Both the position numbers and the translations under genes were made by a program. A stretch of DNA of 36,236 nucleotides, from contig NZ_WAKV01000017.1 in the NCBI RefSeq assembly GCF_015523185.1, positions 1-36,236 of the forward strand, written 5' to 3'. The stretch comes from Thermococcus sp. (lineage in GTDB: Archaea > Methanobacteriota_B > Thermococci > Thermococcales > Thermococcaceae). This document shows positions 1 through 36,236 of this stretch, piece by piece; the first letter of the stretch is position 1; every line of letters begins with the position of its first letter. Below the pieces are notes generated by a model. The model did not search any database. It had not been told where the DNA came from and was given only the letters and a program-made list of their open reading frames with translations.

Positions 1-1820
1 TGAACCTCGAGGAAAGGCTCCCTCCAGCGCTTCCTCAGGAGCTCGCTCCTCCCAGTCATGGTCAGCGTGTGGAAGTGTCCGACGTAGCGCACCGTCGTTA
101 GAGTCAGTGGGTATTCCTCGTCGGGCGTTTCTGCAGGCGGTCTGTGGTCAACGGAGGCCAGGTGGGCCTTCCCGTCGGGTGTTAAGAACCCCCCCGCGTA
201 GAGAACCCTCGTTCCTGGGTGGTCTTCGCTCGGACACGGCCAGTGGATTCCGGCGAGGTTTCTCTTGAGCCTCTCGGGTGTTATTCCCCGGTACTGGGGA
301 ACGATTGCGTTTATCTCCCTCAGGATTTCCTCCGGAGAGTTGTAGTTGAAGCCCCCCGTACCGCTTCTGGTAAAGCCGGCCGCTTTTCCTATCTCGCTCA
401 CTATCCACCAGTCTGGTCTCGCTTCCCCCGGCGGTTCTATGGCCTTGAAACTCCACTGCACGCGCCTCTCCGTGTTGGTGAGGGAACCTTCGTTTTCGAG
501 CATTGAAGTTGCGGGCAGAACGATGTCCGCTAATCTCGTTGTCTCGGTGGGGAAAATGTCCTGAACAACGAGAAATTCGAGCTTTCTAAGGGCCCTGAGG
601 ACGTTTCTTGAGTTGGCCTCGCTTATGACGGGATTTTCACCCATTATGTAATAGGCCCTCACTCTGCCCCTCAGCGCTTCGTGGGTCGCCTCGACCGTTG
701 TAAGGCCCACTTCACCGCTGAGCGGAACCCTCCAGAATTTTTCGAAGGCTTTCCTCTTATCTGGGTCTGTTACCGCCTGATAACCGGGAAAGACGTTCGG
801 CAGAACTCCTAGGTCACAGGCACCCTGAACATTGTTCTGGCCACGCATCGGTGATGCACCGTTTCCGGGCCTTCCTATGTGTCCGGTTATAGCTATGAGC
901 GTTGCAATGGCCCTGACGTTGTCGTAACCGTGAACCGACTGGGTTAGGCCCATAGCCCACGTGATTACGGCGTTTTCTGCCCTGGCAAACGTTACGGCGG
1001 CTTCCTCTATCAGCTCCGCCGGAACGCCGGTTATCTCCTCCACCCTCTCAGGGGAGTACTTCTCAACGGTCTTCTTCAGCTCTGAGAACCCGACGGTTCT
1101 TTTTTCAACGAAATCCTTGTCGTAGAGGCCGTGCTTAATTATAACGTGCATCATGCCGTTGGCGAGGGCTATGTCCGTCCCGGGATGAAGCTGGAGGAAT
1201 ATGTCTGAGAACCAGGCGGTTCTTGTATAGCGCGGGTCAACGACGATAACTTTTGCTCCCCGCTCCTTGGCCTTGAGGACGTAGCGGAAGCCGACCGGGT
1301 GAGTTTCAGCATAGTTGTGGCCCCAAATTACTATCACGTCTGCCATCTCGATGTCGCGGTAGGTGTTGGTCATGGCGCCGGCACCGAAGACGGCCTTCAG
1401 GCCTGCAACCGTCGAGGAGTGGCAGAGCCTCGCGCAGTGGTCGATGTTGTTAGTTCCGAGCATTCTGGCCAGCTTTTGAATCAGATAATTGGGCTCGTTG
1501 TAGGTTTTGGCCGAGCCGAAGAACATGAGCTGGTTGGGGTCATCTTTGGCTATCTCTCTCAGCCTAATGGCGACCTCTTTAATAGCATTGCCCCAGCTTA
1601 TCTCGACGAACTTTCCCTCTTCCTTCGCCTTAAGAGGTTTTTTCAGTCTGTCCTTTGAGAACAAATCGAGAACCGCGTTGCCCTTTGGGCAGAGGCTTCC
1701 CTTCTCGTTCGGAATACCTAGTATGTCGTCAGCATAATCCAGCCTGTAACCTTCGGGAGTTTTTTCGATGTAGAGCCTGCACCCAACTCCGCAGTAGGGA
1801 CAAACGACGGGAACCCTCAA
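1..1820 (-). CDS. fdhA: Formate dehydrogenase, molybdopterin catalytic (alpha) subunit, 3' part cut by window edge
   Basis: Oxidises formate to CO2 (or the reverse) at a bis-molybdopterin Mo/W centre in the cytoplasm. About 606 residues are visible; the C-terminus lies beyond base 1. The N-terminus has a [4Fe-4S] ligand set CPYCGVGC (C7, C10, C14) plus C44 in CPKGN. The active-site region reads HCARLCHSS, so the metal ligand is Cys (about C133) rather than selenocysteine. Later motifs GHNYAETHP, PRYTRTAW, GMMHV, GANNxxG-like RGQNNVQGACD and NTERRVQ are typical of the family. I chose the TTG start at 1820 because GGAGGTGG sits 4 bases upstream and no other in-frame start follows the upstream stop. 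It lies 217 bp downstream of frhB, with its own TATA-like element. Frh-like neighbours suggest coupling of formate oxidation to a hydrogenase. The family call is firm; the physiological direction is inferred. Confidence 0.93.
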   Translation of the reverse strand, partial: MRVPVVCPYCGVGCRLYIEKTPEGYRLDYADDILGIPNEKGSLCPKGNAVLDLFSKDRLKKPLKAKEEGKFVEISWGNAIKEVAIRLREIAKDDPNQLMFFGSAKTYNEPNYLIQKLARMLGTNNIDHCARLCHSSTVAGLKAVFGAGAMTNTYRDIEMADVIVIWGHNYAETHPVGFRYVLKAKERGAKVIVVDPRYTRTAWFSDIFLQLHPGTDIALANGMMHVIIKHGLYDKDFVEKRTVGFSELKKTVEKYSPERVEEITGVPAELIEEAAVTFARAENAVITWAMGLTQSVHGYDNVRAIATLIAITGHIGRPGNGASPMRGQNNVQGACDLGVLPNVFPGYQAVTDPDKRKAFEKFWRVPLSGEVGLTTVEATHEALRGRVRAYYIMGENPVISEANSRNVLRALRKLEFLVVQDIFPTETTRLADIVLPATSMLENEGSLTNTERRVQWSFKAIEPPGEARPDWWIVSEIGKAAGFTRSGTGGFNYNSPEEILREINAIVPQYRGITPERLKRNLAGIHWPCPSEDHPGTRVLYAGGFLTPDGKAHLASVDHRPPAETPDEEYPLTLTTVRYVGHFHTLTMTGRSELLRKRWREPFLEV

Positions 1821-1889
1821 GTTACCACCTCCATGAACAGGTATGTTCGCATGCACATTTTTGTTCCCTCATTTCGAAGTTCACCGAAG

Positions 1890-1925
1890 AATTTAAAACG
1901 CTTTTTCAAATTCCCGGTTCCAAAC
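1890..1925 (-). promoter_or_regulatory. Candidate fdhA promoter with SurR-type half site
   Basis: On the minus strand, GTTTGGAAC (1925-1917) fits the GTTnnnAAC core recognised by SurR, the Thermococcales sulfur-response regulator. About 20 bp downstream is a TATA-like TTTTAAAT (about 1897-1890), some 70 bp before the TTG start. The extended string GTTTGGAACCGG recurs upstream of frhA. The third GTT of the full SurR pattern is imperfect here, so this site is weaker than the frhA one. Confidence 0.55.
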
Positions 1926-1954
1926 AAAAGGTGTTATATGGCCTTCTTTCGATG

Positions 1955-1977
1955 AAAAAGCCCGCAAAAGGCTTTTT
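1955..1977 (-). terminator. Hairpin with T tract after frhB, possible terminator
   Basis: AAAAAGCC (1955-1962) and GGCTTTTT (1970-1977) form a perfect 8-bp inverted repeat with a 7-base loop. Read on the minus strand it ends in a T run, so it could end transcripts of the frh operon before the fdhA promoter. A second feature, TTAACAAGGCTGTTAA (2011-2026), is a 6-bp palindrome with a 4-base spacer, directly after the frhB stop and next to a T-rich tract on the minus strand. Confidence 0.45.
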
Positions 1978-2037
1978 GTATTCTCTTCTCTGGATGGAAA
2001 ACAAAAGTGCTTAACAAGGCTGTTAAAAAATAAGGGC

Positions 2038-2868
2038 TCACAGGAGCTGGGCCATGTTTCTCTGGGCCCTTGCGAGCTTCTCCCTCGCTCTCTTGAGAAC
2101 CTCGCCGAGAACGTGAGACCCGTCGCGAAGCTCAAGGTAGCCCTCCTTTTCGGCCCTCCTGAGGAGCTCCTCCCCGCGCTGATTTCTTGTTATCAGCACA
2201 GTCCATCCCGGTTCGTTCTCGACGAAGCCGGCTGAAACGTCGCTCCAGACGCCGGTGTAGTCGGAGCAGACCAGACAGCCCGTCTGGAGATAGGAGAAGG
2301 CCTCTTTGAGGGGTATTGCGAGCACACTGTTTTCCCGGTGAATTTCGAGGAAGTCCTTTGAGAGCTTTATGTCCACTATCTCCTCGGCTCTGACACCGTA
2401 CCTGACGCGCAGATAGTTAAGGAAGGCCTCGAAGGCGAAGGTGCCCATGCAGAAGAGGCTCACGATGTAGCGAATCCTGTTCCCGAAGTCCGTCTCTAGT
2501 ATCGGGAAGTCCCTCATCTGGCCGAAGAACTGCGCCTGGCAGGGAAGACAAACCACTGCGACTCGCTCCAAGTTTTCCTCCTCTATCTTTGCCTTAATCC
2601 TTGCCGCGAAGGGGACTATGCTCCAGCGGTTTCCGGCGGTTTCCAGGAGCTCCTCCTTTGTCCTGGCAACTACTGCTTCACCCTCAAGTCCCTTCGTTCT
2701 TTTGGCCGTAACGACGCCGTCTATAAGGTTCTTTTCGAGGGCATAGGTGAGCATCGCAGTAACAGCGCCACCGCTTGCGACTTTCCTTTTCAGTATTTCC
2801 TCGTCGGTGGTCCTGCCGAGGTAAACGGCTCTAATCTGGCCGAGAAGGGTTTCCCCAACGGACATCAT
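2038..2868 (-). CDS. frhB: Frh/Fdh-type beta subunit (coenzyme F420 hydrogenase beta family flavoprotein)
   Basis: 276 residues. The FrhB family carries FAD and one [4Fe-4S] cluster and moves electrons between the hydrogenase (or formate dehydrogenase) and a soluble acceptor. Visible family features are the SGG motif near residue 33 (KVASGGAVT), the CLPCQ motif in place of the usual TPCQ, FCMGTF, and the C-terminal TGCLVCSDYTGVWSDVSAG segment. The start ATG at 2868 overlaps the frhG stop as ATGA, so the two are translationally coupled. In methanogens the homologous FdhB is the electron-transfer subunit of formate dehydrogenase. One FrhB-like protein here could therefore serve both FrhAG and the adjacent FdhA (inference). 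Thermococcales are not known to make F420, so the acceptor is probably something else. Confidence 0.87.
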   Translation of the reverse strand: MMSVGETLLGQIRAVYLGRTTDEEILKRKVASGGAVTAMLTYALEKNLIDGVVTAKRTKGLEGEAVVARTKEELLETAGNRWSIVPFAARIKAKIEEENLERVAVVCLPCQAQFFGQMRDFPILETDFGNRIRYIVSLFCMGTFAFEAFLNYLRVRYGVRAEEIVDIKLSKDFLEIHRENSVLAIPLKEAFSYLQTGCLVCSDYTGVWSDVSAGFVENEPGWTVLITRNQRGEELLRRAEKEGYLELRDGSHVLGEVLKRAREKLARAQRNMAQLL

Positions 2869-3545
2869 GTCTTAACACCTCCCAAGCAGATAATCTGGCT
2901 CGCGCGCGGACAGCGGATGTAGCAGGTTCCACAGCGTATGCACCTCTCTTGGGCTAGGGTTGGTCTCTTGTCTATGAGCTTGATTGCACCCGTCGGGCAG
3001 GAGAGCTCACAGGCCCCACAGCCTATGCAGAGGCCCGTTAGAACGACGTCATCAATGAGGTCGAACCCGCTCAGCTTCTTCACTCCCGCGGTAACCTTGA
3101 AGAGCCTCAGCCTCGTCTCGTTTCCTGCTATAAAGTACTTGAAAAAAGACTGGAGCATCTGAGGCGTTGGCGGACAGCCAGGTATCGAGTAGTCCACCCC
3201 TATCACGCTGTTTATCGGCTGGAAGTTCCTGTGGTCCGGCCTTGGTGCTTGACCTCCCCGGCAGAAGCGCAGTATTCCGCCCAGAGCTGAGCATGAGCCG
3301 AAGGCAACGACGACCTTGGCCTTTTCCCGTATCTCCTTCAGCTCTTTAAGGACCCGTGGCTCGTTTATGCAGGCTCCGCCTGTTATGAGGGCAATATCAT
3401 ACTCGTCGTACTTACATCCCCCGTTGCGGAGGTAAGATATGTCGAGCTCTATGCTATCCATGAGCTTGGGGTAGGCCCTTATGATGCTCACGTTACAGCC
3501 CTCACAACCGCCTATGTCAACGTGAAGGACCTTCAGCTTCCCCAT
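2865..3545 (-). CDS. frhG: Frh-type [NiFe] hydrogenase small (gamma) subunit with two extra [4Fe-4S] clusters
   Basis: 226 residues. It relays electrons from the NiFe site of FrhA. The proximal cluster ligands appear in DIGGCEGC (C14, C17), with GSCSALGG and PGCPPTPQ further on. A C-terminal 2x[4Fe-4S] ferredoxin-like part has CIGCGACELSCPTGA and CIRCGTCYIRCPRAS. I chose the ATG at 3545, not the longer in-frame start at 3590. GGTGAT overlaps the frhA stop 4 bases upstream, and the homologous N-terminus begins at MGKLKVL. The gene lies 5 bp after frhA and overlaps frhB by 4 bp, so all three form one transcript. Confidence 0.92.
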   Translation of the reverse strand: MGKLKVLHVDIGGCEGCNVSIIRAYPKLMDSIELDISYLRNGGCKYDEYDIALITGGACINEPRVLKELKEIREKAKVVVAFGSCSALGGILRFCRGGQAPRPDHRNFQPINSVIGVDYSIPGCPPTPQMLQSFFKYFIAGNETRLRLFKVTAGVKKLSGFDLIDDVVLTGLCIGCGACELSCPTGAIKLIDKRPTLAQERCIRCGTCYIRCPRASQIICLGGVKT

Positions 3546-3550
3546 AACTA

Positions 3551-4723
3551 TCACCTCATCCTCACTACATGGGTTGTGCAGGGGATACACGGGTCGTAGA
3601 GCCTCATAACCGCCTCAGCGGTTTTCACGCTCAATCCCTTCGCCATTTCCTCCATAATCGGGATGTTGAACATCGTTGGAACGACTATCTTCGAGCTAAC
3701 CACGCGCCCTTCTTCACCGAGCTCGATGTAGTGTATCAGCGTCCCTCTCGGCGCCTCGTAAACCCCTACTCCCTTGCCCGGGCCAAAGGTTATGTTCTTG
3801 GCCCTGAAGGCCTCGTTCATGTCAATCCCGTCAAGAATCTCCCCCAGGCGTAGGATTGCGAGCTCAACGTCCATAACCCTTGCGAGATGTATTCCGTAAA
3901 GGGAAGCGTCCCTGAACTCACGGTAGGTCTTCATCCTCGCTCTCGGGCCTGTTTCAACTTTCTTTCCGCCGTAGAAAGCTATTAGCGTCGTTGACTCCCT
4001 CGCGGGTTCCTCCTTCCTGAACTCGTAGTAGGGCATCGTCTCTATGGCATCGACCCTTATGTTGTAGCGGTCTCCGTAGAAGAAACTGCTCGCGAGGTAA
4101 GGCACTTCCCTCTTCGTTTCCCTCAGCTCCTCCGCTATCTCGGTCTGGACGTCTTCATCGAGGAGAACCTCTTTCACCTTTTCCCAGCTCTTCGCAAGGT
4201 CAGGGAACCTCGCCTTTAGGTTGTTGAAGACGCTCCACTTCGGGACGCGGAGCATGCCACCTATCGTCAGGTTCGGTGGGTGAGTTGCCGCCCCACCGAG
4301 CTTAATCAGGTAGTCGCTTACCTTGGCGTGGAAGGTCATGAGCTTGAAGAGCACCTCGTTCCGCTTCTCCTTCTTTATTAGGTCCCCTGCCATCATGAGG
4401 AACTGGAGGGCGTGACTTTGAGTTCTGTTTATCAGTCCGAGGGCTTCCCTCATGAGGAGCCCGTTCCTCGGAGGGGCTATTCCTATTGCGTGCTCGACCG
4501 CTTCCACAGCCGCTATGCCGTGGGACGCGTGGCAGAGACCGCATATTCTCATGACCGCCTCGATCGCGAAGAGCGGGTTCTTTCCTACCACTATCTTCTC
4601 GAACCCTCTGACAGGTGCGGTCGCGATGAAGAGAGCGTTCTGAACAGTCCCGTCTTCTTCATAGAGTATCAGCTTCGCCTCGCCGGCGACTCGACAGACC
4701 CTGTCAAGCTTGACCTCGCCCAA
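3551..4723 (-). CDS. frhA: Frh-type group 3 [NiFe] hydrogenase large (alpha) subunit
   Basis: 390 residues. It holds the NiFe active site for H2 oxidation or formation. The N-terminal ligand motif is RICGLCHASH (C61, C64). The C-terminal motif DPCIPCTTH (C379, C382) is followed by only VVRMR, the short tail that a maturation protease would remove. Both CxxC pairs are intact, so the enzyme should be active. I chose TTG at 4723 because GGGGGTGAT lies 3 bases upstream. A GTG at 4756 would add 11 residues without a ribosome binding site and would sit at the predicted transcription start. First gene of frhA-frhG-frhB. The promoter carries a full SurR-type site, which implies control by sulfur and redox state. 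Confidence 0.93.
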   Translation of the reverse strand: MGEVKLDRVCRVAGEAKLILYEEDGTVQNALFIATAPVRGFEKIVVGKNPLFAIEAVMRICGLCHASHGIAAVEAVEHAIGIAPPRNGLLMREALGLINRTQSHALQFLMMAGDLIKKEKRNEVLFKLMTFHAKVSDYLIKLGGAATHPPNLTIGGMLRVPKWSVFNNLKARFPDLAKSWEKVKEVLLDEDVQTEIAEELRETKREVPYLASSFFYGDRYNIRVDAIETMPYYEFRKEEPARESTTLIAFYGGKKVETGPRARMKTYREFRDASLYGIHLARVMDVELAILRLGEILDGIDMNEAFRAKNITFGPGKGVGVYEAPRGTLIHYIELGEEGRVVSSKIVVPTMFNIPIMEEMAKGLSVKTAEAVMRLYDPCIPCTTHVVRMR

Positions 4724-4779
4724 TGTATCACCCCCAAAACTTGAATTTCGTCTCACCCATTAGTCGATAGTCGGCTTTT

Positions 4780-4813
4780 GATAAAAGGATTTCCTGAACC
4801 GAAGGTTTGGAAC
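4780..4813 (-). promoter_or_regulatory. frhA promoter: SurR-type operator GTTn3AACn5GTT plus TATA box
   Basis: On the minus strand GTTCCAAACCTTCGGTT (4813-4797) matches GTTn3AACn5GTT at all nine fixed bases. This is the pattern described for SurR in Pyrococcus furiosus. CCTTTTAT (4788-4781) is the TATA element, about 10 bp downstream of the site. That puts the transcription start near 4757, giving a leader of about 34 bases with GGGGGTGAT. A regulator site upstream of TATA is the arrangement expected for activation. Confidence 0.72.
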
Positions 4814-4906
4814 CGGAAATTTCTCCAAGGACGCCTGTACATCGCTTTATTTCAAAAAACACTTTTGTTTTCCTTTTCAAGAACGGCAAACAGACGCACC
4901 CAAAGC

Positions 4907-4914
4907 TTTATATA
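4907..4914 (+). promoter_or_regulatory. TATA box of the TRAM gene
   Basis: AGCTTTATATACTC contains TTTATATA at 4907-4914 with a purine-rich BRE-like stretch before it. Initiation is expected near 4938, leaving an untranslated leader of about 50 bases before the ATG at 4988. That is long for this window. The leader begins near the palindrome GACCGGTC (4923-4930). Confidence 0.6.
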
Positions 4915-4987
4915 CTCTTGACCCGACCGGTCAGTGGGACTCTTCTCAGGGTGAGAGAGTTCCAGAAGTCTGTAGGTTGTGTTGTGT

Positions 4988-5218
4988 ATGTACGGAGATA
5001 GATATGGTGGATACGGAAGGAACTATGGAAACGAAGCCCCGGTTAAGGTTGGAGAGCGCTACACCGTTAAGATTGAGAGCCTTGGCAAGGGTGGCGATGG
5101 AATCGCCAAGATTCAGGGCTTCGTTATCTTTGTCCCGAACACCCAAGTTGGGGACGAGGTTGAGATTGTAATTAACTCCGTCAAGAGGAAGTTCGCTTTC
5201 GCTTCAGTCATCGAGTGA
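4988..5218 (+). CDS. TRAM domain protein, archaeal small RNA-binding type
   Basis: 76 residues. A short Gly/Tyr-rich head ([14 protein letters not shown]) is followed by one TRAM domain, [20 protein letters not shown]...[18 protein letters not shown]. The GKGGDGIA and VGDEV signatures are typical of stand-alone archaeal TRAM proteins, which bind RNA nonspecifically and have been proposed to act as RNA chaperones, the archaeal counterpart of cold shock proteins. I chose ATG 4988; an in-frame GTG at 4979 has no better ribosome binding site. It is monocistronic and divergent from frhA, with about 230 bp of shared upstream DNA. Confidence 0.88.
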
Positions 5219-5265
5219 TTCCCTTCTTCTTTTCATATCTTGTGGCCATTTTTGAACCGCACCAT

Positions 5266-5272
5266 TTTTAAA
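5266..5272 (+). promoter_or_regulatory. TATA box placing transcription start on the ATG of the methylthiotransferase
   Basis: TTTTAAA at 5266-5272 is centred 26 bases before the ATG at 5295. The bases between hold no Shine-Dalgarno sequence, so the mRNA is probably leaderless. Confidence 0.6.
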
Positions 5273-5294
5273 CCCCTCCTATCAGCCCGCTCCG

Positions 5295-6569
5295 ATGGTC
5301 AGGGTTTACGTCGAGAGTTATGGCTGTTCAAGGAACAAAGCCGATGGCGAGATTATGGAAGCCATTCTACTTAGAGCTGGCTATGAGTTGGCCGAGAGCC
5401 CGGAGAAAGCGGACTACGTCGTTGTGAACACCTGCGCCGTCAAGGACCCGACGGAACTCAAGATGGCGAGGCGAATAAGAGAGCTCATAGATTTAGGGAA
5501 GAGGGTCATAGCAACGGGCTGTCTCGTCCACGTCAATCCTAAAGCCATAGACCCCCGCGTCTCCGGAATCCTTGGGGTTAAGAGCATAGACAAAATTGCC
5601 GAAGCGATAAGCGTTGCGGAGCATGGGGGGAAGCTTATAAGCGTCGAGGGCTGGCGCGAGAGGAACATTGACAAGCTTGAACTTCCCAGGCTGTGGAAGC
5701 CGGGCGTTTCCTTCGTGGTTCCGATAGGCGAGGGCTGTCTGAATGCGTGCACATACTGCGCGACGCGCTTCGCAAGGGGCGTTTTGAAGAGCTACAAGCC
5801 GGAACTCGTCGTTAAGTGGGTGAAGGAAGCGCTTGAGAGGGGCTATAGGGAGATTATTCTCTCAAGCGAGGACACCGGTTGCTACGGCTTCGACATCGGG
5901 ACGAATTTGGCAAAACTTCTCGACGAGATAACGGCCATTGAGGGCGACTTCCGGGTTAGAGTAGGCATGATGAATCCCAATCACGCTATAAAAATCCTCG
6001 ATGAGTTGGTTGAAGCCTACCGGGATGAGAAGGTCTACCGTTTCCTTCACCTGCCGGTCCAGAGCGGGGACGATGGAATCCTCAGGAGAATGGGCAGGAA
6101 CTACACGGTTGAAGAGTTCGAGGAGATAGTGAGGGTCTTCCGGCGAAAAATTCCGGGGTTGAACCTAAATACGGACATCATAGTTGGCTTTCCAGGGGAG
6201 AGCGACGAAGCGTTCCAAAACACCGTCGAGCTGGTGAAGAGAATAAGGCCGGACAAGGTTAACGTCTCCCGCTACTCGGCGAGGCCCGGAACCATAGCCG
6301 CTAAATGGAAACAGTTGCCGGGCTGGCTTGTAAAGGAGCGCTCAAGGCTTCTCCACAGGCTTCGCCTTCAGATAGCCTACGAGATTAACAAAGCCTATGT
6401 TGGGGAAACGGTCGAAGTTCTCGTCCACGGCCCTGGAAAGAAGGGTGGAATCGAGGGAAGGACGTTCAACTACAAGGAGATAATCCTAGACTCTGGAAAA
6501 TCCGGCGAAATCACAAGGGCCAGAGTTACTTGGGCCGGCTCCACGTATCTCAGGGGAGTTGTTGTCTGA
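5295..6569 (+). CDS. tRNA t6A37 methylthiotransferase (archaeal e-MtaB type, radical SAM)
   Basis: 424 residues. It converts N6-threonylcarbamoyladenosine at tRNA position 37 to its 2-methylthio form. The N-terminal MTTase domain has the three cluster cysteines C11 (YGCSRN), C47 (NTCAV) and C76 (TGCLVH). The radical SAM motif is CLNACTYC (C148, C152, C155). A TRAM domain forms the last ~60 residues. YGCSRNKADGE rather than the bacterial YGCQMN points to the archaeal/eukaryotic CDKAL1-like group. It is preceded by another TRAM gene but has its own promoter and appears leaderless. Confidence 0.9.
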   Translation: MVRVYVESYGCSRNKADGEIMEAILLRAGYELAESPEKADYVVVNTCAVKDPTELKMARRIRELIDLGKRVIATGCLVHVNPKAIDPRVSGILGVKSIDKIAEAISVAEHGGKLISVEGWRERNIDKLELPRLWKPGVSFVVPIGEGCLNACTYCATRFARGVLKSYKPELVVKWVKEALERGYREIILSSEDTGCYGFDIGTNLAKLLDEITAIEGDFRVRVGMMNPNHAIKILDELVEAYRDEKVYRFLHLPVQSGDDGILRRMGRNYTVEEFEEIVRVFRRKIPGLNLNTDIIVGFPGESDEAFQNTVELVKRIRPDKVNVSRYSARPGTIAAKWKQLPGWLVKERSRLLHRLRLQIAYEINKAYVGETVEVLVHGPGKKGGIEGRTFNYKEIILDSGKSGEITRARVTWAGSTYLRGVVV

Positions 6570-6648
6570 GACTGAGTTTGGGTCTTTTAGTTTTGGGGAT
6601 TCTCCAAGAACTTTTGGTTTTAATTGTTTTCAATTTAATACAGAAATC

Positions 6649-6683
6649 GAACCATTGTGGTTCATTTTAGAAAACTATTTATA
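6649..6683 (+). promoter_or_regulatory. Promoter of the exported protein gene with upstream palindrome
   Basis: CTATTTATA (6675-6683) is a TATA box giving a start near 6705. Just upstream GAACCATTGTGGTTC (6649-6663) is a perfect inverted repeat with 6-bp arms and a 3-base spacer, a plausible operator. The rest of the 158-bp gap is AT-rich, with T tracts at its start that could end the upstream transcript. Confidence 0.5.
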
Positions 6684-6727
6684 CCTACTTTTCCAGTGGA
6701 AACGGGAGTCAAATGGAGGTGGCTTGA

Positions 6728-7150
6728 ATGAGGAGGAACGCTAAACGAAAGCTGATTCCACTGGCCTTTGCACTTGTTTTGACGATAATAGGAACTGCGT
6801 TGGCAGTGCCACGTATCAGTGTCAGTGTTCAGAAAATAGGCGGCGGTGCCAACAATACTGTTGCCGTTGACACGACCAAAGCCGCTGTTAACTGGATTTT
6901 TGATAGCGCACAGCCGTGGGTCATTACGGGTGCCAATGTTTCTCTCGATAATGGACCTGGAGTAAACGGAACGTTGACCCTCTACATCGCACTTGACAAT
7001 GGCACTGTGTATACTTGGAATGCTTCTATATCTAGCACAGATACTAGTGTGACAGTTAGTGCCCCAAGTGGAGAAGCAATAGACTTAACCCAGAACTACA
7101 TAGAGAAAGTAACAGTCGTGATAAATGGAAAGCAGGTGTCAGTTTCATAA
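6728..7150 (+). CDS. Small exported beta-rich protein of unknown function
   Basis: 140 residues; family not recognised. A basic head (MRRNAKRKL) and a hydrophobic core to about residue 26 end in TALAVP, a class I signal peptide with probable cleavage after ALA. The mature part of about 114 residues has alternating hydrophobic pattern and no cysteine. It has several N-glycosylation sequons (NNT, NVS, NGT twice, NAS), as expected for a surface protein. The start ATG has GGAGGTGG 5 bases upstream. A signal peptidase gene follows 94 bp downstream on the same strand. That pairing resembles bacterial TasA/SipW and archaeal bundling-pilin loci, but I see no decisive TasA signature. A filament or matrix subunit is only a hypothesis. 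Confidence 0.8.
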   Translation: MRRNAKRKLIPLAFALVLTIIGTALAVPRISVSVQKIGGGANNTVAVDTTKAAVNWIFDSAQPWVITGANVSLDNGPGVNGTLTLYIALDNGTVYTWNASISSTDTSVTVSAPSGEAIDLTQNYIEKVTVVINGKQVSVS

Positions 7151-7184
7151 TAGCCTATAGCGGTTTATTTCTTTTTTGACTTAC
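7151..7184 (+). terminator. T-rich tract after the exported protein gene
   Basis: GCGGTTTATTTCTTTTTTGACTT follows the stop codon. Archaeal terminators are often T tracts like this. It could partly end the transcript and so make the exported protein more abundant than the signal peptidase downstream. Confidence 0.4.
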
Positions 7185-7244
7185 TTTTCGAGGCACAACC
7201 TTTTTGTTTGGTGGAAGGTCGTTTACCCTTGCGGGAGGGGTATT

Positions 7245-7811
7245 ATGCAAAAGCGCCAATTTGACCTATACTCCCTGTTATCATACATTATTTCTGCGTG
7301 GATACTTGTTATCTTACTCCTTCACTTCGTCTTTGGCTTCCAGTACGTTGTTATTCTGACGGACTCGATGAAGCCCCACATAAATCCCGGCGACTTGGTT
7401 GTAACAAAACCCGTTTCTCTGTCAGAACTCCATGTCGGTGATGTTATACTTTATGAAATTCACATTGGGAACTCCACTTACCGCATAACCCACAGGATTG
7501 TGGCCATAAAAACCGATTGGAACGGACGCTACTACTTCGTCACCAAAGGCGACAACAGGAAGTACACGGACCCTTGGCGCGTCTACCCGGAGCAGGTTAT
7601 AGGTAAGGTAATCCTAGTCATTCCAAAGGTCGGCGTGGTCTGGTACTACACTCCCCTGATACTTCTCCTGGTATTTCTATTCATAATAGGGACGATAGCC
7701 TACGAGATAGCCCTTATTTTGCTTGAAGAGGAACCGCCCAAGCCCAAGTGGGCCAAGCCCTCCCTTCTTGCCGTCAAAAGGAAGAAGCTGAAAAGGTATT
7801 ACAGGCGTTAG
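7245..7811 (+). CDS. Signal peptidase I, archaeal/ER (S26B) type, accessory copy
   Basis: 188 residues, a membrane serine protease that removes signal peptides. An N-terminal membrane segment (about residues 9-30) precedes the box TDSMKPHINPGD with the nucleophile Ser. The S26B catalytic His is in ITHRIV and the Asp region in TKGDNRKYTDPW. A second membrane segment lies near residues 130-160, followed by a basic tail. ATG 7245 is chosen because GGGAGGGG lies 5 bases upstream; an upstream in-frame start has none. It differs from the second signal peptidase at 20292 by the added C-terminal membrane segment, and may serve the exported protein encoded just upstream (inference). Its stop overlaps that of the convergent cupin. 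Confidence 0.87.
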   Translation: MQKRQFDLYSLLSYIISAWILVILLLHFVFGFQYVVILTDSMKPHINPGDLVVTKPVSLSELHVGDVILYEIHIGNSTYRITHRIVAIKTDWNGRYYFVTKGDNRKYTDPWRVYPEQVIGKVILVIPKVGVVWYYTPLILLLVFLFIIGTIAYEIALILLEEEPPKPKWAKPSLLAVKRKKLKRYYRR

Positions 7812-8164
7812 GCCCACTCCTCCTCTGGAATCGCCTCCTTCTTGGCCGGGATTATGCAGAGAAACTCGAAGGTGTCGCTCAAAGCTTTATATCCGTGGGG
7901 CTCGTTTGGCGGGACGTAGAGGAAGTTCCCGGCTTTAACGTGGTGCTCCTCCTTCCCGTTGGTTATTATTCCCTCGCCCTTGACGATGAAAATCTCGTGC
8001 TCCCAGTCGTGCTGGTGAATCGGAATCTCGGCCCCTTTCTTCATGACAAAATAGCGCATGGCGAAGTTCTTGGCCCCAAGCTTTGGAGAAACGAGCCACC
8101 TAATGGTTACCCCCTCAAACCCGGTGTCCTTCTCCGGAGCATCTTTGTAATGTCCCACGAACAT
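7808..8164 (-). CDS. Single-domain cupin protein
   Basis: 118 residues forming one conserved cupin barrel. Motif 1 reads GAEIPIHQHDWEHEIFIVKGEG, giving metal ligands H50, H52 and E57. Motif 2 reads AGNFLYVPPNEPHGY with H90. All metal ligands are intact. Substrate cannot be told from sequence; such small cupins range from isomerases to sensors. Start ATG 8164 follows GGTGGTAAT. It is divergent from the phosphoesterase lipoprotein gene. Confidence 0.82.
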   Translation of the reverse strand: MFVGHYKDAPEKDTGFEGVTIRWLVSPKLGAKNFAMRYFVMKKGAEIPIHQHDWEHEIFIVKGEGIITNGKEEHHVKAGNFLYVPPNEPHGYKALSDTFEFLCIIPAKKEAIPEEEWA

Positions 8165-8193
8165 ATTACCACCGTTAGTCCTTGATGAGTTTT

Positions 8194-8203
8194 GTATTTA
8201 AAC
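8194..8203. promoter_or_regulatory. Shared TATA element for divergent cupin and phosphoesterase genes
   Basis: GTATTTAAAC reads as GTTTAAATAC on the other strand, so one near-palindromic TATA element can serve both directions in an 83-bp gap. Expected starts are near 8172 (minus) and 8224 (plus). CTTTTAAGG at 8211-8219 is a possible alternative. Confidence 0.5.
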
Positions 8204-8247
8204 CTTCACACTTTTAAGGTGAACATAGAGTTTCAAGGGGTGGTTGT

Positions 8248-9885
8248 ATGAAGCGTCTGCTTGGAATCGTTCTGGTACTCGTTGTCCTGGCCGGTGGGTG
8301 CATAGGCTCAACCCAGACATCGAGCACATCAAACGGCAAGACATCTACTACCACAACAACTGGGATTAACTTCTCGAGTTACCCCCCGGGAAAGGTCATT
8401 GGGAGCTGGTGGAAGCTCTTTAACGAGACCTTCTACGTCAGCGATGGCTATGAGAGTATGGTCAAGCACTACTTTCCGGGGGCAAAGGTTAAGCCTTTCT
8501 CCGAGTTTAAGGGAAGCGGTATAGTTGTCCTCTCTCCAGGGGACGAGGTTAAGTCAAGGATACTCTTCGGGAAACCTGTCCAGGTTCAGAAACTCGAACC
8601 CTTTGGTTACATAGCCTACAAGTATGGAACCCACCTTCCCGGTCCGTGGCTGGGGGTAACAGCGATAATGGACTCGGACAGGGGCCCTGTCATGGTCGTA
8701 AGCGGAACCAGTAAGGCCGGCGTTGGAGCTTCCCTGGACTTTCTCAGGGAACTCAAGGACGGAAAGCTCAGCGTTGACCCGAATTCCATCGTCCGCTCGG
8801 GTTCTTTTGAGGGAATCGTTCTGAAGGAAATAGGCGACGTCAACTTCAACGGTATTCCTGATGAGGACGAGCACTACGAGCTCTACCAGCTCCTCTACGA
8901 CGAGCCCTTCAACTACTACTGGCGCGTTGTTAAAGGCGAGAACATCACCGTCAGCGGGGGCTTCATAAGGCTTGTTAACGGTACTACTGTCTACATAAGG
9001 GCCCTTGGCTTCAACGTGACCGTTTATGTCAAGGACTCAAAAAACATCCCGATAACGTACGTTCTGGATAACATAAATCCAGAGCTGATGGTTCTCCCGG
9101 AGAACGCCAAGGTTCTCGACAACACAACCGTTGAGTTCACCACCGATAAGGCAAGCTTCTCGGTAGTGGCGAAGAACGTGAGCAACTACACCGTTCTCGC
9201 TTTCGGTGACCATAGGCCCGCGAGCGGTGATAAACCGCCGGCTGTGTTCCTCCAGATAATGAAGGATATAAACGGGGAAAAGGGCGCCTTCGTCATAGAC
9301 GGCGGTGACCTCGTCTACTCGGGCACAATCTACCAGTGGGCCAACCTCATGGAGGTCTGGCACTGGAACAAGCCGATTTTCATAGCCGTTGGAAACCACG
9401 AGTACCAGGGTGAGGGTGTTAGTATCTTCCACTACTACTTTGGACCAACCGACTACGCCTTCAGCCTCGGAAACTACCGCTACATCTTTGCCAACGACAT
9501 AAGCAACGACTACAGCCTCACCGATGAGCAGTTTGCGTGGCTTAAGGAGCAACTTGAGCTGGCCAAAAAGCGCGGTGAGAGGCCCGTCATAGTTATGCAC
9601 GCTCCCCCCTATGACCCGAGGCCCGGAGGAGACGACCACGCCATGAGCGAGTCCAGTGCCCAAAAACTTCTCAAGCTAATGAAGGAATACAACGCCTTCG
9701 GAATCTTCAGCCACATCCACATCTACTGGAACGGAACCTACGACGGGGTTCACTTCATCATCACTGGAGGTGGGGGGGCTCCTCTATACGCCCCACCAAA
9801 CGAGGGCGGCTTCCACCACTACGTTGTCCTTACTATGGGGCCCAATGGCAGGATTAACATAAAGGTAGTTAAAGTCTCTTCCTGA
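8248..9885 (+). CDS. Secreted lipoprotein with C-terminal calcineurin-like metallophosphoesterase domain
   Basis: 545 residues. The lipobox LAGGC gives lipidation at C18, followed by a Ser/Thr-rich linker (residues 20-40) that tethers the enzyme outside the membrane. The middle has DVNFNGIPDEDEHYE, a calcium-binding D-x-N-x-N-G-x-x-D loop, and beta-rich segments with N-glycosylation sequons. The last ~240 residues carry the metallophosphoesterase signatures in order: GDHRP, GGDLVY, GNHEY, VMHAPP and SHIHIY. Ligands look intact although the first D-x-H is GDH and the last GHxH is SHIH. Start ATG follows GGGGTGG. The neighbouring phosphate permease and DUF47 protein suggest it releases phosphate from external phosphoesters (inference). 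Confidence 0.88.
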   Translation: MKRLLGIVLVLVVLAGGCIGSTQTSSTSNGKTSTTTTTGINFSSYPPGKVIGSWWKLFNETFYVSDGYESMVKHYFPGAKVKPFSEFKGSGIVVLSPGDEVKSRILFGKPVQVQKLEPFGYIAYKYGTHLPGPWLGVTAIMDSDRGPVMVVSGTSKAGVGASLDFLRELKDGKLSVDPNSIVRSGSFEGIVLKEIGDVNFNGIPDEDEHYELYQLLYDEPFNYYWRVVKGENITVSGGFIRLVNGTTVYIRALGFNVTVYVKDSKNIPITYVLDNINPELMVLPENAKVLDNTTVEFTTDKASFSVVAKNVSNYTVLAFGDHRPASGDKPPAVFLQIMKDINGEKGAFVIDGGDLVYSGTIYQWANLMEVWHWNKPIFIAVGNHEYQGEGVSIFHYYFGPTDYAFSLGNYRYIFANDISNDYSLTDEQFAWLKEQLELAKKRGERPVIVMHAPPYDPRPGGDDHAMSESSAQKLLKLMKEYNAFGIFSHIHIYWNGTYDGVHFIITGGGGAPLYAPPNEGGFHHYVVLTMGPNGRINIKVVKVSS

Positions 9886-9993
9886 GCTTTTCTCTTTATT
9901 CTATTTGTGTCTATATAGAGATTGTTAGTTAGATATATTCTATTGCGACAAAATATTTATTTTGCTACCCTTCATAGGGTCTCGGTGGTTGGG
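9886..9993 (+). promoter_or_regulatory. Region upstream of the first PiT gene: T-rich terminator, CTATATAG palindrome, TATA box
   Basis: GCTTTTCTCTTTATTCTATTTG right after the lipoprotein stop is a T-rich terminator candidate. TCTATATAGA (9910-9919) is a perfect palindrome whose core CTATATAG recurs twice before the second PiT gene. AAATATTTAT (9951-9960) is the likely TATA box, giving a start near 9983 and a short leader with GGTGGTT before ATG 9994. Confidence 0.5.
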
Positions 9994-11205
9994 ATGAACC
10001 CGTGGCTGGTGTTCACGATAATCGTCGGTTTTTGGATGGCCTGGAACATCGGTGCCAACGATGTGGCAAACTCCATGGGAACGGCTGTCGGAGCTAGGGC
10101 AATAACACCAAAACAGGCGGCGGTTATAGCGGGGACAATGAATTTCCTCGGTGCCTATTTCTTCGGGAAAAGCGTCGCCGATACCATAAGGAAGGGGATA
10201 CTCAGTGTGAGCATGATTCATGACCCGATGGTTATAGTCTATGGCTCACTCTCTGCTCTTTTGGCGGCTAGCATTTGGTTAATATTTGCGACCTACAACG
10301 GACTGCCGGTTTCTACGACCCACTCCATAATTGGGGGGATAGTAGGTTATGGTCTCGTTTACGCAGGGACTGGTATAGTGGACTGGTGGAAGCTTGGTCA
10401 GGTGGTTCTCAGCTGGATTCTATCTCCGATATTTGGAGCAATCGTAGCTTTCTTCGTGTTCAAGGCGATAAGGGGGACGATTCTTGCAAGGGATGACCCT
10501 CTAAGAAGCGCCAGACACTGGGCGCCCTTCTGGACCGGTCTGGCTTTTGTAGTTATCGGGACGATGTTTTACATCAAGGTTCTGCACGGCTCGGATTTAG
10601 CTAGGGGCGTCATCTTCTACGGCATCCCGACCGGGTTCGTTGTGTTCCTACTTACATACGCTCTCATAAGGGTTAAATTCAAGTCGAGTGACCCCTACAT
10701 TGGAGTTGAGAGCATATTCAGGAAAGTTCAGGTCGTTACCTCCGGCTACGTTGCCCTCGCCCACGGTTCCAACGATGTTGCCAATGCCGTTGGGCCCATA
10801 GCGGCCGCCTATGCGGTTCTGACGGTTGGGTTGAGTGGCATGAAAGTTCCAGTCCCAAAGTGGATACTGGCTCTCGGTGGCCTTGGCATAGCCATCGGAA
10901 TTTTCATGTATGGTTACAAGGTTATGGCGACCGTGGGGAAGAGAATAACGGAGCTCACAAACACGAGGGGTTTTTCTATAGACTTCTCGGCCGCCACGGT
11001 CATACTCGTTGCCAGCTGGCTGGGAATGCCGATTTCCACAACGCACACCGTCGTCGGGGCCGTAGTTGGAGTTGGCCTCGCAAGGGGAGTTAAGGCGATA
11101 AACACTTCAATCTTGAAGGACATAGTTATTTCGTGGTTCGTTACGGTTCCCGTGGCCGCTCTGATAAGTGCCGTGATATTCAAGGTTCTCCTGCTGGTGG
11201 GGTGA
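9994..11205 (+). CDS. Inorganic phosphate permease, PiT family
   Basis: 403 residues, about ten membrane segments; it imports phosphate with a cation. The duplicated PiT signature is present in both halves: NIGANDVANSMGTAVGAR near the N-terminus and HGSNDVANAVGPIAA in the second half, each with a later PVSTTHSIIGG or PISTTHTVVGA motif. I chose ATG 9994 (MNPWLVF) because GGTGGTT precedes it; a longer in-frame start upstream would lie before the predicted transcription start. The DUF47 gene follows 4 bp later, the usual PiT-DUF47 pair. Confidence 0.93.
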   Translation: MNPWLVFTIIVGFWMAWNIGANDVANSMGTAVGARAITPKQAAVIAGTMNFLGAYFFGKSVADTIRKGILSVSMIHDPMVIVYGSLSALLAASIWLIFATYNGLPVSTTHSIIGGIVGYGLVYAGTGIVDWWKLGQVVLSWILSPIFGAIVAFFVFKAIRGTILARDDPLRSARHWAPFWTGLAFVVIGTMFYIKVLHGSDLARGVIFYGIPTGFVVFLLTYALIRVKFKSSDPYIGVESIFRKVQVVTSGYVALAHGSNDVANAVGPIAAAYAVLTVGLSGMKVPVPKWILALGGLGIAIGIFMYGYKVMATVGKRITELTNTRGFSIDFSAATVILVASWLGMPISTTHTVVGAVVGVGLARGVKAINTSILKDIVISWFVTVPVAALISAVIFKVLLLVG

Positions 11206-11209
11206 TAAT

Positions 11210-11884
11210 ATGCAGGTCTGGACGAAGCTCTTCGCGAAGAGCCCCTTTAAGCCCCTGATAAAGCACTCGGAGGTGGTTCTGGAGACCGTTGAGACGCTGG
11301 AAAAGGCTCTCAACGCATGGTACAACGGCAACTACGATGAAATGAGAGACCTGGCGGTCGAGGTGGACAGGCTAGAAGATGTTGCCGACAGGATAAAGGA
11401 GGAGATACGCGATTCACTCAGTTCGAGGCTCATGATGGCCGTTGCGAGGGAAGACGTCCTCATATACCTCCACATGCAGGACAAGGTGGCTGACTCGGCT
11501 GAGGACACGGCCAAATGGCTCCTAGTCGGAAAGCCTGACGGCATTCCCGAGGAAGTCAAGGGCGTTATCCTGAGGATGGGAACCGAGAGCATAAAGGCGG
11601 CGAAGCTCATTCACGAGGCTATAGTCCAGATGGACAGGGTTATAGAGAGCGGGTTTGCAGAGAAGGAAATCGAGAGGGAGTATGGGATTATCCATGCAAT
11701 AGAGGACGTTGAGAAGGCGATAGACGAGCTGGACACGGAGCTTATGAGACTCGTCTTCGAAAACGCTGATAGGTTCGACTGGAGCACGGGCGTTTACATC
11801 CTGAACGTGGCGAGAACACTAAGCAACATCTCTGACAAGGCCAAGGATTCCGCCGAGAGAATAAGGCTCATGATGAACAAGTAA
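11210..11884 (+). CDS. DUF47 family PhoU-like protein, partner of PiT
   Basis: 224 residues, all-helical, with two PhoU-like halves. Acidic repeats such as EVDRLEDVADRIKEEI and DVEKAIDELDTELM fit the metal-binding helices of the PhoU/DUF47 (TIGR00153) family. It probably modulates PiT transport. ATG 11210 is 4 bp after the permease stop and follows GGGGTGATAAT, so it is coupled to it. A T-rich tract (CCTTTTTCTTTATTC) after the stop likely ends the operon. A second DUF47 gene lies at 22515. Confidence 0.88.
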   Translation: MQVWTKLFAKSPFKPLIKHSEVVLETVETLEKALNAWYNGNYDEMRDLAVEVDRLEDVADRIKEEIRDSLSSRLMMAVAREDVLIYLHMQDKVADSAEDTAKWLLVGKPDGIPEEVKGVILRMGTESIKAAKLIHEAIVQMDRVIESGFAEKEIEREYGIIHAIEDVEKAIDELDTELMRLVFENADRFDWSTGVYILNVARTLSNISDKAKDSAERIRLMMNK

Positions 11885-11917
11885 TCCTTTTTCTTTATTC
11901 AGGAAGAATAGAAAAGG

Positions 11918-12145
11918 TCAGATTGCTATCATCGTCGATGTCATCTGAATCTCGGGCATGCGCCTTATCTTTTCAGTTATGAACTGGTCAAGGTCTTTGA
12001 GCGTGTCGGTCTCAACCTTTACAACGAGGTCATACTCTCCATAAACGACGTAGGCCTCCTTAACCTCAGGCATGGCAAGAAGCTTCTCCATAACTTCCCT
12101 TTCCTTTCCCGCGGCCGTAACCATCAAAATAAAAGCCGTCACCAT
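11918..12145 (-). CDS. Stand-alone Lrp/AsnC effector-binding (RAM) domain protein
   Basis: 75 residues covering only the C-terminal sensing domain of Lrp/AsnC regulators, with no helix-turn-helix. The pattern VTAFILMVTAAGKEREV...VYGEYDLVVKVETDTLKDLDQFITEKIRRMPEIQMTST is typical: an alpha/beta sandwich with the GxYDL effector loop. Such orphan RAM proteins bind amino acids and may dimerise with full-length Lrp proteins. Start ATG 12145 follows GGTGAT. It is divergent from the kinase gene. Confidence 0.88.
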   Translation of the reverse strand: MVTAFILMVTAAGKEREVMEKLLAMPEVKEAYVVYGEYDLVVKVETDTLKDLDQFITEKIRRMPEIQMTSTMIAI

Positions 12146-12160
12146 GGGCTATCACCAAAA

Positions 12161-12184
12161 GTATTTAACCCGCGGCCTATTTAA
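12161..12184. promoter_or_regulatory. Crossed divergent TATA boxes between RAM gene and kinase gene
   Basis: Two TATTTAA boxes lie at 12162-12168 and 12178-12184. The left one fits initiation near 12191 for the plus-strand kinase; the right one, read on the minus strand as TTAAATA, fits initiation near 12155 for the RAM gene. The two initiation complexes would overlap. Confidence 0.45.
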
Positions 12185-12195
12185 GCTTATCGAGT

Positions 12196-12846
12196 ATGAC
12201 GTTCGAGAGCATCATGGGTCGTAAACGGCTAGAACGCTTTTTGAACCACCTTAAAGAACTCGGATTCGAGGGGGTTAGGCCGTACTCCAAGGGCACTACG
12301 AGTCTAGTCTTCCTTGGCGAACTCGGGGGAAAAAAGACCATAGTGAAGCTCCAGAGGCCGGACTCTCCGAGGAGCAACCTTGGGAGGGAAGCTAAAATAC
12401 TGAATGCCATAGAACCCTTTGGCATTACGCCCCCTCTGCTCTTCACGGGAACCTTCGAGGGACTTCCCTACCTCGTCAGGGAATTTGCGGAAGGTGAATC
12501 TGTGCTGTATGCAAACGTAGAGAAGGGCCACCTCTTTCAGATAGCCGAAAAGACTGCCCTGCTAGACAGGCTCGGCCTCGACCACGGTCAAATGCAGGGA
12601 GGGAAGCACATAATAGTTGGCGATGGGGTTTACATCATTGACTTTGAAAAGGCCGGCTGGAGGAAGCCCAACAACCTAACGTCGGCGTTTTCCATGCTCT
12701 TCGTCGGTAGAAACGCCATATCTGAGAGGCTCTACCGGAAGTTCGGTCTCGATGAAGGCTTCAGGGAGGAAATGAAGGAAGCCCTCAGGGAGTATAAAAG
12801 GAGTGGAAACCTTTCACGCCTTCTGGGCCTTCTTTCCAGCCTTTAG
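12196..12846 (+). CDS. Putative small atypical Ser/Thr protein kinase (RIO/Bud32-like fold, COG2112 type)
   Basis: 216 residues. Kinase landmarks in order are SKGTTSLVFLG (nucleotide loop), IVKLQRP (K51), REAKIL (E65), a catalytic segment LGLDHGQMQGGKHIIV, and IIDFEKAGW (metal site D149 in DFE). The usual HxD is replaced by LDHGQ, as in archaeal kinase-like proteins of this group. Targets are unknown. There is no Shine-Dalgarno; ATG 12196 sits about 5 bases after the predicted transcription start, while Met7 (12214) is a possible alternative start. The last 33 bp overlap the convergent membrane gene. Confidence 0.72.
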   Translation: MTFESIMGRKRLERFLNHLKELGFEGVRPYSKGTTSLVFLGELGGKKTIVKLQRPDSPRSNLGREAKILNAIEPFGITPPLLFTGTFEGLPYLVREFAEGESVLYANVEKGHLFQIAEKTALLDRLGLDHGQMQGGKHIIVGDGVYIIDFEKAGWRKPNNLTSAFSMLFVGRNAISERLYRKFGLDEGFREEMKEALREYKRSGNLSRLLGLLSSL

Positions 12847-13140
12847 CCTGTCCGCGTAGAGGGCCAAGAGTGGAACGACGATGGCGAGAGTTATCAGCCC
12901 GACCCTCGGGTCGAGGAAGTAGTTGAAGACTAGTATTACTACCACCGAGATTCCAATCATGAGAAACAGGTCCCTGTCGTAGAGCCTTGATTTGGCTAGA
13001 ATGTTCTGTTCTCTCGCTGTGTAGGCTAGGTAAGTGGGTATTCCCAACGCGGCTATGGTTATTCCAACGTAATCTCTCAAAATCAGGGACACTGCTATGC
13101 CGAGTGCAAGGATTACTGCAATGGCCGTGGTTTCTCTCAT
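12814..13140 (-). CDS. Small multi-span membrane protein, unknown function
   Basis: 108 residues with three or four hydrophobic segments (about residues 6-20, 24-40, 60-75 and 80-97) and a basic C-terminus (DRLKAGKKAQKA). No family recognised. I chose ATG 13140 because AGGTG lies 6 bases upstream; GTG 13149 overlaps that site. CCTTTTAAAGG (13173-13183) is a probable TATA box. The 3' end overlaps the convergent kinase gene by 33 bp. Confidence 0.72.
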   Translation of the reverse strand: MRETTAIAVILALGIAVSLILRDYVGITIAALGIPTYLAYTAREQNILAKSRLYDRDLFLMIGISVVVILVFNYFLDPRVGLITLAIVVPLLALYADRLKAGKKAQKA

Positions 13141-13217
13141 TCTGGACACCTGTTTTGGTTTATTCTGGGTTACCTTTTAAAGGTTCCCGATGTCCTTTAG
13201 AGTTCGTTGAAGTTAGG

Positions 13218-13225
13218 TTTATATA
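13218..13225 (+). promoter_or_regulatory. TATA box of the S9 peptidase gene
   Basis: AGGTTTATATACTGG contains TTTATATA at 13218-13225, with initiation expected near 13248. GGTGAT then lies 6 bases before the ATG at 13259. Confidence 0.6.
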
Positions 13226-13258
13226 CTGGAGTGTTTCTCATAGTTTGGTGATAACGTT

Positions 13259-15118
13259 ATGAAAAGTATCGAATGGGACGAGAAGACCTTTTCTCATTTT
13301 GCCTACCTGAACGACCCGAGGATTGAAGGGGAGAAGATAGCCTACACTCTGACGAAGGTGAACATGAAGGAGGACAAATACGAGAGCACTGTTGTCGTTG
13401 AGAACCTTGAAACGGGCTCAAGGCGCTTCATCGAGAACGCTTCCATGCCAAGGCTATCCCCGGATGGAAAGAAGCTCGCCTTCACGAGGCCCAATGAGGA
13501 GAAGAAGGAAACCGAGGTCTGGGTTGCCGAGCTTGAAACGATGAGCTCCAAGAGGGTTCTCTCAGCTAAAAACATCCGCTCAATCCAGTGGAACGCCGAT
13601 TCGAGAAGGCTCCTTGTAGTCGGCTTCAAGAGGCACGATGATGAGGACTTCGTTTTCGACAGCGAAGTTCCCTTCTGGTTCGACAACATGGGCTTTCTTG
13701 ACGGGGAGAAGACGACATTCTGGGTTCTCGACACGGAGAGCGAGGAAATCATCGAGGAGTTCGAGAAGCCCCGCTTTTCCAGCGGTCTCTGGCACGGTGA
13801 TGGTATAGTCATCAACGTCCCGCACCGCGAGGGTTCAAAGCCGGCACTCTTCAAGTTCTGGGACATCTACCTTTGGAAGGACGGGGAGGAAGAGAGGCTC
13901 TTCGAGCGCGTTTCCTTTGAGGCCATTGATTCCGACGGGAAGGCCGTTCTCCTGAGGGGTAAAAAAGAAAAGAAGTTTATCAGCGAGCATGACTGGCTTT
14001 ACATCTACGACGGCGAGCTCAGGCCGGTCTACGAGGGCCCGCTCAACGTCTGGAGCGCGAAACTTACCGACAGGAAGGTTTACTTCCTGACCCCCGATGC
14101 CGGTAGCGTTCACCTCTGGCTCTGGGATGGTAGTGCCGAGAGAGTCGTCGTTGGAGACCACTGGATTTACGGCCTAGATGCTAGCAACGGAAGGGCACTG
14201 CTCCTCATAATGACGGCAACAAGGATAGGCGAGCTCTACCTCTACGACGGTGAGCTCAAACAGCTTACTGACTACAACGGGCCGATATTCACTAGGCTTA
14301 AGACCTTTGAGCCGAGGCACTTCAGGTTCAAGAGCAAAGACTTGGAGATAGACGGCTGGTATCTTAAACCCGAGCTGGAGGAAGGAGAGAAAGCTCCCGT
14401 CATCGTTTTCGTCCACGGCGGGCCAAAGGGAATGTACGGCAACCGCTTCGTCTACGAGATGCAGCTGATGGCGAATAAAGGCTACTACGTGGTTTTTGTC
14501 AATCCGCGCGGTAGCGACGGCTATAGCGAAGACTTCGCGCTTAGAGTCCTCGAAAGGACAGGTCTGGAGGACTTTGAGGATATTCTCAACGGCATCGAGG
14601 AGTTCTTTAAGCTCGAGCCGCAAGCGGATAAGGAGCGCGTTGGAATAACAGGCATAAGCTACGGCGGTTTCATGACGAACTGGGCTCTAACGCAGAGCGA
14701 CCTTTTCAAGGCGGGAATAAGTGAAAACGGCATAAGCTACTGGCTGACGAGCTACGCCTTCTCGGACATAGGCCTCTGGTACGACGTGGAAGTGATAGGC
14801 CCCAACCCGTTCGAAAACGATAACTACCGCAAATTAAGCCCACTATTCTACGCGAAGAACGTTAAGGCTCCACTCTTGTTGATTCACAGCCTCCAGGACT
14901 ACCGCTGTCCCCTCGACCAGAGCCTAATGTTCTACAACGTGCTCAGGGACATGGGCAAGGAGGCCTACATAGCCGTCTTCAAGCGCGGTGCACACGGGCA
15001 CAGCATAAGGGGGAGTCCAAAACACCGTTCGAAGCGCTATAAGCTCTTCGTCGAGTTCTTCGAGAGGAAGCTGAGGAAGTATGAGGAGGGCTTCGACGTT
15101 GAGATGGTTCTAAAATGA
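13259..15118 (+). CDS. Acylaminoacyl-peptidase-like S9 family serine peptidase
   Basis: 619 residues. An N-terminal seven-bladed beta-propeller (about 1-345) restricts access to a C-terminal alpha/beta-hydrolase domain. The nucleophile is S467 in GISYGG, with D547 (LQDYRC) and H579 (GAHGHS) completing the triad; the oxyanion region is HGGPKG. The length and the HGGPKGMYG start of the hydrolase domain match thermococcal acylaminoacyl peptidases, which release N-acylated residues from short peptides in the cytoplasm. It is monocistronic, with TATA and GGTGAT, and fits a peptide-fermenting metabolism. Confidence 0.92.
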   Translation: MKSIEWDEKTFSHFAYLNDPRIEGEKIAYTLTKVNMKEDKYESTVVVENLETGSRRFIENASMPRLSPDGKKLAFTRPNEEKKETEVWVAELETMSSKRVLSAKNIRSIQWNADSRRLLVVGFKRHDDEDFVFDSEVPFWFDNMGFLDGEKTTFWVLDTESEEIIEEFEKPRFSSGLWHGDGIVINVPHREGSKPALFKFWDIYLWKDGEEERLFERVSFEAIDSDGKAVLLRGKKEKKFISEHDWLYIYDGELRPVYEGPLNVWSAKLTDRKVYFLTPDAGSVHLWLWDGSAERVVVGDHWIYGLDASNGRALLLIMTATRIGELYLYDGELKQLTDYNGPIFTRLKTFEPRHFRFKSKDLEIDGWYLKPELEEGEKAPVIVFVHGGPKGMYGNRFVYEMQLMANKGYYVVFVNPRGSDGYSEDFALRVLERTGLEDFEDILNGIEEFFKLEPQADKERVGITGISYGGFMTNWALTQSDLFKAGISENGISYWLTSYAFSDIGLWYDVEVIGPNPFENDNYRKLSPLFYAKNVKAPLLLIHSLQDYRCPLDQSLMFYNVLRDMGKEAYIAVFKRGAHGHSIRGSPKHRSKRYKLFVEFFERKLRKYEEGFDVEMVLK

Positions 15119-15161
15119 TTTCCATTTCTACAGTCTTTTTCGAAAATTTTTTTAAATTTAC

Positions 15162-15187
15162 CGATATTTATCGAAAAACTTATAAAA
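15162..15187 (+). promoter_or_regulatory. Leaderless promoter with upstream palindrome
   Basis: TATAAAA (15181-15187) is centred 24 bases before ATG 15208, with no Shine-Dalgarno in between. Directly upstream CGATATTTATCG (15162-15173) is a palindrome with 5-bp arms that could be an operator. The preceding T-rich stretch (15135-15158) may end the peptidase transcript. Confidence 0.5.
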
Positions 15188-15207
15188 GCTGAAGGGTTTT
15201 AACGTCC

Positions 15208-15645
15208 ATGGTCGCAAGGTTTAGGGTTTTTGGCGTAGGAAATGACTTGGTCTTTGAGAGGAGCGTGGAGGTTGACTCTAGGATAAGCCCGGGTGTTTTT
15301 GAGTTCACGGTTGGGAAACCTTGGAACAGGTTGGAAGAGCTCGCATATCTTAGAACCGTTGCTGAGGAAGTCTTTGAAGGGCTCGCCGTCGTTGGTTTGG
15401 CCTATGGGGAGCCAAAGACCTATCTAGGCACTTTTGAGGACGTTGAAACCGGCAAAAGGTACTCGGGTTTTCTTGCTACTGTCCCCGATGAGTCCCTCAA
15501 GGTTCTGACCGTTAGGTTGGGTTCGGTTGAACTTGAGTCGTCGAGTGTCTACGCAATCAGGCGGGAAGTTCGCTCCGATGTGATGTTTTCAGAGGAACTA
15601 AAGCCCGGAACCAGGGTTGCCTTTAGGGGCTTTGTTCTCGTATGA
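15208..15645 (+). CDS. Hypothetical protein, probably Thermococcales-specific
   Basis: 145 residues, family not recognised. No signal peptide, membrane segment, cysteine or known motif; predicted mixed alpha/beta with a beta-rich C-terminal half. Codon use looks like that of neighbouring genes. The transcript is predicted to be leaderless. The last 23 bp overlap the convergent methyltransferase gene. Confidence 0.7.
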   Translation: MVARFRVFGVGNDLVFERSVEVDSRISPGVFEFTVGKPWNRLEELAYLRTVAEEVFEGLAVVGLAYGEPKTYLGTFEDVETGKRYSGFLATVPDESLKVLTVRLGSVELESSSVYAIRREVRSDVMFSEELKPGTRVAFRGFVLV

Positions 15646-16483
15646 TGGAAGGTTTCCTCGCCACAACGCCGAGGGCTTCCTCAACGCGCTTAACTCCAAC
15701 GAAGCCTGCCTTCCTGAGGCGTTTCATAACGCCTTTTTGCAGGTCTTTCCTTCTGTATTTCCTCCCCGGGTTGCCGACGTAGTGGAAAAGCCTTCCTCCG
15801 GGCTTTAAAATCCTGAAAAGCTCGCGGTAGAACTCCTCCGAATAGAGCTGTCCAGCCAGCGAGAAGCGCGGTGGGTCGTGGATTACCACGTCAAAGCTCT
15901 CATCGTTGAACTTCCTTACAACCTCAAAGGCGTCTCCCAGGATAATCTGTATCTTTCCACCTGTGAAGAGCTCCCTGCTCCACGGGTTTATTCTCGCGAG
16001 TTCAATCACGTTGGGGTCCTTTTCAATAGTTATAACGTACGCCCCCCGCTTTGAGGCCTCTATAGCAGTGTAACCCAGCCCCATGCAGGTGTCCAGAACC
16101 GTTTCACCTTCCTTCGGCTTCACCGTGTTCACTTTGTTCCTCGTGTCCTGAAGGGGGTTTACCTCCTTCGTGCGATGCATCCTTATGCCGTTTATCTCTA
16201 TCGTCGGCGGAATCGTCGGGACGAGCTTGTAGAAACCCTTACCCGTTATCGCCGCCTTGTAAACTCTCCCGTTTTTGATGAAGTACACGCTCTTATCGTC
16301 CCTCGCTATTTTTTCGATTACCTCCTTCGGAACCCTCGTGCCGTCTGGGAATACGAACTCGTTTCCATCCCTATCTATCATCCACGTTCTGTTGGTCTTC
16401 CTGAGGTCGAGGTTGAGCTTTACAGGGCCATTGAAAAGCAGGAGTCTTCTCGCATCCGGGGACGTTAAAAAGTACGCATCCAT
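15623..16483 (-). CDS. SAM-dependent methyltransferase, archaeal COG2521-like
   Basis: 286 residues. An N-terminal domain of about 120 residues precedes a Rossmann-type methyltransferase domain. Motif I reads DTCMGLGYTAIEASKRG, followed by ITIEKD (acidic ribose-binding residue), LGDAFEV and the motif IV-like HDPPRFS. A DPPR tetrad is seen in nucleic-acid base methyltransferases, so an RNA substrate is plausible. A start at 16510 is in frame but lies inside the TATA region, upstream of the predicted initiation site near 16492. ATG 16483, preceded by GAGGGAAGGGT, is therefore preferred. Confidence 0.8.
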   Translation of the reverse strand: MDAYFLTSPDARRLLLFNGPVKLNLDLRKTNRTWMIDRDGNEFVFPDGTRVPKEVIEKIARDDKSVYFIKNGRVYKAAITGKGFYKLVPTIPPTIEINGIRMHRTKEVNPLQDTRNKVNTVKPKEGETVLDTCMGLGYTAIEASKRGAYVITIEKDPNVIELARINPWSRELFTGGKIQIILGDAFEVVRKFNDESFDVVIHDPPRFSLAGQLYSEEFYRELFRILKPGGRLFHYVGNPGRKYRRKDLQKGVMKRLRKAGFVGVKRVEEALGVVARKPSIIREQSP

Positions 16484-16510
16484 ACCCTTCCCTCGCCCGG
16501 GTTGGGACAT

Positions 16511-16522
16511 CTTTTTATATAG
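16511..16522. promoter_or_regulatory. Shared TATA element between methyltransferase and KaiC-like genes
   Basis: CTTTTTATATAG reads CTATATAAAAAG on the minus strand. Initiation is expected near 16492 (minus) and 16544 (plus), giving short leaders that keep the ribosome binding sites of both genes. TTTATAAG at 16537-16544 is another plus-strand candidate but would start transcription past the ATG at 16560. Confidence 0.5.
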
Positions 16523-16559
16523 TTTTGCCCCAATCGTTTATAAGTGGGAGGATGATAGG

Positions 16560-17255
16560 ATGAGAGCCAGCGAGAGGGTTCGCACCGGAATTCCTGGCTT
16601 TGATGAGCTCATCGAGGGGGGCTTTATTCCAGGAAAGGCCTACCTCGTTACTGGGCCTCCTGGAAGCGGAAAGACAACTTTCGCCATGCAGTTTTTGGTT
16701 GAGGGGGCTAGGAACGGCGAGAGAGTGGCTTACATCTCACTCGTTCACAACCCTGAGGAGGTCGTCAAGGACTTCGAGCGCTTTGACCCCGAGGTCAGGG
16801 ACCACATAGCCCGCGGGAACCTCATTCTCTATGACCTTGGAAAGGAACTTTGGGGCTCGACCGCCAAGCCACCCCAGTGGAGTAGCGTCATGTTCAGGAT
16901 AAAGGATTTGGCGAGGGAAGCCAAAATTTCGCGTCTCGCTATAGACCCTCTGACTGCCATAGACTTTCCGACGACCGACCCAGCTGAGAAGAGGGCGGAA
17001 CTGGCAACGTTTTTGAGGACGATTGAGAGCCTTGGCATAACGAGCATTCTCGTTGCAGAGTTCACTGAGCTCGACCGCTATACCGAGGAGCACTACCTCG
17101 TTGACGGCGTCATAATGCTTCACTACTACCTCGATGGCGTTAAAATGGTTAGGGCTATCCAGGTTCTCAAGATGCGCAGGACCAACCACGAGACGAGAAT
17201 GTATCGTGTTGAATTTGGCTCACGGGGACTCTCTATCAGGGGGCCGCTAATATGA
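16560..17255 (+). CDS. KaiC-like RecA-fold ATPase, single domain
   Basis: 231 residues. The opening RVRTGIPGFDELIEGGFIPGK is the KaiC/RadA-superfamily signature. Walker A is GPPGSGKTT (32-40), Walker B ends in LAID (D129). One ATPase domain only, so it belongs with archaeal KaiC-like proteins rather than clock KaiC; function of such proteins is mostly unknown and may be signalling or assembly. ATG 16560 is chosen for GGGAGGATGAT upstream; the reading frame is open far upstream but without support. The next gene overlaps as ATGA, so the two products likely work together. Confidence 0.87.
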   Translation: MRASERVRTGIPGFDELIEGGFIPGKAYLVTGPPGSGKTTFAMQFLVEGARNGERVAYISLVHNPEEVVKDFERFDPEVRDHIARGNLILYDLGKELWGSTAKPPQWSSVMFRIKDLAREAKISRLAIDPLTAIDFPTTDPAEKRAELATFLRTIESLGITSILVAEFTELDRYTEEHYLVDGVIMLHYYLDGVKMVRAIQVLKMRRTNHETRMYRVEFGSRGLSIRGPLI

Positions 17256-17695
17256 GGAGACGCTTCCGTAGTAAACCTGTAACACTCGCCGAAATACTAT
17301 CGGAGAAGAACCCCGTTAGAAAGGCTTACCTCCTCGGATACTTCTTTGGCTATGCCGGGCATTTGGCTTGGAGTGGCTGGTCGAGGGAACTTAAAGAGCA
17401 CGTTTTCAGGGATGCAGAAAGGAGAAACGTTTTTCCCCAGGCATTTAAAGCATTTAAAAAAGGCCGGGCTGAGGGAGCCTCCGACAAGGAACTAGACATA
17501 ATGTTCGGCGTATATAGGCCTCCAGTCCTTGAGGCCGAACTGAGCACGGAGTCATTTCGCTCAACGTTCGAGCGCTCCAGGGTTCTCGGGATGCTCTCCG
17601 TTAAACTGACCGGTGAAACCAGATTCCTTGGCTTCGTAAAATTTTCAAACAGCAGGAGCCATTTGAGGCTGCCTTCTTTCCTCAGGAGACCTTAG
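17252..17695 (+). CDS. Hypothetical protein coupled to the KaiC-like ATPase
   Basis: 147 residues, not recognised. Very basic N-terminus (MRRRFRSKP), a helical middle rich in aromatic residues (YLLGYFFGYAGHLAWSGW) and a basic C-terminus ending LRRP. No membrane span is certain. It starts by ATGA overlap with the ATPase gene, and its 3' end overlaps the convergent dipeptidase by 4 bp. The translational coupling is the only functional clue. Confidence 0.72.
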   Translation: MRRRFRSKPVTLAEILSEKNPVRKAYLLGYFFGYAGHLAWSGWSRELKEHVFRDAERRNVFPQAFKAFKKGRAEGASDKELDIMFGVYRPPVLEAELSTESFRSTFERSRVLGMLSVKLTGETRFLGFVKFSNSRSHLRLPSFLRRP

Positions 17696-18624
17696 GTTAT
17701 TCTTTCAAAAACCCTCTCGAAGTTCTTGAAGGTTATTGCCTTAACCTCTTTCTCGCTGAACTTTTCCTTGAGCTTTTTAACCAGCGCGGGAATCTTCGAT
17801 TCATCCTCAAATCCCTCAACGCTCTTCCCGCTCCAGCCCTTGAGATAGTAGACGAAGTCGAAGCCGAGGCCAACGTGCCTATAACCGATGAGGTCGGCCA
17901 TGTAAGTGATATGCTCCAGGTACTTATCGAGCGTTGGCTTTTCGTTGTCCACGAAGCCCGGTATCGCAACGGCCCCAACAACGCCGTCCCTTTCGGCTAT
18001 CGCCTTCAACTGCTCGTCCGTCAGGTTTCTCCTGTTGTCGCAGAGCTTCCTCGCGTTGGAGTGTGACGCTATGACAGGGAAGGAGGTAACATCGAGAGCG
18101 TCCCAGAAGCCGGCTTCGTTGATGTGGCTTAAATCTACAACTATACCGAGTTCCTCTGCCTTACCAATCACTTCGACACCGAAGTTTGTAAGCCCGCCGT
18201 TGGTTCTCTCGAAGACGCCGTCGCCTATAGCATTTCTTAGGCTCCACGTTAGGGTTAGAACCCTAAGGCCGAGGCGATAGAAGACTTCCAGAAGGTCGAG
18301 GCTCTCGCCTATCGGTTCCCCGCCTTCGAGGCCGAGCCATAGGGCAGTCTTTCCCTCTTCAATTACCTTCTTCATCTCTCCAACGTTCCCCACGAGCTCG
18401 AAGCGCTCGCTTTCTTCCAAATCCCTAAGAAAAGCGTTGAGAACCTCGAGACCGTAAACGGTTGCCTCCTTCCTCTTATCGGGCCTCGTCCATATCGCCA
18501 TAACCCTCGAACTAACCCAGCCGTTGAAGAATTTCCCGTAGTTGTCCTCGAGGACGCGAGTTTTTCCGGCTTTCCTCTCGTCGTAGATGAAGGTCGGCAA
18601 ATCCGAGTGCGCATCGAAAATCAT
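17692..18624 (-). CDS. Membrane dipeptidase-like (renal dipeptidase, M19) zinc peptidase
   Basis: 310 residues. Family M19 cleaves dipeptides, including those with D-residues, using a two-zinc site in a TIM barrel. Ligands visible: DAHSDLP (H6, D8), the bridging Glu in GLEGGEP, and later histidines in DLSHIN and ASHSNARKLC. The DNRRNLTDEQL motif is typical. Start ATG 18624 follows GGGTGAG and lies 4 bp after the upstream gene; an in-frame ATG at 18636 would overlap it. It forms an operon with the helical repeat gene. Confidence 0.9.
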   Translation of the reverse strand: MIFDAHSDLPTFIYDERKAGKTRVLEDNYGKFFNGWVSSRVMAIWTRPDKRKEATVYGLEVLNAFLRDLEESERFELVGNVGEMKKVIEEGKTALWLGLEGGEPIGESLDLLEVFYRLGLRVLTLTWSLRNAIGDGVFERTNGGLTNFGVEVIGKAEELGIVVDLSHINEAGFWDALDVTSFPVIASHSNARKLCDNRRNLTDEQLKAIAERDGVVGAVAIPGFVDNEKPTLDKYLEHITYMADLIGYRHVGLGFDFVYYLKGWSGKSVEGFEDESKIPALVKKLKEKFSEKEVKAITFKNFERVFERIT

Positions 18625-18628
18625 GGGC

Positions 18629-19705
18629 TCACCCAAGGGACATGGTCTCGATGTCCCTTAAGGTTTCCGCCCTGACTTCCGGAAGGGGTATTGTTTCAGC
18701 GACTTTTCTTGCCTTCTCGTATTCCTCCCTTTCAGCTAATGCCATTGCTATCCCCCTGAGTGCACTGCTCTTTCTTCCGGGGTCGTCAATCATCTCTGCG
18801 AAGGTCAGCGCTTCCCTCAGGCTTCCGAGCTGGGTCAGAAGCATCGCTACTCTCTGGGCGCTTGCCGGTGAGAGCTCGACGTTTCCTGCCTCTCTGAGGG
18901 TATTCTCTACGACATCGACGTACGTCGGCTCATTTACTCTCTTCATCCAGAGGGCCGCTTCAAGTTCTCCGATTAGCCTAGATGCTCCCTTGAACTTCTT
19001 CCTTATTAGGGCCAGAGCGTAGCGGTAGCGTCCCTCCAGCAGGGCACGCCTTACTTCAGGTAACCCCGTTTCGCTCATTATCTCCGCCAGCTGGAGTTTT
19101 TTCTCGGTAACTCCTGCCCGCTGGTTTACGTGGAGCTTGTCGAAGATGTCAAAGGCCGTCCTGTAGAAACCAACGGCGCTCTTCGCGAAAAGTTCATCCC
19201 CAGCTTTTTCCATGAGCTCCGCTATCTTGAGAAGTCCATCGACTTTAGCCCTGTATTCGACCTCTGCCCTTGCTATAACGTCGAAGGCAACGTCAAAGAG
19301 CCCTATCGCCGTTTTAGCGTCCCCAGTTGTGGCAACGTAGTAGGCTATCGTCGCTATGGCAGTCCCCCTCAGGAGGGGGTTTTCTATTTTCCCGGCTTCA
19401 TCAATTGCCGTGTTGAAGGTTTCCGATGCTTCCTTGTAGTAGCCGAGGGCGTGGAAGGCGAAGGCGACCATTCCGTAGCCTATGGCCCTTACGTACGGGT
19501 TCTTTGAGTGCTCCGCTATATACTCGGCATCCTCGAGTATTCCGGGAATCCAGCCCTCAGGCCCGCCTCTGCGCCTTATAGTTAGGGCAACGTCAACGAG
19601 GGCCTCAATCTGGTCAACTTCATCTTCCAGTTCCCAAACCCTTTCCAGGGCATCCTCAAACTGGCCCCTTTCTGCGAGAGCCCTAATCTCTTCTAGGTCG
19701 GCCAT
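18629..19705 (-). CDS. Helical repeat (TPR-like) protein
   Basis: 358 residues built from repeated helix pairs, for example RGQFEDALERVWELEDEVDQ, LGYYKEASETFNTAID, TTGDAKTAIGLFDVAF and EREEYEKARKVAETIP. The A/G/Y spacing is that of TPR-like units. It is soluble, with no signal peptide. A scaffold role is likely but the partner is unknown. The leader is predicted to be about 5 bases, from the TATA element shared with the divergent gene at 19762. The dipeptidase gene follows 4 bp downstream. Confidence 0.8.
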   Translation of the reverse strand: MADLEEIRALAERGQFEDALERVWELEDEVDQIEALVDVALTIRRRGGPEGWIPGILEDAEYIAEHSKNPYVRAIGYGMVAFAFHALGYYKEASETFNTAIDEAGKIENPLLRGTAIATIAYYVATTGDAKTAIGLFDVAFDVIARAEVEYRAKVDGLLKIAELMEKAGDELFAKSAVGFYRTAFDIFDKLHVNQRAGVTEKKLQLAEIMSETGLPEVRRALLEGRYRYALALIRKKFKGASRLIGELEAALWMKRVNEPTYVDVVENTLREAGNVELSPASAQRVAMLLTQLGSLREALTFAEMIDDPGRKSSALRGIAMALAEREEYEKARKVAETIPLPEVRAETLRDIETMSLG

Positions 19706-19731
19706 AGCAACCTTTAGTTAGTTTCCAAACC

Positions 19732-19740
19732 CTTATAAAC
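19732..19740. promoter_or_regulatory. Shared divergent TATA element
   Basis: CTTATAAAC is centred at 19736. It lies 26 bases before ATG 19762 (plus, predicted leaderless) and 31 bases before ATG 19705 (minus). As GTTTATAAG it also reads well on the minus strand. Confidence 0.55.
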
Positions 19741-19761
19741 CTTCTCAGGTTTTTTCCAATC

Positions 19762-20316
19762 ATGCCGATGCTAACCTTGGCTCTTTACAACACCTACGAC
19801 GTTAGAAAACTCCACGAGGCCCACATCAGGGCCATAGCCCGCTCCGCGCCCATAGCATATGCCTACGGTTTTCACCTCGCCCTCGTGGGGTTTCCGCTTG
19901 AGGGAAAGCCTAGTGAGGTTGCCGAGGAGGTGAGTGAGTCAACGACGATAGGTGAGGGCGGGAGATACCTTCTCGAGCTCGCCAGAACGAACCGCTTCCA
20001 CCTCCTCGATTTCCCTGGAAAGGGTTTCCCTCCTCAGTTCGGAACCCCCGTTGCAACGACGAGAAGGCCTTTCCCTGAAAAGGAAATAACACCCCTCAAA
20101 CTGGCTGAGAGGGCTCTCAGGGGCGAGCGTTTTCTCCTCCTCATCGGGCTCGGAAGACACGGTCTTCCGAAGGAAACCTTTAAGTTGGCGCGCTATCATA
20201 TGGACGTCACGGGGAAGAGGGTCAGTCTTGAGACATGCACGGCTATAGGTGCGATAGCGGTTAAAATCGCAACGTATATGGAGGCCTTGGCATGGAGGAG
20301 TGGAAGAAGGAGGTAG
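19762..20316 (+). CDS. DUF531-like archaeal protein, possibly SPOUT fold
   Basis: 184 residues. The order ARSAPIAYAYGFHLALVGFP, then LLLIGLGRHGLPKETF, and ETCTAIGAIAVKIATYMEAL near the C-terminus resembles archaeal DUF531 proteins. The last two segments look like the knot region of SPOUT RNA methyltransferases, which suggests SAM and RNA binding (inference). It is predicted leaderless. The 3' end overlaps the signal peptidase start by 25 bp. Confidence 0.65.
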   Translation: MPMLTLALYNTYDVRKLHEAHIRAIARSAPIAYAYGFHLALVGFPLEGKPSEVAEEVSESTTIGEGGRYLLELARTNRFHLLDFPGKGFPPQFGTPVATTRRPFPEKEITPLKLAERALRGERFLLLIGLGRHGLPKETFKLARYHMDVTGKRVSLETCTAIGAIAVKIATYMEALAWRSGRRR

Positions 20317-20789
20317 CTTGGTTTTTGGTGGCTATTGTGGTGGTATTCGGAATCCAGGCCGGCCTTAGAGTGGCCCTTCACACGGATTCGCCTCTGGTTA
20401 TAGTTGTCAGCGGGTCTATGGAGCCGGTCTTTTACCGCGGGGATGTGGTGCTTCTCAAGGGGGTTACAAACCCGAATCAGGTTAAAGTTGGTGACGTCGT
20501 GGTTTACAAGCGTCCCGGTTATGAGTATCCGATAATTCATCGCGTTCGCTACATCTACACCGTTAAGATAGATGGAAAGCCCGAAACGTGCTTCGTAACC
20601 TGGGGGGACAACAACCCGGTTCCCGACCCGCCGTATCCGACCCCTGATGGTCTGCTTGAGGTCCGTCTCCCCGATGGTTACATCTCTGGCTGTGTTCCTG
20701 CCTATGCTGTGGAGGCTAAAGCCGAACTCGTGTTTCCCAAAATAGGTCTCATCCCCCTCTGGGTGAGGGAGGCCCTTAGCCTGGGATGA
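20292..20789 (+). CDS. Signal peptidase I, archaeal/ER (S26B) type
   Basis: 165 residues, probably the housekeeping signal peptidase. One N-terminal membrane segment (about 9-30) precedes VVSGSMEPVFYRGDVVLL with the nucleophile Ser. The catalytic His is in PIIHRVRYI and the acidic region is TWGDNNPVPD. A 30-residue loop rich in Pro follows. ATG 20292 has GGAGG about 8 bases upstream, inside the preceding gene. The stop codon lies within box C of the guide RNA described next. Confidence 0.88.
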   Translation: MEEWKKEVAWFLVAIVVVFGIQAGLRVALHTDSPLVIVVSGSMEPVFYRGDVVLLKGVTNPNQVKVGDVVVYKRPGYEYPIIHRVRYIYTVKIDGKPETCFVTWGDNNPVPDPPYPTPDGLLEVRLPDGYISGCVPAYAVEAKAELVFPKIGLIPLWVREALSLG

Positions 20790-20836
20790 TGTGAGGGTAG
20801 GTGGCTGAGTCGTGATGAGCTAATCGGCCCCTGACC
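20784..20836 (+). ncRNA. C/D box guide sRNA (2'-O-methylation guide), overlapping a coding 3' end
   Basis: All four boxes are present with canonical archaeal spacing. Box C is ATGATGT (20786-20792; last base differs from RTGATGA), then a 12-base guide. Box D' is CTGA (20805-20808), a 3-base spacer follows, box C' is GTGATGA (20812-20818), then a second 12-base guide and box D CTGA (20831-20834). GG and CC flank the ends as a short terminal stem. The guides are GAGGGTAGGTGG and GCTAATCGGCCC. By the fifth-base rule each points to a C in targets CCACCUACCCUC and GGGCCGAUUAGC. Targets were not identified. Box C contains part of the signal peptidase stop codon, so the RNA is probably processed from that transcript. 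Confidence 0.82.
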
Positions 20837-20916
20837 GTTTTACCGTTTTCTTTTTAACTCTGTTTATGAGTCTGAAGATGTTTTAACTTTTACATGCTAA
20901 TCAATCCGGTGGTTCC

Positions 20917-21459
20917 ATGGACGCGAGAAGCTTTCACAGGGACAACCTTTCGGGCAACGGTAAAATCGAGGTCATCACGAAGGTCCTCTTCACCAGGGAA
21001 AACCCTTGGCTTACACGCCCGGAGTGGCCGGGGTTTCTAGAGAGATAGCCAAAAACTGGATAAGGCCTTTGAATACACCAACAGGGGCAACACCGTTGCG
21101 GTGATAAGCGACGGAACCCGCGTGCTGAGTCTCAGCGACATCGGCCCCCTTGGAGCTCTCCCTGTGATGGAGGGCAAGGCGTTGGTCTTCAAGGCCTTCG
21201 GTGGCGTCGACGCCTTCCCCCTTGTTCTAGCTGAGAAAGACCCATAGGGGCCATTGATGTGGTAAAGGTCGTCTCGCCTTCCTTCAGCCGGATGAACCCC
21301 AAGGATATTGCATCACCAAAGTTCTTCTACCTCCTTGAAAGACCCTCTAGAATCCTCGTTACGGCGAGTCCTATCGCCTTGACGAGAGCTCCAACGAGCG
21401 ATGACATTTATCTGTCAAAGGTTGGTTTTGAAATTAAAAAGTTCGACGTGAGAGTTTAA
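20917..21459 (+). pseudogene. Decayed malate oxidoreductase (malic enzyme), N-terminal remnant
   Basis: Conserved malic enzyme segments appear in order but in changing frames: NGKIEVITKV from ATG 20917, LAYTPGVAG and REIAKN from about 21006, then [32 protein letters not shown] and GGVDAFP from about 21062. VVKVVSPSFSRMNPKDIASP and FFYLLER follow from about 21250. Three frameshifts separate them, with stops in the original frame (for example TAG near 21057 and TAG at 21245). After LLER the NAD-binding domain is missing; about 37 residues unlike malic enzyme follow to a stop at 21459. The remnant keeps a GGTGG ribosome binding site. As I recall, the T. kodakarensis malic enzyme gene lies close to serA and ketopantoate reductase, which would make this decay in place. 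Confidence 0.78.
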
Positions 21460-21470
21460 AAACGAGACGA

Positions 21471-21566
21471 GAAGTTTTCCACCATACTGCAAAACTTTCG
21501 TTCAAAACTTCACTACCATACTGTAAAACTTTTGCACGGGACTTTACCAGCGTTCTGGTAAACGTT
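21471..21566. repeat. Short tandem imperfect repeats after the pseudogene
   Basis: ACCATACTGCAAAACTTTCG (from 21481) and ACCATACTGTAAAACTTTTG (from 21515) differ at two positions. A looser third copy near 21546 contains TACCAGCGTTCTGGTA, a 6-bp inverted repeat. AAAACTT also occurs at 21504, and GAAGTTTT at 21471 forms an inverted partner. The stretch lies between the pseudogene and the 3' end of serA. Function is not evident. Confidence 0.6.
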
Positions 21567-21591
21567 GTAGGGAAAGGAGAAGGAAAAAGGC

Positions 21592-22509
21592 TCAGCCCTT
21601 CAGAATCTCGACTATCTGCTCCGCCACCTGAACTCCAGCGCGCATCTGCGCCTCTTCCGTTGAGGCACCTATATGGGGAGTGAGAACAACGTTGTCGAGC
21701 TTTGTGAGCGGGTGGTCCTCTGGAAGGGGCTCCTCCTCGTAGACGTCCAATCCAGCGCCGTAAATCCAGCCCTCCTTTAAGGCTTTGACGAGTGCTTTGT
21801 TATCAACGACCGCACCCCTGGCGGCGTTGATGAGTATAGCTGTCGGCTTCATGAGCTTAAGCCTCTCCTCGTTTATGAGGTGGTAGGTGGCTTCTATAAG
21901 CGGGACGTGTAGAGTTACGACGTCGCTCTCCTTCAGGAGCTCCTCAAGGGGTACGAACCTTCCGTTTACCTCCCTTGCCCTCTCCTCGTTCGGTCTCGGG
22001 TCGTAGAGGAGGACCTTCATTCCAAAGGCGTTGGCTATCTTTGCAACTTCGTAGCCTATCCTCCCGAAACCGATGATTCCGATGGTCTTTCCTTCCAGCT
22101 CTATGCCGAGGCATTGCTTCTTGGCCCAGACGCCTTCCCTCATCTTCCTGTCTGCGAAGGCTATCTTTCTGGCAACAGCAAAGAGCAGGCCGAAGACGAG
22201 TTCCGCGACGCTTCTGCTTGAGGCTCCTGGGCTGTTGACGACTTTGATTCCCATCTCCTTTGCCGCTTCGAGGTCTATGTTGTCGAGACCAACTCCAGCC
22301 CTTCCAATGACCTTGAGCTTGGGGGCATTTTCTATTACCTTCCTCGTCACCTTTGGCTTGCTCCTCACTATTATCGCTTCGACGTCCTTTACAAGCTCAA
22401 TTAGCCTATCTTCATCAGGATACTCCTCATAAAGAACCTCAAAACCCGCTTTTTTTAGAACCTCAACGGCCTTCTCGTGAAGCGGTGCCGCGACGAGAAC
22501 CTTAACCAT
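21592..22509 (-). CDS. serA: D-3-phosphoglycerate dehydrogenase, short form without ACT domain
   Basis: 305 residues. It oxidises 3-phosphoglycerate with NAD(P) at the start of serine synthesis. Features are GRAGVGLDNID, the dinucleotide-binding GIIGFGRIGYEVA, the catalytic Arg in NAARGAVVD, the Glu in YEEEPLPEDHPL, and the His in LTPHIGAST. Related 2-hydroxyacid dehydrogenases cannot be fully excluded. I chose ATG 22509 (MVKVLVAAP), with GGGGATGAT upstream. An in-frame ATG at 22518 would overlap the DUF47 stop as ATGA and add only three residues. It is the last gene of a DUF47-serA pair. Confidence 0.85.
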   Translation of the reverse strand: MVKVLVAAPLHEKAVEVLKKAGFEVLYEEYPDEDRLIELVKDVEAIIVRSKPKVTRKVIENAPKLKVIGRAGVGLDNIDLEAAKEMGIKVVNSPGASSRSVAELVFGLLFAVARKIAFADRKMREGVWAKKQCLGIELEGKTIGIIGFGRIGYEVAKIANAFGMKVLLYDPRPNEERAREVNGRFVPLEELLKESDVVTLHVPLIEATYHLINEERLKLMKPTAILINAARGAVVDNKALVKALKEGWIYGAGLDVYEEEPLPEDHPLTKLDNVVLTPHIGASTEEAQMRAGVQVAEQIVEILKG

Positions 22510-22514
22510 GGCTA

Positions 22515-23162
22515 TCATCCCCTTCTCTTTATTGCCATCAGCATGACCTGGTCGGAAGCGTCTTCCGCCCGGTCGGCTATATCGCCAACCTTCGTGATTG
22601 CCTGGTTCCATATTAGCTTTGCGTATGTTGTTATGCTCTCGCTGTCGAAGACCATGGCCTTGAGCCTGTATTCAACCCTGTCTGCGTTCTCCTCGAGGTC
22701 CTCTGTTTCCTTGGCGAGCTCCAGTGCTTTGTCAACGTCCTCGTTGAGAGCTTTCACTGCCTCCATAAGCTTCTCATAGGTCTTCACGGCCTCCCTGACG
22801 AGGGCCATTATCTCGTCCTTCAACTCCTCCGGAACCCGGGGCTTGGCAAGGATAAGCGTGTGTGCAGCGCTCTCGGCCGCGTCCGCCACCTGGTCCACTA
22901 ACTCGCTCAGCCTGACGTAATCGCCTCTACTCGCAGGAAGAAAAGCCCCTTCGTAGAGCATGAGCTCTATGCTCCTCCTCAGCTTGTCCGCTTCACTCTC
23001 AAGCCTTGTGACCTCCCCTTCAAGCTCCCTCGCCTTCTCCAAATCACCGTTGAGGTACGAGTCGATGAGCATCTCGAATGCCTTAACGGTCTCGTAAACA
23101 ACTTCCAAGTGCCTATCTATTGCCTCAAAAACGTTGCTTTCCTTACCCCCGAAGATGGCCAT
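22515..23162 (-). CDS. DUF47 family PhoU-like protein, second copy
   Basis: 215 residues, all helical. It has two PhoU-like repeats with acidic metal-site helices (LEGEVTRLESEADKLRR, TEDLEENADRVEYRLK) and DQVADAAESAAHTL. ATG 23162 follows GGGGTGT; GTG 23168 is less likely. Unlike the copy at 11210 it is not next to a PiT gene but upstream of serA. It may partner the second PiT at 32445, which lacks its own DUF47 neighbour (inference). A TAAATAG box near 23194-23204 is a likely promoter inside the 3' end of the ketopantoate reductase gene. Confidence 0.85.
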   Translation of the reverse strand: MAIFGGKESNVFEAIDRHLEVVYETVKAFEMLIDSYLNGDLEKARELEGEVTRLESEADKLRRSIELMLYEGAFLPASRGDYVRLSELVDQVADAAESAAHTLILAKPRVPEELKDEIMALVREAVKTYEKLMEAVKALNEDVDKALELAKETEDLEENADRVEYRLKAMVFDSESITTYAKLIWNQAITKVGDIADRAEDASDQVMLMAIKRRG

Positions 23163-23175
23163 TTCCACACCCCGC

Positions 23176-24090
23176 TTATAGATTGGTTGAACCCCTATTT
23201 AGGTTTTCCTTCGCCTTGATGAGTGCCCATAGGAGTTCGTTCCTCGGCGCTTCGAGGCCAACAGCGTTTGCATACTCAACGATTTTGCCGTGTATGTAGT
23301 CCACCTCGGTTTTCCTGCCGCGCCATATATCCTGCAGGGTTGAGTTGTAGTTGTCCTTGGTTCTATCTATCGTGTCCCAGAGCAGTTCAAGGGGGTGAAC
23401 CTCGAACTCTATCCCAAGTTGCTGGGCAATGATACAGCCCTCCCTCGCTATCTCCACGGAGATTCCCTCAAGTTCTTGGATTTCTCTCAGCAAGCCATTC
23501 TTGGCCTCCAGAACGGTTCCGAGGCCGTTTATGACCGAGTTAACTATGACCTTCGCCCACTTCCAGCCTATTGCGTTTTCCGTGACTTTGGTATCTATCC
23601 CAGCGTCGTTGAATACCTTGGCTACCTCTTCAACGAAGTCGTCCCTCCCCGTTGGGTACTTCCCTATGACAGTTATCCCCTTTCCAGTCCACCTAACAAC
23701 TCCCCACTCCTCAAGCATGGCCCCGTTGGTTGTTATTCCTCCGATTACCCTCTCGGTGTACCTCATCGCTAGCTCCTCGTTGCCGAGACCGTTTTGAACG
23801 CTTAGAATCCACGTTCCATCGCCAATACAGTTTCTCGCGCACTCAAGGGCGCTTTTCGTTGAGTACGATTTGGTCGAGAGAACCAGTAAGTCGGGTGGTT
23901 CGTTCGGAGCATACAGCGAGGCTTTGACATTGACAGTGAATTCCTCAACACCTGTAACCTTAAGCCCCCTCTCATTTATGGTCCTTACCTGCTCCTCCCG
24001 GCCGATAAGGAGGACGTCGTTTCCAGCCCTAGCCAAAAGACCTCCGAGAAGGGAACCTATGCTTCCGGCTCCGAGCACGTAAATCCTCAT
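23176..24090 (-). CDS. panE: 2-Dehydropantoate 2-reductase (ketopantoate reductase)
   Basis: 304 residues. It reduces 2-dehydropantoate to pantoate in coenzyme A synthesis. The N-terminal Rossmann motif is [18 protein letters not shown], followed by [17 protein letters not shown] and GGITTNGA. The C-terminal helical domain has the catalytic Lys in [18 protein letters not shown] and [21 protein letters not shown], the family's substrate loop. ATG 24090 follows GAGGTGAT and is 4 bp from the upstream gene's stop, so they form an operon. Confidence 0.92.
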
Positions 24091-24094
24091 CCTA

Positions 24095-24553
24095 TCACCT
24101 CAGGAGCTTTCTAAGGTGGTTGAGCGAGTAAAGGTAAACCCCAACGAAGAGCGCCAGCTTGATGTTCTCAGGAACCCGGTAAGCTCCGATAAGGTAGAGC
24201 GCAGAGACAGGCAAAAGGCCGAAGGAAGATAGGACCCTGTTCCTCACGAGGAGGAACGGAACGGTGACCCCAAGGATTGCCTCCCATCTCCCGAGGTTGT
24301 AAAGGCCGAGGGCAATTGCAAGCCCGGTTCCACTGAGTGTAGCGTTGAGAAAGCGCTCCCAGAACCTGACGGACTGTTTCTCGTAGGGCCAGCCGAGTGC
24401 TAGTAGAAAGAAGGAAGCCAGAACCAGGCCGTATCTGGCCTTTTCCTCCAGTGGATACGTCGCTGAAAACGTGAGCAGGGCTCCGGCCGAAAAGGGCCTT
24501 GCCCTCTTTTTTATCGCCGGGATTACCATGGGAACGTAAGCGAGTCCGTACAT
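24095..24553 (-). CDS. Multi-span membrane protein, unknown function
   Basis: 152 residues with about five hydrophobic segments and few charges, apart from a KKRARP loop near residue 17 and a basic C-terminus (NHLRKLLR). No family recognised. I chose ATG 24553 because GCGGTGGGAG lies just upstream; a start at 24583 would precede the predicted initiation site. It forms an operon with panE, which does not by itself reveal its role; a pantoate or CoA-related transporter cannot be claimed. Confidence 0.72.
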
Positions 24554-24569
24554 GCTCCCACCGCAAGCG

Positions 24570-24590
24570 TTTAAAGAGTCCACCTTAAAT
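24570..24590. promoter_or_regulatory. Crossed divergent TATA boxes, membrane gene and trmJ
   Basis: TTTAAA (24570-24575) is centred 26.5 bases before ATG 24599, so trmJ is predicted leaderless. ATTTAA on the minus strand (24590-24585) fits a start near 24562 for the membrane gene. The boxes are 15 bp apart, so the two initiation complexes would overlap. Confidence 0.5.
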
Positions 24591-24598
24591 GCATACCG

Positions 24599-25297
24599 AT
24601 GCTCTCGGTAGTTCTCGTTGAACCAGAGGGGCCGGCCAACGTGGGCATGGTGGCAAGGACGATGAAGAACTTCGGCCTTTCGAGGTTAGTCCTGATAAAC
24701 CCGAACGTAACTGAGGAGAGCTACAGGTACGCGGTTCATGCGAGGGACGTTCTTGAAAATGCCCTCGTGCTTGAGAACTTTGAGGAAGCGCTTGAGCTCT
24801 TCGATTTAACCGTTGGAACGACCGGAAAGCCGGGCAGGGGTTTCATACCCTACCGCGCTCCTCTGTATCCATGGGAGCTTAGAGAAACCCTTAATGGCTA
24901 CCCAGGTAAGGTCGGGCTCTTCTTTGGGAGGGAAAGCATCGGCCTGAAGAACGAGGAACTCGAGGCGATGGACTTGGTCGTTACAATCCCCACGAGCGAA
25001 GATTATCCAGTCATGAACCTGGCCCAGGCCGTTGCGATAATCCTCTATGAATTAGCTAAGGAAACGCCGGCAAGGGAGCTTTCCCTTGAGCCCGCCACAG
25101 CCCGCGAAAAGGAGGAGCTGGTTAGAATATGGATGAGGTTGTTAGAGGTTCTCAACTATCCCAGGGACCGGGAGAGAAGAGAGGTGTTTATCAAGGTCTT
25201 CAGGAAGGCTGTAGGGAGGGCCTTCCTCTACGGGAGGGAAGTTCACACCCTAATCGGACCCCTTAGAAGGGCCGTTAAAAGGCTGGAGGAATGTTGA
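24599..25297 (+). CDS. trmJ: tRNA 2'-O-methyltransferase, TrmJ family (SPOUT)
   Basis: 232 residues. TrmJ methylates the ribose of tRNA nucleotide 32. SPOUT motifs: VEPEGPANVGMVARTMKNFG (motif 1, catalytic Arg), LFFGRESIGLKNEEL (motif 2) and TSEDYPVMNLAQAVAIILYEL (motif 3, knot). The C-terminal helical extension of about 60 residues is typical of TrmJ. It is predicted leaderless. The ogt gene begins at the next base after its stop. Confidence 0.88.
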   Translation: MLSVVLVEPEGPANVGMVARTMKNFGLSRLVLINPNVTEESYRYAVHARDVLENALVLENFEEALELFDLTVGTTGKPGRGFIPYRAPLYPWELRETLNGYPGKVGLFFGRESIGLKNEELEAMDLVVTIPTSEDYPVMNLAQAVAIILYELAKETPARELSLEPATAREKEELVRIWMRLLEVLNYPRDRERREVFIKVFRKAVGRAFLYGREVHTLIGPLRRAVKRLEEC

Positions 25298-25822
25298 ATG
25301 CTCTCCATTGAGAGGTTTAATGTCAACGGCCGGGACGTCTGGGTTGGTGTAATCTTTCACGGGAGGATTCAGGGGGTAAGCTTCGCCTTCACGAGGGGAA
25401 AACTGCTGGAGAGAGTTAGTAATCTAGCGGAGTTCCTTCGGAAGAGGGGGGTAAGCCTTTCCCTCGACGTCCAGCCGAGCAACTACACGGGGCTGGTTTA
25501 CCGAGTTATGGTCGGCGACCTTGACAACGAAGAGGCCCTGGAGGAGCTTTCCTTTGAGGGGATAACGCCCTTTGAGAGGCGGGTTTACGAATGGCTCACA
25601 AAAAACGTTAAAAGAGGGGCCGTTATAACCTATGGTAACCTTGCCAGGGCCCTGGAAACGTCGCCGAGAGCTATTGGCGGGGCGATGAAAAGGAATCCCT
25701 ATCCAATAATCGTTCCCTGTCACAGGGTCGTGGCCAGCGACGGCATAGGCCACTACAGCTCTGGAATTGAGGAGAAGAGGTTCCTACTCGAACTCGAGGG
25801 GGTGAAAGAATGGACAAGCTGA
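25298..25822 (+). CDS. ogt: Methylated-DNA-[protein]-cysteine S-methyltransferase
   Basis: 174 residues. It repairs O6-alkylguanine by transferring the alkyl group to its own Cys141 in the motif IIVPCHRVV. ITYGNLARAL and SPRAIGGAMKRNP form the DNA-binding helix-turn-helix with the Arg finger, and the late SSGIEEKRFLLELEG closes the site. Length and Cys position agree with the characterised T. kodakarensis enzyme. Second gene of the trmJ-ogt-TPR operon; the last 13 bp overlap the next gene. Confidence 0.94.
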   Translation: MLSIERFNVNGRDVWVGVIFHGRIQGVSFAFTRGKLLERVSNLAEFLRKRGVSLSLDVQPSNYTGLVYRVMVGDLDNEEALEELSFEGITPFERRVYEWLTKNVKRGAVITYGNLARALETSPRAIGGAMKRNPYPIIVPCHRVVASDGIGHYSSGIEEKRFLLELEGVKEWTS

Positions 25823-26826
25823 AAGCCTATATAATAGGCTTCCTGATTGCAGTCTTAGGCGTTGCAGGGTTCATCGTCTATAAGTGGGGCTGGATAAAGC
25901 TTCTCCAGGTGATTCTGGCAATTGGATTCGTTGGCTTTACCCTTGCGTTGTTGTTCTTTACGGCTCTGACACTCTACGCCGAGAGCTGGAAGTATGGAGT
26001 AATCCTCGCCGTTCTGACCGCTATTGCGGGCTACGGCTCGTACCTTGTTTTAACATGGCGGAATCTCAAGATAGTTGGGGGGATAATAGCCTTCTTCATA
26101 TTCCTCTTCGCCTTTGGAATCTGGTACATCAGCGAGCCTGATTTGAGCATAGCTGACCGTTTCCGCCCGGCTGAAAAGCTTGAGAAAATGGGTCGCTACA
26201 GGCAGGCCGCGAGGAAATACGAAAAAGCTGGAAACTACGAAAAGGCCGCTGAGATGTACCTCAAGCTTGGCTGGCTTGAGAGCGCGGCGTGGGCCTACGA
26301 GAAGGCTGGCAAATACGAGAAGGCCGCTGAGCTCTACGAGCAACTTTACGAGAAGGAGAAGGACACCTACTACCTAAAGGAGGCCCACGAGTACTGGAAG
26401 AAGGCTGGAAACATGGAGAAAGCAGCGAAAGCCCTTGAGAAGTACGCCGAGGAAGAGCCCTGGTTCTGGGAGGACGTTGCCAAGCTCTACGAGGAACTTG
26501 GAAACGAGGAAAAAGCTAGAGAAGCATGGGAGAAAGCCCTTGAGTACTACAAAAAGGAAGCCGAGGAGGAAGGCGTCTTCTGGGAGGACGTTGGGAACAT
26601 AGCTAGAAAACTCGGTATGGAAGAACTCGCGAGGGAAGCTTACCAGAAGTTCCTCGAATACTGCCTGAAGGAAGCTGAGAAGGACCCGATGTGGTGGAAG
26701 CACGTGGCGGAGGCATACGAGTACCTCGGCGAGAAGGAGAAGGCCGAGGAAGCTAGAAGGAAGTACGAAGAGTACAGACAGAGGATTATGAGGGCCAACG
26801 AGGAGACATCGCACTTCCCCGAATAA
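25810..26826 (+). CDS. Membrane-anchored TPR protein
   Basis: 338 residues. Four hydrophobic segments fill the first ~108 residues, then a charged domain of about 220 residues with at least five TPR-like units. Examples are MGRYRQAARKYEKAGNY, LGWLESAAWAYEKAGKY, AGNMEKAAKALEKYAEE and LGNEEKAREAWEKALEY. The repeat domain presumably faces the cytoplasm and docks partner proteins at the membrane. It overlaps ogt by 13 bp with GGGGGTGAAAG as ribosome binding site, so it is co-expressed. Partner unknown. Confidence 0.85.
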   Translation: MDKLKAYIIGFLIAVLGVAGFIVYKWGWIKLLQVILAIGFVGFTLALLFFTALTLYAESWKYGVILAVLTAIAGYGSYLVLTWRNLKIVGGIIAFFIFLFAFGIWYISEPDLSIADRFRPAEKLEKMGRYRQAARKYEKAGNYEKAAEMYLKLGWLESAAWAYEKAGKYEKAAELYEQLYEKEKDTYYLKEAHEYWKKAGNMEKAAKALEKYAEEEPWFWEDVAKLYEELGNEEKAREAWEKALEYYKKEAEEEGVFWEDVGNIARKLGMEELAREAYQKFLEYCLKEAEKDPMWWKHVAEAYEYLGEKEKAEEARRKYEEYRQRIMRANEETSHFPE

Positions 26827-26917
26827 GGTTGAACCCGTTTGGTTTTAATTCTTCCCACTCTTCACTCAAATATTTTAAACTTTTAGCTCAGATTTAATTT
26901 GATTGGAGGTGTCCTCA
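26827..26917 (+). promoter_or_regulatory. Promoter of the CBS-antiporter operon
   Basis: ATATTTTAAAC (26871-26881) is a TATA-like element. GGAGGTG (26905-26911) is the ribosome binding site that decides the GTG start at 26918. The T-rich GGTTTTAATTCTTCC after 26826 may end the upstream operon. Confidence 0.45.
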
Positions 26918-27388
26918 GTGACCAGCGAGAATGGGGAAAGGCCAAAACTTAACATCGCAAAGCTGTCCAAGATGCCCATAAGGTTGGCTATGGAGGAGAA
27001 GTTCTTACGTCTAAAACCAGAGGACAGGATTGAGGACCTGATAAAGGGTCTCGAACACAGAACCTGCGCGGTGGTAACGGATGAATCCGGAAAGTTGCTG
27101 GGCTTTATTTCCGTTGATGAAATCATAAATCTCCTGCTACCTCCTTCAGACTACGTTCTCGTTGGGCTTGAAGCACTTAAAGAGGCTCACTTTGACTGGG
27201 ACCGGCCGGTTAAGGAGATAATGAACCCGAGGCCGATAACGCTTTCTCCCCACGATACTCTCGGCTATGCCCTGGGGATGATGCTTGAGACAGGCGTAAG
27301 GCAGTTTCCCGTCGTTGAGAAAAAGAAGGTCGTTGGAACGTTCTCTGCCCAGAGCGTTATAAGGCTCCTCAGGGTTTTCGCACGGTGA
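26918..27388 (+). CDS. Protein with two CBS domains
   Basis: 156 residues. Two CBS motifs, around residues 25-75 (EDRIEDLIKGLEHRTCAVVTDESGKLLGFIS) and 95-150 (VKEIMNPRPITLSPHDTLGYALGMMLETGVRQFPVV), form one Bateman module that binds adenine nucleotides. The GTG start follows GGAGGTG; a TTG at 26903 overlaps that site and is unlikely. It lies 6 bp upstream of the antiporter gene, so it probably senses energy charge for that transporter (inference). Confidence 0.87.
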   Translation: MTSENGERPKLNIAKLSKMPIRLAMEEKFLRLKPEDRIEDLIKGLEHRTCAVVTDESGKLLGFISVDEIINLLLPPSDYVLVGLEALKEAHFDWDRPVKEIMNPRPITLSPHDTLGYALGMMLETGVRQFPVVEKKKVVGTFSAQSVIRLLRVFAR

Positions 27389-27394
27389 GGAAAG

Positions 27395-28522
27395 TTGATT
27401 GAACTGATACTTTACCTTGCACTTATGCTACTCACGGCGGAAACCTTTGGCTGGCTCTTTTCGAGAATCGGACAGCCAGTTGTTCTCGGTCAGATAGTTG
27501 GAGGAATACTGCTTGGGCTGGCCTTCCCGCCAACGGAGGAAGTGAAGGATATCTCCATGATAGGCGTTCTCATGCTCCTTTTCTTGGCGGGTCTTGAGAG
27601 CAGTGTGGAGGAGTTGAGGCAGGCCGGGAAGAGTGGCTTTTCGGTGGCCTTTGTCGGCGTTGTCGTTGCCTTTGCCATGGGCTTTGCGGTGACTTACCCT
27701 TTCAAAGGCTTTGACCAGGCCCTGCTTTACGGTGCCCTTACCACTCCCACGAGTGTTAGCTTAACCGTCAGGGTTCTTATGGAAATGGACAGGCTTAAGA
27801 GCAGAGAGGGAACGACTATCCTAACTGCCGCGATAGTTGATGACATACTCGGCATAATCGTTCTAACGGTCGTCATATCATCGCTCGTCTCCGGTGGGGT
27901 TAGCGTTCTCAGTCTCGTGGAAATCCTCGTTAAGGTTGGGGTTTTTATAGCGGTCATGGTCTTCGTTATGCCGAGGGTTCTTGACTATGCCCTCAGGAAG
28001 GTCGTCAGGATAGGCTTTGCCGACTCTACCGTTACACTCTCGATGGCGGCCCTCTTCGGCTTTGCATACCTCGCCGAGCACATGAACCTCGCCTCAATAC
28101 TCGGTGCTTACCTCCTCGGTCTTGCACTCAGCGAGACGGAGTTCAGGAAGCCGATTTTTGAGCACGCAAGGATAATAGCCCATTCCGTTTTCGTTCCGCT
28201 GTTCTTCGTCGATGTGGGTATGAACATCCCTGTGAAGGATTTGAGGAGTGCTGGCCTCTTTGCCCTGCTGTTTGCACTCGTGGCAATAGCGAGCAAGGTA
28301 ATAGGCTGTGGAGTCGGGGCCCTGATTAGTGGTATGAACGCTAGGGAATCCCTTAGGGTTGGTGTGGGGATGATTCCTAGGATGGGAGTTGAACTGGCAA
28401 TGCTGGCGATAGCAATGAAGGCCGGCATAGTTGGAAGCGATGCATATCTCGTAATTGTCCTCATGATATTCCTCAGCACCCTCGTTACCCCACCTCTCCT
28501 CAAGCTGGCTTTTAGGGATTAA
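27395..28522 (+). CDS. Cation:proton antiporter, CPA2 family
   Basis: 375 residues, about 12 membrane segments, exchanging Na+ or K+ for H+. The family core is visible: GQIVGGILLGLAFP early, FLAGLESSVEELR, TPTSVSLTVRVLMEM, and TAAIVDDILGIIVL with the adjacent Asp pair that is the ion site of electrogenic CPA2 members. The TTG start follows GGTGAGG. No C-terminal TrkA/RCK domain is present; the separate CBS protein upstream may fill the regulatory role. The stop overlaps the convergent small gene by 4 bp. Confidence 0.9.
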   Translation: MIELILYLALMLLTAETFGWLFSRIGQPVVLGQIVGGILLGLAFPPTEEVKDISMIGVLMLLFLAGLESSVEELRQAGKSGFSVAFVGVVVAFAMGFAVTYPFKGFDQALLYGALTTPTSVSLTVRVLMEMDRLKSREGTTILTAAIVDDILGIIVLTVVISSLVSGGVSVLSLVEILVKVGVFIAVMVFVMPRVLDYALRKVVRIGFADSTVTLSMAALFGFAYLAEHMNLASILGAYLLGLALSETEFRKPIFEHARIIAHSVFVPLFFVDVGMNIPVKDLRSAGLFALLFALVAIASKVIGCGVGALISGMNARESLRVGVGMIPRMGVELAMLAIAMKAGIVGSDAYLVIVLMIFLSTLVTPPLLKLAFRD

Positions 28523-28713
28523 AAAACATCTCCCCCGTCCTCAAGCTCTCTAAGCTCCTCCTCTATTTCTTTCTCCTTTCTTTCGGCATATTTCTCAAAA
28601 TAGACAGTGAGTAAGTAAACTAAGATTATCATGATGACAATCGCTATAAACCCAAAAATGAGCCCCTTCGGAGTTATTGTTCCTCCAGCTGGTGGAGGTC
28701 CGGGCAGTGGCAT
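28519..28713 (-). CDS. Small single-span membrane protein
   Basis: 64 residues: a Pro/Gly-rich head ([13 protein letters not shown]), one membrane segment (about 18-37) and a strongly acidic, helical tail ([17 protein letters not shown]). Start ATG 28713 follows GGGGGAAT. The coding pattern is convincing despite its size, but no family is recognised. The 4-bp overlap with the antiporter stop is convergent. Confidence 0.65.
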
Positions 28714-28802
28714 TTTTATTCCCCCATAAATTTGATGGAATTCGTTGTAAAGTTTCCGCCAACCTTTTTAAGAATGGGGACAAACCAGAGCAGGTGGTAG
28801 AT

Positions 28803-29138
28803 ATGATGGGGATGAACCCGAGGCAGATGAAGAAGCTCATGAGACAGCTCGGCATAAAAATGGAGGAGCTTGAGGGTGTTAATGAGGTAGTTTTGAGACT
28901 TGAGGGCAAGGAAATAGTTCTCAAAGATCCCGTTGTCACGGTCATGGTGGTTCAGGGTGAGAAGACCTATCAGATTGTTCCGGGAAGCGAGGAAGTTAGG
29001 GAAGTCCTTGAGATTCCGGAGGAAGATGTCCAGCTCGTCATGGAGCAGGCTGGCGTTGACAGGGAAACCGCACTCAAGGCATTGAAAGAAACGAAAGGGG
29101 ACATAGCGGAGGCCATACTTAAGCTGACAGGTGAGTAA
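28803..29138 (+). CDS. nac: Nascent polypeptide-associated complex protein (archaeal NAC)
   Basis: 111 residues. Archaeal NAC is a homodimer that binds nascent chains at the ribosome. The head [23 protein letters not shown] is typical, followed by a NAC barrel (about 25-70) and a C-terminal UBA domain ([33 protein letters not shown]). ATG 28803 follows GGTGGTAGAT. CTTTTTAAG near 28764-28772 is a probable TATA box. Its stop directly abuts the end of the convergent AhpD-like gene. Confidence 0.93.
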
Positions 29139-29486
29139 TCATTCTTTTTCGAACTTCTCTATTGCCTTCATCAGCGGGATGAGGTGCATTAATGCAGGAC
29201 CACCCGCCATGAGAACTGCGACAAGGCCTGCCTCGATGAGTTCCTCGGGCTTTGCTCCAGCTTCAAGTGCCTTCTGAGTGTGGAGGTAGATGCACCACTC
29301 ACATCCGGCTGAAATGCCAAGGGCGAGTGCTATGAGCTCCTTCTCGCGCGTTGTTAGTGCCTTGTTGTCAAGGGTCTCACGGAGGAACCTCGAGAAGGCG
29401 GCAATCTCTTTCGGGTGCTCTTTTCCAAGTTTGTCGAGGAGCTCTTCGATTTCCTTAAGCTTGACCTCAACCTCTGAGTACTCCAC
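29139..29486 (-). CDS. Carboxymuconolactone decarboxylase/AhpD-like protein
   Basis: 115 residues. The CMD motif ISAGCEWCIYLHTQKALEAGA contains the redox pair CxxC and a following His, as in AhpD-type disulfide reductases. Helices TTREKELIALALG and PEELIEAGLVAVLMAGGPAL complete the fold. It likely helps remove peroxide or relay thiols. I chose GTG 29486 because GGTGAT lies 4 bases upstream; GTG 29495 lies inside that site. Confidence 0.85.
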   Translation of the reverse strand: MEYSEVEVKLKEIEELLDKLGKEHPKEIAAFSRFLRETLDNKALTTREKELIALALGISAGCEWCIYLHTQKALEAGAKPEELIEAGLVAVLMAGGPALMHLIPLMKAIEKFEKE

Positions 29487-29547
29487 GGAAATCACCGAAA
29501 TAATATGAATGAGGGAAGTCCTTAAGGTTTTCCTGAACCAGTAGTTT

Positions 29548-31089
29548 TTAACTACTCGTTGGCACTATCCCCTGCCTGCGCATCTTGAGAATATCGTCTA
29601 TCACGTCTATCAGTCCGGCTATTATCTCGTCGTACTTACCACCATCTGTTCCGTAAACTTCCTTTAGTTTATCCTGCAGTATAAAAATGTCCTCGGTATC
29701 GAGGTCGAGTATTTTCTGGGCTTCCCTTGCAATGGCTCTCAGGGTAACTCCTCTCGTTCTTTTGTCGTCTAGTAATTTCAGAATGAGCTTTAGCATTCCT
29801 GACAGCATCTCCTTTGAGGATATCCTGTCTGAGAGTCTGGCCATTAGCTCGATTGCCCCTTCTACATCTCTCTCCTTTCCGGACTTGAGGAGTGTATCAA
29901 GCAAGCTCGTGAAGAACTTCGAAGTTCCTGGGTAGAGGGCGTAGATGTCAGCCAAGACCTTTGCAGCTGTTTCCCTCGCCCACGGGTTCTTGCTCTTCAG
30001 GAAGTCTCCTAGAACGGGCAGAATCCGGTAGGCATCGCTCGGCGTCAGGTGACTCGTCAGCCTGGTCACAATCCATAGGGCATCTAATCTTCTGCTGTAG
30101 TCCTCGCTTTCGAGCATGCTTAGAACCTTATCCATCACATCCGGGTCTAGCTTTGCCATTTCAGCAACTATCTCCGTCTTTCCAGCGTCTAATAACCTTT
30201 CAACGTCATCTATGCTGTACTGTGTTATCTCCATTCTCTTCTTTGCGTCCGTCTCGCTTATCAGCTCTTCTTTTGTTACGGTGCTCTTTTCGAGCTTTTC
30301 GAGGACCTGGGAAGCCTTAAGGCCAAGCTTAACGTCACCTTTCAGCTCTTTTATCCGGGTTATGGCTTTCAGCTTGTTCCTTGTGCTTATCTCCTTCTCG
30401 CGTGAGAGCATCCTCTCAATTGAGTACAGAGCTCTCTCAACCACGTAAGGGTCGGGATGAGCTAAAAGGTCTGCGACACCCTCAAAGATTTCGTTCAGGA
30501 CTTTCCTGTCTTCAGTTTTCATTGCCATCTCAGTCAAGGCTGTTATCGCGGCGCTCTGGACTTCCTTCTTCTTACTTGAGCCAATGAGGGAGAACAGCCA
30601 GCGGATTATCTTGTAGGCTATCTTCGCGACTTTTGCACCGAGTTTTCCAAGCCCTTCGGCCGCGTATTCGCCCAGTATGGGAACCCCGGACTTGACGACC
30701 TCTTTTAGGGTGTCCGTAACTCTCTCGTATTCTTCATCACTGAGCTCACCAGTTTCGAGGAGAGCGTTTATAAACTCGAGGGCTTTTAGTGCTACTCTTT
30801 CATCGTCGTCCTTTACAAGCTCGAGCACGCCCTCTAGGGCAAGCTTTTTTCTCTCGCCTTCAAGTTTTCCCTCGGAGAGCATGTCGGTTAAAACCTGAAT
30901 GGCGTTTGTCCTTACGTGGGGGTTTTCATCCCTCAGGAGCTCGAAGAGTATCCTAAAGGCCTTGTCGTACTGCTCCGCAAGGGCCTTAACCTCTTTGAGG
31001 TGCCAGGTGAGTAAGTCCTTCCTGATACCCTCTTTGTCGATTATTATATCGCCACCCTTCAGCACGGCAAGAAGCGTCAAACCCAGCAT
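29548..31089 (-). CDS. Long HEAT-like helical repeat protein
   Basis: 513 residues of repeated helix pairs resembling HEAT/ARM units, for example LLRDENPHVRTNAIQVLTDML, LVKDDDERVALKALEFINALL, LLAHPDPYVVERALYSIERML and FLKSKNPWARETAAKVLADIY. The conserved D/N-P-xVR turn is clear in several. There is no signal peptide; a short hydrophobic stretch at MLGLTLLAVL is too brief to be sure of. Start ATG follows GGGGGACG. Monocistronic, divergent from hflX. Probably a scaffold; function unknown. Confidence 0.82.
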   Translation of the reverse strand: MLGLTLLAVLKGGDIIIDKEGIRKDLLTWHLKEVKALAEQYDKAFRILFELLRDENPHVRTNAIQVLTDMLSEGKLEGERKKLALEGVLELVKDDDERVALKALEFINALLETGELSDEEYERVTDTLKEVVKSGVPILGEYAAEGLGKLGAKVAKIAYKIIRWLFSLIGSSKKKEVQSAAITALTEMAMKTEDRKVLNEIFEGVADLLAHPDPYVVERALYSIERMLSREKEISTRNKLKAITRIKELKGDVKLGLKASQVLEKLEKSTVTKEELISETDAKKRMEITQYSIDDVERLLDAGKTEIVAEMAKLDPDVMDKVLSMLESEDYSRRLDALWIVTRLTSHLTPSDAYRILPVLGDFLKSKNPWARETAAKVLADIYALYPGTSKFFTSLLDTLLKSGKERDVEGAIELMARLSDRISSKEMLSGMLKLILKLLDDKRTRGVTLRAIAREAQKILDLDTEDIFILQDKLKEVYGTDGGKYDEIIAGLIDVIDDILKMRRQGIVPTSS

Positions 31090-31141
31090 AGTCGTCCCCC
31101 TACGTATTACGGCGTGTTAGGATTTAAGCTTAGCCCAAAGG

Positions 31142-31150
31142 GTTATTAAG
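31142..31150 (+). promoter_or_regulatory. TATA box of leaderless hflX
   Basis: GTTATTAAGG is centred about 26 bases before ATG 31172, with no Shine-Dalgarno between. A nearer ATG at 31161 is out of frame and hits a stop at once. Confidence 0.55.
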
Positions 31151-31171
31151 GTTCTATCTCATGGGCCAACG

Positions 31172-32443
31172 ATGAAAGCCATCGGCGTCATTAGATACTC
31201 GCGAAAGGATAGGTTAAGCAAAGTGGAGTTCGAGGAGCTCATCAGGAGTGCTGGTTACGAGGTTCTCTCGATTATCGAACAGAACAGGGATGAGCATCCC
31301 CGCTATAATATCGGAAGGGGAAAGCTGGAGGAACTTAAGGAGCTCGTCAGGGAGTTCAAGCCCGACAAAGTCATCTTCGCCAACCGCTTAACCCCGAGTC
31401 AGGCCTACAATCTATGGAAAGAGCTTAGGGTTGAGGTAATGGACAGGTGGCAACTTGTCCTTGAGATTTTCGAAAAGAGGGCGCACTCAAAGGAGGCCAA
31501 ACTTCAGGTTGAGTTGGCTTCGCTCCAGTATGAAGTTCCACTCGTGAAGGAGGCGATAAGGCGAATCAAACTCGGTGACAGGGCCGGTTTCAAGGGGATG
31601 GGCGAGTACCAGACCCAGCAGTACCTCAAGCACATCCGCTACAGGATGGGAAAGATAAGGAAGGAGCTTGAGAAGGTCAAGGCCGAGCGGGAAGTGCGGA
31701 GAAAGAAGAGGGAAGAGTTCGGCTTTATCCTCGTGTCTCTGGCTGGCTATACAAACGCCGGCAAATCAACGCTCCTCAACGCTTTGGCTGGAGAGAACGT
31801 TGAGGCCAGAAACCAGATGTTCACAACCCTTGACACAACCACGAGGCGCTTCAAGCTCTCGGGAAAGAGGGTCCTCTTAACTGACACCGTGGGTTTTATA
31901 GATGGGCTTCCACCCTTCATAGTTGAGGCCTTCCATTCAACGCTGGAGGAGATTGTAAAGTCGGACGTAATACTCCTCGTTCTCGACTCGAGTGAACCAT
32001 GGCGCGAAATAGCGCGGAAGTTCAGGGCTTCTGTGGACGTTCTGAGGGAGCTCAAGGCCCTCGGCAAGCCGATAATCGTAGTTCTCAACAAGGTGGATTT
32101 GATTGAAGGGGAAGACGCCGATGAGAAGGTTAGGCTTTTGAAGGAGCTCAGCGAGAGGGTTGGGCTCTTAATAGAGGGCGTTGCCCGGGTCTCTGCAAAG
32201 GAGAGGAAGCTTGATGAACTCTACGAAATCCTTGAGAGGACAATCCTCAGGCTTCCAAAATATGGGGCCTTTGAGATTGTCATCGAGAACCCGGAGAAGG
32301 TTCCAGCTGTGATGGCCCTTCTGAGCTCTGTTGGCGAGATTCTGTCGGTTGATTATGGAGACGTTACGAGGATTCGGGCTTACATCCAGACCGGGATGCT
32401 GAAGGAACTGACAAAAATGGATGTAAAGATAAGAAGGCTGTGA
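31172..32443 (+). CDS. hflX: GTPase HflX, ribosome-associated
   Basis: 423 residues. HflX binds the 50S subunit and can split stalled or heat-damaged ribosomes. An N-terminal HflX domain with the glycine-rich NIGRGKLEEL signature precedes a basic coiled coil (about 150-182) and the G domain. G1 is GYTNAGKST (192-200), G2 is FTTLDTTTR, G3 is DTVG (238-241), G4 is NKVD (306-309), G5 is SAKE. A C-terminal domain follows. All G motifs are intact. Convergent with the second PiT gene, one base apart. Confidence 0.94.
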   Translation: MKAIGVIRYSRKDRLSKVEFEELIRSAGYEVLSIIEQNRDEHPRYNIGRGKLEELKELVREFKPDKVIFANRLTPSQAYNLWKELRVEVMDRWQLVLEIFEKRAHSKEAKLQVELASLQYEVPLVKEAIRRIKLGDRAGFKGMGEYQTQQYLKHIRYRMGKIRKELEKVKAEREVRRKKREEFGFILVSLAGYTNAGKSTLLNALAGENVEARNQMFTTLDTTTRRFKLSGKRVLLTDTVGFIDGLPPFIVEAFHSTLEEIVKSDVILLVLDSSEPWREIARKFRASVDVLRELKALGKPIIVVLNKVDLIEGEDADEKVRLLKELSERVGLLIEGVARVSAKERKLDELYEILERTILRLPKYGAFEIVIENPEKVPAVMALLSSVGEILSVDYGDVTRIRAYIQTGMLKELTKMDVKIRRL

Positions 32444-32444
32444 T

Positions 32445-33413
32445 TTAGAGCATCCCGGCAAAGCTGAAAAGCTTAACAAGAACGAACGAAATCCCGATGG
32501 CCGTTAGGGGCGTTGCGACCCAGCCGAACAGTATGTCCCTGACCACTTTCTTCTCGACCCCCTGTCCCATTAAAAGTCCCACTCCAACGACACCACCTAC
32601 TATAGACTGGCTCGAGCTGACCGGAAGCCCGAGGAAGTTGGCCAGACTCACTGATATTGCCGAGCCGAACTGTGCCGCGAATGCTGAAATCGGTCCGAGG
32701 GCCGTTATCTTCTTACCGACGGTGTGCATGACGGAGTAGCTGAAGGTCAGAGAGCCTATTGCGAGGCTTATGGCAACGAGAATGCCAGCCATCTTAGGCT
32801 CCATAAAGCCAGCTCCAACTATCGGGCCGGAAGCGTTCGCGACTTCATTGGTTCCGAAGTTGAAAGCCATGTACGAGCCACCGAGTATTGCAAGGGCCTT
32901 GTAGAGAGCCTCAATAGTTGAAACACTTTTTATACTTGAGATTACCTTTGAGTAGAACTTGTAGAGAACCATTGCGAGAATTCCGGAAAGAATTGGAGAG
33001 ATGACCCACGCGGCCGCTATTTTACCCATTGTGAACCAGTTCACAGGTGCTTTCATCGCTAAACCGACGCCGATGACGCCACCGACTATCGACTGTGTTG
33101 TTGAAACAGGTAAACCTTTGACCGTTGCTATTGTCACCCAGATTCCTGCGGCCAGTAGTGCCAGCAGTGCCATCTCCATTGTTAAGAAGCCCTCGGGCAC
33201 TATTCCCTCACCAACGGTTTTCATGACTTTGTAGCCTCTAAGATATGCCCCCAGAACAACGAATATCGCTATCGTTAGCGTCGCCTGTCTAAAGCTCAGG
33301 ATTCCAGAACCTACTGCAGTGCCCATGGCGTTTGCGGAGTCATTTGAGCCTATGTTCCACGCTATGTAGAACGCCACTGCGATTATAGCTATTGCAAGCC
33401 CCTCCATCCCCAT
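32445..33413 (-). CDS. Inorganic phosphate permease, PiT family, second copy
   Basis: 322 residues, about 80 shorter than the first copy because the cytoplasmic loop between the halves is reduced. Signatures GSNDSANAMGTAVG and FGTNEVANASGPIVG with LPVSTTQSIVGG and LPVSSSQSIVGG are intact. The second-half Asp of the first motif is Glu (TNEVAN), unlike GSNDVAN in the other copy, which may change ion coupling. ATG 33413 or 33407 may start translation; no strong ribosome binding site is seen. No DUF47 neighbour. Confidence 0.9.
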   Translation of the reverse strand: MGMEGLAIAIIAVAFYIAWNIGSNDSANAMGTAVGSGILSFRQATLTIAIFVVLGAYLRGYKVMKTVGEGIVPEGFLTMEMALLALLAAGIWVTIATVKGLPVSTTQSIVGGVIGVGLAMKAPVNWFTMGKIAAAWVISPILSGILAMVLYKFYSKVISSIKSVSTIEALYKALAILGGSYMAFNFGTNEVANASGPIVGAGFMEPKMAGILVAISLAIGSLTFSYSVMHTVGKKITALGPISAFAAQFGSAISVSLANFLGLPVSSSQSIVGGVVGVGLLMGQGVEKKVVRDILFGWVATPLTAIGISFVLVKLFSFAGML

Positions 33414-33419
33414 CACTGG

Positions 33420-33452
33420 CTATATAGTCTATATAGTCAGCTTAAAAAAGTT
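33420..33452 (-). promoter_or_regulatory. Promoter of second PiT gene with tandem CTATATAG palindromes
   Basis: CTATATAGTCTATATAG (33420-33436) is two copies of an 8-bp palindrome one base apart. TTTTTTAAG on the minus strand (about 33450-33442) is a TATA candidate just upstream. The palindromes would then lie between TATA and the start codon, a typical repressor position. Alternatively one of them serves as TATA box and the gene is leaderless. Confidence 0.5.
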
Positions 33453-33548
33453 TTCGAGAAACAATGAGCGGAAAAAACCATTGGGGAAATTTAAAGTTCA
33501 CCTTTACCCAGAAAATCCTGTTTAGGGTTCCTTAACACGATACCGAAA

Positions 33549-33560
33549 CCTAAATAAACC
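33549..33560 (+). promoter_or_regulatory. TATA box of the porG-vorDAB operon
   Basis: CCTAAATAAACC fits a TATA element with initiation expected near 33580. GGAGG (33593-33597) then lies 8 bases before ATG 33606. The remaining upstream DNA from 33453 shows no further gene. Confidence 0.5.
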
Positions 33561-33605
33561 TTTCGGACTAACCGAGAGTGAAAAACCCAAAAGGAGGCAG
33601 GGAAG

Positions 33606-34163
33606 ATGATTGAGATACGTTTTCACGGTAGGGGTGGACAGGGTGCTGTTACTGCCGCCAACATTCTAGCCTCTGCAGCATTCAAGCAGGGCAAATACGT
33701 TCAGGCGTTCCCCTTCTTCGGCGTCGAGAGGCGTGGAGCGCCCGTTACTGCCTTCACAAGAATTGACGACAAGCCTATAAGGATTAAGACCCAGATTTAC
33801 GAGCCGGACATAGTGGTCGTCCTCGACCCGAGCCTTCTCGACACCGTTGACGTTACCGCCGGCCTTAAGGACGGAGGAATCGTCATAGTCAACACCGAGA
33901 AGAGCAAAGAGGAAGTCCTTGAGAAGCTTAAGAAGAAGCCTGCCAAGCTGGCTCTCGTTGATGCTACAACCATAGCCCTCGACATACTCGGCCTTCCGAT
34001 TACCAACACCGCTATTCTCGGTGCCGTTGCCAAGGCCACCGGTATCGTTGACCTCAAATATGTCCAGGAGGCCATCAAGGAGACCTTCTCCGGAACCCTT
34101 GGCGAGAAGAACGCCAAGGCCGCTGAGGAAGCTTTCAACAAGACCGTTGTTTACGAGCTCTAA
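33606..34163 (+). CDS. porG: 2-Oxoacid:ferredoxin oxidoreductase gamma subunit (shared pyruvate/2-ketoisovalerate)
   Basis: 185 residues. The gamma subunit completes the ferredoxin-reducing complex that decarboxylates 2-oxoacids to acyl-CoA. The start [25 protein letters not shown] and [16 protein letters not shown] are the family signatures. In Pyrococcus the gene at this position, ahead of vorD-vorA-vorB, is shared by the pyruvate and 2-ketoisovalerate enzymes; the name follows that precedent. First gene of the operon, with GGAGG and a TATA box. Confidence 0.9.
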
Positions 34164-34204
34164 TCTTCTCTTCCCTTCCTTAACCGAGGCGGGTGGTGGT
34201 AAAG

Positions 34205-34522
34205 TTGAACACCTTGTTTGGGGAAAAGAAAGCCCGGGCTGAAAAGCTCGTTTTCACCTCTGTGGAGCAGTATCCTGAGGCGCCGATAAGCCTCGGAACT
34301 ACTCTCAGCAACTTTACCGGTGACTGGAGGACTTTCATCCCCATAGTCAACGAGGATAAGTGCGTCAAGTGCTACATCTGCTGGAAGTTCTGTCCCGAGC
34401 CGGCCATCTACATAAAGCCAGACGGTTACGTGGCAATAGACTACGACTACTGTAAGGGCTGTGGTATTTGCGCGAACGAGTGTCCGACCAACGCGATAAC
34501 AATGGAGAAGGAGGAGAAGTGA
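34205..34522 (+). CDS. vorD: 2-Ketoisovalerate ferredoxin oxidoreductase delta subunit, 2x[4Fe-4S]
   Basis: 105 residues. Two CxxCxxCxxxC clusters (C53, C56, C59, C63 and C83, C86, C89, C93) carry electrons to ferredoxin. The head MNTLFGEKKA and APISLGTTLSNFTGDWRTF matches VorD rather than PorD. I chose TTG 34205, preceded by GGTGGTGGT at 4 bases; the GTG codons at 34193 and 34196 form that ribosome binding site. It ends one base before vorA. Confidence 0.9.
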   Translation: MNTLFGEKKARAEKLVFTSVEQYPEAPISLGTTLSNFTGDWRTFIPIVNEDKCVKCYICWKFCPEPAIYIKPDGYVAIDYDYCKGCGICANECPTNAITMEKEEK

Positions 34523-34523
34523 T

Positions 34524-35717
34524 ATGGCCGAGTACAAGCCCATTAGAAAGGTTGTGAGTGGTAACTATGCAGCTGCTTACGCGGCACTCCATGCGAGAGT
34601 TCAGGTTGTTGCCGCTTATCCAATAACCCCCCAGACGAGCATTATAGAAAAGATAGCCGAGTTCATAGCCAACGGTGAGGCCGACATCCAGTACGTTCCC
34701 GTCGAGAGCGAGCACTCGGCCATGGCGGCCTGTATAGGTGCCTCCGCCACCGGAGCGAGGGTCTTCACGGCTACCGCCGCCCAGGGTCTCGCTTTGATGC
34801 ACGAGATGCTCCACTGGGCGAGCGGGGCAAGGTTGCCTATAGTTATGGTCAACGCCAACAGAGCTTTAGCTCCACCGTGGAGCGTCTGGGACGAGCAGAC
34901 TGATTCACTCTCACAGAGAGACACGGGATGGCTCCAGTTCTACGCTGAAAACAACCAGGAGGTTTACGACGGCGTTCTGATGGCCTTTAAGATAGCCGAG
35001 GACAAGCGCGTTTCACTGCCGGCCATGGTCGTTGAGAGCGCCTTCATCCTGAGCCACACCTACGACGTCGTCGAGATGATTCCGCAAGAACTTGTTGACG
35101 AGTTCCTCCCGCCGAGAGAGCCCCTCTACACGCTAACCGACTTTGACAACCCTGTTTCCGTCGGCGCTTTAGCTACGCCAAACGACTACTACGAGTTCAG
35201 GTACAAGGAAGCAATGGCCATGGAGAGGGCCAAGAAGGTAATTAAAGAAGTCGGCAGGGAGTTCGGCGAGATGTTTGGAAGGGACTACAGCGGGATGATA
35301 GAGACCTACAGGACGGACGATGCGGAGATAGTTTTCATGGGAATGGGATCACTCATGGGAACCGTCAAGGAGGCCGTTGACCTCCTCAGGAAAGAGGGCT
35401 ACAAGGTCGGAGCGGCGAAGGTCCGCTGGTTCAGGCCCTTCCCGAAGGAAGAGCTCTACGAACTCGCCAAAGAGGTCCCAGCCATAGCGGTAGTCGACAG
35501 GAACTTCTCCTTCGGTCAGGAGGGAATACTCTTCAACGAGTCCAAGGGTGTTCTCTTCAACACCGACGCGAGGCCCCTCATGAAGGACTACATCGTTGGT
35601 CTCGGTGGCAGGGACTTCACGGTAAACGACGTCAGGGCAATAGCCAAGGACATGAAGAAGACCCTTGAGAAGGGCAGGGTTGAGGAAGAGGTAGTGTGGT
35701 ACCACCTCAAGAGGTGA
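34524..35717 (+). CDS. vorA: 2-Ketoisovalerate ferredoxin oxidoreductase alpha subunit
   Basis: 397 residues. It supplies the thiamine-pyrophosphate pyrimidine-binding and transketolase C-terminal-like domains. Signatures are AAYPITPQTSIIEKIAEF, the catalytic Glu in VESEHSAMAACIGAS, FTATAAQGLALMHEML and, late, MGSLMGTVKEAVDLLRKEGYKVGAAKVRWFRPFP. The neighbouring vorD, and the lack of features marking PorA, favour the branched-chain 2-oxoacid enzyme. ATG follows directly after the vorD stop; vorB begins 5 bp after its own stop. Confidence 0.92.
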   Translation: MAEYKPIRKVVSGNYAAAYAALHARVQVVAAYPITPQTSIIEKIAEFIANGEADIQYVPVESEHSAMAACIGASATGARVFTATAAQGLALMHEMLHWASGARLPIVMVNANRALAPPWSVWDEQTDSLSQRDTGWLQFYAENNQEVYDGVLMAFKIAEDKRVSLPAMVVESAFILSHTYDVVEMIPQELVDEFLPPREPLYTLTDFDNPVSVGALATPNDYYEFRYKEAMAMERAKKVIKEVGREFGEMFGRDYSGMIETYRTDDAEIVFMGMGSLMGTVKEAVDLLRKEGYKVGAAKVRWFRPFPKEELYELAKEVPAIAVVDRNFSFGQEGILFNESKGVLFNTDARPLMKDYIVGLGGRDFTVNDVRAIAKDMKKTLEKGRVEEEVVWYHLKR

Positions 35718-35722
35718 GAAAG

Positions 35723-36236
35723 ATGGAGATTCCCGAGCAGATTAAGAAGAGGCTAACCCTTCCCGCTGAGGAGCACTTCTATGCCGGCCACACAGCCTGT
35801 CAGGGCTGCGGCGCTTCCCTTGGCTTAAGGTACGTCCTCAAGGCCTATGGGAAGAAAACGATAGTTACCATTCCAGCCTGCTGTTCAACCATCATAGCGG
35901 GCGCGTGGCCCTACAACACCCTTGATGCCCCGCTCTTCCACACGGCCTTCGCGACAACCGGAGCGGTTATAAGCGGAATCGAGGCAGGGCTTAAGGCCCA
36001 GGGCTACAAGGTCAAGGGCGAGGACGGCGTCATGGTCGTCGGCTGGGCCGGAGACGGTGGAACCGCTGATATTGGCCTTCAGGCTCTCTCCGGCTTCCTT
36101 GAGAGAGGTCATGATGCCGTCTACATCATGTACGACAACGAGGCTTACATGAACACCGGAATCCAGCGTTCGAGCTCAACCCCCTACGGAGCCTGGACGA
36201 CCAACACACCGGGAGGAAAGAGACACTTCTTGGAAA
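35723..36236 (+). CDS. vorB: 2-Ketoisovalerate ferredoxin oxidoreductase beta subunit, cut by window edge
   Basis: The first 171 residues are visible. This is the TPP-binding subunit. The [4Fe-4S] ligands begin with GHTACQGCGASLGLRY, a third Cys lies in IPACCSTII. The TPP/Mg motif is GWAGDGGTADIGLQALSGFLER...YDNEAYMNTGIQRSS. ATG 35723 follows GAGGTGAG. The remainder, and probably porD-porA-porB, lie beyond the right edge. Confidence 0.92.
   Translation, partial: MEIPEQIKKRLTLPAEEHFYAGHTACQGCGASLGLRYVLKAYGKKTIVTIPACCSTIIAGAWPYNTLDAPLFHTAFATTGAVISGIEAGLKAQGYKVKGEDGVMVVGWAGDGGTADIGLQALSGFLERGHDAVYIMYDNEAYMNTGIQRSSSTPYGAWTTNTPGGKRHFLE

Follow-up and report, generated by a model that had tools for sequence, protein, structure and literature searches.

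When reduced, the SurR regulator binds its DNA motif and activates transcription if the site lies upstream of BRE/TATA, while a site that overlaps these elements causes repression. Sulfur oxidises the CxxC motif of SurR, which is then released from DNA. Both properties are described in three papers (PMC12401011, PMC8595942, PMC10025317), two of which also note SurR sites in promoters of frh (PMC10025317, PMC8595942). In Thermococcus onnurineus, the alpha and beta subunits of Frh were detected on formate and starch, not on sulfur (PMC4463584); these data record presence or absence of protein in another species, and SurR is not separated in them from other effects of sulfur. Frh is further reported to pass electrons on to TrxR, Pdo and SurR as a chain (PMC10025317 citing Jung 2020), and a version of a Frh-SurR feedback loop is proposed in the same paper.

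The locus described here belongs to a Thermococcus sp. contig (NZ_WAKV01000017.1), and the window is the whole stretch that was analysed, with a length of 36,236 nucleotides. All coordinates are those of the window.

Operator and gene context

A SurR-type operator, GTTCCAAACCTTCGGTT, occupies positions 4797-4813 on the minus strand, and its nine fixed bases are those of the SurR consensus GTTn3AACn5GTT without a mismatch, as the initial annotation had claimed with correct coordinates. The operator begins 90 bp 5' of the likely TTG start codon of frhA, and about 73 bp lie between its end and that codon. Its statement that the site directly adjoins the TATA box on the 5' side also holds, since only a 10-bp BRE-like element, CAGGAAATCC (4787-4796, minus strand; recognised by its sequence and its conserved columns), separates the operator from TTTTAT (4781-4786, minus strand). 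The operator does not overlap the TATA box, and its location just upstream of BRE/TATA is that of an activating-type SurR operator.

The genes behind the operator, all on the minus strand, are in the order frhA, frhG, frhB and fdhA. The first is a frhA-like gene for a NiFe hydrogenase large subunit (3551-4723; PF00374), followed by a frhG-like small subunit (2865-3545, ATG at 3545) and a frhB-like subunit (2038-2868, ATG at 2868; PF04432, PF04422). A mechanical search for open reading frames started frhA at GTG 4756. However, TTG 4723 is a likelier start: a Shine-Dalgarno-like GGGGGTGAT is found just 5' of it, and most orthologues align from the TTG at that place. The NCBIfam equivalog for the large subunit of F420-reducing hydrogenase, TIGR03295, gave 292 bits with a cut-off of 392.5; the scores of the small subunit (TIGR03294, 212 bits, cut-off 245.5) and of the frhB-like subunit (TIGR03289, 182 bits, cut-off 331.5) are below their cut-offs too. 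Therefore, the name "Frh-like" is correct, rather than F420-reducing hydrogenase. The fourth gene, fdhA (1-1820, TTG at 1820), encodes a formate dehydrogenase alpha subunit (TIGR01591, 733 bits, over the cut-off) and is cut by the contig end.

Conservation of the operator among Thermococcaceae

Among 94 Thermococcaceae genomes, 29, including that of the window, had a close orthologue of frhA (65-100% identity) with a readable upstream region. Conservation of the site upstream of frhA in close relatives had been set beforehand as the test that could refute the proposal: the full GTTn3AACn5GTT is found in 24 of the 29 promoters, and a single fixed base is changed in the other 5. Spacing between operator and TATA box is identical in all 29. 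The 24 full matches compare with 0.07 expected in the 29 upstream regions and with none for the reversed pattern; the promoters are related and the counts are not independent trials, yet the flanks, which are equally related, have diverged.

The contrast between site and flanks is seen in the information content of the columns in 20 representative promoters. The nine fixed positions average 1.93 bits and the eight n positions 1.23, with means of 1.46 bits for the BRE stretch and 1.83 for the TATA columns; the six bases of TTTTAT are invariant. Conservation drops sharply at the edge of the operator, to 0.27 bits over the 40 bases upstream of it, and amounts to 0.49 over the 25 bases downstream of the TATA box.

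The five promoters with a changed base come from a single lineage (G016, G027, G034, G040 and G043; loci L033-L037), with about 66% identity, in which the first G is lost (ATTn3AACn5GTT) and AACCTTTGGTTCAAAAAA is kept. In these genomes, the 3.2 kb that follow frhA yielded no SurR site. Frh homologues outside the Thermococcaceae (Njordarchaeota, Thermoplasmata) had no such site within 300 bp upstream. A contig scan for further loci brought few extra Thermococcales and served chiefly for outgroup controls. Three genomes (G087, G089 and G090) carry a second frhA copy near the first, with 56-57% identity to the frhA of the window. An AACAAAA element, often in the form AAACn6GTTT, is present 136-152 bp 5' of frhA in 12 of the 29 orthologues.

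SurR and probable activation of frhA without sulfur

A SurR protein is encoded in the genome (NF047699, 382 bits, cut-off 250), and the best match of the protein among solved structures is PF0095 of P. furiosus (2qlz). The CxxC switch is present as CTEC. The surR gene is divergent from pdo, and a full SurR site lies between both genes. Another candidate for surR, a 240-aa gene in locus L075, was discarded: it matched neither solved structures nor NCBIfam families, and surR was located in L056 instead. Scores over the NF047699 cut-off were obtained in 91 of the 94 genomes, among them all 29 with frhA promoters; the other three genomes, with lower scores, are represented by incomplete assemblies. 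The frhA operator has the company of known SurR-type targets, as other full sites precede genes for FNOR/Nfn-like subunits, a CoA-disulfide-reductase-like protein and a NuoE-like protein as well as cbiM, hypF and hypD. This set of genes is what a regulon for hydrogen and sulfur metabolism would be expected to contain.

The reading we favor, with a probability of about 0.9, is that the predicted SurR operator activates the frhAGB operon in cells without elemental sulfur. In its reduced form, SurR would bind GTTn3AACn5GTT just 5' of the BRE and the TATA box and, once bound, would help to recruit the basal transcription machinery. Sulfur would oxidise the CxxC of SurR, which would then leave the DNA, and frhA transcription would drop. 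Binding, direction of the effect and response to sulfur are inferred from what has been published for related species. Activation without sulfur is the best reading because the frhA promoter has its site in the activating position and Frh of T. onnurineus was not detected on sulfur. The initial annotation had proposed that the Frh-like hydrogenase is activated without sulfur, and the proposal seems well founded on the conserved site, a SurR with its CxxC, the activating position and the T. onnurineus observation (PMC4463584).

An improbable alternative is that SurR binds but acts mainly as a repressor, or that another signal (H2, formate, CO or pressure) dominates frhA and the effect of sulfur is small. 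Other signals are known to matter in relatives, as pressure alters frh in T. piezophilus (PMC8595942) and Frh fell during CO adaptation of T. onnurineus (PMC4791640). However, a site 5' of BRE/TATA that leaves the TATA box free is in the activating place, and the absence of Frh from T. onnurineus grown on sulfur (PMC4463584) speaks for a sulfur effect.

Less probable still is that the operator serves, instead of or besides frhA, the divergent gene with which frhA shares the intergenic region. This gene (4988-5218, plus strand) encodes a small TRAM-like protein, named by eye from its sequence. The gene has a TTTATATA box of its own (4907-4914), and the operator is about 94 bp away from this TATA box. 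In addition, the TRAM-like gene adjoins frhA in only 14 of the 29 loci, whereas every one of the 29 retains the operator at an unchanged distance from the TATA box of frhA.

Match counts and chance expectation

Shuffling of the window gave 0.26 matches to GTTn3AACn5GTT on average, which bears out the earlier estimates of chance (0.3 per window and about 0.002 in the gap upstream of frhA). In the real window there are four matches instead of a single one, a number that 100 shuffles never produced. One of the four (31811-31827) is probably a chance match, as it lies within a HflX-like coding sequence and scores poorly at the n positions. Genome-wide, 39 matches were counted versus 4 for the reversed pattern; some of the 39 fall within genes. 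The promoter statistics for the genome refer to the stretches retrieved.

The n positions were examined with a weight matrix made from the eight n positions of 22 other full sites judged to be promoter-located in the same genome, some of which were placed in promoters by hand where a spurious open reading frame overlapped. The frhA site scored 4.99, a value exceeded by only three of the 22 left-out scores and reached by 0.35% of random sequences (fraction 0.0035). Hence, the eight n positions of the frhA site agree with the pattern of the other SurR sites in this genome. That the frhA match is due to chance, with no regulator bound to it, can hardly be credited: the motif fixes nine bases only and part of the 39 genome matches are within genes, but the site is conserved family-wide with a sharp boundary, is found in orthologous promoters that have diverged, and has n positions that follow the SurR pattern of the genome.

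Other SurR-type promoters in the window

A full match, GTTAAAAACTACTGGTT (29536-29552, minus strand), precedes a gene of the carboxymuconolactone-decarboxylase family (CMD/AhpD-like; 29139-29495, minus strand; PF02627); it is overlapped on the opposite strand by the third match of the window (29544-29560). The spacing between site and TATA box is the same as at frhA, and GTTn3AACn5GTT is found at the same place before the gene in the seven relatives examined (7/7), three of which differ in sequence further upstream. A chance origin of GTTAAAAACTACTGGTT was considered and rejected: its poor score at the n positions is outweighed by conservation in relatives. The CMD/AhpD-like gene thus carries a predicted second conserved SurR-type promoter of the window, a new detail. 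A literature search that did not cover the main SurR papers turned up no mention of this gene among the targets of SurR.

The frh and fdhA operons both appear tied to SurR because a SurR-type site, GTTTGGAACCGGGAATT, is also found upstream of fdhA (1909-1925, minus strand), followed by a TTTTAAAT box (about 1898-1891, minus strand) whose register matches that of the frhA promoter, and because a full SurR site lies at most 260 bp from fdhA, on the opposite strand, in 15 of the 18 relatives in which fdhA adjoins frh. In the site of the window, the GTTn3AAC palindrome is intact and the third arm is one base off. Two further sequences were recorded: GGAAAACAAAAGTG is present upstream of both frhA (4860-4873, minus strand) and fdhA (1996-2009, plus strand), and AAAACAAAAGTG has four occurrences in the genome.

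Significance and comparison with known systems

The operator would put the Frh-like hydrogenase under a sulfur switch, together, probably, with the formate dehydrogenase operon next to it. It is also the link needed for a H2-sensing feedback loop, given the reported electron flow from Frh to SurR by way of TrxR and Pdo (PMC10025317 citing Jung 2020). A tentative speculation, which we consider rather doubtful, is a positive loop in which Frh uses electrons from H2 to reduce thioredoxin reductase, Pdo in turn keeps SurR reduced, and SurR drives frhAGB; Frh might then be a H2 sensor that sets the hydrogen/sulfur state of the cell. The conserved operator makes such a loop possible, without demonstrating it, and the loop could be approached through one promoter-site change in a tractable Thermococcus.

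Compared with the frh-promoter SurR sites already published, the motif, its place 5' of BRE/TATA and the frh-fdh gene order are alike, and no difference was found in the published passages. As in the window, a full GTTn3AACn5GTT precedes frh of the T. piezophilus F420-reducing hydrogenase (PMC8595942, Table 2); the long SurR motif lies 71 bp before the annotated start in that species and about 73 bp before the TTG start here. The SurR regulon of P. furiosus, as described in papers that cite Lipscomb 2009 and 2017, has the regulator, the motif and the target classes (hydrogenase and its maturation) in common with this genome. Because SurR sites before frh (PMC10025317, PMC8595942) and the loss of Frh on sulfur in T. 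onnurineus (PMC4463584) had been published before, the frhA operator represents an arrangement that was already known, and its detection is a correct rediscovery. What is added to that arrangement is the family-wide measurement of conservation, the lineage with a one-base variant and the second SurR-type promoter predicted at the CMD/AhpD-like gene.

Follow-up and report, generated by a model that had tools for sequence, protein, structure and literature searches.

The window analysed here, a stretch of 36,236 nucleotides from a Thermococcus sp. contig (NZ_WAKV01000017.1), contains an already catalogued Thermococcales C/D box guide RNA, sR36, in a known and ordinary arrangement at the end of a signal peptidase gene. 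The family, the boxes and the complementarity to rRNA were established by computation. We consider it about 95% probable that this RNA is a double guide addressing two cytidines of 16S rRNA, that it forms part of the signal peptidase transcript, and that it matures under the protection of the proteins bound to its boxes.

A cmscan search matched positions 20782–20836 of the plus strand to the full length of the Rfam model sR36 (RF01124; model positions 1–55 of 55) with 77.8 bits (E = 2.4e-17). This score exceeds the gathering score of 55 bits that defines membership, and the match is the sole Rfam hit within the whole window. Membership in the sR36 family is as certain as sequence allows. The locus is composed of the following features:

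20782–20836, plus strand: C/D box sRNA sR36 (RF01124), full-length model match by cmscan; the ends are the model ends.
20786–20792, plus strand: box C, AUGAUGU (DNA ATGATGT), read directly; the identical 7-mer occurs in 61 of 71 loci.
20787–20789, plus strand: stop codon TGA of the signal peptidase I gene (ORF 20292–20789), at box C positions 2–4.
20793–20804, plus strand: D' guide GAGGGTAGGTGG (RNA GAGGGUAGGUGG), read directly; predicted target 16S UAACCUACCCUC.
20805–20808, plus strand: box D', CUGA (DNA CTGA), read directly.
20809–20811, plus strand: D'–C' spacer of 3 nt, GUC (DNA GTC), read directly.
20812–20818, plus strand: box C', GUGAUGA (DNA GTGATGA), read directly.
20819–20830, plus strand: D guide GCTAATCGGCCC (RNA GCUAAUCGGCCC), read directly; predicted target 16S CGGCCGAUUAGG.
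20831–20834, plus strand: box D, CUGA (DNA CTGA), read directly.
20292–20789, plus strand: archaeal signal peptidase I gene (TIGR02228, Pfam S26).
19762–20316, plus strand: DUF531 gene (PF04407, E = 5.9e-75), overlapping the start of the signal peptidase gene.

Boxes C, D', C' and D follow one another in the order of archaeal C/D box sRNAs, with guides of about 12 nt, and direct reading bears out the four boxes, the two 12-nt guides and the 3-nt spacer described in an earlier note on this DNA, which had been made from the letters alone. In the Rfam alignment, the boxes and guides of the window copy are near-identical to the sR36 consensus. The two share the full-length match, the boxes, the guide cores and the spacer length, and differ only by point changes, chiefly in the spacer and at the guide ends. 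Single-strand folding of the region gave a z-score of −1.22, which is uninformative, as expected for an RNA type defined by its protein-bound boxes.

The family is present in 72 of 94 Thermococcales genomes, covering all six genera, and in 0 of 14 control genomes. For a comparison of loci, 71 copies were fetched with their flanks; across them the guide cores are near-invariant. Box C reads ATGATGT in 61 copies, ATGAAGA or ATGAGGA in eight (all from genus g3), ATGATGC in one and ATAATGG in one. The earlier note had remarked that box C ends in T instead of A. As a reading this is correct, and the Rfam consensus has 'a' at this position, but it is no oddity: as 61 of the 71 copies carry the T, it is a family trait and the common Thermococcus state. 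The essential U–G–A and G–C contacts of a C/D k-turn do not involve the final base of box C. The ATAATGG variant (L060, genome G049) has the stop codon TAA instead of TGA and would weaken the k-turn; since its assembly is incomplete, an error in the sequence or a copy in decay is possible. A subgroup within the genus Thermococcus has a longer D'–C' segment (L062, L064–L072, L074, L075, L081–L084, L086 and L089–L092); here D' is mostly CCGA and C' is CGATGAGGA or CGATGATGA, replacing CTGA and GTGATGA.

Neither a 16S nor a 23S gene was detectable in the window's own assembly, and the targets were for this reason read from relatives, using the rRNAs of ten of them with the 16S plus 23S of G020 as the reference. 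The rRNA complementarity that the earlier note had proposed as a check was found for both guides, in 16S rRNA. The D' guide forms a 10-bp Watson–Crick core with 16S UAACCUACCCUC, the longest in the 16S and 23S of G020, with a mismatch at position 2 from box D' and a G–U pair at position 1. The D guide forms a core of equal length with 16S CGGCCGAUUAGG of G020 through guide positions 2–11 from box D. Both cores include the fifth base upstream of the D-type box, which is paired with a 16S C in the relatives, as in C/D sRNA targets. By MAFFT alignment, the cytidine predicted to be modified through the D' guide (paired with 20800) corresponds to E. coli C132, and that predicted for the D guide (paired with 20826) to E. 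coli position 241. Candidate 23S targets were weaker than the 16S sites and were rejected.

Each guide match alone is modest, since 5 of 300 shuffled D' guides and 10 of 300 shuffled D guides equalled the real core. The assignment draws its strength from the combination: a single rRNA holds both predicted sites, 117 nt from each other in G020, and the guides are conserved along with their sites. A pattern of the paired 16S sites was found in 65 of the 94 genomes, while a reversed-pattern control gave no match in any of the 94. Copies from genus g4 have GAAGGGTAGGTTG as the guide; aligned by hand, it pairs one base nearer to D' and addresses the same site and the same target C. One study predicted about half of 489 archaeal sRNAs to be double guides, a class it defined by two targets no more than about 100 nt apart (PMC4644070). 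A model of the Pyrococcus abyssi 30S subunit (3.2 Å) lists no 2'-O-methyl group at the corresponding cytidines (approximately C117 and C238 in Pyrococcus), and methylation at both therefore remains a prediction. The 16S targets of sR36 are likely on this evidence. Together with the Rfam assignment and the conservation in 72 of 94 genomes, the 10-bp complementarity to the 16S rRNA of relatives bears out the call of a C/D box 2'-O-methylation guide.

The upstream ORF (20292–20789) encodes archaeal signal peptidase I, with 132.5 bits to TIGR02228 (cut-off 51.85); its score against Pfam S26, 22.5 bits, falls just below the cut-off of 22.9. The DUF531 gene is the conserved upstream neighbour and adjoins the signal peptidase gene in relatives. 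According to the earlier note, box C includes part of the signal peptidase stop codon; the overlap is real, but box C holds the whole TGA rather than a part of it. The arrangement recurs widely: in 68 of the 71 loci the signal peptidase gene immediately precedes the RNA on its own strand, and in 53 of the 71 its stop codon occupies box C positions 2–4 (52 TGA, one TAA). At the remaining 15 same-strand loci the stop lies 5–15 bases upstream of box C, with 15 bases in G024; one of these distances, 7 bases at L008, follows from placing the RNA by the strict pattern. One of the three loci outside the 68 (L078) is cut by the contig end.

Such an overlap is common among archaea. According to a 2017 survey as summarised in PMC7994747, 25% of archaeal C/D sRNA genes hold the stop codon of the upstream gene, and in almost half of these the stop lies in box C. 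The sR36 locus shares with the stop-containing genes described there (Tripp et al., 2017, in PMC7994747) the 3' overlap, the stop in box C and the lack of an evident promoter of its own; against the part of the survey given in that source we found no difference, and the locus appears as a typical instance. The description in PMC7994747 covers every striking feature of the locus.

No TATA-like hexamer was found at 20681–20790, a weak test that agrees with the earlier statement that no separate promoter is evident. A circular-RNA table for T. kodakarensis lists nothing where sR36 lies in G024, taken as that species; the table is silent on linear sR36, since it covers only sRNAs that gave circular reads. 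Most archaeal C/D sRNA genes lack a promoter of their own, and archaeal C/D sRNAs are described as maturing from longer transcripts and as having stop codons inside box C (PMC7994747). In S. acidocaldarius their maturation did not require particular flanking sequence (PMC7994747). The same source describes the influence of 3' overlaps on a reporter as neutral or slightly negative. From the family and this literature we infer RNP assembly, methylation and maturation of sR36. In this genome sR36 is most likely part of the signal peptidase transcript, from which it would be released as a mature sRNA because box-bound proteins protect it while the flanking RNA is trimmed. Its probable partners in the RNP are L7Ae, Nop5 and fibrillarin, and the particle would direct 2'-O-methylation at two cytidines lying close together in the 5' domain of 16S rRNA.

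Two other explanations were weighed. That the boxes are a chance or decayed resemblance at the end of a coding region, yielding no RNA product, is hardly credible: although a k-turn that binds L7Ae within a transcript is not necessarily a mature sRNA, the window holds the four-box architecture a single time and none of 200 dinucleotide shuffles produced it, the match to Rfam sR36 reaches 77.8 bits, and the RNA is kept across six genera, including copies outside the coding overlap. More elaborate is the proposal that the overlap is a regulatory device, in which excision of sR36 or L7Ae binding at the mRNA end would tie guide supply to signal peptidase; we regard this as improbable. The absence of an evident promoter speaks for it, as do the same-strand signal peptidase gene upstream in 68 of 71 loci and the stop within box C in 53. 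Against it, G021 has an intact sR36 (L018) about 2.6 kb downstream of its 23S gene with no adjoining signal peptidase, whose gene lies elsewhere in that genome, and in G002 (L061) sR36 lies on the strand opposite to the signal peptidase gene, just past its stop codon.

Also against coupling, 12 genomes, all largely complete, retain the DUF531 and signal peptidase genes but show no full sR36, even with laxer filters; no sR36 was found in the sequence following their signal peptidase stop, and one of them (G001) has a single weak partial match. DUF531 is moreover retained equally, which suggests general synteny. The claim that guide output is linked to signal peptidase expression is therefore unsupported as a general property, and regulatory coupling of this kind is unlikely to be general. 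Very improbable, too, is the specific form in which L7Ae, at a box C lying over the stop codon, sets the stability or termination of signal peptidase mRNA, with one transcript matured into both products in most Thermococcales. Co-transcription of sR36 with signal peptidase in this genome, as in the preferred reading, is plausible.

Two further elements were observed. One is a second conserved C/D-box-like RNA of the form GATGATGA..CCCAAGCCCT..CTGA..GTGATGA..AGCGGTCACCACTGA, often opposite to and downstream of sR36:

L010, 710–765: second C/D-box-like RNA; also downstream of sR36 in 24 related loci (minus strand).
G000, the window's own genome, another contig (C24), 12736–12786, minus strand: second C/D-box-like RNA.

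A pattern search found it in 41 of 94 genomes. It stays below Rfam gathering (best match sR44, 33.8 of 45 bits), and its D guide can pair with 16S near position 494 over 11 bp (10 Watson–Crick pairs and one G–U). In many genomes its D' and C' boxes show changes similar to those of the sR36 subgroup with the longer segment, which suggests a parallel change of the internal k-loop. The other element, at 20917–21342 of the window downstream of sR36, is the remnant of a malic-enzyme-like gene in four fragments with shifted frames, covering residues 1–144 of a 428-aa relative in L018; it is either a decayed pseudogene or an assembly error.

The earlier note had correctly called a 53-base guide RNA from raw sequence, which validates its author's eye; for the C/D sRNA class, this copy opens no new question. 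Because of G021, G002 and the 12 genomes without a full sR36, the linkage between sR36 and signal peptidase appears old and common yet dispensable in both directions. In our view it reflects conserved synteny, together with a route that evolution could take easily because box C contains UGA. Guide RNA and host gene have parted in both directions here, which makes this a clean comparative case and suggests that the overlap is tolerated, not required.
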